A stretch of 64,000 nucleotides of DNA, from positions 1,219,896 through 1,283,895 of the forward strand of contig WGMB01000003.1 in assembly GCA_016125275.1 (NCBI GenBank), given 5' to 3'. Source of the stretch: Acidobacteriota bacterium (GTDB taxonomy: Bacteria; Acidobacteriota; Terriglobia; Bryobacterales; UBA6623). Every line of letters starts with the position of its first letter. Within the stretch, counting starts at the first letter, position 1. The notes beneath the pieces are model-generated. The model was not told the origin of the DNA. It saw nothing but the letters and a program-made list of their open reading frames with translations, and did not search any database. Position numbers and translations under genes: made by a program. Below, piece after piece: positions 1 to 64,000 of the stretch.

Positions 1-708
1 AACCAGGCCGTCGATTCGTTGCCGCGCGGCCGCTCGCCGCGGGCTCTGTTCCTCGGCGGCGGCGGCTTCGTCTACCCCGACTGGTTCCTGCGCCACTTTC
101 CCAACGGCTACGCCGAGGTCGCCGAGATCGACCCCATGGTCACCAAGGCGGCTTTCGACGCCTTCGGGCTCAAGCCCAACCCGCGCATGACCATCCACAA
201 CCTCGACGCCCGCAACCACGTGGACGACCTGCTGGTGCGGCAACGCGCCGGCGAGGCGGTCGGCGGCTTCGATCTGGTCTTCGGCGACGCCTTCAATCAC
301 TACTCGCCGCCCTTTCACCTCACCACCTACGAGTTCAACGAGAAGGTGCGCGCACTGATGAGCGACCAGGGCGTCTTTTTGGCCAACGTCATCGACGTCT
401 ACCGCTCCGGGCTCTTCCTCGGCGCGATGATCAACACCTTCGAGAAGAGCTTTCCGCACGTCTACGTCTTCACCACGGCCTCGGCCGGCCCCAGCGACGC
501 CGATTCGCGCGACACCTTCGTGGTGGTGGGCTCGATGCGGCTGCTGGACCTCGACGACCTCTCCTACGACAAGTACAGCGCCGTCCTGCTGACCAACGAG
601 AACCTGGAGACCCTACGGCGCCGCTCCCGCCGGCTCGTGCTCACCGACGACTTCGCGCCGGTGGACAATCTGCTGGCTCCCGTCATTCGCTTGGCCGAGC
701 GGAACTGA
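1..708 (+). CDS. Spermidine synthase-like methyltransferase-fold protein, 5' truncated by the window edge
   Basis: The reading frame is open from the first base, so the gene very likely begins outside the window; a TTG at position 19 is only an internal possibility. The visible part has the SAM/dcSAM-binding glycine loop (LGGGGFVYPDWF), an acidic turn (AEIDPMV), a later D-A-R that usually contacts the nucleoside, and a GDAFNHYSPPFHLTT segment matching the DAF...P.HL.T pattern of spermidine synthases. In the family this fold transfers aminopropyl groups. Many bacterial relatives are C-terminal domains fused to membrane segments and have unknown substrates. Whether this one is fused cannot be seen here. 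Nothing nearby belongs to polyamine synthesis. Confidence 0.8.
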   Translation, partial: NQAVDSLPRGRSPRALFLGGGGFVYPDWFLRHFPNGYAEVAEIDPMVTKAAFDAFGLKPNPRMTIHNLDARNHVDDLLVRQRAGEAVGGFDLVFGDAFNHYSPPFHLTTYEFNEKVRALMSDQGVFLANVIDVYRSGLFLGAMINTFEKSFPHVYVFTTASAGPSDADSRDTFVVVGSMRLLDLDDLSYDKYSAVLLTNENLETLRRRSRRLVLTDDFAPVDNLLAPVIRLAERN

Positions 709-746
709 TTTTCCTTCGCCGGGCAGACTTGCCGTCGCCCAAGCCT

Positions 747-752
747 TATAAT
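747..752 (+). promoter_or_regulatory. Candidate -10 hexamer TATAAT
   Basis: A perfect TATAAT lies 19 bases before the ATG at 772, with a GGAGGAG ribosome-binding site (760-766) between them. No convincing -35 element is present at 16-18 bases upstream, so this is a candidate only. Confidence 0.35.
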
Positions 753-771
753 GGCCGCCGGAGGAGAACCC

Positions 772-1602
772 ATGTCCCGCAACCTAGCTCGTCTGGTCCT
801 GGTCGGCCTGCTCGCTATCGGCGTCGCGTCCGCCGATCCGCTCTATAACACTGTCAAGCAGAAGCTGATGGACGGCAAGAAGGTCGTCGGCGGGACGGTC
901 TACACCAGCGACCCGAATATTTATTGCGCCATGGCCAATTCGGGCTTCGATTTCTTGTGGATCGAGATGCAGCACAGCCCGCTCACCTACGACGAGGTGG
1001 CGAAGATGATCTGGGCTTGCAAGGACGCGCCTGCGATTCCCTTCATCCGCGTGCCGGGCCCCACTCCGGGCGACCTCCAGAAGGCCACCGACATCGGCGC
1101 CCTCGGCGTGATCATCCCCATGATCGACGACATCCAGCAGGCCAAGGACGCCGTCACCTATTCCAAGTACCCCCCGATCGGCAAGCGCAGCAGCGGCGGC
1201 GGCCAATACGGCTTCTGGTCCAAGAACTACCGCCAGACCGCCAATGACAACATCATGATCGTGGTGATGATCGAGTCGCCGGCCGGCGTGGACATCGCCG
1301 ATGAGATCGCGGCCGTCGACGGGATCGACGTGGTCTTCGCGGCCTCCGGCGACATGGGCAGCTTCACGGGCTATTCCCGCGACGACCCGCGCTACCTCAA
1401 GCTCATCAACCGCATCCACGACGCCACGCTCGGCGCCAAGAAGTGGCTGGCCGGCCCGCAGGCCTGGTACGACTGGGACGGCTACACCTTCTTCCAGGGC
1501 CCCGGCGAGTCGAGCCTCATCAAGACCGGCGCGCAGGTGACCTTGACCGGAACGGCTCCGGGCGTGCGCAAGAACCAAGCCACCGGCGACGAAGGCCACT
1601 GA
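772..1602 (+). CDS. Exported HpcH/HpaI-type aldolase
   Basis: A 276-residue TIM-barrel protein of the HpcH/HpaI (2-dehydro-3-deoxyglucarate / HHED aldolase) family, class II metal-dependent lyases that cleave 2-oxo-hydroxy acids to pyruvate plus an aldehyde. Family signs are FLWIEMQHSPL near residue 52, a phosphate/pyruvate-side IIPMIDD stretch, MIESPAGV with the metal-ligand Glu, and a degenerate DLS-type motif (SGDMGS) with the metal-ligand Asp. The start is ATG 772 rather than the in-frame ATG 751, because GGAGGAG sits 5 bases upstream and the product then opens with a signal peptide (MSRNLARLVLVGLLAIGVASA). Cytoplasmic family members lack such a leader. The gene is convergent with the isomerase gene that follows. 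Confidence 0.8.
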   Translation: MSRNLARLVLVGLLAIGVASADPLYNTVKQKLMDGKKVVGGTVYTSDPNIYCAMANSGFDFLWIEMQHSPLTYDEVAKMIWACKDAPAIPFIRVPGPTPGDLQKATDIGALGVIIPMIDDIQQAKDAVTYSKYPPIGKRSSGGGQYGFWSKNYRQTANDNIMIVVMIESPAGVDIADEIAAVDGIDVVFAASGDMGSFTGYSRDDPRYLKLINRIHDATLGAKKWLAGPQAWYDWDGYTFFQGPGESSLIKTGAQVTLTGTAPGVRKNQATGDEGH

Positions 1603-1622
1603 GGCCGATCCCGCTGATCGCG

Positions 1623-1650
1623 GAGAGGGGCCTGAACGCGGGCCCCTCTC
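1623..1650. terminator. Bidirectional hairpin terminator between convergent genes
   Basis: GAGAGGGGCC and GGCCCCTCTC form a perfect 10-bp stem with an 8-base loop (TGAACGCG). It lies between the stop codons of the aldolase (plus) and isomerase (minus) genes and overlaps the latter's stop. There is no clear T-tract, so termination strength is uncertain. Confidence 0.55.
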
Positions 1651-2530
1651 ACAGCTCCCGAAAATACTCCAGGAACCTCCGCGCGTAGCGGTCGAGATTC
1701 TCCTCCGAGCCGCCGCCCAGCAACGGCGAGCACATCTCATAGGCCACCGTGCCGTCGAAGCCGCCCTCCCGCAAGCCCGCGAAGAAGCCGCGATAGTCGA
1801 TGAAGCCCTCTCCCATGGGGACCGCCTGCGAGTAGGGCGTGCCCGCACGGTAGTTGATGACCTCCGGCTCATAGAGAAAGCGCGGACGCCGCTGGTAGTC
1901 CGCCACCGTCGTATGCGCGGTCAGCGGGGCCATCGCGCGGGCCGCTTCGCGCAGGTCCACGCCTTGCAAGGCTTGCGACCAGGCGTCGAAGCCGGCGCGG
2001 CAGCTCGGCTCGCCCACCGCTTCGAGCAGGTCCCGGTGCGAGCGGTAGTCGACGGCCAAGTCGTGGTGGTTCTGCACGGCCAGCGTCACGCCGAGCTCGG
2101 CCGCCCGGCGCGCGCACTCCCGCAGGCAGTCCACCAGCAGGTTCCACTGGGCCAGATAGCCCTTGGCCGGATGCTCGTAGCCGGTGAAGACCCGCACCAC
2201 TCCGGCGCCGACGTCATGCGCCAGCCGGCACAGCTCGGTGACGTAGGCGATCTGGATCTCGCCCATGGGGACCTCGCCGTGTTCGAGGTCGGCGGTGAAG
2301 TTGTTGTAGCCCGCGACGACGTTTTCGCGCAGCCCGGCGGCCTCCAGGTGGCTGCGCAGCGCGGCGCGCGCCGGGCCGGACCAGTCCAAGGGGCTCAGGT
2401 GCGGGCGCTTGCCGCCCAGCATCACGCCGCCGAAGCCGAGCCCGGCGGCCTTGTCCACGAACTGCTCCACCGAGAGCCGGGCCTGCCCCCAGGAGCCGGA
2501 ATAGCTGACCGAAAACAGAATCGGAGTCAT
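1649..2530 (-). CDS. Sugar phosphate isomerase/epimerase (AP-endonuclease-2-like TIM barrel)
   Basis: A 293-residue cytoplasmic TIM-barrel protein of the xylose-isomerase-like / AP endonuclease family 2 superfamily, whose members isomerise or epimerise sugars or inositols, or dehydrate ketoses, using a divalent metal. Visible signs are the N-terminal strand ILFSVSYSGSWG, DKAAGLGFGGVML, VRVFTGYEHP, the metal-site style LAVQNHHD, a CRAGFDAWS strand, MGEGFIDYRGFF, and a terminal strand ending in GTVAYEMCSPL with the expected Glu. No signal peptide. It converges with the exported aldolase gene. Its sugar substrate cannot be told from the sequence. Confidence 0.82.
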   Translation of the reverse strand: MTPILFSVSYSGSWGQARLSVEQFVDKAAGLGFGGVMLGGKRPHLSPLDWSGPARAALRSHLEAAGLRENVVAGYNNFTADLEHGEVPMGEIQIAYVTELCRLAHDVGAGVVRVFTGYEHPAKGYLAQWNLLVDCLRECARRAAELGVTLAVQNHHDLAVDYRSHRDLLEAVGEPSCRAGFDAWSQALQGVDLREAARAMAPLTAHTTVADYQRRPRFLYEPEVINYRAGTPYSQAVPMGEGFIDYRGFFAGLREGGFDGTVAYEMCSPLLGGGSEENLDRYARRFLEYFREL

Positions 2531-2601
2531 CAGACTCGGCAGCGTACCACGGCCCCGTCCGCCGGGGCTCCGGCGCGCCCCGATGTAAACTCTTAAGCAA
2601 T

Positions 2602-2640
2602 TAGTTGACTACCTCGACGCCTTGAACTAATTTTTTAGTT
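2602..2640 (+). promoter_or_regulatory. blaI-type promoter with two overlapping dyads
   Basis: A -35 TTGACT (2605-2610) and a -10 TAATTT (2628-2633) are 17 bases apart, and the ATG at 2642 follows 8 bases after the -10, so the transcript should be leaderless or nearly so. Two inverted repeats cover the promoter: TAGT-TG-ACTA (2602-2611) over the -35 and AACTAA-TTTT-TTAGTT (2625-2640) from the -10 to the start. BlaI/MecI repressors bind dyads in this arrangement and repress their own operon, so these are candidate autoregulatory operators. Confidence 0.6.
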
Positions 2641-2641
2641 G

Positions 2642-3028
2642 ATGGCGCGCAAGAAGTCCCCCACGCTCACCGAGGCCGAGCTTCGGATCATGCAGGCGCT
2701 GTGGCAGATCGGCCAAGGGGCGGTCGCGGAAGTCCACGCGGCGCTGCCCGATCCGGAGAGCCTGGCCTACAACACCGTCCTAACAACGCTGCGGATTCTC
2801 GAAGGCAAGGGCTACGTGCGCCATGAGCCGGGGCCCGGCCGAGCCTACATCTACTCGCCCTTGGTGGACCGCGAGGCGGCCCGGCGAGAGACGCTCGGCC
2901 AGGTCGTGCGGCAGTTCTTCGACGGTTCGCCGTCGGCATTGGTGCTGAATCTGCTCGAAAGCGAGGATCTCGACGAAGCCGAGCTCGAACGGCTGCGGCG
3001 GATGATCCGGGAGGCGGGCGAGAAATGA
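2642..3028 (+). CDS. blaI: BlaI/MecI/CopY-family transcriptional repressor
   Basis: A 128-residue winged-helix repressor. The N-terminal half has the family pattern (LTEAELRIMQALW, then VHAALPD, then YNTVLTTLRILEGKGYVRHE), and the C-terminal half is the dimerisation helix region (ETLGQVVRQFFDGSPSALVLNLL). ATG 2642 is preferred over TTG 2639 because it fits the MARKKSPTLTEAE start typical of the family. The stop overlaps the ATG of the M56 protease gene by 4 bases (ATGA), the usual blaI-blaR1 arrangement. In known systems the membrane protease triggers cleavage of this repressor. The two dyads over its promoter indicate autoregulation. Confidence 0.9.
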   Translation: MARKKSPTLTEAELRIMQALWQIGQGAVAEVHAALPDPESLAYNTVLTTLRILEGKGYVRHEPGPGRAYIYSPLVDREAARRETLGQVVRQFFDGSPSALVLNLLESEDLDEAELERLRRMIREAGEK

Positions 3029-4815
3029 CGACGTTGCTGGAGATCCTGCTCAACAGCCTGTGGGTCGGCTGCCTGGCGGCCGGGTTCGCGGCCGTGGGCT
3101 GCGCGCTGGCGCGGCGCGACGCCGCCGCCCGCCACTGGATCTGCCTGACGGCCTTGGCCGCGACGGCCGTCCTGCCGACGGTGCAGACGCTGGCCGTGGG
3201 CGACAGGGCGGTCTCGCTGGCGGCCCCGGCCGCGATCACGGCGCCGAATATGGCGTTCGCCGCGCCGCTGCCGGAGCCGCTGCCGGCCTTGGCGCCGTCG
3301 CACTCCGCGCCGTGGTTAGGGCCGGGGTGGATACTCGGCGCCTGGCTGGCCGGATCGGCGCTGCTGCTGCTGCGGGTAGGCCTGCGAGCCCGCCGCGCGT
3401 TGCACTCCAAGCGCGGTGCGGCGCCGGCCTCGGCCAGCCTGCGGGCGCGCCGCGACGCTTGGCGACCGCTGCTCGGGGGCCGCGTCGGCGCGCTGCTCGA
3501 GTCCGAGCGCTCCCCCTCGCCGTTCGCCGTGGGCTGGCTGAGCCCCGCCGTGGTGCTGCCGCGCGGGCTGGACAGGGCTCTCTCGGACGACGACCTGCGG
3601 CGGCTGTGGCTGCACGAGGCCGCGCACCTGCGGCGCTTCGACGACTGGACGGCCGTGCTGGCCGAAGTCCTGGGCGCCGTCCTGTTCTTCCATCCGGCGG
3701 CCTGGTGGCTGCTGCGGCGCATCGCCGCCGAAAGGGAGTTCGCCTGCGACGCCATGGCCGCCCGCGCGGCCGGGTCGGCGGCGGACTACGCGATGACTTT
3801 GACGCGGGTGGCCGAGCTGCGGCTGCCGCGGGCAGTGGCGGGCGGGCTGGCCTTCGGCGGCGGCCCGCGTTTGCGAAGGAGAATCATGATGCTACTCGAC
3901 CCTCGCCGCTCCGGCGGCTCTCGCGGCTCGCTGTGGGCGCTCGGCCTCAGCGGAGCCTTCCTGTTCGGCGCGCTGGCGGCCGGACCGCGCGTCATCCTGG
4001 CGCAGCAGACGCCGCCCGAGCCGGTCGCACCTGTCGTCGCGCCGGAGCCGGTCGTCGTCGCAGAACCGGCGATCGCTCCCGAGCCGGCCCTGGCGCCGGA
4101 GCCATCTGTCACCGCGGAGCCATCTGTCACCGCGGAGCCCATCGTCACCGTGGAGCCCATCGTGACGCCCGTTCCTCCGGCGACGCCCGAGCCGCGGTGG
4201 ACGGCGATGGCGCCGCCCGCCCCGCCGGCGCCGCAGGCCCCCGAACCCCACGCTGCGCCGCTGCCTCCGCCCGCTCCGGCCGTCGAACCGCATCCGGCCC
4301 CGCGGCCTCATCCCGTCCCGGCGCCGCACCCGCCGCCGCCGCCGCATGTCTCGATCGACCACGAAGCCATCCGCCGGCAGGTCGAGAGCATGCGCCCGGA
4401 CATCGAGGAGATCAACCAGATGGCCGCCAAGATCCGCGAGGCCATGGGCGCCGACCAGCAGGCCCTCGCCGAGCGCATGCGCGAGCTGGGCGAGCGGATG
4501 CGCGAGAGCATGGAGCCGCTGCGCAAGCAGGCCGAGGCTCTGGCCGCCCAGTCCCGGCCCTCACGGGAACAGATCCGGGCGATGGAAGACCGAGCCCGCG
4601 AAGCCCAGCGCCATGCCCGCACCCTGGAAGCCGATATGCGGCGGCTGGAGAGCCAGATGGCCCCGGTGCAGGAGAAGATTCGCCGGCTCGAAGAGCAGAT
4701 CCACGAGCGTGAGCGGACCCTGCGGGGAAAGGAAGACCGCCTGCGGGAGCTCGAACGGGAGTCGCAACCAGCCGTTCCCGACGACCAAGGCGCCGGCGCG
4801 GTGCAGTACTACTGA
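3025..4815 (+). CDS. BlaR1/MecR1-type M56 membrane metalloprotease with proline-rich and coiled-coil tail
   Basis: A 596-residue protein. The N-terminal half has hydrophobic segments at about residues 8-28, 37-56 and 100-120, then the M56 zinc site HEAAH (197-201) with a downstream EREFACD acidic motif. A further hydrophobic segment lies near 300-325. After it comes a roughly 110-residue proline/glutamate-rich stretch built on PEPV/AEP-like repeats, then a highly charged heptad region (about 440-590) that should form a long coiled coil. BlaR1 and MecR1 instead carry a penicillin-binding sensor there. By analogy the protease would inactivate the BlaI-like repressor encoded immediately upstream. 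The signal it senses is unlikely to be a beta-lactam bound in the classical way. Confidence 0.85.
   Translation: MTTLLEILLNSLWVGCLAAGFAAVGCALARRDAAARHWICLTALAATAVLPTVQTLAVGDRAVSLAAPAAITAPNMAFAAPLPEPLPALAPSHSAPWLGPGWILGAWLAGSALLLLRVGLRARRALHSKRGAAPASASLRARRDAWRPLLGGRVGALLESERSPSPFAVGWLSPAVVLPRGLDRALSDDDLRRLWLHEAAHLRRFDDWTAVLAEVLGAVLFFHPAAWWLLRRIAAEREFACDAMAARAAGSAADYAMTLTRVAELRLPRAVAGGLAFGGGPRLRRRIMMLLDPRRSGGSRGSLWALGLSGAFLFGALAAGPRVILAQQTPPEPVAPVVAPEPVVVAEPAIAPEPALAPEPSVTAEPSVTAEPIVTVEPIVTPVPPATPEPRWTAMAPPAPPAPQAPEPHAAPLPPPAPAVEPHPAPRPHPVPAPHPPPPPHVSIDHEAIRRQVESMRPDIEEINQMAAKIREAMGADQQALAERMRELGERMRESMEPLRKQAEALAAQSRPSREQIRAMEDRAREAQRHARTLEADMRRLESQMAPVQEKIRRLEEQIHERERTLRGKEDRLRELERESQPAVPDDQGAGAVQYY
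4101..4136 (+). repeat. 18-bp tandem repeat, two copies, inside the M56 protease gene
   Basis: The 18-base unit 4101-4118 is repeated exactly at 4119-4136 and adds six residues (E-P-S-V-T-A type) per copy. Diverged copies follow, so the proline-rich linker seems to have grown by slippage. Confidence 0.85.
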
Positions 4816-4825
4816 CGGTCCGCCG

Positions 4826-4872
4826 CTTTCGCGAAAGACCAGGCCCGGGCCGGCTCGCCGCCGCCCGGGCCT
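4826..4872 (+). terminator. Terminator hairpin after the M56 gene, with an adjacent CTTTCGCGAAAG palindrome
   Basis: AGGCCCGGGC (4841-4850) and GCCCGGGCCT (4863-4872) form a perfect 10-bp stem with a 12-base loop, 25 bases after the stop codon. Just before it lies the perfect 12-bp palindrome CTTTCGCGAAAG (4826-4837). Its CG-centred symmetry would also suit a LacI-family operator for the next gene; that part is speculative. Confidence 0.5.
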
Positions 4873-4924
4873 TCGCTTGGGACGTTTCCGGGCTCCTCCG
4901 AAAATACCGCCTGACAAGCGATGT

Positions 4925-4938
4925 TGTTAGCGGTAACA
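4925..4938 (+). promoter_or_regulatory. CG-centred palindrome TGTTAGCGGTAACA at the start of the cytochrome/DUF1549 gene
   Basis: TGTTA-GCGG-TAACA has perfect 5-bp arms and a central CG, the form favoured by LacI-family sugar regulators. It ends on the A of the ATG at 4938. If translation really starts at the GTG at 4977 it would lie about 40 bases upstream of the start. No LacI-family gene is in the window. Confidence 0.4.
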
Positions 4939-7484
4939 TGACCAGTGGTTTGAAGTCCGGGAAGACGATCGAAGCCGTGGGCAAAAGGCTGTTGCCCCTC
5001 GTTTTGGCGATCGCGGCGGGTGCGCCGATCGCTTGGTCGGCCCCGCCGGACGCCTCGGCGGCGCGTGCGATCTTGGAGCGCCGCTGCCAGGCCTGCCATG
5101 GGCCGCAGGGGATGTCCGGGCTGGACGTGACCAGCCGAGAGGCGCTGCTGGCCGGCGGCAAGCGCGGACCGTCCCTAGTGGCAGGCGACCCCGACGCCAG
5201 CCTGCTGATCCAGGTCATCAGCGGCCGTCATGAGCTCCGGATGCCCATGGGCCGCGAGGCGCTGCCGCCCGACGAGGTCCGGACGTTGACCGACTGGGTG
5301 CGCCAAGGCGCCCCCTGGGGCGGCGGCGCGGCCGAATCCGAGGCGCTGTGGTGGTCGTTCCGTCCACCGGTGAAGGCCGAACCGCCCGACGCCTCCAAGA
5401 ATCCGGTCGACGCCTTCATCGACGCCACCCTCGAGAGCAAGGGCCTCACGCCGCTGCCGCGCGCCGACAAGCGCACGCTCGTCCGCCGAGCCTACTTCGA
5501 CCTGCACGGCCTGCCGCCGACGCCCGAACAGGTTGACGCCTTCGTTCAAGACGACTCGCCCGACGCCTGGCCCCGCCTGATCGACGAGCTGCTGGCCTCG
5601 CCGCGCTACGGCGAGCGTTGGGGCCGCCACTGGCTCGACGTGGTCCGCTACGCCGACACCGGCGGCTTCGAGACCGACATCTACTTTCCCAACGCCTGGC
5701 GCTACCGGGACTACGTGATCGAGTCGTTCAACGACGACAAGCCCTACGACCGCTTCGTACGCGAGCAGATCGCCGGCGACGAGCTGTGGCCCGACGACCT
5801 CGAAGCGCGCGGCAGCTACGACATTCCGGCCGAGAAGAAGGAGCATCTGGAAGCGCGCATCGGCACCGGGATGTACACGATCGGCCCGATCTACCACGAA
5901 GCCGCGCTGGATGGACGGCAGTTGCGCTACGAGTGGCTGACCGACGTGGTCGACACCACCGGGCTGGCCTTTCTGGGCCTGACCGTCGGCTGCTCGCGCT
6001 GCCACGACCACAAGTTCGACCCGATCACCCAGCGCGACTACCACCGCATGATGGCTCTGTTCGCCGGCAGCGAGCCCCACGAGGAGCCGGTCAGCCATCC
6101 GATGAGCCAGTTGGGCTTCTACTCCGGGTACCCCAAGATCCTGCAGGTGGAGGAGCTCAAGGCCGCCGTCCGGCGGATCGACGCCGGCGCCCGCCAGCGC
6201 CTCGTCCGCACCATCGAAGCGCGTTTTCCGGAAGAGGTGGTGGCGGCTCACCGTAAGCCCGTCCACGAGCGCAGCGAGGCCGAGATCGCCTTGGCCGCCC
6301 GGCTCGAGACGGCCTTGACCGAAGCCGGCCTCAAGGAGAACGCCGCCGGTAAGGAAGTGGATCTCTCCTACACGCCCGATGAGCGCCGGGAGCGCGAGAG
6401 CCTGCTGCGGCGGCTGGGCGACGCGGCCCTCGGCGCCCGCTTCGAGCCCGACACCGCCACCGTTCTCGGCCGCGCCCCCGTCGACTACGCCGTCGAGATG
6501 ACCTCGCGCGGCGATTTCCACGGAACCGGCGAGACCGTCGTGGCCGGCTTCCCCAAGGCCTTGACCGGCGGCGAGGAGCGGCCGGCGACGCCGCCCGGGG
6601 CCGGCGAACGCTTCATCCTCGGCCGCCGGACGGCGCTGGCCGACTGGCTCACGAGCCCGGAGCATCCGCTCACCGCGCGCGTGCTGGCGAACCGCCTGTG
6701 GCAGGGCCATTTCGGCCGCGGGCTGGCCGCCACGGCCAACGATTTCGGCAAGCAGGGGGACCCGCCGACGCACCCGGAGTTGCTGGACTGGCTGGCGGTG
6801 GACCTGCGCGAGCACGGCTGGAGGGTCAAGCGAATGCACCGGCTGATCATGACCTCCCGGGCCTACCAGCGGCAGAGCGGGCCGCATGAGGGCAACGCCG
6901 CCATCGACGCCGACAACCGCTTCTTGTGGCGGATGAACCGCCAACGGCTGGAGGCGGAGGCGCTGCGCGACAGCGTGCTGGCCGTCTCCGGCTCGCTGAA
7001 TCTGAAGATGGGCGGCCGCCCGGTGATTCCGCCGCTCACCGCCGACGAGATGCAGGGCATGTGGTCGCCGGACCAGTGGCCGGTCGCACTGGACCCGCGC
7101 GAGCACGACCGCCGCAGCGTCTACCTCTACGTCAAACGCTCCTTCCCGCTGCCGATGCTGACGACCTTTGACGCGCCGGACTCCTCGCAGAGCTGCTCCC
7201 GGCGCGACGTGACCACCGTGGCGCCGCAGGCCCTGGCCATGCTCAACAGCGAGCTCATGACCGAGCAGGCCCGCCGCCTCGGCGAACGGCTGCGCGAAGA
7301 CGCCGCCGGCGGGCCGGACGCCTGGATTCGCCGGGCTTGGCGACTCACCCTGGGCCGGGCGCCGAGCGAAGACGAGACGGCCGTGGCCATGCGCCTGTTC
7401 GCAGGCTCCTCCGACCCCGGCGAGGCGCTGCCGCAGCTCGCCCTGCTGGTCCTCAACCTCAACGAGTTTCTCTATGTCGACTAA
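4938..7484 (+). CDS. Planctomycete-type cytochrome c / DUF1549 / DUF1553 exported protein
   Basis: An 848-residue exported protein with the PSCyt1-PSCyt2-PSD1 architecture known from Planctomycetes, Verrucomicrobia and Acidobacteria. A heme-c site CQACH (C50, C53, H54) follows the signal region, then the DUF1549 domain (about 145-360) with a second CSRCH site (352-356) followed by DHKFDP, then DUF1553 from about 550 to the end, with LANRLWQGHFGRGL and TVAPQALAMLNS. The family is almost always followed by a DUF1501 gene, as here with an 11-base overlap. It is thought to act in periplasmic redox steps of polymer or sugar breakdown. The n-region from ATG 4938 is long for a signal peptide; GTG 4977 gives a more typical one (MGKRLLPLVLAIAAG). 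Confidence 0.88.
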   Translation: MTSGLKSGKTIEAVGKRLLPLVLAIAAGAPIAWSAPPDASAARAILERRCQACHGPQGMSGLDVTSREALLAGGKRGPSLVAGDPDASLLIQVISGRHELRMPMGREALPPDEVRTLTDWVRQGAPWGGGAAESEALWWSFRPPVKAEPPDASKNPVDAFIDATLESKGLTPLPRADKRTLVRRAYFDLHGLPPTPEQVDAFVQDDSPDAWPRLIDELLASPRYGERWGRHWLDVVRYADTGGFETDIYFPNAWRYRDYVIESFNDDKPYDRFVREQIAGDELWPDDLEARGSYDIPAEKKEHLEARIGTGMYTIGPIYHEAALDGRQLRYEWLTDVVDTTGLAFLGLTVGCSRCHDHKFDPITQRDYHRMMALFAGSEPHEEPVSHPMSQLGFYSGYPKILQVEELKAAVRRIDAGARQRLVRTIEARFPEEVVAAHRKPVHERSEAEIALAARLETALTEAGLKENAAGKEVDLSYTPDERRERESLLRRLGDAALGARFEPDTATVLGRAPVDYAVEMTSRGDFHGTGETVVAGFPKALTGGEERPATPPGAGERFILGRRTALADWLTSPEHPLTARVLANRLWQGHFGRGLAATANDFGKQGDPPTHPELLDWLAVDLREHGWRVKRMHRLIMTSRAYQRQSGPHEGNAAIDADNRFLWRMNRQRLEAEALRDSVLAVSGSLNLKMGGRPVIPPLTADEMQGMWSPDQWPVALDPREHDRRSVYLYVKRSFPLPMLTTFDAPDSSQSCSRRDVTTVAPQALAMLNSELMTEQARRLGERLREDAAGGPDAWIRRAWRLTLGRAPSEDETAVAMRLFAGSSDPGEALPQLALLVLNLNEFLYVD

Positions 7485-8922
7485 CGTGACCGGACAATTC
7501 TGCGGCCGTGACGCCCGCTTGGCTTCGCGGCGCGACTTTCTGGCCCGGGCCGGGCTCGGGTTCGGCATGCTGGCCGCGGCGGATCTGCTGGGCCGCGAGG
7601 CGCGCGCCGCCGAACGGCCGGCCGGCAAGGCCAAGAGCGTGATCTTTCTGTTCATGCACGGCGGCCCCAGCCATATCGACTCGTTCGACCCCAAGCCGCT
7701 GCTCAATCAGCTCGATGGCAAGCCCGCGCCGGCCAGCTTCGGCAAGGCGGACTTCCAGTTCACCAAGATGGACGAGGTTCCGCTGCTGGGCTCGCCGCGG
7801 ACGTTCCGTCGCCGGGGCCAGTCGGGGCTGGAGATCTCGGACCTGTTCGAGAACGTGGCCGCCCACGCCGACGACCTGGCCGTGATCCGTTCGCTGCACC
7901 ACGACGGCTTTACGCACGTGACCGGGCAGAACTGGATGAACACGGGCTGGGCGCGCGTGGGCCGGCCCAGCGTGGGCTCCTGGGTGACCTACGGCCTGGG
8001 CACGGAGAACGACAATCTGCCGGCGTTCATGGTGATGCTCGACGGGCCCATCAAGGCCGGCTCGCCCGCCTACGGCGCGGGCTTTCTGCCGGCCAAGTTC
8101 CAGGGCACCGTGCTGCGCGGCGAAGGGCCGCCGATCCTCAACGTGGAGCGGACGCCGATGCTCGACGAGGGGGAACAGCGCCGGCTGCTGGACTCGCTGG
8201 GCGAGCTGAACCGCAGGCACTTTGCCGCCCGCACCGACGATTCGGAGCTGGCCGCGCGGATCGCCTCCTACGAGCTCGCTTTCCGGATGCAGACTTCGGT
8301 GCCCGAGCTGGCCGCGCTCGACGGAGAGTCCGAGGCGACCAAGAAGCTCTACGGGCTGGAGGAGCCGGCGACGCACGACTTCGGCGTCCAGTGCCTGCGC
8401 GCCCGGCGGATGGTGGAGCGCGGCGTGCGCTTCGTGCAGATCTACTCCGGGGGCCGCAAAGGCGGCGCCGGCACCGGCTGGGACGGCCACAATCAGATCA
8501 ACGAGAACCACGAGGTGATGGCGCGCTCGGTCGACAAACCCATCGCCGGGCTGCTGGCCGACCTCAAGAGCCGCGGCCTGCTCGACAGCACGCTCGTCGT
8601 CTGGGGCGGCGACTTCGGCCGCACGCCGTTCACCGACGGCGCCGAGAGCGGCTCGGGCAACCGCAACGGCCGCGACCACAACCCCTACGGCTTCAGCGTC
8701 TGGCTCGCCGGCGGAGGCGTCCGCGGCGGCCAAGCCATCGGCGCCACCGACGAGATCGGGCTGCGGGCGGTGGAGGACAAGGTCCACGTGCACGATCTGC
8801 ACGCCACCATGCTGGGTCTGCTGGGCATCGACCACTCCCAGCTCACCTATTTTTTCCAGGGCAGGGACTTCCGCCTGACCGACGTCGGCGGCCAAAACAA
8901 CCTTGTGGAGCGCCTGACCTAG
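7474..8922 (+). CDS. DUF1501 (sulfatase/alkaline-phosphatase-fold) exported protein
   Basis: A 482-residue DUF1501 protein. It begins with a twin-arginine signal (SRRDFLARAGLGFGMLAAAD), so it is probably exported folded. Family motifs are FLFMHGGPSHIDSFDPK near the N-terminus, LRARRMVERGVRFVQIY, WDGHNQINENHE, VVWGGDFGRTPF and GRDHNPYGFS. The fold relates to alkaline phosphatase and sulfatases, but no activity is firmly established for the family. The start overlaps the end of the DUF1549/DUF1553 gene by 11 bases, so the two are translationally linked and probably work as a pair. Confidence 0.9.
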   Translation: MSTNVTGQFCGRDARLASRRDFLARAGLGFGMLAAADLLGREARAAERPAGKAKSVIFLFMHGGPSHIDSFDPKPLLNQLDGKPAPASFGKADFQFTKMDEVPLLGSPRTFRRRGQSGLEISDLFENVAAHADDLAVIRSLHHDGFTHVTGQNWMNTGWARVGRPSVGSWVTYGLGTENDNLPAFMVMLDGPIKAGSPAYGAGFLPAKFQGTVLRGEGPPILNVERTPMLDEGEQRRLLDSLGELNRRHFAARTDDSELAARIASYELAFRMQTSVPELAALDGESEATKKLYGLEEPATHDFGVQCLRARRMVERGVRFVQIYSGGRKGGAGTGWDGHNQINENHEVMARSVDKPIAGLLADLKSRGLLDSTLVVWGGDFGRTPFTDGAESGSGNRNGRDHNPYGFSVWLAGGGVRGGQAIGATDEIGLRAVEDKVHVHDLHATMLGLLGIDHSQLTYFFQGRDFRLTDVGGQNNLVERLT

Positions 8923-8981
8923 CCCGATGGCTAAGGCGCCTCGGGTTCTTGGGATAGCCCCTATGGTAGATTGAGCCGTAC

Positions 8982-10106
8982 ATGCTGCGAGGCCTCCTGC
9001 GACCGCTCCGGCTCGACGCGCTTCTGCTGGGCGTCTTTCTGCTGGCCGCCACCGCGGTTGGGCCCTTCCGCGCGCTGCTCGACGGCCAATCGCTGACGGT
9101 CGAGGAGTGGACGCCCAAGTCGACGCTGGTCGTCGAGGAGCACCTGGTTCCGCGCGCCAAGTACCCGGTGATCGACGTGCATTCGCACCACCGGCCCTAT
9201 GACGATGCGCGGCTGAAGCAGCTCCTCTCCGAGATGGACGCGCTGAACCTGCGCGTGCTGGTGAACCTCAGCGGCGGCTCCGGCGACCGGCTCAAGAGCG
9301 TGGTCGAGGCCTTCCCCAAGCGCCATCCCAAGCGCTTCGTGGTCTTTGCCAACGTGGACTTCTCGGACGTGGGCTCCAAGGATTTCCCTGAAAAGGCCGC
9401 GGCGCGGCTGGAAGAGGACATCCGCAACGGGGCTGTCGGGCTGAAGTTCTTCAAGAACTTCGGGATGGATGTAAATTACCCCGACGGCCGCCGCATGCCG
9501 GTGGACGATCCGGCCATGGACAAGGTCTTCGAGGTCTGCGCCAAGCACGGCATCCCGGTGCTGATCCACGTGGCCGACCCGGCGCCGTTCTGGCAGCCGA
9601 TGGACCAGTACAACGAGAAGTGGCTGGAGCTGAAGCTGCGGCCGGGGCGCAAGAAGACGGCGCCGCCGAGCTTCGAGGAGCTCATCGCCGAGCGCAACCG
9701 CCTGGTCGCCCGCCACCCCAAGGTCAACTTCATCCTGGCCCACATGGGCTGGCACGGCGGCAACCTGAAGCTGCTGGGCAAGCTGTTCGACGAGAACCCG
9801 AACGTGCACGTGGACATCGCCGCGGTGCTGTACGAGCTGGGCCGAGTGCCGTTCTCCGGGCGCGAGTTCTTCATCAAGTACTCCGACCGCATCCTGTTCG
9901 GCAAGGACTCCTGGGCGCCGGACGAGTTTCCGTATTACTGGCGGGTTTTCGAGACGCGCGACGAGTACTTCGATTACTATCGCCGCTATCACGCGCACTG
10001 GCAGCTCTACGGTCTGGACCTGCCGGACGATGTGTTGAAGAAGGTCTATTACAAGAACGCCTTGCGGTTGATCCGCGGCATTGACCCCTCAGGGTTTCCG
10101 GAGTAG
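8982..10106 (+). CDS. Amidohydrolase-2 family metal-dependent hydrolase, membrane-anchored or exported
   Basis: A 374-residue TIM-barrel amidohydrolase (PF04909-like). The metal-site HxH is in VIDVHSHHRPYDD near residue 60. Later strands give GLKFFKNFG, VLIHVADPAPFW, FILAHMGWHGGNL and ILFGKDSW, where the Lys, His and Asp ligands of the family fall. An N-terminal hydrophobic segment (LDALLLGVFLLAATAVG) suggests a signal anchor. Such proteins hydrolyse or decarboxylate cyclic or aromatic acids and lactones; the substrate here is unknown. It lies 59 bases after the DUF1501 gene on the same strand and 9 bases before the M61 peptidase gene. Confidence 0.82.
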   Translation: MLRGLLRPLRLDALLLGVFLLAATAVGPFRALLDGQSLTVEEWTPKSTLVVEEHLVPRAKYPVIDVHSHHRPYDDARLKQLLSEMDALNLRVLVNLSGGSGDRLKSVVEAFPKRHPKRFVVFANVDFSDVGSKDFPEKAAARLEEDIRNGAVGLKFFKNFGMDVNYPDGRRMPVDDPAMDKVFEVCAKHGIPVLIHVADPAPFWQPMDQYNEKWLELKLRPGRKKTAPPSFEELIAERNRLVARHPKVNFILAHMGWHGGNLKLLGKLFDENPNVHVDIAAVLYELGRVPFSGREFFIKYSDRILFGKDSWAPDEFPYYWRVFETRDEYFDYYRRYHAHWQLYGLDLPDDVLKKVYYKNALRLIRGIDPSGFPE

Positions 10107-10115
10107 AGCGGCGAT

Positions 10116-11909
10116 TTGAACCGTCTGGCGCTGGGATTGTCGATCGTGTTGGCGGGAATCATCCCCGCCGCGGCGCAAACGCGCTATACGATCGACCTGG
10201 CCCACGGCGCCGCCGGTTGGCTGGACGTGACCGCCGAGGCCGACTGCCCCGCCCCTTCGTGCGAATGGCGCATGCCCGTATGGAGCGCCACCTACCAGGT
10301 CCGGGACTTCGCCCAGCACATCCACCGCATCGAGGCGTTCGACGCCGCCGACCAGGGCCCTCTGGCGATCCGCCGCCTGGGACCCTCGCGTTGGGAAGCC
10401 CCCGGCGCACCCGGCCGGCGGGTGGCCGTGCGGTACCGCATCCGCGCCGACCGCCCGGGACCGTTCGGGGCCTATGTGGACGGCGAGCAGCTCACCCTGA
10501 ACTTGAGCCAAGTGCTGCTGTACCCGGCGGCGGAGCGCAACCGGCCCGCCTGGCTGGGCTTCGCGCACAAGCCCGAGGGCTTCGGCGAAGCCTTGGCGCT
10601 GGAGCCGGCCGACGGCGGCTACCGCGCCGAGAGCTACGACCGCTTGGTCGACACCCCCGTACTGCTGGGACGCTTCGAGGAGACCAGCTTCGAGGTGGAT
10701 GGAGCGACGCTGCGGGTGGTGGCCGCCGGAGCGCCCACGCGTTCGGTGATCAGCGAGCTGCAAGCGACGCTGCGCCGGCTGGCCAAGGCCGCCGGCCAGC
10801 TCATGGACGGCTTGCCCTTCGAGCGCTACACCATGATCTACGTCTTCTCCGACGAAGACGGCGGCGGCATGGAGTTCCGCAACGGCTCGATCATCTTCGG
10901 CCCCGCCGACTGCCGGCAGTGCGCCCTGCCGGGCCTGACGGCGCATGAGCTGTTCCACCTCTGGAACGTCAAGCGCATCCGCCCGGCCTCGATGGAGCCG
11001 GTGCGCTTCGACGAGCCGATCCCGACGCCGTCGCTGTGGTTCGCCGAGGGCGTCACCTCGACCTACGCCGAGTACTTGCAGATCAGCGCCGGCCTGGCCG
11101 GTCCGAATAGCCTGCCGGGCCGGATCGAGCGGCTGATCAATGAGTACGAGAGCCGCCCGGCGACGCGTACGCAGTCCGCCGAGCAGGCCGGCATCGAAGC
11201 CTGGTTCGAGCGCTATCCCGAGTACGGCCGAGCCGACCGCAGCGCCTCGTACTATCTGCAGGGCGAGATCATCGGCCACCTGCTCGATCTGGAGATCCGT
11301 CACGCCACCGCCAACCACGCCAGCCTCGACGACGTGATGCGCCGCCTGAACCGCGACTACGCCGAGCACGGACGGCCGTTCGAGGACCTGGAGGCCATCG
11401 AGCGCGTGGCGACTGAGGTCGCCTCGACCGACATGGCGCCGACGCTCGAGTCGCTGGTGCGTTCGGCCGACCCCGTTCCCTGGGAGCGCTACCTGGGCTA
11501 CGCCGGCTACCGCTTGGCGGAAGAGGAGACCGTGCGCGCCGACGCCGGCATGACGCTGTCCAACGCCGCCGGCCAAGGCGTGGTGGTCGCCGAGGTCGCC
11601 GTGGGCGGTCCGGCGGAAGACGCGGGCCTCCGCCGGGGCGACCGGCTGCTGCGCGTGGACGGCCACCGCATCACCGGGGGCTCCTACGACGCCATCGACC
11701 GTTTCGAGAAGCTGATCGGACGCCGCGCAGAGTTGCTCATCGACCGCTCCGGCCGGCTCCGCACGCTGGAGATCGCGGCCGCCGCGCATACCGAACGGCG
11801 CTGGCGGATCGTGTCGCTCGAACGCCTCACCGACCTGCAACGGGCCGTGCGCTCGGGCTGGCTGAACCGCCGGACCGCGGGGCGCGGCGGAGGTTCGGCC
11901 TCGGAGTGA
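10116..11909 (+). CDS. M61-family (glycyl aminopeptidase-like) exported peptidase with PDZ domain
   Basis: A 597-residue protein starting at TTG with a clear signal peptide (MNRLALGLSIVLAGIIPAAAQ). The zinc site is HELFH (277-281) followed by WNVKRIRP, the hallmark of peptidase family M61, and WFAEGVTSTYAEY supplies the third-ligand Glu. A PDZ domain follows at about 475-560 (VVVAEVAVGGPAEDAGLRRG), as usual in the family. M61 enzymes trim N-terminal Gly/Ala from peptides; this one should act in the periplasm. No SD is obvious, but the TTG is the only start that keeps a proper signal peptide. Confidence 0.88.
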   Translation: MNRLALGLSIVLAGIIPAAAQTRYTIDLAHGAAGWLDVTAEADCPAPSCEWRMPVWSATYQVRDFAQHIHRIEAFDAADQGPLAIRRLGPSRWEAPGAPGRRVAVRYRIRADRPGPFGAYVDGEQLTLNLSQVLLYPAAERNRPAWLGFAHKPEGFGEALALEPADGGYRAESYDRLVDTPVLLGRFEETSFEVDGATLRVVAAGAPTRSVISELQATLRRLAKAAGQLMDGLPFERYTMIYVFSDEDGGGMEFRNGSIIFGPADCRQCALPGLTAHELFHLWNVKRIRPASMEPVRFDEPIPTPSLWFAEGVTSTYAEYLQISAGLAGPNSLPGRIERLINEYESRPATRTQSAEQAGIEAWFERYPEYGRADRSASYYLQGEIIGHLLDLEIRHATANHASLDDVMRRLNRDYAEHGRPFEDLEAIERVATEVASTDMAPTLESLVRSADPVPWERYLGYAGYRLAEEETVRADAGMTLSNAAGQGVVVAEVAVGGPAEDAGLRRGDRLLRVDGHRITGGSYDAIDRFEKLIGRRAELLIDRSGRLRTLEIAAAAHTERRWRIVSLERLTDLQRAVRSGWLNRRTAGRGGGSASE

Positions 11910-11942
11910 GAGATGGCGCCGCGCCGCGCCGATCCAGCCCCC

Positions 11943-11948
11943 TATAAT
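11943..11948 (+). promoter_or_regulatory. Candidate -10 hexamer TATAAT
   Basis: A perfect TATAAT ends 15 bases before the ATG at 11964 and favours that start (or ATG 11973) over the in-frame ATG at 11913, which would lie upstream of the transcript. No good -35 is seen. Confidence 0.4.
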
Positions 11949-11963
11949 GTCAATTCGTTATCG

Positions 11964-13468
11964 ATGACGCCGATGGACACAGGAACAGGCTCGCTCGAGT
12001 CGGCCGTGCGGCAAAGCCGCCGGCGGTTGCTGCTGTTGAGCGGCCTGCGCTGGGCTTGCGCCGCAGCGGCCATCGCGCTGGTCGGGTTCATCCTGCTGCT
12101 GGCCTTGGGCACGGACCGTTTTCCCGGCGGCCTGCTGTGGCTGTTCGCGCTGGGCGGCGCGGGCTGGGCCGGCTGGCGCTGGCACAAGGGCCGTCCCGCC
12201 GACTACGAAGTGGCGCAGGCGTTGGATCAGCGCTGGAACGCCAGCGACCAGATTTCCACCGCCTGGTTCTTCAGCTCTCATGAAGTCGAGCCGACGCCGG
12301 CTTCCGAGGCTCAGCGCAAGATGGCCTTGGCGGCGGCTTCCGGACACGAGGTCACCACGGCATTTCCGGTGGAGTGGCCGCGGGCGGCGTCGTTCGCCGC
12401 GGCGCTGCTGGGCTTGGCCTTACTGTTGCTGACGGCGCGGCTGGCGTTGCAGCCGCAGCTCTCGCTCGAGCCGCCGCTGACGCATGTGCTGTTCCCGTCG
12501 CTGGCGCAGCCGGAGACCGAGCTCGCCACGCTGGAAGAAAAAGAGGACCCGGCCGCGCCGGAGGCCGCCGATGAACCCCAGTCGCTGAGCAAGAAGGGCG
12601 AGCGGGCCGAGCGGCGCGAAGCCCAGCAGAAGCCGCCCGCCGAGACGCCTCCGGCCCTGGCCGAAACCGCTCAGCAGCCCGGCGAGCCCTTCCAGATGCC
12701 TGAGGTCGAAGGCCTCACCATCGAGCCCGAAGCCGGCGACGAGCTCGCCTTCGAGTCCAAGGAGCCCGGTTCGGAATCCGCCAAGCCCGGCGAAGAGGCC
12801 AACTCCGGCGAACAAGGCCCTTCCGAGACCGCCGAGAACCAGAAAGACCCGGCCGGTGACTGGAGCGAGAAGTCCAACAACCTGCTCGACCGCCTGAAGG
12901 AAGCTTTTCAGGACATGATGGAGAACCTCGGCATGGAGCCGCCGCAGTCTGCTTCCTCCGAGCAGCAGCAGGGCGGTGAAGCGGCCCAGCAAGGCCAGGA
13001 AGGCTCGCAGCAGTCCTCCGAGCCCGGCGGCGAGCAGGCCCAGGCCGAACAAGGCTCCGAAGGCGGCGAGGCCGAGATGGAAGGCGGCGAGCCCGGCGCC
13101 GGCGACCCGCAGCAGACCGCCCAAGGCCAGGGCAACCAGAACACCTCCGAGGAAGGCTCGCAGCAGAGCCAGTCCGCCGCCGCCTCCGGCTCCGCCGACG
13201 GCTCCAAGGAGCTGGCCGAACGCATGGCCGAGCAGCAGGCCGCCCTCGACGCCCTCGAAGAGTTCTACATGCAACGCTCCGAGGAGATGGAGGGTGAGAT
13301 CATGGTGGAGACCTCCGCCGCGGAGCAGACCGCCCAGACGCCCTACCAGGCTTCTCGGCAAACCCACACCGACCGTGGCGGCGCGATTTCCCGCGACGAA
13401 GTCCCGCTCGCCTACCAGCGCTACATCGAGACCTACTTCCGGAACCTCCGGCGGAATAACCAGAACTG

Positions 13469-13469
<1 letters not shown>
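11964..13469 (+). CDS. Membrane protein with long acidic Gln/Glu/Gly/Ser-rich tail, partner of MoxR
   Basis: Roughly 501 residues from ATG 11964. Two membrane segments lie at about 24-55 (ALVGFILLLALG...WLFALGGAGWAGW) and one near 135-160. The rest, about 330 residues, is low-complexity and strongly acidic, rich in Glu, Gln, Ala, Ser and Gly with runs such as SSEQQQGGEAAQQGQ; it ends in a more ordered RDEVPLAYQRYIETYFRNL. The layout resembles DUF4175-type proteins that sit beside MoxR ATPases, but I cannot confirm a family. The stop overlaps the moxR start (TGATG), so coupling is likely. The tail is probably extracytoplasmic or disordered. Confidence 0.7.
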
Positions 13470-14464
<995 letters not shown>

Positions 14465-14480
14465 TCCGGCCGAGCTTCGC

Positions 14481-14726
14481 CTACTTGGCGGCCAGCGCGG
14501 CCTTCACGCGTTCGTAGCCCTGGGCGAGCTCATCGCCCAGCATCCGCAGGCTCTCTTCGACGTCCTCGGAGGTTTTGCGCAGGCGCGCCTTGGCAACGAA
14601 CTCGTCCCAGCGAGCCTCCAGAGCCTCCCACTCCTGGCGCGCTTCCATGGAAGCCAAGTGCATCTGAACCCGCAACTCGTCCCGGCGTTGCTTCAGGTCG
14701 TCGACGATCTCTTTGTTCTCGGTCAT
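14481..14726 (-). CDS. Small coiled-coil protein, unknown function
   Basis: An 81-residue, charged, almost entirely helical protein (MTENKEIVDDLKQRRDELRV...WEALEARWDEFVAKARL...). The ATG at 14726 is chosen because GGAGG sits 8 bases upstream; the frame stays open further but crosses the transposase remnant. Heptad-like spacing of Leu/Val/Met suggests a helical bundle or coiled coil. It is convergent with moxR, whose stop is 16 bases away. No family recognised and no cysteine or catalytic-looking motif is present. Confidence 0.65.
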   Translation of the reverse strand: MTENKEIVDDLKQRRDELRVQMHLASMEARQEWEALEARWDEFVAKARLRKTSEDVEESLRMLGDELAQGYERVKAALAAK

Positions 14727-14773
14727 GGCTTGTCGCCTCCAGAACTGTAGGATGCAGGTCGGGCGCCAAACGT

Positions 14774-14929
14774 GTCGGGCAGGCGGAGTCCTACGATCGC
14801 TGGGTGCGAGACGAGAGGGAGCGGGCGAAGATTGTGGCGTAAATTCACCAGAATCCGGTGAAGGCGGGGCTGGTGGAGCTGCCGGAGGATTCTCGCTGGT
14901 CCAGCGCCTGGAAAGGCCACGTGGGCTGA
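14774..14929 (+). pseudogene. C-terminal remnant of a REP-associated tyrosine (Y1/RAYT) transposase
   Basis: In frame from about 14774 the DNA translates to VGQAESYDRWVRDERERAKIVA, a stop (TAA at 14840-14842), then IHQNPVKAGLVELPEDSRW and SSAWK. This is the C-terminal signature of RAYT transposases (YD..VRDE...I..YI..NPV.AGLV..PEDW.WSSA), with the usual Tyr codon of the YI..NPV motif changed to a stop. Nothing of the N-terminal HUH domain remains. The fragment lies directly upstream of four REP-like hairpins, which such transposases mobilise. Confidence 0.75.
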
Positions 14930-14938
14930 GGCGACCGG

Positions 14939-15040
14939 GTGGAGCGGGCCTCCCGGCCTGCAACGGCGACCTCCCGGTCGCCGCCACACGACAGAGCTCG
15001 GCCGGGAGGCCGAGCTGGCAGGCCGGGAGGCCTGCTCCAC
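14939..15040. repeat. REP/BIME-like array of four hairpins
   Basis: Four hairpins with 7-9 bp stems lie at 14944-14961, 14965-14982, 14995-15016 and 15018-15035. The first two have the loop TCCC and the last two the complementary loop GGGA, so the units are arranged head-to-head. Each has the core CC-TCCC-GG or its complement while the outer stem varies. The outermost arms (14939-14961 and 15018-15040) are inverted repeats of 23 bp with one mismatch. The fragment of RAYT transposase immediately upstream supports a REP-type element. Confidence 0.78.
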
Positions 15041-15070
15041 GAGGAGCTTTCTGATAGCATCGGCTCTGCC

Positions 15071-15721
15071 ATGCGCATGCTCGTCCTGTTGCTGCTGTCC
15101 GCCCTCGTCGCCGGCGCTGCTGAATCCGAGACCCTGCTGAAGCACGATCGCGTGGAGATCGTCCGGGTAGTCGCCGAGCCGGCCCACGCCACCGGCTACC
15201 ACGAGCACAAGATCAACCGCGTGATGATCTACCTCGACCAAGGCGGGCAGCTCGTCGAGTACAAGGACGGCGGCCGCGTGGTCGACGAGAAGTGGGCCGC
15301 CGGGCAGGCGCTGTGGAGCCCCGCCGAGGGCCTGCACAAGGTCAACTACCAGACCCAGGCGCCGGTCTCGCTGGTCAAGGTCGAGCTGCAACGGATCGCG
15401 CCGCTGGGGAGCCCCGCCCCGGGGCCGCTGGATCCCTTGGAGGTCGATCCCCGCCACTACTCCGTGGACTTCGAGAACGAGCAGGTGCGGGTGATCCGCG
15501 TGACGATCGGCGCCGGCCAGGCCGCGCCGCTGCATCAGCACGCCCGCCCCCGCGCGGTGGTCTATCTGACGGACGCGGACTTCGAGCAGACCCTGGAGGA
15601 CGGCTCCCAGGTCGCCTCCAAGCAGCGGCGCGGCGACGTGGTTTGGAGCGACCAGCCGGTCCGCCACCGGGAGCTCAACCGCGGCGGAGACTTCGAGGCG
15701 GTCGTCGTGGAGCTCAAGTAG
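15071..15721 (+). CDS. Exported bicupin-like protein
   Basis: A 216-residue protein with a signal peptide (MRMLVLLLLSALVAGAAES) and two cupin-like repeats. Repeat 1 has EIVRVVAEPAHATGYHEHKINRVMIYL with His residues in the GxxxHxH position. Repeat 2 has VRVIRVTIGAGQAAPLHQHARPRAVVYL with a second H-x-H. Each is followed by a GD/GQ..W strand (AAGQALWSPAEG; RRGDVVWSDQP). The repeats look like an internal duplication. Cupins bind a metal and do varied chemistry or simply bind ligands; the role here is unknown, but export points to the periplasm. ATG 15071 is chosen over the upstream GTG at 14939, which lies in the REP array. Confidence 0.8.
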   Translation: MRMLVLLLLSALVAGAAESETLLKHDRVEIVRVVAEPAHATGYHEHKINRVMIYLDQGGQLVEYKDGGRVVDEKWAAGQALWSPAEGLHKVNYQTQAPVSLVKVELQRIAPLGSPAPGPLDPLEVDPRHYSVDFENEQVRVIRVTIGAGQAAPLHQHARPRAVVYLTDADFEQTLEDGSQVASKQRRGDVVWSDQPVRHRELNRGGDFEAVVVELK

Positions 15722-15761
15722 CTCCCGCCACGGCCCCCTTCCGTGCCAGAATGCGAGGGCT

Positions 15762-16616
15762 ATGGCGCGTTTCCTGCTCGTCCTCCTGCTCGCGGCGGCC
15801 CCCGGCTGGGCGGCCATGCGGGCCCTGATCATCGACGGTCAAAACAACCACAAGGCTTGGCCGCAGACCACCCCGATGCTCCAAAAGTACCTGGAGCAGA
15901 CGGGCCTGTTCACCGTGGACGTGGCGACGACGCCTCCGGCCGGGGCGGACATGAGCTCGTTTCGCCCGGACTTCTCGAAGTACCAGCTCGTCGTGTCGAA
16001 CTACAACGGCGACCCCTGGCCCGAGCAGACGCAGCAGGCCTTCGTCCGCTTCGTGCGCGGCGGGGGCGGCTTCGTCTCCGTGCACGCGGCCGACAACGCT
16101 TTTCCGGAGTGGAAGGCCTACAACCAGATGATCGCTGTGGGCGGCTGGGGCGGACGCACGGAGGCCTCGGGCCCCTACCTGCGCCTGCGGGACGCGCGCT
16201 GGACCCATGACCCGACGCCGGGCAAGGGCGGCTCGCACGGCGACCGGCACGAGTTCGTCATCGACGTGCGGGTCCCGGATCATCCCATCACCCAGGGCCT
16301 TCCGGCGCACTGGATGCATACGCAGGACGAGCTGTACGACCGGTTGCGCGGCCCGGCCCAGAATGTGACCGTGCTGGCCTCAGCCTACTCCGACCCGGCC
16401 AAGCGCGGCACGGGCGAGAACGAGCCGATGTTGCTGGTGATCGAGTACGCCAAGGGCCGCGTGTTCCACACGACCTTGGGCCACGACGAGACGGCCATGA
16501 GCGGCGTCGGCTTCATCACGACCTTCCAGCGCGGGGCCGAGTGGGCGGCCACGGGCAAGGTGACGCAGAAGGTTCCGGCGGACTTTCCCGGTCCGGACAA
16601 GGTCAGCGTGCGATAG
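15762..16616 (+). CDS. Exported ThuA-domain protein (trehalose utilisation-like)
   Basis: A 284-residue protein with a signal peptide (MARFLLVLLLAAAPGWA) and a ThuA domain of glutamine-amidotransferase-like fold. Motifs are ALIIDGQNNHKAW at the first strand, LVVSNYNGDPWPEQTQ, GGGFVSVHAADNAF, PITQGLPAHWMHTQDELYDRL and RVFHTTLGHDE. The triad of true amidotransferases is absent, as in all ThuA proteins. Members are common next to sugar oxidoreductases and DUF1080 proteins in Bryobacterales and Planctomycetes, where they are thought to act on keto-sugars. It follows the bicupin gene by 40 bases on the same strand. Confidence 0.87.
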   Translation: MARFLLVLLLAAAPGWAAMRALIIDGQNNHKAWPQTTPMLQKYLEQTGLFTVDVATTPPAGADMSSFRPDFSKYQLVVSNYNGDPWPEQTQQAFVRFVRGGGGFVSVHAADNAFPEWKAYNQMIAVGGWGGRTEASGPYLRLRDARWTHDPTPGKGGSHGDRHEFVIDVRVPDHPITQGLPAHWMHTQDELYDRLRGPAQNVTVLASAYSDPAKRGTGENEPMLLVIEYAKGRVFHTTLGHDETAMSGVGFITTFQRGAEWAATGKVTQKVPADFPGPDKVSVR

Positions 16617-16626
16617 CCGATTCTCC

Positions 16627-16655
16627 TTTACAGGGCAGAGTCCTTGGCGTATCCT
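16627..16655 (+). promoter_or_regulatory. Candidate sigma70-type promoter
   Basis: TTTACA (16627-16632) and TATCCT (16650-16655) are separated by 17 bases. The predicted transcript start, near 16662, precedes a GGGAGG ribosome-binding site (16668-16673) and the ATG at 16680. Confidence 0.5.
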
Positions 16656-16679
16656 ACCCAAGTCAACGGGAGGCCAACG

Positions 16680-17366
16680 ATGCTCGTTCGCAATGCCGTC
16701 GCCTTGTGCTTGATTTCCCTCAGTTCCCTGGCCGGGCAGGACGTGGAATACGTGGTCGCCCAGACGCATGCTCGACACGATCCCGGACTCGATGTGGAGA
16801 TCGTTGAGACGATTCACTTGGCGCATTGGGCGAACGGCACGGAAGCCGAGACGCGAGCCCGCTTCGGCCGATACGGCGAACATTCGGCCAGCGGAGTCAA
16901 TCGGACAATCTGGGATGCCGTGGCCGGCCGTCGCATCCTTCTTTCGCCCACGACCAAGAGCAAGGCGACCCAACCGCTGACGCCGGCAGCTCTGAAGCGG
17001 CGCACGGCCAAGACCGGTTTATGGTGCACGGACCTCGCGTCGCCGGAGGAGTTCGTCGATACGCAAGCCGGCGCCATCCTGGGCTATTCGGTCGTCCAGA
17101 GGACGCGCTCGGGCCCGGAGAAGGATGGCCGTTCCAGGCGCGTCGAGAGATGGCTGGCCCCAGAGCTCGGTTGCCTGGAGTTGCGCCGGACCGACACGGT
17201 CATCCAGTCCGGAGCGCCCGACGTCGTCGTGGAGTCGATCGAGACGCTGTCGGTCGAGCCGGGAACACCCGAGGGCCGCTGGGCCGACCGGGGAGTGCCA
17301 GTGGGATACACGGAACGCACGGTCGCCGAGATCACCGCGCTCGAGGCACGGGCCGCGGGACGCTGA
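16680..17366 (+). CDS. Exported protein of unknown function
   Basis: A 228-residue protein not recognised as any family. ATG 16680 is chosen because GGGAGG lies 6 bases upstream and the product opens with a signal peptide (MLVRNAVALCLISLSSLAGQ). The mature part is mixed and polar with no membrane segment. It includes HARHDPGLDVEIVETIHLAHW, a single Cys in GLWCTDLASPEEF, and a second in ELGCLELRRTD, which could pair in the periplasm. It has an own candidate promoter and lies between ThuA and DUF1232 genes without obvious coupling. Confidence 0.7.
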   Translation: MLVRNAVALCLISLSSLAGQDVEYVVAQTHARHDPGLDVEIVETIHLAHWANGTEAETRARFGRYGEHSASGVNRTIWDAVAGRRILLSPTTKSKATQPLTPAALKRRTAKTGLWCTDLASPEEFVDTQAGAILGYSVVQRTRSGPEKDGRSRRVERWLAPELGCLELRRTDTVIQSGAPDVVVESIETLSVEPGTPEGRWADRGVPVGYTERTVAEITALEARAAGR

Positions 17367-17380
17367 ACCTCCTTCGGGAA

Positions 17381-17426
17381 CGTTTCGTCCTCGCATCTCG
17401 TCTACTGAGGGGAGGAAGACGAAACG
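17381..17426 (+). promoter_or_regulatory. Inverted repeat enclosing the ribosome-binding site of the DUF1232 gene
   Basis: CGTTTCGTC (17381-17389) and GACGAAACG (17418-17426) are perfect 9-bp arms. The 28-base loop holds the GGGGAGGAAG ribosome-binding region and the right arm ends one base before the ATG at 17428. Folding could modulate initiation. Confidence 0.35.
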
Positions 17427-17427
17427 A

Positions 17428-17682
17428 ATGTCCGACGTGACCAAGCGCATCCTTCTCACGCTGGCGAGCGGGGTCTATTTGGCGAGCCCGGTCGATTTGA
17501 TTCCCGACATCATTCCGGCGCTCGGTCTCGCCGACGACACCGTCTTCCTGCTGCTGATGCTCTACGCCTGGTACACGATGTTCCAGAAGCCGCCCGTTGA
17601 CGACAAGCCCGTGCGCAAGGGCTCCTCGCGGCCACGGGTCATCGACGTCAAGCCGGTCGAAGTGGACCCGGCGCGCGGCTGA
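17428..17682 (+). CDS. DUF1232 (YkvA-like) small membrane protein
   Basis: An 84-residue protein with the DUF1232 core: GVYLASPVDLIPDIIPALGLADD followed by a hydrophobic helix VFLLLMLYAWYTMF. The SP.DLIPD.IP..G..DD pattern is diagnostic. The family is membrane-associated and of unknown function. ATG 17428 is preferred to upstream starts because of the strong GGGGAGGAAG site and because the domain begins only 10 residues in. The C-terminal 30 residues are basic and proline-rich (KPPVDDKPVRKGSSRPR), probably cytoplasmic. Confidence 0.85.
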   Translation: MSDVTKRILLTLASGVYLASPVDLIPDIIPALGLADDTVFLLLMLYAWYTMFQKPPVDDKPVRKGSSRPRVIDVKPVEVDPARG

Positions 17683-17774
17683 TTGGGGGAAAGCGAGGCC
17701 CTTTTCCACCCGACTCGGTAACTCCCGAGCCCCTGCGTTCGCTTTTACATGCGAGCGCGGAGATCTCCCTGAGG

Positions 17775-19466
17775 ATGAAGTTTTCGACGACGCGCCGCCC
17801 TGTCGCGGTCTTACTCTTGTGCACCTGGTTCGGAGCGGCGGCGGTCGCCGCCCAGGACCGGACGGCCGGCGGCGTCGAGTTTCTGCGCATCGAAGGGGTT
17901 CGCGAGTTTCCCGAAGCGACCGAGCCCGGCGCCATCCAGTACGCCTGCGCCCAGAACGCGGCGACGCTGTCGGCGATGTACGCCGAGAAGGGCCTGCCGT
18001 TCCTGCCGGAGCTGGTGCGGAAGCAGAAGGGCTTCAAGGCCTGCCACATCTACTACGAGCCGACCGTGCCGGGCTTTCGGGCGCTCTCCGACGACCGGCC
18101 CATCACGGGCTTCGTCAGCGGCATCCATCCCAACGACTTCATCGCTGATCGCAAGCCCGTGGGCGACAGCCTCAGCGTCATCCAGCAGGTGCTGGGTCAT
18201 ATCGACCGGCCGCTCGACGTGACCCTGACGGTGGTGGCGGACTATCCGCAGTCGGAATGGGAAGCGGCCCTGCGACGGCACTTTCCGGACACGCCGCACC
18301 ACATCCAGCTCGTGGAGAGCGCCGCGCAGGATACGCACCCCTGGGGCCAGGACTACGTGAAGGCCGGCGCCGTGGACGGCGAGCTGCGCTTGATGACGCC
18401 GCGCCGCCTGTACGAAGGCCGCGCCGCCGACGGAGACAAGTTCGAGCCGCTGCTCAACGCCTTCAGCTCCGGCCGCTTCATCCGCTCGAAGCTCTCGTGG
18501 GAAGGCGGCGACCTGCAGTTCTCCCGCGATCCCAAGGACCCCTCCAAGCTGATCCTCCTGTTCGGCTCGACGATTCGGGACTACTGGGGCAAGCAGCTCA
18601 AGCCGCGCGAGTTCGGCTGGGTGTTGCAGGTGGAGTTCGGCGCGGACGCCGTGTTCGACTTGAGCGGCATTGGGCCGCATACCGACTACTTGGTGCAGTT
18701 GCTGCCCGCCGACAACGCCGTGATGGTCTCGCAGCCGGTGCGGCAGGACTACGACCTCTACCGCTCGATCGTGGCCGAGCTGCAAGCCATGTACGGCCGG
18801 CGCGCCCCCAGGGAGCTCGAAGCGCTGCTGGCGGCGCTGACGCTGCTGCAGACCAGCCCGGGCGAGGAGAGCGGCGTGGAGGTGGCGCGGCAGGTCGCGG
18901 CCTTGCATGACAAGCTGCCGGCGATCGTGCCCGCCGTCGATCCGACCGTGGACGCCGGCGTGATCGCCTACATCGAGGCCCATTGCAGCGACGACCTCGA
19001 CAACTGCTTTTCGCCCGACGGCCGCCGCAAGCTGCTGGTGGAGAACCGCGAGCTGCTGCGCCGAGCCCTGGACGTGCTCATCGACGCCGAGGCCGAGCAG
19101 ACCATCCACTGGCAGTTGCTCGACCTGGTCGAGGCGCAACTGCCGGGCATGATCTACCCCATCGACGACAAGCTCGACCGCGTGGCCCAGGACCTCAAGA
19201 GCCGCGGCTTCAAGGTCATCCGCGTGCCGATGCTCTACGGCGACCGCCGGACCAAGGCCTGGCCCGGCATGGCCTACGCCAACCTGCTGGTGTTCGAGAA
19301 GAAGCTCTTCGTGCCCAACTACGGTCTGGGAGCCGCCGAGGAAGGCTACATGAACCTGATGCGCAAGCGGCTGCCGGGCTACGAGGTGATTCCCGTGTCG
19401 GCCCGGATGGGCGTGGCCTCCAACGGCGGCGTGCACTGCGTGTTCGGGCTGCTCCGCGAACCCTAG
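17775..19466 (+). CDS. Exported pentein-fold guanidine-modifying enzyme-like protein (agmatine deiminase-like) with helical insertion
   Basis: A 563-residue protein with a signal peptide ending near VAAQ (residue 27). The order of polar motifs matches the pentein superfamily of agmatine and peptidyl-arginine deiminases: WGQDY (D193), WEGGD (E243, D246), GIGPHTDY (H302, D304) and, just before the C-terminus, SNGGVHCVFG with the presumed nucleophile C555. Unlike agmatine deiminases (about 350 residues) it has an N-terminal region of about 150 residues and an insertion of about 150 residues, mostly helical, between the His and Cys motifs. Chemistry would be hydrolysis or transfer at a guanidinium group, here in the periplasm. 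Substrate (free or peptidyl arginine, agmatine) is unknown. Confidence 0.72.
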   Translation: MKFSTTRRPVAVLLLCTWFGAAAVAAQDRTAGGVEFLRIEGVREFPEATEPGAIQYACAQNAATLSAMYAEKGLPFLPELVRKQKGFKACHIYYEPTVPGFRALSDDRPITGFVSGIHPNDFIADRKPVGDSLSVIQQVLGHIDRPLDVTLTVVADYPQSEWEAALRRHFPDTPHHIQLVESAAQDTHPWGQDYVKAGAVDGELRLMTPRRLYEGRAADGDKFEPLLNAFSSGRFIRSKLSWEGGDLQFSRDPKDPSKLILLFGSTIRDYWGKQLKPREFGWVLQVEFGADAVFDLSGIGPHTDYLVQLLPADNAVMVSQPVRQDYDLYRSIVAELQAMYGRRAPRELEALLAALTLLQTSPGEESGVEVARQVAALHDKLPAIVPAVDPTVDAGVIAYIEAHCSDDLDNCFSPDGRRKLLVENRELLRRALDVLIDAEAEQTIHWQLLDLVEAQLPGMIYPIDDKLDRVAQDLKSRGFKVIRVPMLYGDRRTKAWPGMAYANLLVFEKKLFVPNYGLGAAEEGYMNLMRKRLPGYEVIPVSARMGVASNGGVHCVFGLLREP

Positions 19467-19477
19467 AGGAGCCCGGC

Positions 19478-19483
19478 TATAAT
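19478..19483 (+). promoter_or_regulatory. Candidate -10 TATAAT inside a small inverted repeat
   Basis: A perfect TATAAT ends 20 bases before the ATG at 19504 and lies in the loop between GAGCCC (19469-19474) and GGGCTC. The repeat could also act as a weak terminator for the pentein gene. No -35 is apparent. Confidence 0.35.
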
Positions 19484-19503
19484 CGGGGCTCCGGTCCTGT
19501 TCC

Positions 19504-20703
19504 ATGGCGTCTCTTCCGCAGCGGCCGCCGACGATTCTCATCGTTGACGACGACCAGTTGATCACCGCGTCGCTCAAGAGCCTGTTCGCCCTCGAGACCG
19601 ACTACGACGTCATCGCCCACACCAGCCCCGCCACGGCCGTGCGCGAGGCCGAGGCGCGGCCGGTGGACCTGATCATCTCCGACTTCTTGATGCCGCAGAT
19701 CAATGGCGTGGAGCTGCTCAAGCGCATCCGCGCCTTGCAGCCGGACGCCGTGCGGATTCTGCTGACCGGCTTTGCGGACAAGGAGAACGCCATCCGGGCC
19801 ATCAACGAGGTGGGACTCTACCAGTACCTCGAAAAGCCCTGGGACAACGACGACCTGCTGCTGCTGGTGCGCAACGCCCTTCGCGAGAAGAGCTTGCGCA
19901 AGCAGCTCACTGACAAGGTCCATGAGCTCGACAAGCTGATCGAGCGCCACACCCAGCTCTCGGACCGGCACCAGTCGCTGGAGGAAGAGCTCGAACGCGC
20001 CGCCCGCGTGCAGCGCAGCCTGCTGCCCGAGCGGCTGCCGGAGGTGGAGGGCTTTCAGGCCGGGGCGCTGTTCCGGCCCTGCCGCCAGCTCGGCGGAGAC
20101 TTCTACGACGCCATCCGCCGCAACGGCGCGGTCTACGGTCTGCTGGCCGACGTCAGCGGCCACGGCACGCATTCGGCCCTCAGCGCCATGCTGCTCAAGG
20201 CCGTGTTCGACGAGGCCTGCCAGGACGCCCAGGAGCCGGCCGAGATTCTGGTGGGCATGAACAACCGGCTGCACCGCTTCATGCCGCGCGACCTCTACGC
20301 CTGCGCCATGGTGGCGCGCATCGCCCCCGGCGAGCCGATCCGGCTGGCCAACGCCGGCGTGCCGCATCCGTTCCTGATCCGCGCCGACGGCCGCGTGGAG
20401 GAGACGGCCGTCTCCGGCATGCCGCTGGGGATGTTCGCCGACCTCGACGCCACGGCCTTCGATACGCGCTCGGTGACGCTCGAGGCCGGCGACACGCTGC
20501 TGCTGGCCACCGACGGCCTCGGCGAGGTGCGCAACGCCGACGGCGTCTTCTTCCAGGACGGCCCGTTGCGGGAGACGCTCTCGCAGCAGACCGGCAAGGA
20601 GCCCGCCTGCGTCGTCGAGAGCCTGTTCGACCGGGTTGCGCGCTACCGTGCGCACGAGCACTTCCCGGACGACATCACGCTGATCGCGTTGCGCAGGCTC
20701 TAG
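19504..20703 (+). CDS. Response regulator with PP2C/SpoIIE-type phosphatase output domain
   Basis: A 399-residue cytoplasmic protein. The receiver domain (about 10-130) has the acidic pair D15/D16, phosphoacceptor D60 in LIISDFLMPQINGVELL and the conserved Lys in YLEKPWDNDDL. A short coiled coil (about 135-170) leads into a SpoIIE/RsbU-type PP2C domain that starts AARVQRSLLPERLP and has GGDFYDAIRR, LLADVSGHGTHSAL and DDITLIALRRL, the metal-binding aspartates of the family. Such proteins dephosphorylate anti-sigma-factor antagonists when the receiver is phosphorylated. No histidine kinase, RsbW or RsbV gene is nearby, so its partners are encoded elsewhere. Confidence 0.93.
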   Translation: MASLPQRPPTILIVDDDQLITASLKSLFALETDYDVIAHTSPATAVREAEARPVDLIISDFLMPQINGVELLKRIRALQPDAVRILLTGFADKENAIRAINEVGLYQYLEKPWDNDDLLLLVRNALREKSLRKQLTDKVHELDKLIERHTQLSDRHQSLEEELERAARVQRSLLPERLPEVEGFQAGALFRPCRQLGGDFYDAIRRNGAVYGLLADVSGHGTHSALSAMLLKAVFDEACQDAQEPAEILVGMNNRLHRFMPRDLYACAMVARIAPGEPIRLANAGVPHPFLIRADGRVEETAVSGMPLGMFADLDATAFDTRSVTLEAGDTLLLATDGLGEVRNADGVFFQDGPLRETLSQQTGKEPACVVESLFDRVARYRAHEHFPDDITLIALRRL

Positions 20704-20720
20704 CAAGCCCCGCGAGGGCG

Positions 20721-21149
20721 CTACTGCCGCAGGCCTTGCGACGGGCCCGGCGCCTCAGGCCGCCAGTCCGCCCAGCTCCCCGAGCGCACCCAGGGCCGCC
20801 CGGCGAACGACTGGTTGTAGACGTAGACCCAGGCCCAGCGCGCCGGCTCGATCAGCCGCACCCGCTCGCGCCGATACTGCGAGCGCGAGGGCTGCGCGGG
20901 GTCGTAGTCCTCGAAACGGTCGAGAAAGGCCAGCAGCCGCGGGTCGAGCAGCTCGTAGAGCTCGCCGCGGACGCGCCCCTCGCCCAGCCGCAGCGCCGGA
21001 TAGCGCCCCAGGTCATAGAGCCGGCCGTGGAGCAGGCAGGGCCCCAGCAGGCGCAGCTGCGCCTGGATGCCCAGCCGCCGCTGCACGCCGAAGCGGCGCA
21101 GCAGCGAGCCGTAGAACGCGACGCAGGCGCCCTCGTCCGGGCGGCTCAC
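20721..21149 (-). CDS. Gamma-glutamylcyclotransferase-like (AIG2/GGCT) protein
   Basis: A 142-residue protein starting at GTG, overlapping the stop of the upstream MBL gene by 4 bases (GTGA). The family's substrate loop is FYGSLL (Y13-G14-S15), followed by LHGRLYDLGRYPAL, VRGELYELLDPRLLAFLD and the probable catalytic Glu in RFEDYDP. GGCT-like proteins make 5-oxoproline from gamma-glutamyl amines, but many bacterial AIG2-like members have unknown substrates. It is the last gene of a thirteen-gene minus-strand string. Confidence 0.85.
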   Translation of the reverse strand: MSRPDEGACVAFYGSLLRRFGVQRRLGIQAQLRLLGPCLLHGRLYDLGRYPALRLGEGRVRGELYELLDPRLLAFLDRFEDYDPAQPSRSQYRRERVRLIEPARWAWVYVYNQSFAGRPWVRSGSWADWRPEAPGPSQGLRQ

Positions 21150-22162
21150 TGCGACTTGTAGGTCTTGGAGTAGCCGTTGCGGCCGTTCGTGACGGTGAAC
21201 GAGCCGTTCTTGTCGACCACGGCCTTGATCCAGTTGCCCTGGTCGCCGTCGTCGGTCGCCTGCAAGTTGGCGATCATCTTCTCGTCGGTGTTGGGCGCGC
21301 CGTCGGGCACGAGCGCCTTGTGCATCTGCCAGAGGTCTTCGAGCCGCGCGGAGTGGGTGAGCGTCTGGTAGGTCTCCGGCCGGCCGCCCTTGCGGTGGCC
21401 GTTGTTCATCACGGCCACGCGCGGCTGGATGGCGTTGATGTGCTCGGGCGCGCCGGACATATCCATGCCGTGGTGGGTCACCTGGTAGAGGTCGATCTGG
21501 CCGAGCAGGTTGACCGGGCAGGCCAGCTCATGCTCGAAGTTCCAGCTCAGGTCGCCCAGGTCGAGGAACTCGAACTTGCCCGACCGCAGCAGAAAGCCGG
21601 TGGACTTGCCGTTCTCGGTCTCGTCGAGCGCCTTGGGCTTGGAGTCGGCGCAGAGCGGGTTGGGCTTGACCTTCACCAGCGGCTTGGCTAGGAACTTGCT
21701 GTGCGCGGCCACGAACAGCAGGTCCGCCTTCTGCAACGGCAGCTTGTCGCCCGGCTTCACGGTCATGCGCTTGCCGTCGGCCAGCTTCACGTACTGGTCC
21801 CACAGCACCTTGCCGCGCTCGTCGTTCTTCTCCACCGAATCGCCGTGGTCGACGTAGTGCTCGATGGGCACCATCTTCGCCAGCTCCGGCAGGCCGCCGA
21901 CGTGGTCGGTGTGGAAGTGCGACACGATGAAGTAGTCGATCTTCTTTTTGCCGACCTCGTACTCGAGCACGTTGGCGATGCGCTTGGGGTCTCGGCCGTC
22001 GAAGCCGGGCCAGCCGGCGTCCATCAGCACGGTCTCGCCTTCGGGCGTGACGATCAGCGTGGCGGCGCCGCCCTCCACGTCGATCCAGTAGATCTTGAGC
22101 TCTTGGGACGCCGCCGGCAGAGCGGCCAGCAGCAGCGTGAACAGGGCGGTGAGAGTGCGCAT
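21146..22162 (-). CDS. Exported MBL-fold (ComEC/Rec2-like) metallohydrolase
   Basis: A 338-residue metallo-beta-lactamase-fold protein with a signal peptide (MRTLTALFTLLLAALPAASQ). The metal site is HFHTDH (82-87), preceded by the family's VLMDAGWPG. Later His and Asp ligands are probably in YQVTHHGMDMSG and in FLDLGDLSW. It resembles the hydrolase domain of ComEC and related exported enzymes; the substrate is unknown. A TATACT hexamer (22172-22177, minus strand) ends 9 bases before the ATG, so it may have its own start of transcription in addition to read-through from the 18-base-distant upstream gene. Confidence 0.87.
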   Translation of the reverse strand: MRTLTALFTLLLAALPAASQELKIYWIDVEGGAATLIVTPEGETVLMDAGWPGFDGRDPKRIANVLEYEVGKKKIDYFIVSHFHTDHVGGLPELAKMVPIEHYVDHGDSVEKNDERGKVLWDQYVKLADGKRMTVKPGDKLPLQKADLLFVAAHSKFLAKPLVKVKPNPLCADSKPKALDETENGKSTGFLLRSGKFEFLDLGDLSWNFEHELACPVNLLGQIDLYQVTHHGMDMSGAPEHINAIQPRVAVMNNGHRKGGRPETYQTLTHSARLEDLWQMHKALVPDGAPNTDEKMIANLQATDDGDQGNWIKAVVDKNGSFTVTNGRNGYSKTYKSQ

Positions 22163-22180
22163 CGGCTCATCAGTATACCG

Positions 22181-22600
22181 CTAGCTGGTGTGGTCGAGGA
22201 TGACCTTCCAGCCGCTCTCGGAGCGCTCGAACACCAGCGTAAAGATCCCTTGGGCGTCGCCGCCGTCGGCCGCCGCCCGGGTCAGGTGAAAGCGGCCCAG
22301 CACGGAGGCGTGGTTGGGGCCGAGCGGACGCACCTCCAGGTCGGAGAACCGCAGCGTCCCCATGCGGCCCTTGTCAGGGTAGTCGCGGCGATAGCGCTCG
22401 AGCACCGCTTGGTAGCCGCGGCGGACTTCCTTGCCCACGAACAGCGTGTCGGGCGACTCGGCGTAGCCGGTCATGAAGGCCTCCACGTCGCCGCGGTTCC
22501 AGGCCTCCACCTGGGCGTCGAGCACGGCCCGGATCTCGTCCTCGGGCGAGGCGGCGAAGGCCGTGAGGCCGAGCGTGAGCAGCAGCAGGCAGATCCGCAT
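22181..22600 (-). CDS. Exported NTF2/SnoaL-like protein
   Basis: A 139-residue protein with a signal peptide (MRICLLLLTLGLTAFA) and a single NTF2-like domain: DEIRAVLDAQVEAWNRGDVEAFMTGYA is the typical N-terminal helix pair, and GWKVILDHTS the last strand. The fold is used by ketosteroid isomerase-like enzymes and by pure binding proteins; no catalytic Asp/His pair can be assigned with confidence. ATG 22600 is used because the longer open frame runs antisense-free into the lipocalin gene without a start that makes sense. The upstream lipocalin stop is 38 bases away on the same strand. Confidence 0.8.
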   Translation of the reverse strand: MRICLLLLTLGLTAFAASPEDEIRAVLDAQVEAWNRGDVEAFMTGYAESPDTLFVGKEVRRGYQAVLERYRRDYPDKGRMGTLRFSDLEVRPLGPNHASVLGRFHLTRAAADGGDAQGIFTLVFERSESGWKVILDHTS

Positions 22601-22638
22601 CCCCGTACTGTACCCCGGCCCGGCGCGCGCGGGAGCCG

Positions 22639-23712
22639 CTACTCGACGCCCAGGCGCAGCGGCTTGTCGTAGCCGGTCATCTCCAGATAGCCCCGGCCCT
22701 GGCGGCCGTCGCCCTGGTAGTCCACCGCTCCCTCCCAGTAACTGGGCCCGGCGCGGCTGACGACCTCCTGCCCGTCGAGCGGCGTCATCGCCTGAAAGGT
22801 CAGCCCCAGCCGCGGAACCTCCACGGTCCAGGCCACCGGGTAGCGCGCGCCGGTTCGAGGGGAGGTCCACCAGCCGGTGGGCGTCATGGAGTAGTCGCCG
22901 ACCGACAGATGCTCGGTCCGGCCGTCGCGGTCGATGAACGTCCCTGCCGAGTGCGGGTCCGTGGAGCCGTCCTCGCGCCGGATGCGGTAGAGCATGAGCT
23001 CGGTCCCGTCGTCCCAATCAATGGACATCCAGTCCCAGCCCACCTGGCCGTCGCCCATGGAGTCGGTGGAGATCTCATGGTCCATCCAAGAGACGCCCTC
23101 GACCTCGAAGCGCTCGCCGTCGATCTCGATGGAGCCCTGGGACAGCAGCCGCGTGAAGGAGATGTAGTAGGAGGCCTTGCCCTCTCCGTCGGCCTTTTGG
23201 CTGACGCCGTCGCGGCCCTGGATCACCGGCGGCTTGGCCGGCGTCATCTGCAGGTCGAGGCGGAGCTCCGGGGCGACGGCGCGCAGCCTTTGGCGGCCGA
23301 GCGGGTTGTCCGGCTCCAGCCACTCCGCCTGCCAGTTGCCGTTCCAGATACGGCGCTGCTCGAGCGACGCCCCGGCCAGCCCGGGCCCGCTGCGCTGCAC
23401 GCGCTCGTGCTGCCGGAAGCCGCCGCCTTCGATGTCGCTGAGGGTGAAGTGCGCCAGGTAGAAGTCGCGGATGTCCCAAGGGGAGGACGGGGGCGCGTCC
23501 GCCTCCACGCCGCTGCGGAAGAAGGTCAGCTCGAAGCCGAAGCGCCGGCCCTCGGTCGTTTGCAGGTTGCCGGTGTAGTACCACCACTCGATCTGCAGCT
23601 CCGGGTGGGCGAAGTGGTCGCGCGGAAAGCGGTACTCGCGCCCCGGCCGAGCGGGCTCGAAGGCCGCCAAGGGGGCAAGCAGGAGCAGCAGAGCCGGAAC
23701 CAGCAGCCTCAT
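22639..23712 (-). CDS. AttH/CrtC-like lipocalin-domain exported protein
   Basis: A 357-residue protein with a signal peptide (MRLLVPALLLLLAPLAAF). It shows the AttH/hydroxyneurosporene-synthase-like pattern: FPRDHFAHPELQIEWWYYTGNL, then RRFGFELTFFRSG, AHFTLSD, EGVSWMDHEIS, GWDWMSIDWDDGTELMLYRIR and LEMTGYDKPL near the end. The family has a double lipocalin fold. In AttEFGH-type loci it is encoded with an ABC ATPase and FtsX-like permeases, exactly as here (4-base ATGA overlap with the permease gene). It probably receives a lipid or other hydrophobic compound in the periplasm. Confidence 0.87.
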   Translation of the reverse strand: MRLLVPALLLLLAPLAAFEPARPGREYRFPRDHFAHPELQIEWWYYTGNLQTTEGRRFGFELTFFRSGVEADAPPSSPWDIRDFYLAHFTLSDIEGGGFRQHERVQRSGPGLAGASLEQRRIWNGNWQAEWLEPDNPLGRQRLRAVAPELRLDLQMTPAKPPVIQGRDGVSQKADGEGKASYYISFTRLLSQGSIEIDGERFEVEGVSWMDHEISTDSMGDGQVGWDWMSIDWDDGTELMLYRIRREDGSTDPHSAGTFIDRDGRTEHLSVGDYSMTPTGWWTSPRTGARYPVAWTVEVPRLGLTFQAMTPLDGQEVVSRAGPSYWEGAVDYQGDGRQGRGYLEMTGYDKPLRLGVE

Positions 23713-26249
23713 TCCTCGTGCGCCGCCTCGATCGGGTTGAGCCGCGCCGCCAGCCGCGCCGGATAGAGCCCCGCCGCCACACTCGCCAGGTAGACGCCGG
23801 TCAGCGCCGCCAGCAGCAGGCCGACCGGCCAGTGGAACTGGATGGTCCAGCCGAACGACTGCTTGTTGATGACATAGATGAGCACCAGCGACAGAGCCGT
23901 GCCCAGCGCCGTCCCCAACGTGATCGACAGCAACCCCAGCAGGCCCGACTCGGTGAGGATCAGCTTGCGGATCTGGCCGGCCGAAGCGCCCAGAAAGCGC
24001 AGCACGGCGATCTCGCGCTTGCGGTCGATCACCAGCGCCAGCAGCGCGCCGGCCATGCCCAGCACGGCCACCGTGACGGCGACGGCTTCCAGGGCCCACG
24101 TGATGGCGAAGGTCCGGTCAAAGATGGCGATGGCCTCGGTGCGCAGGCGGCCGTTGGTGGCGATGTAGAGCTCGCGGCCCGGGTTGCGGGCGACGATCTC
24201 GTCGCGCACGGCCTCGGCGTCGGCGCCGGGTTCGAGATAGACGGCCAGGCTGGAGACGGCCGGGTCCGGCAGATACTGCATCAGCACCTTCCGGTCGATG
24301 ATCACCGCGCCGCGCTCGCTGGTGTAGTCGTAGAAGACGCCGAGGTTTTCGAGATCCACCTCGCGGCCGCCGAGCGGCAGCCGGATGTGGTCGCCGGTCC
24401 AGACGTCGTGCTTGCGGGCGAACGGCTCGCTGACCACCACGTAGGGCCCCGTGGGCAGGCAGCTCAAGATTTGGCGGGCGTCGCCGCCTTCCAGAAAGCG
24501 GATGCCGGCGCGTTCGCCGTGCAGCCGGGCGTCGCCGGCGCCGAGGTTGGCGGGCATGCCGTCGTAGCGGATGGGATAGGCCCGAAAGCGGTCGACGGCG
24601 GCCACCTCGGGCAGGGCTTCGATGGCGTCGGCCAAGGCGGCGTCCATGGTGGCGTAGCGGTCGGTGGCGGGGTCGCCGGCCGGGCGCAGGAACAGGTCGG
24701 CCCGCAGTTGGCGATCCATCCACACCAGCACGGTCTCGCGAAAGCTGCCGACCATCACGCCGATGCTCACCAGCATGGCCGTGGCGGTGGAGAGGGCGCC
24801 GACCAGCACGGCCGTCCGGCCCAGCGCCGCCGCCACCGAGCGGGAGCCCAGAAAGCCCTCGATGCCGAAGAGACGGAACGCCAACCGCGTCCCCAACCCC
24901 GACGCCGTCCGCACGAACCAGCGCGCCGCCAGAGCGGAGGCCGCCAGCAGCAGCACCGCCGCCAGGTAGCCGAAGACGGGGATCGACCCCACCGGCGGGG
25001 CCAGCGACGCCAAAGCCGCCAGCAAGGCCAGCAAGCCGCCCCAAGCCAGCCGGCGGCCGACGCCGCGGCCGGCCTCGAAGTCCCTGCGGCCGCGCGCCAT
25101 CGCCTCGGTGGGCGCCACGGCGGCGGCTTCCTTCGCCGGTAGCCAGGCGGACAGCAGGGCCACTCCCACGCCGGCGACGGCGGCGGTGAGCAGGCGCGCC
25201 GGCGTGATGACGATCCGGCCCGGTGCGCTGGTCACGTACAGCGTCTGCACGGTGAGCGACATCAGCTCCACGGCCCCGTTGGCGAGGATGCGCCCGAGCG
25301 CCAAGCCGACGACCGTTCCGGCTGCGCCCAGCACGGCGGCCTCGGCCAAGAACGCCAGCCGCACGTCGCCGCGGGTGGCCCCCAGCGCGCGCAGAACGCC
25401 GATCTCGGGCCGCCGCCGCACCACCGAAACCGCGATGGTGTTGTAGATCAGAAACGCGCCGACGATCAGCGACAGGTAGCTGAGCACCCGCAGGTTCCAG
25501 CGGAAGGCGCCGAGCATCTTGCGGTTCTCCTCGGCGGCCGAGCCGATCGGGACGACCTCCGCTCCTTCCGGCAGGGCGGCTCGCAGCACCGCCGGCCAGT
25601 CCGCGCTCTCGTCCTCGGGCTCGTAGACCTGTACGCGGTCCAGCCGACCGAGCTTGCCCAGCGCCCGTTGGGCCGCGGCGATGTCGAGGATCACCACGTC
25701 GCGCACCGAGACGCCCTGGAAGCCCTCGCCGCGCAGCACCCCGGCGACGCGGTATTCGAGCACGCGGTCGTTGATCTGCAAGCGCAGCGTTCGGCCCGGC
25801 TCGGCGGCGACGGCTTCGCCCGCCCAGACGGCCGTTTCGAGGTCCATGCCCTCGAAGTCGAAGGTCGATTCCGCCCCGCCGGCCTGCGCCCGCTCGAGCG
25901 TGGCGTCGCCCACTAGGTCCAGGCCAAAGACCGGAACCGTCGCGCCGGTCTCCATCACACGGGCGAAGCCTTCCACGCGCGGCGAGAAGGCCAGGTTGTG
26001 AGGCAGCCGCACCAGATCGCCCAGCAGCCGCTCGTCGAACCCGCCGACGGCGGTGACCTCCAAGTCCGCCTGGCCTGTAAGGGTCTCCATCGAGGAGCGG
26101 AAGGAGCCGGCCGAGGCTTCGCCGGCCAAGTCGATCGCCACCACCACGGCCACGCCGAGCGCCACGGCCAGCACGGTCAGCCCGGTGCGGACCGGATCGT
26201 GCAGCAGGGGCCGCCCCAGCAGCCGGTAGAAGACCCGCCAGCGGCTCAT
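23709..26249 (-). CDS. FtsX/MacB-type ABC exporter permease (AttF/G-like, two FtsX units)
   Basis: An 846-residue permease. An N-terminal membrane helix (TGLTVLAVALGVAVVVAIDLAG) is followed by a periplasmic domain, then three helices of the first FtsX unit (LSYLSLIVGAFLIYNTIAVSVV with RRPEIGVLRALGATRGDV after it). A middle pair of helices and a second periplasmic domain follow, and the second FtsX unit ends the protein (EIAVLRFLGASAGQIRKLI, then LLAALTGVYLASVAAGLYPARLAA). Such permeases move lipids or lipoproteins out of the inner membrane rather than importing solutes. It overlaps the ATPase gene upstream and the lipocalin gene downstream by 4 bases each, so all three are one translational unit. 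Confidence 0.92.
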   Translation of the reverse strand: MSRWRVFYRLLGRPLLHDPVRTGLTVLAVALGVAVVVAIDLAGEASAGSFRSSMETLTGQADLEVTAVGGFDERLLGDLVRLPHNLAFSPRVEGFARVMETGATVPVFGLDLVGDATLERAQAGGAESTFDFEGMDLETAVWAGEAVAAEPGRTLRLQINDRVLEYRVAGVLRGEGFQGVSVRDVVILDIAAAQRALGKLGRLDRVQVYEPEDESADWPAVLRAALPEGAEVVPIGSAAEENRKMLGAFRWNLRVLSYLSLIVGAFLIYNTIAVSVVRRRPEIGVLRALGATRGDVRLAFLAEAAVLGAAGTVVGLALGRILANGAVELMSLTVQTLYVTSAPGRIVITPARLLTAAVAGVGVALLSAWLPAKEAAAVAPTEAMARGRRDFEAGRGVGRRLAWGGLLALLAALASLAPPVGSIPVFGYLAAVLLLAASALAARWFVRTASGLGTRLAFRLFGIEGFLGSRSVAAALGRTAVLVGALSTATAMLVSIGVMVGSFRETVLVWMDRQLRADLFLRPAGDPATDRYATMDAALADAIEALPEVAAVDRFRAYPIRYDGMPANLGAGDARLHGERAGIRFLEGGDARQILSCLPTGPYVVVSEPFARKHDVWTGDHIRLPLGGREVDLENLGVFYDYTSERGAVIIDRKVLMQYLPDPAVSSLAVYLEPGADAEAVRDEIVARNPGRELYIATNGRLRTEAIAIFDRTFAITWALEAVAVTVAVLGMAGALLALVIDRKREIAVLRFLGASAGQIRKLILTESGLLGLLSITLGTALGTALSLVLIYVINKQSFGWTIQFHWPVGLLLAALTGVYLASVAAGLYPARLAARLNPIEAAHEE

Positions 26250-26953
26250 CCGAGGGGAACCCTCTCCGCCGCCGCGCCCAGCCGCCGGCGCTCTTCGATG
26301 CGGCCGTCGCGCAGGCGCACCAGCGTGTCCGTGATCTTGGCCGCCTCCAGACTGTGGGTCGCCATCAAGATGGCCGCGCCGAGCTCGTCGGCCACCCGCC
26401 GCAGCAACTGCATCACCACCTCGGCGCTGGTCGAGTCGAGGTTGCCGATCGGCTCGTCGGCCAGCAAGAGCTTCGGCCCGTGGACGATGGAGCGGGCGAT
26501 GGCGACGCGCTGCATCTGCCCGCCGGAGAGTTGGTGCGGAAAGCGGTCCGCGTAGCTCTCCATTTCGACCAGCCGCAGCCGCTCGAGAGCGCGGGCGCGG
26601 ACATCGGACTCCCCGGCGAGCTGCAGCGGCAGCTCCACGTTCTCCGCGGCGGTGAGCGTGGGCAGGAGTTGGAAGAACTGGAAGACGAAGCCGACCTTGC
26701 GGCGACGCAGGGCGGTCAGGGCGGCGTCGTCGAGCCGGGCGGTGTCCTCGCCGTCGATGACGACGCGGCCGGCGGTGGGAAAGTCCATGGCGCCCGCCAG
26801 GTTCAGCAGAGTCGTCTTGCCGCAGCCGGAGCGGCCCACCAGCGACACGAACTCGCCGGCCTCGACCTCCAGAGACACGCCGTCGAGCGCGCGTACCGGC
26901 GCATCCTGCGCACGGTATTCCTTGACCACCTCACGGATCGAGACGACCGCCAC
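26246..26953 (-). CDS. ABC exporter ATP-binding protein (LolD/MacB-type)
   Basis: A 235-residue ATPase starting at GTG. Walker A is VGRSGCGKTT, the signature is LSGGQMQRVAIARS and Walker B is LLLADEPIGNLDS, with a following H in MATHSLEAA. The sequence GFVFQFFQLLPTLTAAENVELPLQL is typical of the LolD/MacB/FtsE group that works with FtsX-like permeases, here encoded 4 bases overlapping downstream. The start is 31 bases after the stop of the hexapeptide gene of the phosphonate set, and I see no promoter in that gap. Confidence 0.93.
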   Translation of the reverse strand: MAVVSIREVVKEYRAQDAPVRALDGVSLEVEAGEFVSLVGRSGCGKTTLLNLAGAMDFPTAGRVVIDGEDTARLDDAALTALRRRKVGFVFQFFQLLPTLTAAENVELPLQLAGESDVRARALERLRLVEMESYADRFPHQLSGGQMQRVAIARSIVHGPKLLLADEPIGNLDSTSAEVVMQLLRRVADELGAAILMATHSLEAAKITDTLVRLRDGRIEERRRLGAAAERVPLG

Positions 26954-26984
26954 AAGCTCAGCTTACAAAGGAGCCCGCGGCCGC

Positions 26985-27605
26985 CTAACTTGTGTACTTG
27001 TCCACGAACTGCCGGGCCGAGAGCCGTTGGAAGTCCGCCAGCCGCTCGCGCAGCAGCTCGCGGGGCCAGTCCCACCAAGCCAGCGCCAGCAGGTCCGCGG
27101 CCAGGGCTTCGTCGAACCGCATGCGGATGCGCCGCGCCGGCACGCCGCCGACGATCTCGAACGGCGCCACGTCCTTGGTCACCACCGCGCCGGAGCCCAC
27201 CGCGGCCCCCGTGCCGATCGACACGCCGGGCATCACGGTGGCGCCGTGCCCGATCCACACGTCATGGCCCAGGGTCACGCGATGCCGCCGCCGCCACTCG
27301 AAGAACTCCGCGTCGTCCGCGTCGGCCAACTGGTAGGAGGCGCAGCGGTAGCTGAAGTGGTGCATGGCCGCCCGGTCCATCGGATGGTTGCCTGGGTTGA
27401 GGCGCACCTGGGAGGCGATCGAGCAGAACTTGCCGATCTCGGCGTAGATCACGCTCGAGTCGTTGACGATGTAGCTGTAGTCGCCCATCGACATCTCGGC
27501 CAGATGAGTGCGGGCCCCGACGGCCGTCCAGGCGCCGAGCGTCACGTCGGGGCCGATCTCGGCCGAAGCGTCGATGGAGGGTTCTTCGCTCAGGGTGCGG
27601 CTCAT
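26985..27605 (-). CDS. Hexapeptide-repeat transferase-like protein of phosphonate loci
   Basis: A 206-residue left-handed beta-helix protein. Hexapeptide-type repeats run from about residue 10 to 65 (IDASAEIGPDVTLGAWTAVG...) and again at about 120-165 (VTLGHDVWIGHGATVMPGVSIG, then GAAVGSGAVVTKDVAPFEIVGG), with an inserted loop (NHPMDRAAMHHFSYR) between, as in VatD/CatB-like acetyltransferases. This matches the hexapeptide family found with phosphonate uptake and C-P lyase genes (TIGR03308-like). The stop/start overlap with phnE (ATGA) ties it to the transporter. Its acceptor is unknown. The ATG at 27605 is chosen over the longer frame, which would run into phnE. Confidence 0.85.
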   Translation of the reverse strand: MSRTLSEEPSIDASAEIGPDVTLGAWTAVGARTHLAEMSMGDYSYIVNDSSVIYAEIGKFCSIASQVRLNPGNHPMDRAAMHHFSYRCASYQLADADDAEFFEWRRRHRVTLGHDVWIGHGATVMPGVSIGTGAAVGSGAVVTKDVAPFEIVGGVPARRIRMRFDEALAADLLALAWWDWPRELLRERLADFQRLSARQFVDKYTS

Positions 27606-28453
27606 GCTGCGCTCTTGCCTCCTTCGATGAGCCGGCGGCGCAAGCGCCCGGAGATCCAGTCGATGGTCGCCACCGCCAGCAGAATCAACACGATCAGACA
27701 GCCGACCTGCCGCCACTCGTTCACACGGATGCGGTCGGCGAGCTGAAAGCCCACGCCGCCGGCGCCCACGATGCCCAGGATGGTGGAGGAGCGCACGTTG
27801 GACTCGAGGAAGTACAGGACGTGGCTGGCCATCACCGGCAAGGCCCTCGGCAGCACGGCGAAGCGCACCACCTCGGCCTTGTTTGCGCCGGCGGCCCGCA
27901 GCGAATCCACCATGCGCTGCTCAGCCTGCTCGAAGGTCTCGGCGAACAGCTTCGACAGCATGCCCGTCTCGCTCAGCGTGAGGGCGATCACGCCGGCCAT
28001 CGGCCCCAGGCCCACGACGCGCACGAAGATCATCGCCCAGATCAGCTCCTCCACCCCGCGCAGCAGGTCGAACAGCCGCCTTACGCCGAAGCGCAAGCCG
28101 GGGTGGGGGGCTAGGTTGCGGGCGCCGAGGAGGCTCAGCGGAAAGGCCAGCGCCGCGGCCAGCAGCGTCGCCGCCAGAGCCATCGCCAGGGTCTCCGCCA
28201 GGGCTGCGGCAAACTCACCCAGAAAGCCGGCGGGGTCCGGCGGCAGCATCAGCCAGACCAGCCGCCCCAGCTTGCCAAAGCCCTCCCAGAGCCGCGCCGG
28301 CGAGAGGTCGACGAACCAGGCGCAGAAGGCGGTAAGGGCGAACAGCCCGGTCCACGCCGCGCGGAGGCGCAGGCGGTCGGCGAAGGGCGGCGTGACGGCG
28401 GCGAGGAGCTGGGCTTCTGTCATGGGGACGGCGGTCATGGGAGCGCCGGTCAT
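27602..28453 (-). CDS. phnE: Phosphonate ABC transporter permease PhnE (second copy)
   Basis: A 283-residue inner-membrane permease with about six hydrophobic segments. The EAA-like coupling loop is DSLRAAGANKAEVVRFAVLPRALPV, and the N-terminal ABC-permease signature is ETLAMALAATLLAAALAFPLSLLGARNLAP. The C-terminal GIVGAGGVGFQLADRIR is typical of PhnE. Three in-frame ATGs lie close together at the start (MTGAPMTAVPMTEAQ), each in an ATGAC context, so the exact start is uncertain; the first one overlaps the upstream phnE stop by 4 bases. Confidence 0.92.
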   Translation of the reverse strand: MTGAPMTAVPMTEAQLLAAVTPPFADRLRLRAAWTGLFALTAFCAWFVDLSPARLWEGFGKLGRLVWLMLPPDPAGFLGEFAAALAETLAMALAATLLAAALAFPLSLLGARNLAPHPGLRFGVRRLFDLLRGVEELIWAMIFVRVVGLGPMAGVIALTLSETGMLSKLFAETFEQAEQRMVDSLRAAGANKAEVVRFAVLPRALPVMASHVLYFLESNVRSSTILGIVGAGGVGFQLADRIRVNEWRQVGCLIVLILLAVATIDWISGRLRRRLIEGGKSAA

Positions 28454-29301
28454 GGAGCGATGGCTCCGCCGTCGGAGACCAGCCCGCGCAGCTTCTCGCC
28501 GACGAGGTCAATGGCGGTCACCGTCAGCACGATCAGCGCCAAGATCGCGCCGACATCGTGGTAGAGGAACTGGCGAATGGCGTAGTAGAGCTCCTGGCCG
28601 ATGCCGCCCACGCCCACGAAGCCGATCACCGACGCCGAGCGCACGTTGATCTCGAAGCGCAGCATAGAATAGCTGAGAAAGCTCGGCAGGGACTGCGGCA
28701 GCACGGCGTAGCGAGCCGTCTGCGCCCAGCCCGCGCCGGTGGCCCGCAAGCTGTCCACCGGGCCCATGCCGGCGTTCTCGTTGACCTCGGAAAAGAGCTT
28801 GCCCAGCGACCCGGCCGAGTGCACCGCCAGCGCCAGCACGCCGGCCAGCGGCCCGCCGCCGAAGGCCACCACGAAGATCAGCGCGAAGACCAGCACCGGC
28901 ACCGTGCGCGCCAGCTCCAGGGCGCGCCGCGTCAGCGTCCGCTCCCAGCGCGAGCGAGCCAGGTTGCGGGCGGCCGAAAAGCTCAGCAGCGCCGCCACGG
29001 CCGTGCCCAGCAGGGTCGCCAGAAAGGCGATCGCCAAGGTCTCGGCCAGCAGCAGCAGCCAACGGTCCAGGCCCCAGAACCATTCGCGCAGGTCCGCCGC
29101 CGAGCGCAGCGCCGGAATCGTCTGCCGCAAATAGTCGACGATGCCCGGCAAGCCCTCGGCCAGCCGCACGGGGTCGAGCTCGGAGCGCCAGGCGCTGACG
29201 GCGAACAGCGCCGCCACGATCGCTCCGCCCGCCGCCAGCGTTCTGCGTTTGTCGCGGCGCGCCTGCTCCCAGGCGCTGTCGAAATCCTCCGCCGACCGCA
29301 T
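28450..29301 (-). CDS. phnE: Phosphonate ABC transporter permease PhnE (first copy)
   Basis: A 283-residue permease, paralogous to the one encoded next. Signature segments are ETLAIAFLATLLGTAVAALLSFSAARNLA and the coupling loop DSLRATGAGWAQTARYAVLPQSLPS, ending GFVGVGGIGQELYYAIRQFLYHDVGA. Two tandem phnE genes imply a heterodimeric permease, as in several phosphonate and phosphite importers. ATG 29301 sits in a TGATG overlap with the phnD stop; the adjacent GTG at 29304 is the alternative start. Confidence 0.92.
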   Translation of the reverse strand: MRSAEDFDSAWEQARRDKRRTLAAGGAIVAALFAVSAWRSELDPVRLAEGLPGIVDYLRQTIPALRSAADLREWFWGLDRWLLLLAETLAIAFLATLLGTAVAALLSFSAARNLARSRWERTLTRRALELARTVPVLVFALIFVVAFGGGPLAGVLALAVHSAGSLGKLFSEVNENAGMGPVDSLRATGAGWAQTARYAVLPQSLPSFLSYSMLRFEINVRSASVIGFVGVGGIGQELYYAIRQFLYHDVGAILALIVLTVTAIDLVGEKLRGLVSDGGAIAP

Positions 29302-30168
29302 CACTGCTCGCGCCGCTGCTTCAGATTCATGTCGAGCATCACGATGATGTCTTGGTAGTCGTCGTGGGAGACTTCGACCAGCCGGCTAACCAGCCCGTCC
29401 GTCATCGCCAGCCAGCCCTCGGGGTCTTCGGCCTGGAAGGCCATTAGCGCCGCTTTGACCTGGCCGCGCAGCTCAGCGGGCAGGTCCTTGCGGATGGTCC
29501 AGGCGTCGTAGGGCATCTGCGGGCCGTCCCAGATCACGCGAAAGCGGGCGGGATCGATCATGTCCTTCTTCGACATGCGGGTCAGGGCGTTGAACTCGTC
29601 GTTGTTCCACCAGATCGTGGCCGCGTCGTAGGAGCCGTTCTCGACCGCCATGATGCTGTTCTCGTGGCTGCCGGTGAAGCCGGTCGCGCCAAAGAACTCC
29701 GCCGGCGGCATGCCCTGGCGGGTGAGGTAGTACTGGGGCGCCTGGCAGCCGGAGGTCGAGTTGGGGTCCACGTAGGCGAAGCGCTTGCCGCGCAGGTCCT
29801 CCACCTTCCGGTAGGGCGAATCGGCGCGGACGATCATGGCGGAGTGGTAGCCGATGTTGCCGAAGTTGTCGACCACGGTCAGCAGCGGCTCCACGTTGCC
29901 GCCGGTGATCTGCCAGGCCTTCACGTACGAGGCCGCGCCGAAGTAGGCCAGCTCGAGCTGCTTGGCGGCCATCGCCTCCACCACGGCGGCGTAGTCGCTG
30001 GCCTCGCGGTACTCCACCGGGCGGCCCAGTTTCTTTTCCAAGAAGCGCGCCAGCGGCTGGTAGCGGGTGGCCGTATCGGCGGCGTTCTCGGAGGTGATGA
30101 TCGCCATCCGGAACGGCTGTTCCGCTCGGGGAGCCGACCCACAGCCGCACAGCAGGGCGACGAACGCA

Positions 30169-30194
<26 letters not shown>
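29301..30194 (-). CDS. phnD: Phosphonate/phosphate-type ABC transporter substrate-binding lipoprotein PhnD
   Basis: A 297-residue periplasmic binding protein of the PhnD family. ATG 30194 gives MLGKRLWLSAFVALLCGCGS, a lipoprotein-type leader whose Cys18 is the likely lipidated residue. Domain signs are FRMAIITSENAADTATRYQPLARFLEKKLGRPVEYREASDY, AYFGAASYVKAW, FAYVDPNSTSGCQAPQYYL, which carries the anion-binding S-T-S loop, and a GSHENSIMAVENGSYDAATIWWN stretch. The DPNSTSG motif is the phosphonate-binding signature. The start lies 26 bases inside the end of phnC. Substrate could be phosphonate, phosphite or hypophosphite. Confidence 0.92.
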
Positions 30195-30981
<787 letters not shown>

Positions 30982-31012
30982 GACCAGTCACGGTCAGGCT
31001 AGCAGCGCTCGG

Positions 31013-33613
31013 TCACGGCTTCGTTACGGCCGGCGTGCTGTATCGTGCAGCCTCTTCGGGCTTGTTCCACAGCCCGTAGACGTAGGCCAGAGCCCTGCGC
31101 GTTTGGGGGCGCGTCTCGTCGTTGGCGAGCAGAACCTTTTCGGCGCGGTCGAGCTCGCCGTCCATCGCCAGACACACGCCCAGAGCCTCGCGAGCCTCGG
31201 CCACCTGCCAGTGGCCCACCGGCAGCGCGGCTTCGTAGATCGAGAGGCTCTCGTCGAGCAGCGGCTCGCCTTCCTTGGCGCGGCCGGAGTTGGTCAGCAG
31301 CGAACCCAACAGCAGCAGCGAGTTGGCGATGGCCGGGCTTTGCGCCGGCAGCGTGGCGCGGCGCATCGCCAGGGCCTTGCGAAAAAGCTCCTCGGCCCGC
31401 CGGGTTTGCTTGCGGTCCCGCGCCACGGTGGCTTGCAGGTTCAGGTCGGCGGCGATCACCGGGTGCTCGTCGCCGTAGAGCTTGCGGTCGATCTCGAGAG
31501 CCTCCTGCAGCAGCTTCTCGGCCTCGGGCAGGTCGCCGCGCAGGCGCCGCACCTCGGCCAGGCTACGCAGATTGTCGGCCACGCCGGTGTGCTCCTCGCC
31601 GTAGAGCTCGCGGGCGATGGCGAGGGCTTCCTGATAGGTGGACTGCGCCTCGTCGAGCTCGCCCTCCTGCTGAAGCAGGGCGCCCAGGCTGTGCAGGCCC
31701 ATGGCGACATCGGGGTGCAGCCGGCCGCGCAGCTCGCGGTCGAGCGCCAGAGACTCCCGGAACAGCGCCTCGGCGCCGTCGTAGTCGCCCCGACGGTAGA
31801 GCACCGTGCCCAGATTGTGCAGGCTCGCCGAGACCTCCGGGCGGTCGGCGCCAAAGACCTTGCGGCGCATCGCCAGGGCCTCGCGCGCGAGCCGCTCGGC
31901 GCCGTCGTAGTCGCCCTCGTCGCGCAGCAGCATGGCCATGTCGCTGAGGTTCTGCGCCACGGCGGCGTCTCCGCCGGGCGGAGCTCCGGCGCGCGCCATC
32001 TCCAGACTGCGCTGGTAGGTCTGCTTGGCCTCGGCGTAGCGGCCCAACTCATGCTCGGCGCGGGCCAGGTGGTTGAGCGCCGCGGCCAGCCCTTCGCGGT
32101 CGTCGGGCAGGTAGCGCCGGCGCAGCTCCAGCGCCTCGGCCAGCTCGGACTGGGCCTCGTCATACAGCCCCAGGTTCTGGTAGACCACACCGATGGTGTC
32201 GAGCAGTTGCGCCCGCAGCGCCGGGTCCGCGCCGGTCTCGCGGCGCAGGCGGTTGGCGGAGATGTCGAGGATTTCGCGCGCGGTCACGCGCTCGCCACGG
32301 GTCTCGCCGGGGTCGGAGATGCGAAAGACCTCGGTGAGGAACTGCGCAGTCTGCTCGGCCCGCTGCCGCTCCCGCTCGGCAATGTCGCGCTGCGCGCCGA
32401 TCCGCTTGGCGGCCAGCGTCATCGAAACCGCAAAAGCGATCAGCAACACGAGCACCGCCGCCGTCGCGGCGGTCGCCAGCTTGTTGCGCGCGATGATCTT
32501 CCGCGTCCGGTAGCTCCACGTCTGCGGACGCGCCAGCACCGGCCTCCCATCCAGATAGCGACGTAAGTCGGCGGCGAACCTCTCGACCGAGGCGTATCTC
32601 TCGCCGGGCGCCTTGGCCATCGCCTTCATCACGATGGCGTCGATCTCGCCGCGCAGCCCCGGCGCGCGGTCCGGACCGGCCACGGCGCTGGGCGGCGGCG
32701 GGTCGTTCTCGCAGACGGTGCGCTCGAGCTCGGCCGGGCTCATCGCGGAGGTCTTGTAGGGCGGCGCGCCGGCCAGCAGCTCATACAGCGTCACGCCGAG
32801 GGAATAGATGTCCGAGGCGGTGCCGGCCGGGCGGCCCAACACCTGCTCGGGGCTGGCGTAGTCGGGCGTCATGGCGCGGCCGAAGACGCCGGTGACCGAG
32901 GCGGCCTCGGGAGCGTCGAGAATCTTCGCGATGCCGAAGTCGAGCAGCTTCGGGGCGCCGTCCTTGGTCACCAGCACGTTGCCGGGCTTGATGTCGCGGT
33001 GCACGATCAAGCTCTGGTGGGCGGCCTCCACGGCGCCGAGCACGTTGAGAAAGAGCTCGAGGCGGTCGTTGAGCGCGAGGTCGTGCGAGCGGCAGTAGAC
33101 GTCGAGCGGCTCACCGTCGACGTACTCCATCACCACGTAGGGATAGCCGGCCGGGGTGGCGCCGCCGTCGATGAGGCGGGCGACCGAGGGGTGCTCGAGG
33201 TTGGCGAGGATCTGGCGCTCGGCCCGAAAGCGTTCGAGCAGGCGGCGGTCGGCGGCGCCGGTGCGTAGAATCTTGATGGCGGCCTGCGCCTGGTACTCCG
33301 AGTCCGCCCGCTCGGCCAGAAAGACCATGCCCATGCCGCCTTCGCCGAGCTTGCGGACCACGCGGTAGGCGCCCACGCGCTCGCCTTCCTGCAAGGGCGG
33401 ACGGGCTTCGATGACTTCGCGGGCGACCTGCTGGATGGAGCTCTCGAAGGCGCCCGTGGCGCCTTGCTCGGCGGCGATGAGGGAGTCGACCTCGGCGGCG
33501 AGCTCGGGGTCTCGCTCGCGCTCACGGTCGAGCAGCGCGGCCCGGTCGGCCGGCGGCAAGTCCACTGCTGCGTTGAACAGGTCCTCGATTCGGCGCCAGC
33601 GTTCGGCTTCCAT
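31013..33613 (-). CDS. Membrane Ser/Thr protein kinase with TPR periplasmic domain
   Basis: An 866-residue protein. After an N-terminal region of about 80 residues comes a Hanks-type kinase domain (about 83-355): GEGGMGMVFLA, catalytic Lys K114 in AAIKIL, HRDIKPGNVL and DFGIAK, all active-site residues intact. A single membrane helix follows (LATAATAAVLVLLIAFAVSMTL, about 410-432), then a juxtamembrane coil and about ten tetratricopeptide repeats, recognisable as A-L-A-I-A-R-E-LYG-like units, to the C-terminus. The ATG at 33613 follows the ECF sigma gene by 20 bases. Kinase-TPR proteins paired with ECF sigma factors are common in Acidobacteriota. The sensed signal is unknown. Confidence 0.92.
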   Translation of the reverse strand: MEAERWRRIEDLFNAAVDLPPADRAALLDRERERDPELAAEVDSLIAAEQGATGAFESSIQQVAREVIEARPPLQEGERVGAYRVVRKLGEGGMGMVFLAERADSEYQAQAAIKILRTGAADRRLLERFRAERQILANLEHPSVARLIDGGATPAGYPYVVMEYVDGEPLDVYCRSHDLALNDRLELFLNVLGAVEAAHQSLIVHRDIKPGNVLVTKDGAPKLLDFGIAKILDAPEAASVTGVFGRAMTPDYASPEQVLGRPAGTASDIYSLGVTLYELLAGAPPYKTSAMSPAELERTVCENDPPPPSAVAGPDRAPGLRGEIDAIVMKAMAKAPGERYASVERFAADLRRYLDGRPVLARPQTWSYRTRKIIARNKLATAATAAVLVLLIAFAVSMTLAAKRIGAQRDIAERERQRAEQTAQFLTEVFRISDPGETRGERVTAREILDISANRLRRETGADPALRAQLLDTIGVVYQNLGLYDEAQSELAEALELRRRYLPDDREGLAAALNHLARAEHELGRYAEAKQTYQRSLEMARAGAPPGGDAAVAQNLSDMAMLLRDEGDYDGAERLAREALAMRRKVFGADRPEVSASLHNLGTVLYRRGDYDGAEALFRESLALDRELRGRLHPDVAMGLHSLGALLQQEGELDEAQSTYQEALAIARELYGEEHTGVADNLRSLAEVRRLRGDLPEAEKLLQEALEIDRKLYGDEHPVIAADLNLQATVARDRKQTRRAEELFRKALAMRRATLPAQSPAIANSLLLLGSLLTNSGRAKEGEPLLDESLSIYEAALPVGHWQVAEAREALGVCLAMDGELDRAEKVLLANDETRPQTRRALAYVYGLWNKPEEAARYSTPAVTKP

Positions 33614-33633
33614 TGCGCCCGGGCCGGCCGCCT

Positions 33634-34209
33634 CTAGCCGGCGTCGTCGCCCAGCTCGCGGTAGAGCCAAGCCTTGGCCAGCCGCAGCTCGCGGTGCACC
33701 GTCGCCGGGGAGATCTCCAGGGCTTCGGCGACCTCATCGTAGGTCAAGCCGCCGAAGAAGTGCAGCTCCACGACCTTGGCCTTGCGCTCGTCCTGGGCTT
33801 CCAGGCGCGTCAACGCCTCGTCGAGGTCGGAGAGATCGTGCACCGGCTCCGGCGCCATGATCATCGCCTCTTCCAGGGTGACCTTGGCTTGGCCGGCGCC
33901 GCGCTTCTGGCGGTTCTTGCCCTTGGCATGATCCACCAGCACGCGCCGCATGGTGCGGGCGGCCACGGAGAAGAAGTGCTTGCGGTCCTGGAAGGGGATG
34001 TCCGAGCCCACCAGCCGCAGGTAGGCCTCGTTGACCACGGCCGTGGCCTGGAGGGTGTGCGACACCCGCTCGGCGCTCATCTGGCGCGAGGCCAGCGAGC
34101 GCAGCTCCTGGTAGAGCAAGGGCATCAGCTCGTTGACGGCGTTCTGGTCGCCATTGCGCCACTGTTCGAGCAGCCGCGTGACTTCCTGTTTGGCTTGAGC
34201 GAGATCCAT
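33634..34209 (-). CDS. ECF-type RNA polymerase sigma factor (SigSAD/TIGR02999-like)
   Basis: A 191-residue sigma factor. Region 2 is LYQELRSLASRQMSAERVSHTLQATAVVNEAYLRLVG, followed by FSVAARTMRRVLVDHAK, and region 4 is a helix-turn-helix (VELHFFGGLTYDEVAEALEIS then ATVHRELRLAKAWLYREL). The LQATALVNEAYLRL and RRVLVDHAR pattern marks the ECF subgroup found next to Ser/Thr kinases in Acidobacteriota and Planctomycetes, and there is no anti-sigma gene. The kinase encoded 20 bases downstream is a plausible regulator by phosphorylation. A good sigma70-like promoter lies just upstream. Confidence 0.93.
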   Translation of the reverse strand: MDLAQAKQEVTRLLEQWRNGDQNAVNELMPLLYQELRSLASRQMSAERVSHTLQATAVVNEAYLRLVGSDIPFQDRKHFFSVAARTMRRVLVDHAKGKNRQKRGAGQAKVTLEEAMIMAPEPVHDLSDLDEALTRLEAQDERKAKVVELHFFGGLTYDEVAEALEISPATVHRELRLAKAWLYRELGDDAG

Positions 34210-34239
34210 GGCCGAAGAGCTTCCCTGCTCCGACCCCCA

Positions 34240-34268
34240 ATAGTAGCTGCGCTCGTGAGGGTCGTCAA
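34240..34268 (-). promoter_or_regulatory. Sigma70-like promoter upstream of the ECF sigma gene
   Basis: On the minus strand, TTGACG (34268-34263), a 17-base spacer and TACTAT (34245-34240). The predicted start near 34233 gives a leader of about 24 bases. It is the only strong promoter seen ahead of the thirteen-gene string that runs to 20721. The sequence resembles housekeeping rather than ECF promoters, so autoregulation is not evident. Confidence 0.6.
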
Positions 34269-34306
34269 TCGCGGTCGGCGCTATCCTAAGTAGCCGAGCC
34301 CCTCCC

Positions 34307-34960
34307 ATGAGACTCCCCGCCCTCGCCCTCCTCCCGCTGCTGGCCCCGACGCTGGCCGCCGAACCCGTCGCCGACCGGCAACTGTCGGTCACGCTGGAGC
34401 GGCTGGCCGGCGAGAGCTGGGCGGCGGTGGAGCCGGGGCGCGTGCTCGAACAGGGCGACCAGGTGCGCTTCCGCATCGCGTCGAACCTGGACGGACGGCT
34501 GTACGTTTTCAACCGCAACGCCGAAGGGGCTTCGAACCTGATCTTCCCGCGGGAGGAGATCGGCGCGGACAACGCGCTGGCTCCGAACCATGAGCTGCTG
34601 CTGCCGCCGGGCGGCGACGCTTTCGAGATCAGCGGGCCGCCGGGGTATGAGGTGGTGCGCTGGGTGGTGTCGCCGTCGGACCGGCCGCTGGGACGGACGG
34701 AGATCGCGCGGTTCCTGGCGCCGCCGACGGCTTCGCGGCCGCGCCCGCCGCTGCTGGCGCCGTCGTGCGACGACACGGTGCTGCGCTCGCGCAGCATTTG
34801 CGTGGACAACCAGGCCGGGGCGCAATCGTTTGCCGACGCGCCGCCGGGGTTGGCGGCCCGCGCCATCGAGATCGGCGGGGACGAGAAGACGGCGGTGGTC
34901 AGCGCCTCGACCTCGCAGGACGGCGTGCTGGTGTTCGAGTACCGGATCGCCCACCGGTAG
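34307..34960 (+). CDS. Exported DUF4384 domain protein
   Basis: A 217-residue protein with a signal peptide (MRLPALALLPLLAPTLAAE). The DUF4384 core is LEQGDQVRFRIASNLDGRLYVFNRNAEGASNLIFP, followed by LLPPGGDAFEISGPPGYEVVRWVVS. Two cysteines (SCDDTVLRSRSICV) could form a disulfide in the mature domain. DUF4384 domains are often attached to or encoded beside Ser/Thr kinases and caspase-like proteins. Here the gene is divergent from the ECF sigma/kinase pair, which may be a functional link. The role is unknown. Confidence 0.82.
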   Translation: MRLPALALLPLLAPTLAAEPVADRQLSVTLERLAGESWAAVEPGRVLEQGDQVRFRIASNLDGRLYVFNRNAEGASNLIFPREEIGADNALAPNHELLLPPGGDAFEISGPPGYEVVRWVVSPSDRPLGRTEIARFLAPPTASRPRPPLLAPSCDDTVLRSRSICVDNQAGAQSFADAPPGLAARAIEIGGDEKTAVVSASTSQDGVLVFEYRIAHR

Positions 34961-34975
34961 GCCATCCCAACCCGA

Positions 34976-37624
34976 TCAAGGCCCGATCGAAACGACGGGT
35001 TGGGCCTGGGAAGAACCGCCGCCTACCTGGAGAGCAACGACATGCTCCCCTGACGACGTCGCGGCCGGAACTCGGAAATTGATCTGCAAGACCCCGTCCG
35101 CCAGCCCCGGAGCGGAACCAGCGTACAGAACCTCAGCCAACTCGCCACGGATACGGACTTCCACTGGTAGAAGCGGTTCAGCCAGGGTCCCGCCGACGAT
35201 TCGTCCGGCAACGCCCGGAGGATTCGTCTGGCCGGCGCCGGTCGCATAGAGGGTAACGATCGTGCCGGCCCGCGCAGGGTTGGCGGGACCGTTGACCGAG
35301 CCGTCTTGATTGAGAGCGGCCGCTTGCCCGGACCCGCTCGAATCAAGAGTGAAGATGCCGGGAATCGAGGGCTCTACCGTGAGAATGGCGGGCAGCGATC
35401 CCAGCCCGGCCCATTCAACAACCATGGAGGTCTGGCTCTTCCCTTCCACGGAGTACGGGACGATCGCGCTGATCTGTCTGCGGCTGCCGAACAGTAAAGG
35501 TGCAGGTTCACCATCGAACAGCACTCGCAAGCCGTCAAGGTCCGTTGCGATCAAGCCGTCCGCGCCGATGTGCGCGCTGACAGGCGTATCCGGTCCGAGG
35601 TTCTCGCCGAAAATCGAGACGATCATTCCTGGGGCGACGTTGCCAGCAAGTTGGTAGGTAGCCGCGTTGACGACGCCTGCCCGCCGAGCCAAAGGAAACT
35701 CAATCCCAGGACAAGAGTCGGCGAGAGCGATGCGCCGGACCACGTCCAGATCACTATCGTGGAGATACAGGTTACCGGCATTGTCCAGGGCAAGGTTGGC
35801 GGCCACGCCCAGGACAACCTCGGTTGAGGATTCGCCTTCCGAGAAGTTGTGTAACGCCCCTTCACGAGTCAAGAGCTGGTAGTGTCCGTCCTTGTCCCGA
35901 CGCCAAAGCCCCCTACCGGCAGTGTCAGACATGTAGGCCTGACCCTCCGATCCCGTCGCCATGCCCGTACCAACCCTTAGTAGGGACGACCACAACTCGG
36001 CTCGACGGTCCGCATCGACTCGGTAGACGCTGGAACCGTCAGACATGAGTGAGACGCCGCCTCGCAAGGCCGCGAGCTCGAGAATGCGGCTTGGTTGAAA
36101 AAACTGCGCCGCTTCGGTACTGGCCGCTTGGACCCCGATGAACGGGCTGCCCTCCGGGCGCGTCCACATCCGGCTGGTGTCGATTCCATTAGCGGAATAG
36201 GCAGCGTACAGCCTGCCCTCTGGAGAAACCGCAAGTTCAGTCGGAGAACCCAAAGCGGACATATTGACAGCTGTGTGTATCAAGCCGTCGGGCCCGACGG
36301 CGCGAATGGCCCTTACGCCGAACTCTGCGATGAGTAGGTCGCCGTCGGCATCGAACGCTACTTCCGATGGGAACCGCAGCGCCGTTTCAAGAGCGGGCGC
36401 GCCGCTCGCGATGACACCGCTCCCTACGGCGCCGGTACCAGCGAAGCGCCGCAACACGCCGTCAGTTCCCAGCGCATGCACTGTTCCCATGCCTGCGGTC
36501 GCCATGTAGACTTTGCCATCGCGCCCTGCGACCATCCCGGCGATCGGTGGAGCAGGTACATCGGCTGCCGTCGCTTGATCTCCCATGGGGCCCAAAGGAA
36601 AGCCGCTGACGACCTCCGTTTGCTCCCCCGCGGCCGTCCCGAATATTCGCGACCCCAATGAGTAGACGACGCGGCCCTGCCAGAATGCCGCATCTGAACC
36701 GCTCCCAGCAGAGTACCGACGCGCCAGGCCGTCTCGGATCTGAACTATATCGCTCCCAGCAAAGCTGAAAAACAGGCCCTCTGCCGGATCCCAAGACAAC
36801 CACTGCGTCTGGCGATTGATCAGCAGCTCCCTTGGGTCGATGCCTTCTGGAGCAGGAGGAAGGATCTTGCCGCCACCGCCGGCCACTTGCTCCACGGAAC
36901 CGTCCGGCCCCCACATCCAAATCGTTCCGACAAAGGTAGTGAAGAACAGCGAACCGTTGGGGCCTGCCTCCAGCCGTTCCGAGTAGCTCGACGGACGCAA
37001 GGGGGAGCCTAGCCCGCCCCCGACAGTCTCGATGATGCCGTCGCTACCAACCCGCCGTAGGGCGCGGGCGCCATAGTCCAGGATGAACAGCGAACCGTCC
37101 GTACCAATCGCAATATCCGCGGGCTTGATCCCGGCCAAGATAGCAGGGCCTCTGTCTCCGCTCGCGACATCGGACCCATTGCCTGCGACCACTCGTACCA
37201 CACCGTCAACGTCTACTCGCCATACACGAGGATCGACTCCGTTGACGAGGTAAAGGCGATCTCGAGAGTCGATCGCCAAGCGCGACGGATACGCGAACGG
37301 CCCTTGGTCAGCGAGGGTGCCCCCATCCGGCATTCCAGGTTCGCCGTTTCCAACCACTGTCCGGATCGTCCCGTCGAGCTCGACCCGGCGGACCCGACTA
37401 TTGCCTGAATCGGCCACATAGAGACGGCCCAGCGAATCGACGACGAGGTCGGAAGCCTGATAGAAAGTAGCCTTTTCAAACGGGCCGCCGTCGCCGCCGT
37501 AGATCAGCGGGTTGCCGATGACGGTTCGGACGGTGCAGGGGGGATCTTGCGCCCCGAGGAATCCAATACCCAATGCGGCAAGGACGATCCAACGGAGCGC
37601 CGGCGCTGGCAGACGCAATAGCAA
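34976..37624 (-). CDS. Exported NHL-repeat beta-propeller with Solibacter-type C-terminal domain
   Basis: About 882 residues from TTG 37624 (a TTG at 37687 lies in a hairpin and gives no proper leader). A signal peptide precedes NHL repeats of the form DSLGRLYVADSGNSRVRRV and AIDSRDRLYLVNGVDP, covering most of the protein. The C-terminal 230 residues start near ARRAGVVNAATYQLAGNVAPG and contain IVSIFGENLG, and are the Solibacter-type domain (TIGR03437-like). Base composition is visibly lower in GC at third positions than in neighbours, with more A/T-ending codons. Function is unknown; NHL propellers usually bind proteins or polymers. The start codon is uncertain. Confidence 0.82.
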   Translation of the reverse strand: MLLRLPAPALRWIVLAALGIGFLGAQDPPCTVRTVIGNPLIYGGDGGPFEKATFYQASDLVVDSLGRLYVADSGNSRVRRVELDGTIRTVVGNGEPGMPDGGTLADQGPFAYPSRLAIDSRDRLYLVNGVDPRVWRVDVDGVVRVVAGNGSDVASGDRGPAILAGIKPADIAIGTDGSLFILDYGARALRRVGSDGIIETVGGGLGSPLRPSSYSERLEAGPNGSLFFTTFVGTIWMWGPDGSVEQVAGGGGKILPPAPEGIDPRELLINRQTQWLSWDPAEGLFFSFAGSDIVQIRDGLARRYSAGSGSDAAFWQGRVVYSLGSRIFGTAAGEQTEVVSGFPLGPMGDQATAADVPAPPIAGMVAGRDGKVYMATAGMGTVHALGTDGVLRRFAGTGAVGSGVIASGAPALETALRFPSEVAFDADGDLLIAEFGVRAIRAVGPDGLIHTAVNMSALGSPTELAVSPEGRLYAAYSANGIDTSRMWTRPEGSPFIGVQAASTEAAQFFQPSRILELAALRGGVSLMSDGSSVYRVDADRRAELWSSLLRVGTGMATGSEGQAYMSDTAGRGLWRRDKDGHYQLLTREGALHNFSEGESSTEVVLGVAANLALDNAGNLYLHDSDLDVVRRIALADSCPGIEFPLARRAGVVNAATYQLAGNVAPGMIVSIFGENLGPDTPVSAHIGADGLIATDLDGLRVLFDGEPAPLLFGSRRQISAIVPYSVEGKSQTSMVVEWAGLGSLPAILTVEPSIPGIFTLDSSGSGQAAALNQDGSVNGPANPARAGTIVTLYATGAGQTNPPGVAGRIVGGTLAEPLLPVEVRIRGELAEVLYAGSAPGLADGVLQINFRVPAATSSGEHVVALQVGGGSSQAQPVVSIGP

Positions 37625-37642
37625 GGGTTTAGGATACCCCGG

Positions 37643-37683
37643 GCGAAGCGGCGTCCGCTTCGCTTTCAGCCTGGGCTGAAAGC
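37643..37683. repeat. Two abutting perfect hairpins
   Basis: GCGAAGCGG-CGT-CCGCTTCGC (37643-37663) and GCTTTCAGCC-TG-GGCTGAAAGC (37662-37683) have perfect 9- and 10-bp arms and share two bases. They lie at the 5' end of the NHL gene, so they may be leader structures or REP-like elements. Confidence 0.6.
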
Positions 37684-37728
37684 TCAACCCGGAATGTCAT
37701 ACTTGGGCCGCAGGTCGGCGAGGACGTC

Positions 37729-37756
37729 CCGAGCCGGCCGCGACCGGCCGGCTCGG
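37729..37756 (-). terminator. Strong GC hairpin after icd
   Basis: CCGAGCCGGCCG and CGGCCGGCTCGG form a perfect 12-bp stem with a CGAC loop, 41 bases beyond the icd stop on the minus strand. There is no T-tract. It may separate icd transcription from the NHL gene downstream. Confidence 0.5.
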
Positions 37757-37797
37757 AAATCGTCGTTACGGCAGCTCCGGCCAGGGCCGGACGCCAC

Positions 37798-39036
<1,239 letters not shown>

Positions 39037-39164
39037 GACTTCTCGTTGTTTCTGGCTAGAGACCGTTCTTCGCTGTGACTGAGATGGAGAGCGGCCTCGC
39101 GAGAAGCCGCCGGGCCCGTCGCGCGAGCCCTCGATGGAGCATGCGGATCGCTCCGCAAAGTTCC

Positions 39165-39199
39165 GCTAAATTTTAGCAATTTCAAGAAGTCGGCGGCAA
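39165..39199 (-). promoter_or_regulatory. Candidate icd promoter with palindrome over the -10
   Basis: On the minus strand TTGCCG (39199-39194), an 18-base spacer and TAAAAT (39175-39170). The 13-bp palindrome GCTAAA-T-TTTAGC (39165-39177) covers the -10 and could be a regulator site. The leader would be about 125 bases. Confidence 0.45.
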
Positions 39200-39251
39200 T
39201 CGAGAGGGATCGTGGACGCCCGCTCGGCGATTCTCGTACACTGTGCCCTCT

Positions 39252-39980
39252 ATGGCTTCTCAACCGCTCGACGCCGCCCAGCTCGCCGCCCTGGCCGCCT
39301 ACGACACGCCTACCGTTTGCAACGCCATCGAGTTGTTCAAGGTGCGGCCCCAGAATGCCGGCTACATGGACCGCCGGATCGCCGCGCTGTACCCCGAGTT
39401 GCCGCCGGCGGTGGGCTACGCCGCGACGGCGACGTTCCGCTCGGCGGGCGAGCCGGAGAGCGGCCGCTCGTACGGCTCGCTCGATGAGCAGATCGAGCGC
39501 TTCGGGGAGCTGCCCGGGCCGGCCTTCGTGGTGTTTCAAGACATCGACTCGCCGGCCGCGGCGGCCACCTTCGGCGAGGTCATGTGCACCTCGTACAAGA
39601 GCTTCGGGGCGGTCGGGCTGATCACGTCCGGGGCCGGGCGCGATCTGCTGCAGGTGAAGCCGCTCGCGTTCCCGGTGTTCTGCGACGGGCTGATCTGCTC
39701 GCACGGCTACCCGGCGATCCTCGACGTCCACGTGCCGGTGCATGTGGGCGGGCTGACGATCCGTCCGGGCGACTTGCTGCACGGCGACGCCAATGGGGTG
39801 ACGACGATCCCGGCGGAGATCGCCTCGGAGGTCGCCGAGGCCTGCGCCGAGATCGTGAAAGCGGAGAACATCCTGCTCGACTACTGCCGCGCCGGCTCGC
39901 CCACGGTGGCGGGCTACAAGGAGGCCCGCAAGGCCTTGGGAGCGGCCCTGCGGGCGACGACGGAACGGCTGCGGAAGTAG
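39252..39980 (+). CDS. RraA-family (HMG/CHA aldolase-like) protein
   Basis: A 242-residue RraA-like protein. Family signs are YDTPTVCNAIELFKVRP near the start, the active-site region FGEVMCTSYKSFGAVGLITSGAGRDLLQV, where GAV..GA.RD is usual, and the metal-site VGGLTIRPGDLLHGDANGV. Relatives are class II pyruvate aldolases acting on 4-hydroxy-4-methyl-2-oxoglutarate or related oxaloacetate-type acids; true RraA proteins regulate RNase E and are shorter (about 160). The size fits the aldolase-like branch. The canonical D in the GAVRD loop is kept (GRD). A TACACT hexamer (39237-39242) ends 9 bases before ATG 39252, so a leaderless transcript is likely. Confidence 0.85.
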   Translation: MASQPLDAAQLAALAAYDTPTVCNAIELFKVRPQNAGYMDRRIAALYPELPPAVGYAATATFRSAGEPESGRSYGSLDEQIERFGELPGPAFVVFQDIDSPAAAATFGEVMCTSYKSFGAVGLITSGAGRDLLQVKPLAFPVFCDGLICSHGYPAILDVHVPVHVGGLTIRPGDLLHGDANGVTTIPAEIASEVAEACAEIVKAENILLDYCRAGSPTVAGYKEARKALGAALRATTERLRK

Positions 39981-39986
39981 CCGCCG

Positions 39987-41768
39987 CTACCAGTCCGGGA
40001 CGCCGAGCTTGGCGCGCCCGCCGTCGGTGAGGCGGTTGGCATCCCAATGCGGCTGCCAGGTCTGCTCGATCACCACTTCGCGCACGCCGGGAATCTGGAG
40101 CAGCCGCTGGCGCACGGGCGTCGAGTTGCCGCCCGATCCGTAGCCGAAGTAGCCCAGCCGGGGACGTCCGCGGCCCGGCATGGCCATGATCACGTGCACC
40201 ACGTCGCCGCGCACGCGGACGTCGTAGACCAACCCCAGGTCCACCACGCTCGGGCGGGCGGCGTAGAGCTGCTCGTCCTGGCACTCGCCCAGGGCCTGCC
40301 AGATGACGGCCTTGGAGACCGGGTTGTCGCCGGCTTCGCCGCGGCGGGCGAGGCGTCCGGCCGGGGCGGCGGCGGTGAGGTCCGTGGGCAGCTCGGAGAC
40401 GGAGGCGACCAGGGGGTGCAGCAGCTCGTGGCGCAGCCCCTCCACCATCTCCTTGCCGCCCTGCTCGGTGAAGGGCATGGTGAGGTAGGCGTTGCGCTGG
40501 TGCAGCACGGCGCCCTTGGGCAGGGTCTGGCCGTGATAGAGCTGGCGGCTCCAGACGTGGCCGTGCCAGCGGTAGTACATCAGCGGCGCGCCGGGATGGC
40601 TCAACTGGTCGAAGTTGTCGATCTCGTGCTCGAGGAACAGCGCCATGAAGGCGTCTTCGGTCTGGGTGTTGATGAAGCCGGTGGCCCAGATGTCGTTGGC
40701 CTTGTCCTTGGGGGCCTCGCCGATCTGGAGCTTGCCGTCGGGGCCCATCCAGACGCCGTCGGTGAACGACATGCCGGAGAAGACCCACTCGTCGTCGCGC
40801 ATGTAGCCGAGCTCGACTTCCTGCACGGCTTCGATGCGGCCCACCTTCACGAACCAGGGCGTACCGGCGTAGAAGCGGTACTCGATGAAGAAGTTCATGC
40901 GCGCCGGCGAGAACAGCGGATGGACGGTCGAATACGGAAAGCCCCAGCGACGGACGGTGAGCGACAGAGGCCCGCGCACGATCTCGTAGTCGGGCACGGT
41001 CGGCCAGTTGGTGACGCGCAGCTTCTGGAAGTTGCCGGAGGTGACGTAGTCGTGGGCCCAGTCGATGCCGGGCGGCTCGCCGTGTCCCTCGCCGCCGGCG
41101 AACAGCTCCAGCCCGTGCAGGCGCTTGTAGATGAGCCGCTCGAGCTGGCCCATTTGCGGGGAGAGCTTGCCGCGAAAGTGCTCGTTCTCGAACTCCAGCG
41201 CAAAGCCCTCGCCGGTCACAGACAGGTCGCTGGGATAGTCGGGCAGCTCGGCGTCGGGGTTGCCGTAGAAGACGAGCCACCAGGAGCGGGAGTGCGCCGG
41301 CGAGCGTGCAAAAAACGTCAGGCGGCAGTGGCGCTGCTCGCCGCGGCGAACCTCTTCGCTCACCTGGCTGCGTACTTCTTCCAGAGCGCCGTCGCTCACG
41401 CGGGCGACGCGGACCTCCCGGCGCAGCGAATGAATCCGATCCTCCGGCACCACCAATTCCAGCTCGATCGGCTCGGCCTCACGCGCGCGGTTGACCAGCT
41501 CGTCGAGCGCCACCGGGCGCACCCAGCTCCAGCCCTGGGCCCATTGCCGCCAGGCGGCCGGCAGCTCGGCGACGGGCAGGTCGGCCTCGGCGCTCAGGGA
41601 CGGGCCGCCGAGCGGCTGATACTGCTGCTGCTCGAGGGTGAGCGATTGCCGCAAGGAGTCGGCGATGCTGCGCGCCACGCGGTAGTTCTTGGCGCGATAG
41701 GCCTCCTGCAGGAGCTGCATCTTCACGTCGAAGGAGTCTGTGCGTTGCCAGTAGCTGGTTTCTTTCAT
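39987..41768 (-). CDS. Large unknown domain fused to a MIP18/DUF59-like domain
   Basis: A 593-residue protein with no signal peptide. The N-terminal 60 residues are helical (KMQLLQEAYRAKNYRVARSI). The middle, about 100-470, is rich in beta-strand and aromatic residues, with FENEHFRGKLSPQMGQLERL, FAGGEGHGEPPGIDWAHDYV and HPLFSPARMNFFIEYRFYAG; it recalls mutarotase or polysaccharide-lyase-like beta-sandwiches but I cannot assign it. The last 110 residues match the MIP18/DUF59 fold of Fe-S assembly factors: VVDLGLVYDVRVRGDVVHVIM, IPGVREVVIEQTWQPHW and the closing LTDGGRAKLGV. The usual DPE is replaced by DEQ and the TxxxCP Cys is absent (PGRGRPRLGYFGYGSG). Convergent with the RraA gene. Confidence 0.72.
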   Translation of the reverse strand: MKETSYWQRTDSFDVKMQLLQEAYRAKNYRVARSIADSLRQSLTLEQQQYQPLGGPSLSAEADLPVAELPAAWRQWAQGWSWVRPVALDELVNRAREAEPIELELVVPEDRIHSLRREVRVARVSDGALEEVRSQVSEEVRRGEQRHCRLTFFARSPAHSRSWWLVFYGNPDAELPDYPSDLSVTGEGFALEFENEHFRGKLSPQMGQLERLIYKRLHGLELFAGGEGHGEPPGIDWAHDYVTSGNFQKLRVTNWPTVPDYEIVRGPLSLTVRRWGFPYSTVHPLFSPARMNFFIEYRFYAGTPWFVKVGRIEAVQEVELGYMRDDEWVFSGMSFTDGVWMGPDGKLQIGEAPKDKANDIWATGFINTQTEDAFMALFLEHEIDNFDQLSHPGAPLMYYRWHGHVWSRQLYHGQTLPKGAVLHQRNAYLTMPFTEQGGKEMVEGLRHELLHPLVASVSELPTDLTAAAPAGRLARRGEAGDNPVSKAVIWQALGECQDEQLYAARPSVVDLGLVYDVRVRGDVVHVIMAMPGRGRPRLGYFGYGSGGNSTPVRQRLLQIPGVREVVIEQTWQPHWDANRLTDGGRAKLGVPDW

Positions 41769-41883
41769 GGGTTAGGGCCTGGGTCGGGGCTCGTGAGGGG
41801 TTCGGCGGCGGGCCGTCGCTGATCTAGAGAGTATGCCACCGCGCCCGCCCTTACCTCCGGATTCGAGTTGCCATCCTATAGGG

Positions 41884-44598
41884 ATGTATTGGATCGGCCT
41901 AGCCTTGCTGCTCGCCCTGCTGGGCGCGACGCCCCTGCCGGCGCAAACCGCCCTCGCTGACCTGCGCATCGACACCTTTGCCGGCTCGGACTCCGTCCGG
42001 GACGGCGGCCCGGCCTCCCAGGGCCTGCTGGACTCTCCCGCCGGCGTCGCCACGGACGCCTCCGGCAACATCTACATCGCCGACCAGGGCAACCGGCTGC
42101 TACGCCGCGTCGGCCCCGACGGCCAAATCTCGACCGTCGCCGGAACCATCGCGTCGCTGGCCGTGGGAACCGTGGCGACTCAGTCCGCCTACGTCCCCAG
42201 TTGCGTCGCCGTCTCCCCGGACGACCGCGTGCACTTCTGCTCCTCGCGGCAGGTCTTCGAGCTGCTGCCGGACGGGACGGCCCGTGTGGTGGCCGGGACC
42301 GGCGGCTCCGGCGGCGCGGGCGACGAGCAGCCGGCCGTCGATGCCGGCTTCTCGTCGATCGCCGACATCGCCTTCGGCCCCGACGGCTCGCTCTACATCC
42401 TCGACCAGCAGGGCAACCAGGCGCGCCGGGTGAGCCCCGACGGCATGATCCACGCCTTCGCCGGGACGGGCGACGCGGGCTACAGCGGCGACGGCGGCCC
42501 GGCCGTGGATGCGCTGTTCAACCGCCCCTTGGCCCTCGACGTGGCCTCCGACGGCGCGGTGCTGATCTGCGACACCAACAACCACCGCATCCGCCGGGTG
42601 GCAGCGGACGGGACGGTCACGACGGTGGCCGGCACGGGGACCTCCGGCAGCGGCGGCAACGGCGGACCCGCGAGCGAAGCGGCGCTCTCGTTCCCCAGCG
42701 CGGTGGCCGCGGCGGCGGACGGCTCCTATTCCATCAGCGGCTTCAACGACGTGCGCAAGGTCGGCGCCGACGGCATGATCCAAGCCTTCGCCGGCCGCGG
42801 CGCGAGCTTCGGCGACGGAGGCCCGGCCACCCAGGCCTCGTTCGAGCAGATCCGCGGCCTGCACGCCGCCTCCGACGGCGCCCTGCTGATCGCCACCGGC
42901 GACCGGATTCGCCGCGTCGCTGCCGACGGAACCGTCAACACCGTGGCCGGGGCCGAGCACCTGCAAGGCGACGGCGGTCCCGCCACCCAGGCGGTGCTCT
43001 ACGAGCCGCGCGGCATGGCCCTGGACGACGCCGGCAACCTCTACATCGCCGACGTCTCGAACTACGCCGTGCGCCGGGTGGCCCCCGACGGCACGATCAC
43101 CACCGTCGCCGGCGGCTTGCGCAGCGGCCCATACGGCCAAGACGGACCGGCAACCGAGGTGCGGCTGAGGAACCCCACCGACGTGGCGATTCACCCCGTC
43201 AGCGGCGAGCTCTACATTCTGGACGCCAGCGACGGCCGCGTGCGCCGCGTGGACGCCGCCGGCAGGATGACGACCGTCGTCGGAACCGGCAGCCTGGGCA
43301 ACAGCGGCGACGGCGGCCCCGCCACCCAAGCGCAGATCCAGTTCGTGCAGAGCCTCAGCTTCGATGCGCAAGGCGACCTGTACTTGGCCGACCTGTTCGC
43401 CAACGTCGTCCGCAAGGTGTCGGGCGGCATCATCTGGACGGTGGCCGGAACCGGCTCGGCGGGCTATGCCGGCGATGGCGGCCAAGCCGTGAGCGCCCAG
43501 ATCAACCGGCCGTCCGGCGCCGTCGTGAACGCCGCCGGCGAGCTGTTCATCCTGGAATCGAACCGCATCCGCCGCGTGGGGACCGACGGCGTCATCGTCA
43601 CGCTGGTGACCTTGGTCGACACGCCCACGGATCTCTCGTTGACGCCCGGAGGCGACCTGCTGGCTTCGGTCCCGAACCTCAACCGGGTGCTGCGCATTCG
43701 GCCGAACGGCGCGGTGGAAGAGGCGGGGCGGTTCGGCTTCGGCTACTTCGGCGACGGCGGCTCGGCCGCCCGCGCGCGGCTGTATGAGATCGGCGCGGCG
43801 CTCGAGGCTCCCGACGGCCGCATCTTCCTGGCCGACCAGCAGAACGACCGCATCCGCGTGCTGGGCGAGGGCCCGGTGCTGCCGAACGGAGCCGTGCGCC
43901 AAGCGGCCAGCTTCTTCCAGGGCGCCATGTCGCCGGAGACCATCCTGTCCGTATTCGGCTCCCACCTGGCCGAGGAAACGGCGGTCGCCACGGAAACGCC
44001 CCTGCCGACCTCGTTGGGCGGAACGCAGGTCTTCGTCCGCGATTCACAAGGCGAGGAGCGCGCCGCTTCACTGTTCTTCGTGTCGCCGGGGCAGATCAAC
44101 CTGATGGTTCCGGCCGGCACGGCCAACGGGGGCGGCGCGTTGATCGTCCGCACGGCGTCGGGCGCGGAGACACAGGCCGACCTGAACATCGTGTCGGCGA
44201 CGCCCGGGCTGTTCTCGGCCAACGCCGACGGCGTGGGCGTGGCGGCGGCGTTCGCGCTGCGGGCGGACGCGGCGGGCGTGCAGACGACCGAGCCGGTGTT
44301 TCAGCTCGACGAGGCGCAGAACAACTTCGTCGACAAGCCGCTCAGCCTCGGCCCCGAAGGCGATCAGGTCTACCTGATCCTGTTCGGCACGGGCTTGCGC
44401 GGGGCCGACCGGGTCAACGCCCACGTTGGGAACGCTTCGATTCCGGTGGCCTACTTCGGGCCGCAGGGCGGCTTCGTCGGCCTGGACCAGGTGAACATCG
44501 GCCCGCTGCCGCGAACCTTGATCGGGCAGGGTTCGGTGGAGGTGAGCGTGGACGCCATCGGGCGCAGCTCGAACTTCCTGTCGGTGACGATCGAGTAG
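41884..44598 (+). CDS. Exported NHL-repeat beta-propeller with Solibacter-type C-terminal domain
   Basis: About 904 residues from ATG 41884, which opens with a signal peptide (MYWIGLALLLALLGATPLPAQ); the in-frame ATG at 41833 would add 17 proline-rich residues. Roughly ten or more NHL-type repeats follow, in alternating IADQGNRLLRRVG and GDGGPA...A forms (for example GYSGDGGPAVDALFNRP), an architecture typical of Solibacter proteins. The C-terminal 230 residues (from about AVRQAASFFQGAMSPETILSVFG) are the TIGR03437-like domain. The dyad CATCC-TATAG-GGATG covers the start codon. Paralogous to the gene at 34976-37624 but with normal high-GC codon use. Confidence 0.87.
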   Translation: MYWIGLALLLALLGATPLPAQTALADLRIDTFAGSDSVRDGGPASQGLLDSPAGVATDASGNIYIADQGNRLLRRVGPDGQISTVAGTIASLAVGTVATQSAYVPSCVAVSPDDRVHFCSSRQVFELLPDGTARVVAGTGGSGGAGDEQPAVDAGFSSIADIAFGPDGSLYILDQQGNQARRVSPDGMIHAFAGTGDAGYSGDGGPAVDALFNRPLALDVASDGAVLICDTNNHRIRRVAADGTVTTVAGTGTSGSGGNGGPASEAALSFPSAVAAAADGSYSISGFNDVRKVGADGMIQAFAGRGASFGDGGPATQASFEQIRGLHAASDGALLIATGDRIRRVAADGTVNTVAGAEHLQGDGGPATQAVLYEPRGMALDDAGNLYIADVSNYAVRRVAPDGTITTVAGGLRSGPYGQDGPATEVRLRNPTDVAIHPVSGELYILDASDGRVRRVDAAGRMTTVVGTGSLGNSGDGGPATQAQIQFVQSLSFDAQGDLYLADLFANVVRKVSGGIIWTVAGTGSAGYAGDGGQAVSAQINRPSGAVVNAAGELFILESNRIRRVGTDGVIVTLVTLVDTPTDLSLTPGGDLLASVPNLNRVLRIRPNGAVEEAGRFGFGYFGDGGSAARARLYEIGAALEAPDGRIFLADQQNDRIRVLGEGPVLPNGAVRQAASFFQGAMSPETILSVFGSHLAEETAVATETPLPTSLGGTQVFVRDSQGEERAASLFFVSPGQINLMVPAGTANGGGALIVRTASGAETQADLNIVSATPGLFSANADGVGVAAAFALRADAAGVQTTEPVFQLDEAQNNFVDKPLSLGPEGDQVYLILFGTGLRGADRVNAHVGNASIPVAYFGPQGGFVGLDQVNIGPLPRTLIGQGSVEVSVDAIGRSSNFLSVTIE

Positions 44599-44603
44599 GC
44601 GCC

Positions 44604-45041
44604 TCAGCGGCTCTGCGCCGCCGCGGCGGCGCGGGCCAGCTCATCGCAACGGTTGTTGTCGGCGTGCTCAGCGTGGCCCTTGACCCACTTCCACTGGACC
44701 GTGTGGCGGCTCAAGGCGGCGTCGAGCGCTTCCCACAGATCCTTGTTCTTCACCGGCGTCTTGGAGGCCGTCACCCAGCCGCGCCGCTTCCAGCCGGCCA
44801 TCCACTCGTTCACGCCGTTCTTCACGTACTGCGAGTCGATCTCGATGAGCACCTCGCAGGGCTCGGTGAGCGCGTTGAGGCCTTGGAGCACGGCGGTCAT
44901 CTCCATGCGGTTGTTGGTGGTCTCGGGCTCGCCGCCGGAGAGCTCCTTTTTCTTGGACCCGAAGCGCAGAATCGTCGCCCAGCCGCCCGGCCCCGGATTG
45001 CCCAGACAGGAGCCGTCGGTCACCATCGTGATCTTCTTCAC
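44604..45041 (-). CDS. rnhA: Ribonuclease HI
   Basis: A 145-residue RNase HI that removes RNA from RNA-DNA hybrids. The catalytic carboxylates are all present: D9 ([15 protein letters not shown]), E47 (NRMEM), D69 (EIDSQYV) and D133 (NNRCDELA), with the conserved His at 123 ([13 protein letters not shown]). [21 protein letters not shown] is the basic-protrusion handle region. Starts at GTG. Its stop is 6 bases from the stop of the convergent NHL gene. Confidence 0.95.
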
Positions 45042-45084
45042 TCCCGTCGATTGTACCCGGCTGGGACGGCGCGGCTCCGGCGCC

Positions 45085-45113
45085 GGCGGAGGCGGAGGCG
45101 GAGGCGGAGGCGG
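45085..45113 (+). repeat. GGCGGA microsatellite, about 4.8 copies
   Basis: (GGCGGA)x4 plus GGCGG in the region between rnhA and the PRC gene. It may vary in length by slippage; no gene is affected. Confidence 0.85.
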
Positions 45114-45155
45114 GCCGGAAACACCCTGCGGCCCTGGGGTCTCTCCCTGGTGCAG

Positions 45156-45169
45156 GCGTATTCATACGC
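45156..45169. promoter_or_regulatory. 14-bp palindrome upstream of the PRC-barrel gene
   Basis: GCGTAT-TC-ATACGC has perfect 6-bp arms and lies 22 bases before the ATG at 45192, over the likely promoter (TATTCA/CATACG). A regulator site is possible; the regulator is unknown. Confidence 0.35.
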
Positions 45170-45191
45170 AGTTCATTACGGAGGACATACC

Positions 45192-45545
45192 ATGACGCAA
45201 CCTCTTCTTTCCGCAGGCAGCATGACCGGCGACAACGTCGTCAACCCCGCCGGAGAGGATCTCGGCAAGATCGAAGAGCTGATGATCGACACCGAGAGCG
45301 GCCGAGTCGGCTACGCCGTGCTCTCCTTCGGCGGCTTCCTGGGCATGGGCGACAAGCTGTTCGCCATCCCGTGGGAGTCGTTGCAGGTGGACATGGCCAA
45401 CAAACGCTTCGTGCTCAACGTCGCCAAGGAGCGGCTGGAGAGCGCTCCGGGCTTTGACAAGGATCAGTGGCCCAACATGGCGGACCGGAATTGGGGGGCT
45501 ACGATCCACTCCCACTACGGCCGCACGCCGTACTGGGCCGCCTAA
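45192..45545 (+). CDS. PRC-barrel domain protein
   Basis: A 117-residue protein with GGAGG 7 bases before the ATG at 45192. The PRC-barrel is clear: SAGSMTGDNVVNPAGEDLGKIEELMIDTESGRVGYAVLSFGGFLGMGDKLFAIPW, the latter half being typical of PRC-barrel proteins of the YlmC/photosynthetic-reaction-centre superfamily. The last 40 residues have aromatic and His-rich motifs (HSHYGRTPYWAA) that look like a short adaptor tail. The domain mediates protein or RNA contacts, and the function here is not evident. Confidence 0.88.
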   Translation: MTQPLLSAGSMTGDNVVNPAGEDLGKIEELMIDTESGRVGYAVLSFGGFLGMGDKLFAIPWESLQVDMANKRFVLNVAKERLESAPGFDKDQWPNMADRNWGATIHSHYGRTPYWAA

Positions 45546-45557
45546 AGTTTGCGCCCA

Positions 45558-45612
45558 GCCCCCCTGCGGGGGCGGGAAGACGGGCCAACCCCGCTTCCCG
45601 CCCCTTCCTTCT
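45558..45612. terminator. Bidirectional terminator between convergent genes
   Basis: GGGGCGGGAAG (45569-45579) and CTTCCCGCCCC (45594-45604) form a perfect 11-bp stem followed by TTCCTTCT. A competing hairpin GCCCCC-CTGC-GGGGGC lies at 45558-45573. The region separates the PRC gene (plus) from the caspase-like gene (minus). Confidence 0.65.
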
Positions 45613-45617
45613 CCCCC

Positions 45618-48600
45618 CTAGGGACCGACCGTGAGATAGGCCGGCGCCTGCAGTTCCACTCCCTCCACGTAAGCCGTCACGACATAGTCGCCGGGCGCCA
45701 GCGCCGGGATGCGGACGTTGAGCTGTACCAACCCCGGAGCGACGATCCCCGCATAGAGCACTTCCACATCCACGCCGCCGATGCGAACCACCGGCGGATG
45801 CTCCAGCTCGCGAGGCTCCGGCACCAGCCGGCCCAAGTCGAGCGGCGGCAGCGTCTGCCCGAACCCCGTGCCGTAGATCTCGATCACGTCGTCCGCCAGC
45901 GCGGGCCGCGTCGTGATGGTGTTGAAAAGCCCCGCCTTGCCGACCACCGTCCCGTCCGGATGCACCGCCGCCACATAGCGGCCCTGCTCGGGCGAGAGGC
46001 GGAACAGCTCCGGCAGGAAGGCCGTGTTGACGGCCACGAAAGCCTCGCCGACTCCGTTCGCGCCGATCGGTTCGACCAGCACCTCGCCGATCGGCAGGCC
46101 GTCGGGCGGCAGGATGTTGAGCTGCCCCGGACCGCGGAAGCTGATGGCCGACGGCAGGCCGTTGATGCGCACGCCCACGCCGTCCAGGGTGGTGGGCAGG
46201 GCGCCGCCCACGAAGTCCGGTCCGCCCCACAGCCGGCTGGTCGACCCGAATCCGGAGCCGGCGACGGTGGTCCAGGCGCCGGAGGCCAGCCCCGGCAGGA
46301 AGGTGCCGCCGTTGACCACGCCGCGCGCGAAGATCAGCGGCGGATCGAGGTCGGCGGAGGTCTGCCGCAGCGTCAGCGTCGCCCCGGGCGGGCCGGCTTC
46401 GGCTGACCGGGCGGCGCCGGTCCCCAGCGCGGCGATCTGGAAGCGCACCGGCGCCGTGCCCGTGCCGGCCGCCCCGTCAGGGAAGGTGACCCAGGACTGG
46501 TCCGACGACAGCGTCCAGGCGCAGCCCTCGGCCGCCACCACGAAGATCTCCCCCTCGCCGCCGGCGGAGGGAAACGCCGTGCGCGCCGCGTAGCTCTGGT
46601 AGGAGCATTCCCCCGCGGCCGCGTCGAGCGGGCCGGTCATGGAGTAGGTGATGGGCTGACCGCCGGGCAGCGCCCCGTCGGCGCCGAGACGGTAGTCAAA
46701 GCTCAGCACGGGCGTCGCCTGCGCCGGGCCCCCGGCCTCGGTCAACGGCGAGGGGACGTGAATGTTGATCTGGTTGTACTCGCTCAGGACCCGCGGGAAA
46801 CCGGCGATGGGGTTCGTGCTGGGGCCGGACGCGCTGCCCGTGCAGGTGGTCAGATTGAACGGCCCCGAAGCCCTCGTCATCTGGGGGGCGTCGCCGGAGA
46901 GAGTGATCAGGCCGTCGCTGATCGTGTACGTCATCTTCACCCGGGCCGGCATGCCCACGAAGGGCCTGTGACCCGAAGGGTCCTGCTTGACCGAGGTCGC
47001 CACCGTCGCCGAGCCGGTGGTGGGGCAGGCGGTCTGCTGCACCGGGGGCGGGGGCGGCGGCAGAACGGTCACCTTCACGCTCTTGGAGGTGAAGGTCCGC
47101 TGGTCGGTGAAGACGATCCGCGCCGTTCCGGCCTTGTGCGCCGAGATCAGCGTCAGGATGTCCTTCTGCCCGTGCGGGGCGATCACGTTGGGGAGGTCCG
47201 GCGAGACGATCGTGTCGTTGGTGCTGACGACCTGGTAGGTGGTTCCGTTCTCCTTGCCCTGCTCGAACCACGGTCCGAAGCGAGAGATCGTCACGCCGTG
47301 GATCATGCTGCTGCCGTCCCCGGGGAGTTGGATCACGATCTCGTTCTCGCTGAGCGTGAAGTCGCCCACCTGCACCGAGCCGATGCCGACGTACTCCTGC
47401 CCGGTGTTCTGGTCCACCAGGATCAGGTTGTAGGTCGTCTGCCCACAGTGCAGAGCGTTGATGCGCAGTCCCAGCGCGGACTGGTAGGGCCCCATGGGGA
47501 CGTCGACGTTCTCAGTGTCGAACCGCGCGATGCCGGTGTCGACGGTGCGGACCTTCACGAAGAGCAAGCTGTCCGGCGGCGCCGAGGAAGGCCTCTGGAT
47601 CACCACGGTGCGGCTCGAAATCTCGTACGGCAAGTAGACGCTCGGCGCGTAGGCCTGCCGAGTCCCGGTGGGCGAGATGGGGATGCCGACCGGGCCGGGG
47701 GCGGTGACGTTCGGATCCGTGGCGTGGGTGCGGACGTAGTTGACCGCTTCCTGGAAAGTGGTCTCGCCGTCGCCGTTCTCGTCGGGCGTGCTGGTGAACA
47801 GGATGTCGAACAGCTCCTGGTTCAGCAGACCGCCGCCTTCGCCGGAGTAGGAGACGTGGTTGGGGTCAGCCGAGGTAATGACTTGGCCGTTGAAACCGAG
47901 GCCTTGGAGCCAGAGCGCGAACTGCCCGGAATAGCAGGAGCGTACGATCGCGCAGACGTTCTGGCCGCGCCACGGCGCCAGCCATTGGGTGAGCCGGTCG
48001 TAGCTGAGAAAGCCGGTCTCGTCGGGTGAATCCGTCGCCAGCGACAGGCCGCCGCCGCCCAGGCTGTTGTCGCGGGAGTAGCCGTGGGCCGCGATGATCA
48101 GGTAGAGCTTCTTGCAGCCGGAGGCCGCCGCCTCGTCGAGCAGGCGCTTCACGTCCTCGGGCGTGGCGGTCGCTTCGCTGCCGTTGGCGCTGGGCCGGCC
48201 GCCGGGGCCGAGACGATTGCGAAAGACGTTCTGGGGCAGGACCTTGTCGTTGTCGACCAAGCGCTTGGCCCAGCCCTCCATGTCAGCGTTCTTGCCGTTG
48301 AGGTGCGGGCCGTAGAACAGCACCGCGCAGGCGTCGCTGGGAGCGTCCGCGAAGCGCTCCCAACCCAGCGCCGCCAGGGCCGCCTCGCCGCTGTTGTCCA
48401 CGAACGGGCTCAGGCTCATGGGCAGCGAGCCGTTCGGGCGCCGCACTTCGGGGAACCATTGCTGGCGGGTGATCTCGGCAGGGGCGAAGGTCTCGGCCGT
48501 TGCGGGCAAGCGAATCCAGCGCGTCGGGTGGCCGAAATCCGCGCCGGGCTGGTCGTCCACCCACAGCATCCAGGAGGGCTCCGCGGTGCGGAAGGGCTGC

Positions 48601-49163
48601 ACTTCCAGGGCCGGGTCCGGCGGAACCGGGGCGCTCGCGGTGGCGCCGCGCGGCAGCCAGTACGGACCATGCAGGCGGCGGCGCGCCAGCGGCTCGGCGT
48701 CCTCGTCGAACAGAGCCGCCCGCGCAGCGGCCCGCACCTGAGCGGCCGAAAGCGCCGGCGCGGCCGGGTCGCCAGTGACCGTCAGCGCCAAATCGACCGA
48801 GGCGCCTCCGTCGGCCAACCGCGCCTCCACCACATAGACGCCCGGCTCGACCGTCGCCGTCAGGGCTACCGCAGCGACGCCGCCCGCCGTCACGCTCACG
48901 CGCGCCACGCCGGTGGCCGGATCGGCGCCGGCGAGTTGGCCGGCGGGGGTCCGCAAGTCCGTCAGGAACTCGACCTGGGGGGCCGTCGCGGGCCGTCCGG
49001 CGGCGTCGACGACCTGCACTTCGAGGGTGACCGTTTCGCCGGGCCCCGCCACCCGGCCGGCCTGCTCGTCCGCCGTCCAGAGGGAGAGATTGCCGGTTTG
49101 AGCCCAGGCCATCCCGGCAAAAGCCAGAGCGGCCCAGCCGCCCCAGAATGTTCGAAACCTCAC
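45618..49163 (-). CDS. Exported caspase/legumain-like (clan CD) protein with BACON and Solibacter domains
   Basis: A 1181-residue protein from GTG 49163 (GGGAGG 6 bases upstream), with a signal peptide ending AMAWAQ-like at about residue 21. An N-terminal beta domain is followed by a clan-CD-like catalytic core: LYLIIAAHGYSRDN (H360) and VCAIVRSCYSGQF (C410), spaced 50 residues as in caspases and legumains. An EF-hand-like loop DENGDGETTFQE follows (about 462-473), then Ig-like regions, a run of seven prolines (VLPPPPPPPVQQ), a BACON domain (CAWTLSSDQSWVTF) and a terminal Solibacter-type domain (from VVNGGTFLPGLASG). It should act outside the inner membrane. Substrate is unknown, and it could also be a structural clan-CD relative. 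Confidence 0.75.
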   Translation of the reverse strand: MRFRTFWGGWAALAFAGMAWAQTGNLSLWTADEQAGRVAGPGETVTLEVQVVDAAGRPATAPQVEFLTDLRTPAGQLAGADPATGVARVSVTAGGVAAVALTATVEPGVYVVEARLADGGASVDLALTVTGDPAAPALSAAQVRAAARAALFDEDAEPLARRRLHGPYWLPRGATASAPVPPDPALEVQPFRTAEPSWMLWVDDQPGADFGHPTRWIRLPATAETFAPAEITRQQWFPEVRRPNGSLPMSLSPFVDNSGEAALAALGWERFADAPSDACAVLFYGPHLNGKNADMEGWAKRLVDNDKVLPQNVFRNRLGPGGRPSANGSEATATPEDVKRLLDEAAASGCKKLYLIIAAHGYSRDNSLGGGGLSLATDSPDETGFLSYDRLTQWLAPWRGQNVCAIVRSCYSGQFALWLQGLGFNGQVITSADPNHVSYSGEGGGLLNQELFDILFTSTPDENGDGETTFQEAVNYVRTHATDPNVTAPGPVGIPISPTGTRQAYAPSVYLPYEISSRTVVIQRPSSAPPDSLLFVKVRTVDTGIARFDTENVDVPMGPYQSALGLRINALHCGQTTYNLILVDQNTGQEYVGIGSVQVGDFTLSENEIVIQLPGDGSSMIHGVTISRFGPWFEQGKENGTTYQVVSTNDTIVSPDLPNVIAPHGQKDILTLISAHKAGTARIVFTDQRTFTSKSVKVTVLPPPPPPVQQTACPTTGSATVATSVKQDPSGHRPFVGMPARVKMTYTISDGLITLSGDAPQMTRASGPFNLTTCTGSASGPSTNPIAGFPRVLSEYNQINIHVPSPLTEAGGPAQATPVLSFDYRLGADGALPGGQPITYSMTGPLDAAAGECSYQSYAARTAFPSAGGEGEIFVVAAEGCAWTLSSDQSWVTFPDGAAGTGTAPVRFQIAALGTGAARSAEAGPPGATLTLRQTSADLDPPLIFARGVVNGGTFLPGLASGAWTTVAGSGFGSTSRLWGGPDFVGGALPTTLDGVGVRINGLPSAISFRGPGQLNILPPDGLPIGEVLVEPIGANGVGEAFVAVNTAFLPELFRLSPEQGRYVAAVHPDGTVVGKAGLFNTITTRPALADDVIEIYGTGFGQTLPPLDLGRLVPEPRELEHPPVVRIGGVDVEVLYAGIVAPGLVQLNVRIPALAPGDYVVTAYVEGVELQAPAYLTVGP

Positions 49164-49263
49164 AGGAGCCTCCCGGATTGCGGCCCGAGTGTATCACAGG
49201 ATTTGATGACGGCAAAGGACTTAAGTCCGCCGAGAAGAATCGGCCGGCGCCCGCGGCGCGCTT

Positions 49264-49289
49264 ATTCTATAATTCTAGAAGTATGGAAT
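49264..49289 (+). promoter_or_regulatory. ArsR-type operator over the -10 and start codon
   Basis: ATTCTATAATTC-TA-GAAGTATGGAAT is an inverted repeat with 10 of 12 positions matching. It contains TATAAT (49268-49273), the central perfect palindrome TTCTAGAA, and the start codon ATG (49283-49285). ArsR/SmtB repressors bind such imperfect 12-2-12 dyads, so the operon should be autorepressed at a leaderless promoter. Confidence 0.6.
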
Positions 49290-49650
49290 CACAGCAGGGG
49301 GAACCCGTCCCGATCGCCCTGGCGCGGTACGCCGATCAGTTCGCCGCGCTGGGCTCAGAGGCTCGTCTAGGCATCCTGCGGCTGCTGCTGGCGGCCCATC
49401 CCCGGGGAATGGTGGTGGGGGAGCTGCAGCAGGAGCTCGCCATGGCGCCCTCGACGCTGTCGCACCACCTGGAGCGGCTGAAGACCGAGGGCCTGATCGT
49501 GTCGGCGCGCGAGGGGACTTTTTTACGCTACACGGCCCACGACGTGGAGCTGCGGAACCTGCTGGCGTTCCTGTGGGCCGAGTGCTGCAGCCGCAATCGG
49601 CCGCTGGCCCCCGAAGACGTGTTGGCCTGCTGTGGAGACCCGAACGCCAC

Positions 49651-49663
<13 letters not shown>
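49283..49663 (+). CDS. arsR: ArsR-family metalloregulator
   Basis: A 126-residue winged-helix repressor (QFAALGSEARLGILRLLLAAHP; STLSHHLERLKTEGLIVSARE; LRYTAHDVELRNLLAFLW). Cysteines cluster at the C-terminus: C101-C102 in AECCSRNR, C116-C117 in LACCGDPN and C124. Arsenite sensors of the ArsR3 type bind As(III) with C-terminal cysteines rather than the alpha3 Cys triad, so this probably is such a sensor. The promoter operator lies over its own start. The 13-base overlap with arsC supports one operon. Confidence 0.9.
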
Positions 49664-50076
<413 letters not shown>

Positions 50077-50091
50077 CTGGAGGAATCGAAC

Positions 50092-50553
50092 ATGCAATCC
50101 GCCGTGGAATTTGCCGCCAACACCCGCGTTCACATCGCGCTCGACTCCAAGGACGTCGAGCGCTCCATCGCTTTCTATCGCATCCTGTTCGCCCAGGAGC
50201 CGACGAAGGTCCGGCCCGGCTATGCCAAGTTCGAGGTCGCCGACCCGGCCCTGAACCTGTCGCTGAACGCTTCCGCCACGGCCCGGCCGGCGGCCTCGCA
50301 CTTCGGCGTGCAGGTGAAGTCGAGCGAAGCCGTCGCCGAGGCCACCGAGCGGTTCCGCGCGGCGGGCCTCGCAACCGAGATCGAGGAGAACGTCACCTGC
50401 TGCTACGCCGTGCAGGACAAGGTCTGGGTGAAGGACCCCGACGGCAACGCCTGGGAGATCTTTGTGGTGCTCGAAGCCGACACGGCTGAGCACGGCAAGG
50501 CGCAAGAGGGCCAGTGCTGCGCCCCGGAGCCTGCCTTGGTCACCCTGGGCTAA
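50092..50553 (+). CDS. arsI: ArsI-like extradiol-dioxygenase/glyoxalase-fold C-As lyase
   Basis: A 153-residue VOC-fold protein. Its ligand residues line up with ArsI of Bacillus sp. MD1: H14, H70 and E122 for Fe(II), and the vicinal cysteines C103-C104 in NVTCCYAVQDKVWVKDPDGN that hold the trivalent organoarsenical. ArsI enzymes demethylate methylarsenite [MAs(III)] by oxygen-dependent cleavage of the C-As bond. An extra C-terminal C-C pair (GQCCAPEP) is present. It starts 15 bases after arsC stops. CadI-like cadmium-induced proteins are close relatives, but the vicinal Cys favour ArsI. Confidence 0.85.
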   Translation: MQSAVEFAANTRVHIALDSKDVERSIAFYRILFAQEPTKVRPGYAKFEVADPALNLSLNASATARPAASHFGVQVKSSEAVAEATERFRAAGLATEIEENVTCCYAVQDKVWVKDPDGNAWEIFVVLEADTAEHGKAQEGQCCAPEPALVTLG

Positions 50554-50566
50554 ACGGGCCAGAGAA

Positions 50567-50592
50567 AGGGCCGGACGGCGGCGTCCGGCCCT
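50567..50592. terminator. Bidirectional terminator after the ars operon
   Basis: AGGGCCGGAC and GTCCGGCCCT form a perfect 10-bp stem with a GGCGGC loop, 13 bases after the arsI stop and 25 bases from the stop of the convergent receptor gene. Confidence 0.6.
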
Positions 50593-50617
50593 GGTTGGTT
50601 GAGACCCGAGCTGCGCG

Positions 50618-53600
50618 TTAGAAGCCGTAGCGCAGCCCGAGCTGGAAGATGCGGCCCGAGGCGCCCGGCGTGAGGCCGGTGATCTTGCCGAAGTTGCCCG
50701 CCTGCCGATTCTGCTGCGGGGTGGCGAAGTTCGCCCGGTTGGGGAAGTTGATGACCTCGGCCCGGAACTCCAGCGTGTGGCCCTCGATCGGCATCAGGAA
50801 GCGCTTGATCAGCGACAGGTCCGCCCGCACCGCGCCCGGCCCGATGAAGGCGTTGCGGCCGGTGTTGCCGAACGTGCGCGCCGCCGGCCGCACGAAGTTG
50901 TCCACGTTGAAGTAGGTGGCGCCCAGCACGTTGTCACGCCAGTTGGCGGTCTCCTGGTAGGGGCCGATGGCGTCCGCGCGGACGCGCGCCGCCGTCGGGT
51001 AGATCTGCCCGGCGTTGCCCCAGTAGGCCGAGAAAGGCGGCCCGGTGCGGAGCTCCAGGATCGTGCTCAGGCTCCAGCCGCCAAGGACGTGGTTGACGGC
51101 CGCGTTGCCCGGGTCGAAACGGCGGCCCCGGCCCACCGGCAGATCCCACACGGCGGCGGAGATGAGGCGGTGCTTGATGTGGCTGCCGCCGAGTCCGAAG
51201 GCCAGCGAGCGGTCGTACTGGTTGGAAAACGGCGCGTTGCCGTCCTCGCCGGCCAGCTCGTTGCGGCCTTCCACGTCATCCAGCGCCCGGGCGAAGGTGT
51301 AGTTGGTGTTGAACTGCAGGCCGTTCGAATAGCGCTTCTCGAGCTTGAGGTTGAGGCCCCAGTAGTCCGACCGGCCCCAGGTGGGGGCGATCATCGTGAC
51401 GTTGCCGAACTGCGGGAAGGGCCGCAGCGCCTGCTGGGAGTAGCCTTCGTCGAGCAGGTGGATATTGTCCGGGTGGATCTGGTTCAGCGTGGCCGTGCCC
51501 GGGATGGTGAGCTTGCGGCCGAGCGTGACCAGGGCGCCGGCCTCCAGCAGCATGTTGCCCGGCAAGCGGCGCTGGACGTTCAGGTTGTAGGTGAGCAGGT
51601 AGGGGTTGGGCCGGTCCTCGGGCTGGAAGAACTGCGGCGAGAAGATGGTCCCCTGCCCGATCGGCACGGCGCCGAAGCCCGGGACCAGGTCGGCCTCGGT
51701 GGGTTCGGGAATCGCCGGCAGACCGTTGCGCAGCAGGAACGCCGCCTGGGTGTTGTTGGGCGCCGAGAAGCTGCCGTTGATGGAGAAGCCGGCGTTGGCG
51801 ACGATCGGCGTGGCCTGGTCGTACTGCCCCGTGTAGAGGATGGAGGCGCCGCCGCGAATCACCCAATCGTCGCTCGGACGGTAGGCGAAGCCCAGGCGCG
51901 GGCCGATATTGCCGGTGACGAAGTTGTGGGCGTATTTCGACCCGCCGCGGGCGTCCCGGCCGGACCAGGTGATCACGCCGGGGCAGTCGCAGACCGGGTT
52001 GATGGCGGTCTCGTCAAAGGAGTTCTGGCGATTGTCGATCTTCTCCCAGCGCGGCGTGTCGAGGTCGTAGCGCAGGCCGAGGTTGAGGGTGAGCTTCGAG
52101 CTCACCTTCCAGTCGTCCTGCACGTAGGCCCCCATGGAGTTGGCGCGGCTGCGAATCAGGTAGGTCTGGGTGCGGCCGGCGCTGGCGACGAAGCCGTAGA
52201 GCAGGGCGGCGATGGGATCGCCGGTGGCGTTGTTGTTGAAGTTGAACGAACCGCCGGCGCTGGGCAGGTTCTCGTCATCGTTCTGCGAGGCCCTCATCTC
52301 CCAGCCCCACTTGATGGTGTGCTTGCCTTCGACGAAGGTCCAGTTGGTGATGAAGTGGTTGTCCCGAATGGGGAACTGCCGACGCTCCTGGCCGCCGCTG
52401 CGGCCGATGCGCTGAATGCCGCCGCTGAAGCCCATGCCGGGGAAGAACTCCGGATCGACGCCGGTGAGCCCCAGCTTCTCCGGCCAACCCGCTCCCTTGA
52501 GGGTGATGATCGGGTGGTACTTGCGGCGATTCCAGGTAAAGCGGTATTCGGCCACCATGCGGCTGGTGATGTTGGAAATGCCGGTGACGGACCAGTTGAA
52601 GTAGGTGTTGCGGATGATCTGGTTGTCGTTGTGCGCCGGGATGGGCCACAGGCCGATGCCGTTCTCGTTGGTCCCCAGGTTGTGGACGTAGCGGCCGTAG
52701 ATGCGGTGCCGGTCCGAGATGGAGTGGTCGACGCGCGTGCTCAGCGTCTGCACGTCGCTGGTGCTGCCCGCACGGCCCAGGTAGTTCTGGTTCCGCGAAG
52801 CGCGCCCGGTGACGTTGGGCGTGGGCCAGAACTGGGTCATCTGCATCCCGATCGGGTCCATCTGGGTTTGGGGGATGATCTTGTTCGGCAAGGCCTGCCC
52901 GGTGAAGGGGTCCTTGATCGCGGCGCTGATGCCGGACAAATCGCCTTGCAGCTCGGCCGGGTCGGGGATGTTCTCCAGCCGCGGATCGGCGGTGCGCTGC
53001 CGCTGCCACTCCATCGAGGAGAAGAAGAAGGTGCGATCTTTGACGACCGGGCCGCCGAAGGCCCAGCCGAACTGATTGCGGCGCAGCTTCTGCTTCTTCG
53101 CGGCGAAGAATTGGCGCGAGTCCATCGCATCGTTCCGCAGGAAGTCGTACAGGGCTCCGTGGAACTTGTTGGTGCCCGACTTGGTCGTCATCTGGATGAA
53201 GCCGCCGCCGGAGCGGCCCATCTCCGCCTTGTAGTTGGAGACCTCGACGTTCATCTCTTCGAGCGCCTCGATGGGCGGGTCGAAGTTGAGCGAGGCGACG
53301 CCGAGCAGGACGTTCTGGGTGGAACCGCCATCGAGCGTCCACATGGCGTTGTTGGAGCGGCCGCCGGCAATCTGGAACTGCGAGCCGGTGCCGGTCTGCA
53401 CGACGAAGCCGGACAGCCGCACGAGCTGGGCGGCGCGCCGGCCCAGCAGAGGCATGTTCTTGATTTGCTCGTTCTTGACGATGCTGCCGACCGAAGAGTT
53501 CTCGGTCTTGAGCAGCGGCACGTCGGCTTCGACGGTGATGACCTCGGTGACGTCGCCCAGCTCGAGCACCACGTCCACGCGGGCGACGGCGGCGGTATCG

Positions 53601-53887
53601 AGCTCGATGCCGCGCCGCACGAACTGCTTGAAGCCGGCCGACTCGACCGTGAGGTCATAGTTGCCGGGCTTGACGAAGGTCAGGGTGTAGACGCCGGCCG
53701 GGCCGGTCGACGCCGTGTAGGTCTCGCCCGAAGCGGGGTTGACCAGAGAGATCTCCGCGCCGGGGATGACCGCGGCGGTGGAGTCGGTGACCAGGCCGCT
53801 CAGCGTGGCGGCCTGTTGTCCCCAAAGCAGATTCGTTCCTGCAAGAACCAGGAGTGCGAGCCGGAAGCTCGCGAGCTGACGTGGCAT
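50618..53887 (-). CDS. Oar-like TonB-dependent outer-membrane receptor with carboxypeptidase-regulatory domain
   Basis: A 1089-residue outer-membrane protein. A signal peptide precedes a carboxypeptidase-regulatory (CarboxypepD_reg) domain, about residues 28-115 (ATLSGLVTDSTAAVIPGAEISL; VYTLTFVKPGNYDLTVESAGF). A plug domain follows with GSIVKNEQIKNMPLLGRRAAQL and later GGSTQNVLLG, then a long beta barrel that ends FQLGLRYGF with a terminal aromatic, the outer-membrane assembly signal. The architecture is the Oar-like type found in huge numbers in Acidobacteriota. Substrate is not predictable, and no SusD-like partner follows. It has a long structured leader with a LacI-like operator. Confidence 0.92.
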   Translation of the reverse strand: MPRQLASFRLALLVLAGTNLLWGQQAATLSGLVTDSTAAVIPGAEISLVNPASGETYTASTGPAGVYTLTFVKPGNYDLTVESAGFKQFVRRGIELDTAAVARVDVVLELGDVTEVITVEADVPLLKTENSSVGSIVKNEQIKNMPLLGRRAAQLVRLSGFVVQTGTGSQFQIAGGRSNNAMWTLDGGSTQNVLLGVASLNFDPPIEALEEMNVEVSNYKAEMGRSGGGFIQMTTKSGTNKFHGALYDFLRNDAMDSRQFFAAKKQKLRRNQFGWAFGGPVVKDRTFFFSSMEWQRQRTADPRLENIPDPAELQGDLSGISAAIKDPFTGQALPNKIIPQTQMDPIGMQMTQFWPTPNVTGRASRNQNYLGRAGSTSDVQTLSTRVDHSISDRHRIYGRYVHNLGTNENGIGLWPIPAHNDNQIIRNTYFNWSVTGISNITSRMVAEYRFTWNRRKYHPIITLKGAGWPEKLGLTGVDPEFFPGMGFSGGIQRIGRSGGQERRQFPIRDNHFITNWTFVEGKHTIKWGWEMRASQNDDENLPSAGGSFNFNNNATGDPIAALLYGFVASAGRTQTYLIRSRANSMGAYVQDDWKVSSKLTLNLGLRYDLDTPRWEKIDNRQNSFDETAINPVCDCPGVITWSGRDARGGSKYAHNFVTGNIGPRLGFAYRPSDDWVIRGGASILYTGQYDQATPIVANAGFSINGSFSAPNNTQAAFLLRNGLPAIPEPTEADLVPGFGAVPIGQGTIFSPQFFQPEDRPNPYLLTYNLNVQRRLPGNMLLEAGALVTLGRKLTIPGTATLNQIHPDNIHLLDEGYSQQALRPFPQFGNVTMIAPTWGRSDYWGLNLKLEKRYSNGLQFNTNYTFARALDDVEGRNELAGEDGNAPFSNQYDRSLAFGLGGSHIKHRLISAAVWDLPVGRGRRFDPGNAAVNHVLGGWSLSTILELRTGPPFSAYWGNAGQIYPTAARVRADAIGPYQETANWRDNVLGATYFNVDNFVRPAARTFGNTGRNAFIGPGAVRADLSLIKRFLMPIEGHTLEFRAEVINFPNRANFATPQQNRQAGNFGKITGLTPGASGRIFQLGLRYGF

Positions 53888-53893
53888 TCCTAC

Positions 53894-53914
53894 CCTCTTT
53901 GTCTGTCAAAGAGG
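53894..53914 (-). promoter_or_regulatory. Hairpin sequestering the ribosome-binding site of the receptor gene
   Basis: On the minus strand CCTCTTTG-ACAGA-CAAAGAGG forms a perfect 8-bp stem with a 5-base loop. Its right arm contains AGAGG, the likely Shine-Dalgarno sequence, 6 bases before the ATG at 53887. A folded leader would block initiation. Confidence 0.55.
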
Positions 53915-53947
53915 TTGGAGCAAGGAGACGCCCCCGCCCCCGGCCGG

Positions 53948-53961
53948 CGGAAACGCTTACA
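53948..53961 (-). promoter_or_regulatory. LacI/CcpA-like operator TGTAAGCGTTTCCG
   Basis: The site matches 10 of the 12 defined positions of a TGWAANCGNTNWCA-type operator and is CG-centred. It lies about 70-80 bases inside the predicted receptor transcript, where a LacI-family protein could act as a roadblock. Confidence 0.4.
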
Positions 53962-54036
53962 CGCTGGCCGCTCCGAACCAGGGATTCCCGATAATTCAAC
54001 GGGTTACGGTCCCTAACCCCAACCCAAGCAGGGCAG

Positions 54037-54066
54037 AGATTAGCAGCGGCCCGCCGGGTCTGTCAA
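54037..54066 (-). promoter_or_regulatory. Sigma70-type promoter of the receptor gene
   Basis: On the minus strand, TTGACA (54066-54061), an 18-base spacer and TAATCT (54042-54037). A second perfect TTGACA lies at 54082-54077. The predicted leader is about 143 bases long. Confidence 0.55.
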
Positions 54067-54250
54067 TCTAAATTCGTGTCAAGTTTCCACCTGTATTCGG
54101 AGTACAAGAATCCCCATTCCTACTCCGCATAGTAGGGATATCAAGAATCGCTGGGCAGGCGGTCCGAGCGGAGCGGCAGACGCAGCTCCGCCTGAAAAGC
54201 TCGACGGATCGAGCCGGGGAACGTCTGGTCTGGAAAAAGGGGAAGAGTTT

Positions 54251-54278
54251 GCGGGGAGACGCGAACGCCCCTCCCCGC
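54251..54278 (-). terminator. Terminator after the E2 gene
   Basis: GCGGGGAG (54251-54258) and CTCCCCGC (54271-54278) form an 8-bp stem with a 12-base loop, 12 bases beyond the E2 stop on the minus strand; a CTTTTT run follows about 12 bases later. Confidence 0.5.
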
Positions 54279-54290
54279 GTTCGGAAGAGA

Positions 54291-55619
54291 TTACAGAACG
54301 CTCTCGGTCCAGCCCTCGATCGTCGCACGCATGTGCTCGAGGAACTTGGCCGCCAGGGCGCCGTCGATGAGCCGGTGGTCGATCGTCAGCGTCGCGTAGC
54401 AGATGGAGCGGATCGCGATGGCGTCGCCCACCACCACCGGCGCCTTGTGCAGGGCGCCCAGGCCCAGCAGCGCGGAGTTAGGCTGATTGATCGCCGGCGT
54501 GGCGAAGACCGAGCCGTAGGAGCCGTAGTTGGAGATCGAGAAGCTCGACTCCTTGAGCTCGTCGGGCTTGAGCTGCTTCTTGCGCGAGCGGTCCGCCAAG
54601 TCGTTGAGGGCCTTCTGCAGGCCGACGATCGACAGGTTGTCGGCCTGCTTGATCACCGGCACCATCAAGCCCCAATCCAGCGCCACGGCGATGCCGAGGT
54701 TGATGTCGCGGTGGTAAATGATGTCGTCGCCGTCGAGCGACGCGTTCACCATCGGGAACTCCTTGAGAGCCGCCGCCGCCGCCTTCATGAAGAACGGCAT
54801 GAAGGTGAGCTTGATGCCGTTCTGCTCGAGGAACTTGTCCTTGGCCGCCGCTCGCGCCTTGACGATCGCCGTGCAGTCGAACTGGTGCACCATCGACACG
54901 TGCGGCGCGGTGTGGTGCATGGAGCGCACCATGTGCTCGGCGATGCGCTTGCGCATGGTCGAGAGCGGCTCGGCGTAGTAGTCGCCGAAGCGCGAATCCG
55001 GCGCCGCCGGGAAGGGGTTGTAGCCCCCGGCCGGAGCCGCGGGAGCAGCCGCGGCCGCCGCCGGAGCGGGTGCGGCGGGAGCAGCAGGCGCAGCCGCCGG
55101 AGCCGGCTTGGGCGCGGGCGCGGCGGCGGGAGCCGGAGCGGCTTTGGGCGCCGCCAGATGCGCTTCCAGGTCCTTCTTGGTGATGCGTCCGCCGGGGCCG
55201 GAGCCGGACACCTGGCTCAGGTCGATGCCCTCTTCGCGCGCCATGCGGCGCACCAGCGGCGACGAGCGCACGGCTTCGCCGGAGGCTTCCTCGGCCGCCG
55301 CGGCAGGCTTCTCTTCTTCCTGGGCCGCGGCCTCTTCCGCCGGAGCCTCGGCCTTTTCGGCCTTGGCGGGCTTGGACGCCGCGCCGCCTTCGGCGATGCG
55401 CGCGATCACCTTGTTGATCTCGACGACCGAGCCTTCCTCGGCCAAAATCTCTTCCAGCGTGCCCGAAACCGGCGACGGCACCTCGGAGTCCACCTTGTCG
55501 GTCGAGATCTCCAGCAGAGCCTCGTCGCGCTCCACTTGGTCGCCGACCTGCTTCAGCCAGCGCGTAATCGTACCTTCCACAATGCTTTCGCCCATCTGGG
55601 GCATCAAGACGTCGCTCAT
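54291..55619 (-). CDS. Dihydrolipoamide acyltransferase (E2) of a 2-oxoacid dehydrogenase complex
   Basis: A 442-residue E2 with one lipoyl domain (about 1-75; lipoylated K42 in STDKVDSEV), an acidic Ala/Glu/Lys linker, a peripheral-subunit-binding domain (SPLVRRMAREEGIDLSQVSGSGPGGRITKKD), an Ala/Pro-rich linker and the catalytic domain (active-site DHRLIDGA near the C-terminus). One lipoyl domain and the sequence suggest a succinyl- or branched-chain-type E2 rather than the multi-domain pyruvate E2. E1 is not encoded here. The start overlaps the lipB stop by 4 bases and so is in the lpdA-lipB-E2 operon. Confidence 0.93.
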   Translation of the reverse strand: MSDVLMPQMGESIVEGTITRWLKQVGDQVERDEALLEISTDKVDSEVPSPVSGTLEEILAEEGSVVEINKVIARIAEGGAASKPAKAEKAEAPAEEAAAQEEEKPAAAAEEASGEAVRSSPLVRRMAREEGIDLSQVSGSGPGGRITKKDLEAHLAAPKAAPAPAAAPAPKPAPAAAPAAPAAPAPAAAAAAPAAPAGGYNPFPAAPDSRFGDYYAEPLSTMRKRIAEHMVRSMHHTAPHVSMVHQFDCTAIVKARAAAKDKFLEQNGIKLTFMPFFMKAAAAALKEFPMVNASLDGDDIIYHRDINLGIAVALDWGLMVPVIKQADNLSIVGLQKALNDLADRSRKKQLKPDELKESSFSISNYGSYGSVFATPAINQPNSALLGLGALHKAPVVVGDAIAIRSICYATLTIDHRLIDGALAAKFLEHMRATIEGWTESVL

Positions 55620-56356
55620 GGTCGTGCTTCTCCCTGCTCGGCCGCCTGCATCGTGTGGCCGAATACTTCACCAAAATGCCCGAGAATCCGGGCCCGAATC
55701 TCGTCGCGCGGCGGCGCCTCGCCCAGCAGCCTCTCCAAGGAGGTCACCGGCCGCGTCAGCCCGCACGGAATGATGTGATCGAAATAGCTCAAGTCGGTGT
55801 CGACGTTGAGCGCAAAGCCGTGGGAGGTCACCCAGCGGCTCAAGTGGACTCCCATCGCCGCTACCTTCGCGCCCTCCACCCAGACGCCCGTCGCCCCCGC
55901 TTCGCGCTCCCCGCGCAGGCCGTAGTCGGCCAAGGTGCGGATCAGGACCTCTTCGAGCGCGCGCATGTAGGCCGACACATCGCGCTTCCAGTGCTTCAGA
56001 TCGAGCAAAGGATAGCCGACGAGTTGGCCCGGCCCGTGGTAGGTGACGTCGCCGCCACGGTCGGTCTCTTCCAGGGCCACGCCCAGGGCGGCCAGCCGCT
56101 CCGGCGAGGCGAGGATGTTCGACTCATGGGCGTTGCGGCCGAGCGTGACCACGTGCGGATGTTCGACGAACAGCAGCACGTCGGCGTCGGCGCCGGCCTT
56201 CAGGCGCTCGGTGTGCTCGAGCTGCACGCGCCACGCCTCGGCGTAGCCCAGCCGCCCCAGATCCCGCCACTCGCACACCCGGCCCGGCGTGGCCGGAATC
56301 GCCGGCGGCGTGCCGCGCGGGGCTTGGCTGGGTGCGGCGTGGGCGGCGGCGGTCAT
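55616..56356 (-). CDS. lipB: Octanoyltransferase (lipoate-protein ligase B)
   Basis: A 246-residue enzyme that moves octanoyl from acyl carrier protein to the lipoyl-domain lysine. The RGG-type strand is ETDRGGDVTYHGPGQLVGYPLL, the catalytic lysine K164 is in EGAKVAAMGV, and the thioester-forming C198 is in IIPCGLTRPVTSL. The ATG at 56356 lies 5 bases after the lpdA stop, and the lipB stop overlaps the E2 start by 4 bases. Thus the lipoylating enzyme is translated between the E3 and E2 subunits it serves. The lipA gene is not in the window. Confidence 0.93.
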   Translation of the reverse strand: MTAAAHAAPSQAPRGTPPAIPATPGRVCEWRDLGRLGYAEAWRVQLEHTERLKAGADADVLLFVEHPHVVTLGRNAHESNILASPERLAALGVALEETDRGGDVTYHGPGQLVGYPLLDLKHWKRDVSAYMRALEEVLIRTLADYGLRGEREAGATGVWVEGAKVAAMGVHLSRWVTSHGFALNVDTDLSYFDHIIPCGLTRPVTSLERLLGEAPPRDEIRARILGHFGEVFGHTMQAAEQGEARP

Positions 56357-56361
56357 CGGTT

Positions 56362-57756
56362 TCAGCCGTTGATCTGCAGCCCGGATACGGCGTTGAAGGC
56401 GTCCTGCATCGCCTCGGGCAGGGTCGGATGCGCGTGGATGGCCTGCGTCATGGTCTCCACGGTCGCCTCGGCCTGCATGGCGGCGACGGCCTCGGCGATC
56501 AACTCGGTCACCAGCGGACCGATCATGTGTACGCCCAGGATCTCGCCGTACTTGGCGTCGGTGACGACTTTGATGAAGCCGCCGTGCGAGCCCAGGATCG
56601 TCGCCTTGGAGTTGCCCGCGAACGGGAATTTGCCGATTTTGACGTCGTAACCGGCCTCGCGCGCCTTCTTCTCCGTCAGGCCCACGCTGGCGACCTGCGG
56701 CTCGCAATAGGTGGCGTTCGGGTTGAGCAGATAGTTGATCGGCTCGGGGTTCTTGCCGGCGATATGCGCCACGGCGATCAGCCCTTCCATCGACGCCGTG
56801 TGCGCGAGCTGCGGCGCGCCGAGCACGATGTCGCCGATGGCGTACATGTTGGGCTCGGTGGTCCGCATCAGCCCGTCGGTCTTGATGAAGCCTCGCTCGG
56901 CTACGATCTTGGTGTTTTCCAGGCCGATATTCTCGGTGTTCGGCGCGCGCCCCACGGCCACCAGCAGCTTTTCGACCTCGAGCTTCTGCGGCTTGCCGTC
57001 GGGGCCCTGGTAGGTCAGCTTGACGCCCTTCTTGGTCTTCTCGATCTTGTCGACCTTGGTGTCGACGTGGATCTTGACGCCCTTCTTCTCGAAGATCTTC
57101 TTGATCTCCTTGGAGACGTCGTCGTCCTCGGGCGGCAGCACTTTCGGCAGCATCTCGAAGACGGTGACGTCGGAGCCGAAGGTGTTGTAGACCGAGGCGA
57201 ACTCCATGCCCACCGCGCCGGCGCCGATCACGGCCAGCGAGGCCGGAACCTTGGCCATGTCGAGAATCTCGATGTTGGTCAGGATCTTCTCGGGGTCGGG
57301 CTCCAGACCGGGCAGCATGCGGGCGCGCGAGCCGGAGGCGACGATGATGTTCTTGGCCGACAGGACCTTCTTGCCGCCGGGCCCATCCACCTCGATCTTG
57401 CCGCCGCCGAGCAGCTTGCCGTAGCCGGGGATGTGGTCGACCTTGTTCTTCTTGAACAGCATGCCGATGCCGCCAGCGTGCTTGTCGACGATTTTCTGCT
57501 TCTCCTCGCGCATCTTGCCCATGTCGAGGGTTACCCCGCCATGGTTGATGCCGATGCTGGCGCTGGTCTTGAAGTGCTCGTAGACGTCGGCGTAGTGCAG
57601 ATAGGCCTTGGTCGGAATACAACCGACATGCAGGCAGGTGCCGCCGAGCTTCGGGTCTTTTTCGATGCAGCCGACCTTGAGGCCGTACTGGCCGGCGCGG
57701 ATGGCGGCAACATACCCGCCGGGGCCGCTACCCAGGATGAGAACGTCGTAGTCCAT
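56362..57756 (-). CDS. lpdA: Dihydrolipoyl dehydrogenase (E3)
   Basis: A 464-residue flavoprotein that reoxidises dihydrolipoyl groups with NAD. The FAD Rossmann motif is ILGSGPGGYVAAIRAGQYG, the redox disulfide is C41/C46 in GGTCLHVGCIPTK, the NAD Rossmann motif is VIGAGAVGMEF, and the dimer-interface His-Glu pair is in HAHPTLPEAMQDA. TNIGLEN and DIVLGAPQLAHTA are also typical. It is the first gene of the lpdA-lipB-E2 operon. On the minus strand a TACACT hexamer (57777-57772) ends 15 bases before the ATG. Confidence 0.96.
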   Translation of the reverse strand: MDYDVLILGSGPGGYVAAIRAGQYGLKVGCIEKDPKLGGTCLHVGCIPTKAYLHYADVYEHFKTSASIGINHGGVTLDMGKMREEKQKIVDKHAGGIGMLFKKNKVDHIPGYGKLLGGGKIEVDGPGGKKVLSAKNIIVASGSRARMLPGLEPDPEKILTNIEILDMAKVPASLAVIGAGAVGMEFASVYNTFGSDVTVFEMLPKVLPPEDDDVSKEIKKIFEKKGVKIHVDTKVDKIEKTKKGVKLTYQGPDGKPQKLEVEKLLVAVGRAPNTENIGLENTKIVAERGFIKTDGLMRTTEPNMYAIGDIVLGAPQLAHTASMEGLIAVAHIAGKNPEPINYLLNPNATYCEPQVASVGLTEKKAREAGYDVKIGKFPFAGNSKATILGSHGGFIKVVTDAKYGEILGVHMIGPLVTELIAEAVAAMQAEATVETMTQAIHAHPTLPEAMQDAFNAVSGLQING

Positions 57757-57771
57757 AGAAGCGAAGCTCTC

Positions 57772-57777
57772 AGTGTA
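57772..57777 (-). promoter_or_regulatory. Candidate -10 TACACT for lpdA
   Basis: On the minus strand TACACT ends 15 bases upstream of the ATG at 57756. No clear -35 is visible. The region is shared with the divergent HicB-like gene. Confidence 0.35.
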
Positions 57778-57861
57778 TCAACGGGAAGGGACCACGGGTC
57801 AGCCTCGGGGGTCCGGGTTGCGCGGCGGGGCGGTCCGGGCTGCTGTATTCTGAGGGCGGGC

Positions 57862-58089
57862 ATGCCGACCTCCACCGTGACTCTCGCCGTCCGTCTGGAG
57901 GCCCGCGTTCGACGCGCGGGCGCGCTTTGGGTGGCAGCCTGTCCGCCCTTGGACGTGGTGACGCAAGCCGATACGCAGCCGGAAGCGCTGGCCGCCCTGC
58001 GGGAAGCCGTGGAAGCGTGGTTCGAATCGTGCGTGGAGCGCGGAGTGCTGGACGCGGCCCTCCGCGAGGCGGGCTTCGCGCCATCGTAG
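57862..58089 (+). CDS. HicB-like (UPF0150-type) small protein, no HicA partner
   Basis: A 75-residue protein with the HicB-type partial RNase-H-like fold: TLAVRLEARVRRAGALWVAACPPLDVVTQADTQPEALAALREAVEAWFES. The WVA.CP.LDV.TQGDT..EA pattern marks HicB and its stand-alone relatives. No DNA-binding domain follows the fold and no HicA-like dsRBD gene lies on either side. ATG 57862 has GAGGG 5 bases upstream and a TATTCT hexamer 10 bases before it. Either an orphan antitoxin-like regulator or a protein of another role. Confidence 0.72.
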   Translation: MPTSTVTLAVRLEARVRRAGALWVAACPPLDVVTQADTQPEALAALREAVEAWFESCVERGVLDAALREAGFAPS

Positions 58090-58187
58090 GTCTGAGCCAC
58101 GCAGAGTCAGAGCCGAGGGCCGCAAACGGACCTAGGCGAGACCGGCGCGCGGTGGAAGAAATCGACGGCCGGTGCTAGCCTTGCCGC

Positions 58188-59162
58188 ATGCCGCCCACCG
58201 AAGATCCCGATGCTATTTCAAAAACGCCTCCCGAGCCGCCCGCGCCGCTCGCCTTCGACCGTCCCGCATTCCACCAACAAGCCGCCCCGGAATTCGCCTG
58301 CGCTTTGTGCGGCGCGGGCCTGACGGGCCAGTATTACCAAGCCAACGGCGCCCCGGTTTGCTCGGACTGCCGTTGGAAGGCCGAGCACGAGTCCGGGCCT
58401 CCCCAGGCCGGTCGGGTCGGACGCTTCGGCAAAGCCGCGCTCTACGGTCTGGGAGCCGCCGCGGCCGGGACCCTCGTTTATTTCCTGGTGCTGTGGGGAA
58501 CAGGTTATGAGATTGGATTGATCGCCATTCTGGTCGGGTGGATGGTCGGTAAGGCCGTCTTCAGCGGCTCCGGAGGAGTCGGCGGCAGGGCCTATCAACT
58601 CTTGGCCATGGGGCTCACCTATGTCTCCATCTGCGCCAGCTACGCGCCCATGGTGGTGCAAGGGCTGCGGGAGGCGCAGGCCGCCGAAACGACTGCCGGG
58701 GCCGGGGCGCCCGAAGGCGCCGACGCGGCGCAAGGGAGCTCGAGCGTGACCAGGTCCGGCTCCACGGAGAGTTTCGTGCGCATGGCGCCCAACGGCGAGC
58801 CGGATTCGCAGCCGCTGACGCAAGAAGAGATGCAGGCCGCTCTGCCATTGCCCGACGACCCGGAGCAGATGCAGCCGGGCCAAACCTACAAGGTCGATTT
58901 GGCTTCGTCGGAGGAAGAGTTGTCGCCGGCGCTGTCGCTGGTTGTCTTCACCGTCGTGGTGGCGGTGATCGCCTTGGCGGCGCCGTTCCTGGGCGGCCTC
59001 GAAAACATCTTCGGCCTGTTCATCATCGCCTTCGGACTGTTCGAGGCCTGGAAGCATGCGGCCCGGCCGGCGATCCTCTTCGAGGGGCCCTTCTCGGCCG
59101 GCGCGGCGGAAGCAACCCGGGCCCCGGCGCTGCCGGAAGCGGCGGAAGCGCATGGCGAGTAG
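58188..59162 (+). CDS. Zinc-ribbon multi-pass membrane protein
   Basis: A 324-residue protein with an N-terminal zinc-ribbon (C38-A-L-C41 ... C58-S-D-C61, around LTGQYYQANGAPVCSDCRW), then membrane segments at about 88-110 (ALYGLGAAAAGTLVYFLVLW), 116-130, 142-160, and two near 250-290 separated by a long acidic loop. No family recognised. Its stop overlaps the start of the M50 protease gene by 11 bases, which also encodes an N-terminal zinc ribbon, so the two are coupled and probably function together. Confidence 0.8.
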   Translation: MPPTEDPDAISKTPPEPPAPLAFDRPAFHQQAAPEFACALCGAGLTGQYYQANGAPVCSDCRWKAEHESGPPQAGRVGRFGKAALYGLGAAAAGTLVYFLVLWGTGYEIGLIAILVGWMVGKAVFSGSGGVGGRAYQLLAMGLTYVSICASYAPMVVQGLREAQAAETTAGAGAPEGADAAQGSSSVTRSGSTESFVRMAPNGEPDSQPLTQEEMQAALPLPDDPEQMQPGQTYKVDLASSEEELSPALSLVVFTVVVAVIALAAPFLGGLENIFGLFIIAFGLFEAWKHAARPAILFEGPFSAGAAEATRAPALPEAAEAHGE

Positions 59163-60201
59163 CGCGGACGTCCGCTCCCCCGCCCCCGGAGCGTCCCACT
59201 GCCCCGCCTGCGGGTGCGAGTCTCCCGCGGCCCGCCTGCTGTGCCCGCGCTGCGGTGCGCTGCTGCACCGCCGTCGGCTGGAGGAGTTGGCGGCGCAGGC
59301 GACCCAAGCGGAAGCCGCGGACCGCTGGGGCGAGGCCGCCGGCCTCTGGCGCGAGGCGCTGGCGCTGCTCCCGCCGGGCTCCCAACAGCATCAGGACGTG
59401 GGCCGCCGCGCCGCCGAGGCCGCCCGCAAAGCGCCGGCGAGCCTGCTGGACCAGCCCCCGGGCGGCGCCGGCAAGATGCCGAAGATTCTGGGCAGCCTGG
59501 GCGCGGTCGGCGTCGCGCTGTGGAAGCTCAAGTTCGTAGCCGTCTTTCTGCTGACCAAGGCCAAGTTCCTGCTGCTGGGGCTGAGCAAGGGCGGCACGCT
59601 GCTGACGATGCTGCTGTCGTTCGGCGTCTACTGGGCGGCTTTTGGGTGGTGGTTCGCGGCGGGGCTGGTGATCTCGATCTACATCCACGAGATGGGCCAC
59701 GTGGCGGCGCTGCGCCGTCTGGGCGTCAAGGCGTCCGCGCCGATGTTCGTGCCCGGGCTGGGCGCGGTGATCCGGCTGCGGGAAGCTCCGGCGGACTCCC
59801 TGGAAGACGCCGAAGTGGGCTTGGCGGGGCCGATCTGGGGGCTGGGGGCTGCCGCGGCCTGCTGGGCGGTCTTCCTCGCCACGGGTTCGGGCGCCTGGGG
59901 AGCGATCGCCAAGCTGGGCGCTTGGATCAACCTGTTCAATCTGCTGCCGTTCTGGCAGTTGGATGGCGCGCGGGGCTTTCGCGCCCTCGACCGGCAACAG
60001 CGCTGGCTGGCGGCGGCCTTCGTGGTCTGCGCCTTCGTGCTCAGCGGCGAGGGGATGCTGCTGCTGATCGCCGCCGTCGGCGCCTGGAACGCCTGGCGGA
60101 GTGACGCGACGACGCCGAACTGGCGCATCCTGGCGACGTACTTGGGGCTGATCGCGGCGCTGAGCTGGCTGGCGGTGCGGGTCGTCCCGATGCCGACCTA
60201 G
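59152..60201 (+). CDS. M50-family site-2-type intramembrane protease with N-terminal zinc ribbon
   Basis: A 349-residue protein from ATG 59152, overlapping the preceding gene. A zinc ribbon comes first (C17-P-A-C20, C31-P-R-C34), then a charged helical stretch (about 40-100) and membrane helices carrying the metalloprotease motif HEMGH (179-183). The LDG-type motif NLFNLLPFWQLDGARGFRAL supplies the third ligand Asp. M50 enzymes cleave membrane-spanning substrates such as anti-sigma factors. The ribbon could bind a protein partner or nucleic acid on the cytoplasmic side. Substrate is unknown. Confidence 0.85.
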   Translation: MASSADVRSPAPGASHCPACGCESPAARLLCPRCGALLHRRRLEELAAQATQAEAADRWGEAAGLWREALALLPPGSQQHQDVGRRAAEAARKAPASLLDQPPGGAGKMPKILGSLGAVGVALWKLKFVAVFLLTKAKFLLLGLSKGGTLLTMLLSFGVYWAAFGWWFAAGLVISIYIHEMGHVAALRRLGVKASAPMFVPGLGAVIRLREAPADSLEDAEVGLAGPIWGLGAAAACWAVFLATGSGAWGAIAKLGAWINLFNLLPFWQLDGARGFRALDRQQRWLAAAFVVCAFVLSGEGMLLLIAAVGAWNAWRSDATTPNWRILATYLGLIAALSWLAVRVVPMPT

Positions 60202-60210
60202 CCGAGAGCG

Positions 60211-60630
60211 CTACTTGTCCTGCGCGGTGTCGGCGCTGCTGACCCCACGGACCTTGGGCTTGGGCGTGGAGTCCGGCTTGGGGGCCGGCGGCGCGTCGAG
60301 CGAATGGACGGCGCGGTGCGGCTCGGGGGTCTTGGCGCTGCCCTTGATCTCTTTGAGCCGCTCGTCGGAGGCGCCGGCGTGCCGCAGCGCCCGTCTCTCG
60401 GACTGTAGGCGCCGCGCCTCCTTCCACATCTGCTCCTGCTCGCGGCGGGCTTGCAGCTTCTGGACGCCGGAGGAGCGCCGCCGCAACTGCTTGGCCGCGC
60501 GCTTGTTGCGCTCCTTAGCGGCGGCGACCTGCGCCTTGTCAGAGGACTTCTGGCCCGCCGCAGCGAACGAAGGCCCCAGCAGGGCCGCCCCCAACAGCAA
60601 CAGGCAGGAAAGCAATCCGGCGCGGGTCAT
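60211..60630 (-). CDS. Small basic exported protein, unknown function
   Basis: A 139-residue protein with a signal peptide (MTRAGLLSCLLLLGAALLGPSFAAA). The mature part is very basic and rich in Lys, Arg and Gln (QVAAAKERNKRAAKQLRRRSS...), with a likely coiled-coil stretch QARREQEQMWKEARRLQSERR and a Pro/Lys-rich tail. No family recognised. It is convergent with the M50 gene, 9 bases away. Basic exported helical proteins of this sort are often peptidoglycan- or polyanion-associated, but that is only an inference. Confidence 0.65.
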   Translation of the reverse strand: MTRAGLLSCLLLLGAALLGPSFAAAGQKSSDKAQVAAAKERNKRAAKQLRRRSSGVQKLQARREQEQMWKEARRLQSERRALRHAGASDERLKEIKGSAKTPEPHRAVHSLDAPPAPKPDSTPKPKVRGVSSADTAQDK

Positions 60631-60707
60631 GACTCATACGGTAGCATCGCCGGACGCCCAGCCTTCGCGCATCGGGCGTCCGGCCCACTCTTCTCGGGCT
60701 TTCGCCC

Positions 60708-61628
60708 TTACTCGTGCTCGGCCAAGAAGCGCTCGGCCTCGATGGCCGCCATGCAGCCCGCTCCGGCGGCCGTGATCGCCTGGCGGTAGACCTTGTCCTG
60801 CACGTCCCCGGCGTGGAACACGCCCTCCACGTTGGTGCGGGCGCCGCCGGCGGAGACGATGTAGCCGTCCTCGTCGAGCTCGAGCTGCCCCTGGAAGATC
60901 TTCGTGTTCGGCACGTGGCCGATCGCCAGGAACAGCGCGCTGGCCGGGTAGTCCCAGGTCTTGCCGTCGACGGTCGACTTCAGCCGCACGCCGGTGACTT
61001 CCTTCTGGTCCACGTCGTACACCTTGTCGACCTCGGCGTTGGTGATCCAGTGGATCTTGGGGTTCTTGCGAGCCCTCTCCAGCATGATCTGCGAGGCGCG
61101 GAACTCTTCGCGGCGGTGCACCAGGGTGACCTTCGAGGCGAACTTCGTGAGGAACGTCGCCTCCTCCATGGCCGAATCGCCGCCGCCGACCACGACCACC
61201 GGCTGCTCGCGGAAGAAGAAGCCATCGCAGGTGGCGCACGAGCTCACGCCGTGGCCGATGAGCTTCTGCTCGGACTCAATCCCCAGCCAGCGCGCCGATG
61301 CGCCGGTCGCCACGATCAGCGCCTCGGTCTGGATCTCCTCGCCGCTCACCCACAGGGTGAAAGGACGGTGCGACAGATCGACCTTTTCGACGTTGCCGCC
61401 CTTGTACTCGGCCCCAAAGCGCTGGGCCTGCTTCTTCATGTTCTGGACCAGATCAGGGCCCATGATCGGGTCGGGGAAGCCCGGGAAGTTCTCCACGTCG
61501 GTCGTGATCGAGAGCTGCCCGCCAGCCTCCAGGCCCTCGATGACGAGCGGCTCCAGGTTGGCCCGGGAGGTGTAGATCGCGGCCGTGTTGCCGGCGCACC
61601 CGGACCCAATGATGACGACTTTGCGCAT
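60708..61628 (-). CDS. trxB: Thioredoxin reductase
   Basis: A 306-residue NADPH-dependent flavoprotein that keeps thioredoxin reduced. FAD motif VVIIGSGCAGNTAAIYTSRANLEP, redox CATC (C131-C134 in VSSCATCDGFFF), NADPH motif VVVVGGGDSAMEEATFL, and the C-terminal flavin motif GVFHAGDVQDKVYRQAITAAGAGCMAA. A clear AAGGAG ribosome site precedes the ATG at 61628. Could supply the thioredoxin needed by the thioredoxin-type ArsC encoded 11 kb upstream. Confidence 0.95.
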   Translation of the reverse strand: MRKVVIIGSGCAGNTAAIYTSRANLEPLVIEGLEAGGQLSITTDVENFPGFPDPIMGPDLVQNMKKQAQRFGAEYKGGNVEKVDLSHRPFTLWVSGEEIQTEALIVATGASARWLGIESEQKLIGHGVSSCATCDGFFFREQPVVVVGGGDSAMEEATFLTKFASKVTLVHRREEFRASQIMLERARKNPKIHWITNAEVDKVYDVDQKEVTGVRLKSTVDGKTWDYPASALFLAIGHVPNTKIFQGQLELDEDGYIVSAGGARTNVEGVFHAGDVQDKVYRQAITAAGAGCMAAIEAERFLAEHE

Positions 61629-61700
61629 CCGTGTCTTACTCCTTGCTCGAATCGAAACTTTGAATCGCCTTCTTTAGATGCACGACGGTTGCAGGGGGGC

Positions 61701-62156
61701 TCAATCGTCCTCCGCGGCGTGCTCTTCGAGATCCTCGAGGTCCACCACCTCGAGCGCGGCCTCGTGCGTCGCTTCCAGCACCACCGGGCAGGCGACGCCG
61801 GCGTCGAAGGCCTGCTTCCAGCTCGCCGCGCAGACGCACCATTGGTCGCCGGGCTGCAGGCCGGGAAAGTTGTACTGCGGCATCGGCGTCATCAGGTCGT
61901 TGCCATTGGACCGCAGAAAGGCCAGGAACTCGGCCGTGACCCGGCAGCAGACCGTGTGGGAGCCCACGTCTTGCGGGCCCGTGTTGCAGGCGCCGTCGCG
62001 GAAGAAGCCCGTCAGGGGATCTCGCGAACAGGGCTCGAGCTCGCCGCCCAGCACATTGCGCGACGACCGGCGCGAGACGACCGCGTGGCCGTTGGTCGGC
62101 CGGTGGCCGTTGACGGGAAATCCGTTACTCGACGACATCGTGTTGCTACCCAGCAT
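61701..62156 (-). CDS. DUF2237-family protein
   Basis: A 151-residue protein of the DUF2237 family: SRNVLGGELEPCSRDPLTGFFRDGACNTGPQDVGSHTVCC, MPQYNFPGLQPGDQWCVCAASWKQA and VVLEATHEAALEVVDLEDLEEHA. Several cysteines (PCS, ACN, VCC, WCVC) are conserved in the family and may bind metal or form disulfides. The role is unknown. ATG 62156 is used; ATG 62138 is an alternative. Confidence 0.87.
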   Translation of the reverse strand: MLGSNTMSSSNGFPVNGHRPTNGHAVVSRRSSRNVLGGELEPCSRDPLTGFFRDGACNTGPQDVGSHTVCCRVTAEFLAFLRSNGNDLMTPMPQYNFPGLQPGDQWCVCAASWKQAFDAGVACPVVLEATHEAALEVVDLEDLEEHAAEDD

Positions 62157-62201
62157 GCCAGATTCAGCACGCCTTCCGGCCCTCGAGCCCGGGCCGAGCC
62201 G

Positions 62202-62840
62202 TCAACGGGCGATGCGGCGTTCCGCCCATCCGAGCCCGAAATCGGCGGCCAGCGCCAGCAGCGCCGACGGAACGGCCCCTAGCAGAATCAGCCGCGCGTT
62301 GACCGTCTGCAGCCCCGTAAAGATGAACGTCCCCAGCCCGCCGGCGCCGATCAGGGCCGCAATCGTCGTCACTCCCACGCAGGTCACCGTCGCCACGCGT
62401 AGCCCGGCCAGAATCAGCGGCGCGGCCAGCGGCAGTTCCACCAGACGCAGCAACTGCCAGTCCGTCATCCCCATCGCCAGGGCCGATTCGCGCACCGAGG
62501 GGTCCACGCCGCGCACGCCCTCGTAGGCGTTGCGCAGGATGGGCAGTAGCGCGTAGAGCGTGAGCGCGATGACCGCCGAGCGCGCGCCGATGCCGCCGAT
62601 CAGCGGGATGGGGATCAGGAAGCCGAACAGCGCCAGGCTCGGAATCGTCTGCACCACGTTGGCGAAGCCCAGCGCCCAACGCTCCAGCCTCGGCCGGCGG
62701 GTGACGGCCACGCCCAGCGGAATCCCGATGGCGGCCGCGATGCCGATGGCCAACAGCGTCAGCCAAAGGTGCTCTCCGGTCCGTCGCAACAGCTCGGGGG
62801 CGTGCAGCGCCAGAAACTCGCCCAGCGGCTGAGGGTTCAT
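62202..62840 (-). CDS. Osmoprotectant ABC transporter permease (OpuBB/OpuCB-type)
   Basis: A 212-residue permease with about six hydrophobic segments. Typical motifs are HLWLTLLAIGIAAAIGIPLGVAVTRRP, VVQTIPSLALFGFLIP, ILRNAYEGVRGVDPSVRESALAMGMTDWQLLRLVELPLAAPLILAGLR (coupling loop), and GVTTIAALIGAGGLGTFIFTGLQ. The start is 4 bases inside the ATPase gene end. No substrate-binding protein gene follows; the next gene is the DUF2237 one, after a weak CGGCCC/GGGCCG hairpin (62177-62196). Confidence 0.9.
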   Translation of the reverse strand: MNPQPLGEFLALHAPELLRRTGEHLWLTLLAIGIAAAIGIPLGVAVTRRPRLERWALGFANVVQTIPSLALFGFLIPIPLIGGIGARSAVIALTLYALLPILRNAYEGVRGVDPSVRESALAMGMTDWQLLRLVELPLAAPLILAGLRVATVTCVGVTTIAALIGAGGLGTFIFTGLQTVNARLILLGAVPSALLALAADFGLGWAERRIAR

Positions 62841-63577
62841 GCGGCGCTCTCCCGGAACCGGCGCACGCGCTCTTCGGGCGCGGCTTCGAACTCCGCCGGC
62901 GTTCCGCGCCACACCACCCGGCCCTGCTCCAGCAGAGCGATCCGGTCCGCCAGCAGCAGGGCTTCGCGCACGTCATGGGTCACCAGCACGATCGTCTTGC
63001 GCAGCGCGCCTTGCAGCCGCAGCAACTCCTGTTGCAGGTCGCGCCGCGTGATCGGGTCGAGGGCGCCGAAAGGCTCGTCGAGCAGCAGGATGGGCGGGTC
63101 CGCCGCCAAGGCCCGGGCGACGCCCACACGCTGCCGCTGGCCGCCGGAGAGCTCGCGGGGCCGCCGGGCGGCGACAGCGTCGGGCTCCAGACCCACCAAC
63201 TCCAGCAACTCCCGCACGCGCCGGCGGACGGCCTCCTCCGGCCGGCCCTCCAGCCGCGGCACGACGCCCACGTTGCGCTCCACGCTCCAGTGTGGAAAGA
63301 GCCCCACCTCCTGGATTACGTAGCCGATGCGGCGGCGTAAGCGGATGGGGTCCCAGTCGAGCGTGCGGCGGTCCTCCACCCACACCTCGCCGGCCGAGGG
63401 CGACTGCAGGCGGTTGATGAGCCGCAGGAGCGAGGTTTTGCCGGAACCGCTGCGGCCCAGCAGGGCCAGCGTTTGGCCGGCCGCCGCGTCGAGCGTGACG
63501 TCGTCGAGAATCAGCGCCTCGCCGATTTGATAGCGAACGCTTTCCAGGCGGACCGGCGAGATCGCGGCGGAGTCCAT
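62837..63577 (-). CDS. Osmoprotectant ABC transporter ATP-binding protein (OpuBA/ProV-type)
   Basis: A 246-residue ATPase. Walker A LGRSGSGKTS, signature LSGGQRQRVGVARAL, Walker B ILLLDEPFGALDPITR, and IGYVIQEVGLFPHWSVERNVG, typical of the glycine-betaine/choline importer branch. The C-terminal CBS pair that ProV-type ATPases use to sense ionic strength is absent; the protein stops after the ATPase core. The permease gene follows with a 4-base overlap. Confidence 0.9.
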   Translation of the reverse strand: MDSAAISPVRLESVRYQIGEALILDDVTLDAAAGQTLALLGRSGSGKTSLLRLINRLQSPSAGEVWVEDRRTLDWDPIRLRRRIGYVIQEVGLFPHWSVERNVGVVPRLEGRPEEAVRRRVRELLELVGLEPDAVAARRPRELSGGQRQRVGVARALAADPPILLLDEPFGALDPITRRDLQQELLRLQGALRKTIVLVTHDVREALLLADRIALLEQGRVVWRGTPAEFEAAPEERVRRFRESAA

Positions 63578-63611
63578 GGGGGCTCCGCGTTATGGTAGCT
63601 CGCCGCGGCCG

Positions 63612-63932
63612 TCAGGCGACCCGGTCCAGTGAGATGTCGATGACCTCCAGGCCGATGCGGTAGCGGCCCGCCGCCGTGAGCTTGGAGTGCGCCACGCGCG
63701 CCGCGGCGTCCACACGGAGGCGCAGGTCGGGCCTGGAAAGGACCCCTTTGACTTCCACTTCCACGCCTCGATCCAGCGGCGTGAAGGTCTCCACGCCGAG
63801 ACCGCCGACGCTGACATCGACCAATTGGGCCATGATGGGCCGATAGGGCGGAGGCCCGCTGCGCGGCGTCAACCGCAAGCCGCAAGGGGTCTCCACCGGA
63901 ATCCGGCGCTTATCCCGGCGATCGCTGCTCAT
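63612..63932 (-). CDS. PilZ-domain protein (c-di-GMP effector-like)
   Basis: A 106-residue stand-alone PilZ domain. The RxxxR motif is in DRRDKRRIPVETP and the D/NxSxxG motif is DVSVGGLGV, the two segments that hold c-di-GMP. The rest is the six-stranded barrel (VEVEVKGVLSRPDLRLRVDAAARVAHSK). It probably responds to c-di-GMP. The next gene downstream on the same strand is the osmoprotectant ATPase. Confidence 0.85.
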   Translation of the reverse strand: MSSDRRDKRRIPVETPCGLRLTPRSGPPPYRPIMAQLVDVSVGGLGVETFTPLDRGVEVEVKGVLSRPDLRLRVDAAARVAHSKLTAAGRYRIGLEVIDISLDRVA

Positions 63933-64000
63933 ACGGAGCGCTATCGACCGGGCCGGGGTAATCCTATAGCAGCCTCCGGAAATATTCTTTGCTTTGCGAT

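Follow-up and report, generated by a model that had tools for sequence, protein, structure and literature searches.

An unnamed bacterial protein family that joins a mutarotase-like beta module to a DUF59 domain with a replaced motif

DUF59 (MIP18) is known as a domain of Fe-S maturation, the exact job of which is unsettled. In the window, by which we mean the whole 64,000-nt stretch of DNA analysed here, a minus-strand gene encodes a protein that ends in such a domain and begins with about 470 residues that the first-pass annotation, made from the sequence alone, could not assign. This raises the question of what the long N-terminal part is and what a DUF59 domain may be doing at its end. The features of the gene and its surroundings are collected in Table 1.

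Table 1. Features of the fusion gene, its product and its neighbours (positions in the window)
Feature	Residues	Positions	Strand	Basis or remark
Whole gene, 593 aa	1-593	39987-41768	-	ATG start; relatives in other genomes
Helical hairpin (helices 13-25 and 29-50)	1-60	41589-41768	-	AlphaFold2 model
RIFT-like beta domain	77-180	41229-41540	-	Model; aligned with PL26 and GH38 beta domains
Galactose-mutarotase-like beta supersandwich	181-460	40389-41228	-	Model; PL26, GH38, LacZ, mutarotase, PL4
E221..H229..W237..H239, candidate active-site segment	221-241	41046-41108	-	Kept in sister family; alignment gapped
R-D-D-E	324-327	40788-40799	-	R324 and E327 common to sister family
MIP18/DUF59-like domain	483-592	39993-40322	-	PF01883, NCBIfam, PDB, Foldseek
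D-E-Q-L-Y in the place of DPE	498-502	40263-40277	-	89-row alignment
M-P-G-R-G-R-P (family consensus MPHRGRP)	530-536	40161-40181	-	R535 at the DUF59 Cys position
Isocitrate dehydrogenase-type gene		37798-39036	-	Neighbour
RraA-like gene		39243-39980	+	Convergent, gap of 6 bases
Large NHL-repeat-like gene		41884-44598	+	Begins beyond the other end of the fusion gene; named by eye
Second large NHL-repeat-like gene		34976-37687	-	Other side of the flanking region; named by eye

The opposite strand carries a 591-codon ORF (40047-41822, plus strand), and the possibility that the fusion gene is a chance ORF facing a real gene was ruled out by the relatives of the minus-strand ORF in seven phyla. 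An RNase H gene is also among the neighbours, and no operon, sugar operon included, was found around the gene in the 64,000-nt window. The RraA-like gene was rejected as a partner, being convergent and having relatives in none of the 83 family loci searched with tblastn; one of 20 control windows contained a relative of it.

A genome scan of the best 80 of 89 confirmed stretches found relatives at no fewer than 79 other loci; in 74 of these the match spans roughly residues 30-585 at the least. From 99 BLAST-matching ORFs in 81 loci, we retained 89 that covered more than 500 query residues and dropped 10 partial ones; the window protein is counted among the 89, as is one identical pair, which leaves 88 different sequences, and thinning at 90% identity gave a 71-row alignment. 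The relatives are 45-70% identical to the window protein, and all 89 full-length rows carry the DUF59 domain together with the N-terminal module, confirming that the fusion is real. By the labels of the database records, mostly metagenome bins, the rows belong to seven phyla: Acidobacteriota, Verrucomicrobiota, Planctomycetota and Bacteroidota, with single rows from Armatimonadota, Poribacteria and Latescibacterota. The 25 Bacteroidota rows are split off by one branch (support 100). Near the window the distribution is patchy, the gene being found in 2 of 18 genomes of the same taxonomic family and in 5 of 61 near relatives (own genome counted in both). The end branch of the window copy is long (0.51, compared with a median of 0.14). 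Despite this, it departs from the family at only two (C258V and H532G) of the 133 positions that 95% or more of the remaining 88 rows keep, the median row departing at one, so that the copy looks maintained. Carriage as phage or plasmid cargo was rejected, since no relative was found among viral contigs (eight stretches matched a pattern, none was confirmed) or among 72,556 plasmid records.

Several searches agree on the C-terminal domain. The window protein alone matched PF01883 with an E value of 0.0023 (18.6 bits, under the curated 23.5), and at about residues 486-589 it matched the NCBIfam models for haloarchaeal PaaD (E 5.7e-9) and SUF_assoc (E 2.2e-7), both far under their curated cut-offs. 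A single-sequence search of the PDB retrieved TTHB138 (E 2.2e-7), and the 71-row profile retrieved TM0487 (E 3.4e-13) plus three further DUF59 structures. Furthermore, PF01883 matched 71 of the 71 rows at E ≤ 1 (best 1.5e-12), and a Foldseek search with residues 483-592 of the predicted model returned 3cq2 (E 3.1e-6, 32% identity). The assignment of the last 110 or so residues to MIP18/DUF59 is thus borne out. In fold and sequence this region is like SufT, PaaD, TM0487 and TTHB138; different from these proteins, the family has Arg for Cys and Gln for Glu, is fused to a sugar-enzyme-like module and has export signals in many rows.

An excerpt of PMC9045647 gives the canonical DUF59 motif as DPE-X26-31-T-X2/3-C. 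The window protein has D-x-Q in place of DPE and G-R-P at the cysteine site, and the family shares these changes: the column of the Glu of DPE holds Gln (Q500) in 88 of 89 rows and Glu in one, the Cys column holds Arg (R535) in every row, two of the 89 domains contain the string DPE at any point, and the T...CP signature is absent from all 89 fusion rows. D498, Y502, P531 and G534 are each present in 89 of 89 rows, H532 in 86 (Gly in the window) and R533 in 83. Standalone DUF59 relatives encoded by genomes within the same phylum served as a control, among them the intact one that the window's own genome also encodes (L123); both DPE and the cysteine are intact in all 21. The first-pass annotation had recognized that both signatures are lost, and the alignment carries this further, showing at the level of sequence that the motif was replaced in a fixed, concerted way, beyond simple loss. 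When 30 fusion domains (one row in three) were placed in a tree with the 21 standalone ones, the two groups were split by one branch with support of 100/99, as one capture of DUF59 by the fusion family would give.

The DUF59 architectures given in Section 6 of PMC4982691 have U-type scaffold, Rieske, CysE, PaaJ, P-loop NTPase, DUF1858, PqqD and unassigned partners; a sugar-enzyme module is not named among those of that section, and S2 of the same source leaves an N-terminal motif unassigned. Among the matches listed by literature searches there was no description of a fusion between DUF59 and a sugar module, a weak negative given the size of the matching literature. The architecture, which had been singled out as unusual, belongs to an unnamed family and is, as far as we searched, new as a combination; the component folds are known.

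Neither Pfam nor NCBIfam matched residues 1-470 at E ≤ 5, and the PDB gave no match under E 1; as a route to assignment, the sequence search against solved structures was abandoned, having returned only noise with both the single sequence and the profile. We therefore turn to structure, as the first-pass annotation had advised. AlphaFold2, run with the 71-row alignment, produced a model with a pLDDT of 91.2 and a pTM of 0.91, in which residues 77-460 fold into a RIFT-like domain and, after it, a galactose-mutarotase-like supersandwich, the fold names being those of the matched families. The closest structures, where rows within 1 Z are tied, were the PL26 exo-rhamnogalacturonan lyase (Z 18.4, 332-338 residues aligned over 78-461, rmsd 3.9, 9% identity), GH174 endo-1,3-fucanase (Z 17.7, 264 aligned, chain 18-376 of 510, 9% identity), GH38 beta domains (Z 15.8-17.7), aldose 1-epimerase (Z 16.6), LacZ-type beta-galactosidases (Z 15.5-16.7) and PL4 rhamnogalacturonan lyase (Z about 16). 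Foldseek likewise matched the model to GH38 (1.2e-8) and PL26 (1.8e-8). Thus, the N-terminal part does belong to a family without a name, but its fold, helices followed by two beta domains of the PL26/GH38/GH174 type, is no mystery.

The RIFT-like plus supersandwich arrangement is common to the family and to PL26 (PcRGLX/YetA-like). The PcRGLX model is absent from the 14 Pfam families matched by the 71 rows at E ≤ 1, and hhalign matched the family only weakly to a 7-row PL26 alignment (Prob 28%, E 6e-4; Prob 54% for the sister family described below), so neither family was filed as PL26. PL26 enzymes also carry a third, C-terminal domain (Pfam PcRGLX_3rd), which the window protein does not have; past residue 460 there is only a linker and DUF59. 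The two-domain beta arrangement is shared with GH38 alpha-mannosidases as well. The Glyco_hydro_38 catalytic model is not among the 14 families matched by the 71 rows, the residues before 77 are helices only, and Laman-like_dom weakly matched 1 of the 71 rows (E 0.027). The comparison with GH174 was made at the level of fold, at 9% identity; an excerpt of PMC11943901 places the catalytic acids of the GH174 enzyme Fun174A at D119/E120/E218. Fold kinship by itself shows no function.

Closer kin were found within the phylum. A profile search of 396 genomes, which scored at most three candidates per genome, gave matches in 216, most of those listed being DUF59-only, and ORFs matching the beta module only were found in at least 10 places in at least nine genomes. 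A sister family (L094-L101 and L106) is represented by eight aligned proteins, each about 580-650 aa long, that have a different domain at the N terminus and a signal peptide recognized by eye. PF01883 matched none of the eight at E ≤ 1, no Pfam name applies to them either, and Glyco_hydro_38C weakly matched two (best E 0.0094). hhalign joined the family and its sister over 369 columns (Prob 100, E 1.7e-40), and a sister model built from the eight sequences (pLDDT 73.8) again had PL26 and GH38 first. The beta module is therefore neither an established family nor invariably joined to DUF59, as it has no family model and also occurs without that domain. At one sister locus (L096) the gene overlaps an aminopeptidase-P/creatinase-like gene, named by eye, by 4 bases.

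The two families share the RIFT-like domain, the supersandwich and 46 identical positions (the same in at least 90% of the 71 family rows and in 7 of 8 sister rows), and differ in the extra N-terminal domain and the lack of DUF59 in the sister. Seventeen of the 46 are D, E, H, K, R, N or Q. Common to both are E221, H229, W237, H239, E262, R324, E327, Y399 and R408; the joint alignment is gapped around 220-260, which makes H229, W237, H239 and W255 less sure. From this conservation, the common positions are natural active-site candidates, and any naming of catalytic residues among them is a guess. Within the family itself, 74 positions are invariant in the 71 rows, and 21 of those between residues 60 and 470 are D, E, H, K or R.

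The in-frame stop two codons upstream of the ATG excludes a longer start and a hidden signal peptide for the window protein, so the earlier claim of no signal peptide holds for this copy; it does not extend to the family. A simple motif and hydropathy script, applied to mechanical start sites, found a Tat motif ahead of the conserved part in 27 of the 89 ORFs (24 Bacteroidota and three Verrucomicrobiota; only 14 of the 27 also passed the hydropathy cut) and a Sec-like hydrophobic stretch in another 15 (Verrucomicrobiota and Planctomycetota), 42 of 89 rows in total, with no Acidobacteriota row of the set flagged. Some lineages thus appear to export the protein, and others, including that of the window, to keep it in the cytosol. 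Fe-S assembly is cytosolic, so exported copies would not perform it.

We then considered the neighbourhoods of the family genes. In Bacteroidota the order is SusD, one to five family copies, MFS, SDR, a creatininase-like hydrolase and sometimes RidA. In Daejeonella and its kin the copies, 2 to 5 and diverged, stand in tandem arrays (L040, L048, L049, L053, L054, L057, L061, L070 and L071), several of them flanked by SusD-type genes and by MFS, SDR or creatininase genes, a lineage-specific amplification. The creatininase-like hydrolase, at 12168-12947 in L040, is akin to MftE, creatininase and IolN, under all of their cut-offs; it was found in nine loci, all nine with an SDR gene. A Pirellula locus (L060) has a galactonate dehydratase (315.6 bits, cut-off 311), a DHDPS and an MFS protein closest to the D-galactonate transporter TIGR00893, under its cut-off. 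L066 has a GH88-like gene 9 bases upstream of the family gene (UGL 1vd5, E 1.1e-7), and L022 a GHL6 glycosidase-like gene with two MFS genes. L132, which we judge to be the neighbourhood of the L009 relative (70% identical to the window protein), contains RidA, an enolase-type gene, MFS, a sugar isomerase, a GH109-type oxidoreductase and a weak GH67N match. Verrucomicrobia loci have DUF1501 genes nearby, and elsewhere the neighbours are M20, aminotransferase, ABC transporter or TrmO-type genes or have no assignment. These descriptions draw on 90 selected neighbours (four near-copy loci omitted), of which 29 hand-chosen ones were scanned against Pfam.

A conserved operon was not found, the neighbours varying between lineages and phyla; 40 of 79 loci lack an operon-like partner, some of them being cut by contig ends. 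By tblastn, 83 family loci (four of them later additions; L131, L132 and L134 apparently repeat contigs already counted) were compared with 20 control stretches at fixed coordinates in three Acidobacteriota genomes. MFS was found in 13 loci and 1 control, DUF1501 in 14 and 1, creatininase in 9 and 0 and SusD in 7 and 0, one Bacteroidota lineage supplying nine of the MFS loci and all of the creatininase and SusD loci; SDR (13 and 4) and enolase-type genes (3 and 3) were not enriched. The context hints at sugar acids, short of proof.

Taken together, we read the proteins as an unnamed carbohydrate-active-like family, an enzyme for acidic sugars with a DUF59 domain exapted for anion binding or scaffolding, a reading as probable as all others combined. 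The beta module would bind, and probably cleave or rearrange, an acidic sugar (uronate or aldonate). The supersandwich groove would hold the sugar at a putative site formed by H229, H239, E221, R324, E327 and R408, and the conserved His/Arg/Glu set could carry out an elimination. By analogy, PL4 offers a precedent for elimination by such a groove; the titles of its structure entries name two mutants, K150A (active site) and H210A. A lyase seems the most likely activity, followed by a hydrolase or epimerase. As to why the thiol and the acid were lost together and replaced by Arg and Gln, we infer that the remodelled domain (Cys to Arg, DPE to DxQ, PHRGRP loop) would no longer handle Fe-S clusters or a reactive thiol. 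Its pocket, with invariant R535, near-invariant R533 and H532, may instead hold a carboxylate or sulfate, or form an interface, so that the domain would be a substrate-anion-binding or dimerising scaffold. Recruitment as a scaffold, as first proposed, is plausible, and that the family is a new enzyme is what we infer from the features above. The fullest version, a new carbohydrate-active family that captured DUF59 once, gained an Arg-rich anion subsite and works as a Tat/Sec-exported acidic-sugar lyase, is speculative and on balance doubtful. Genes for amide and amine chemistry (creatininase, RidA, M20 and aminotransferase) also lie near family members, which counts against a sugar substrate.

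With its pocket residues swapped in concert and its work apparently partly extracytosolic, this sizeable family would show that the DUF59 fold can be converted to another use, and it is a clean contrast for probing the role of the DUF59 DPE/Cys site. Neither the beta module nor its sister has a Pfam or NCBIfam name as scanned, which makes them a promising lead to a new class of enzymes from environmental bacteria.

The best-surviving alternative, tentative though it is, holds that the protein is a mutarotase, epimerase, lactonase or eliminase that acts on small molecules, either sugar acids or cyclic compounds containing N, and not on polysaccharides. The window copy without a signal peptide, the unflagged Acidobacteriota rows, the aldose 1-epimerase match (Z 16.6), RidA in L054 and L132 and the Bacteroidota arrays beside SDR and the hydrolase akin to MftE, creatininase and IolN all agree with it, whereas the Bacteroidota SusD neighbours and Tat motifs suggest larger extracellular substrates, and the top two-domain matches are PL26 and GH38.

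A non-catalytic sugar-binding protein or surface scaffold, whose beta module serves only as a platform for binding carbohydrate, is unlikely. In GH38 and LacZ this beta module has no catalytic role, and up to five tandem copies lie near SusD in Daejeonella and kin; however, the 74 invariant positions, with 21 charged ones in residues 60-470 and several common to the sister family, argue for more than binding, as does the apparently cytosolic location of some members.

Finally, despite its clear DUF59 homology, a domain still engaged in Fe-S or metal maturation, for example of a cluster-bearing partner with the N-terminal module as client adaptor, is highly improbable and was rejected on the Cys-to-Arg and Glu-to-Gln replacements and the export signals, and it is further disfavoured by the lack of suf genes among the annotated neighbours and the intact L123 in the window's own genome.
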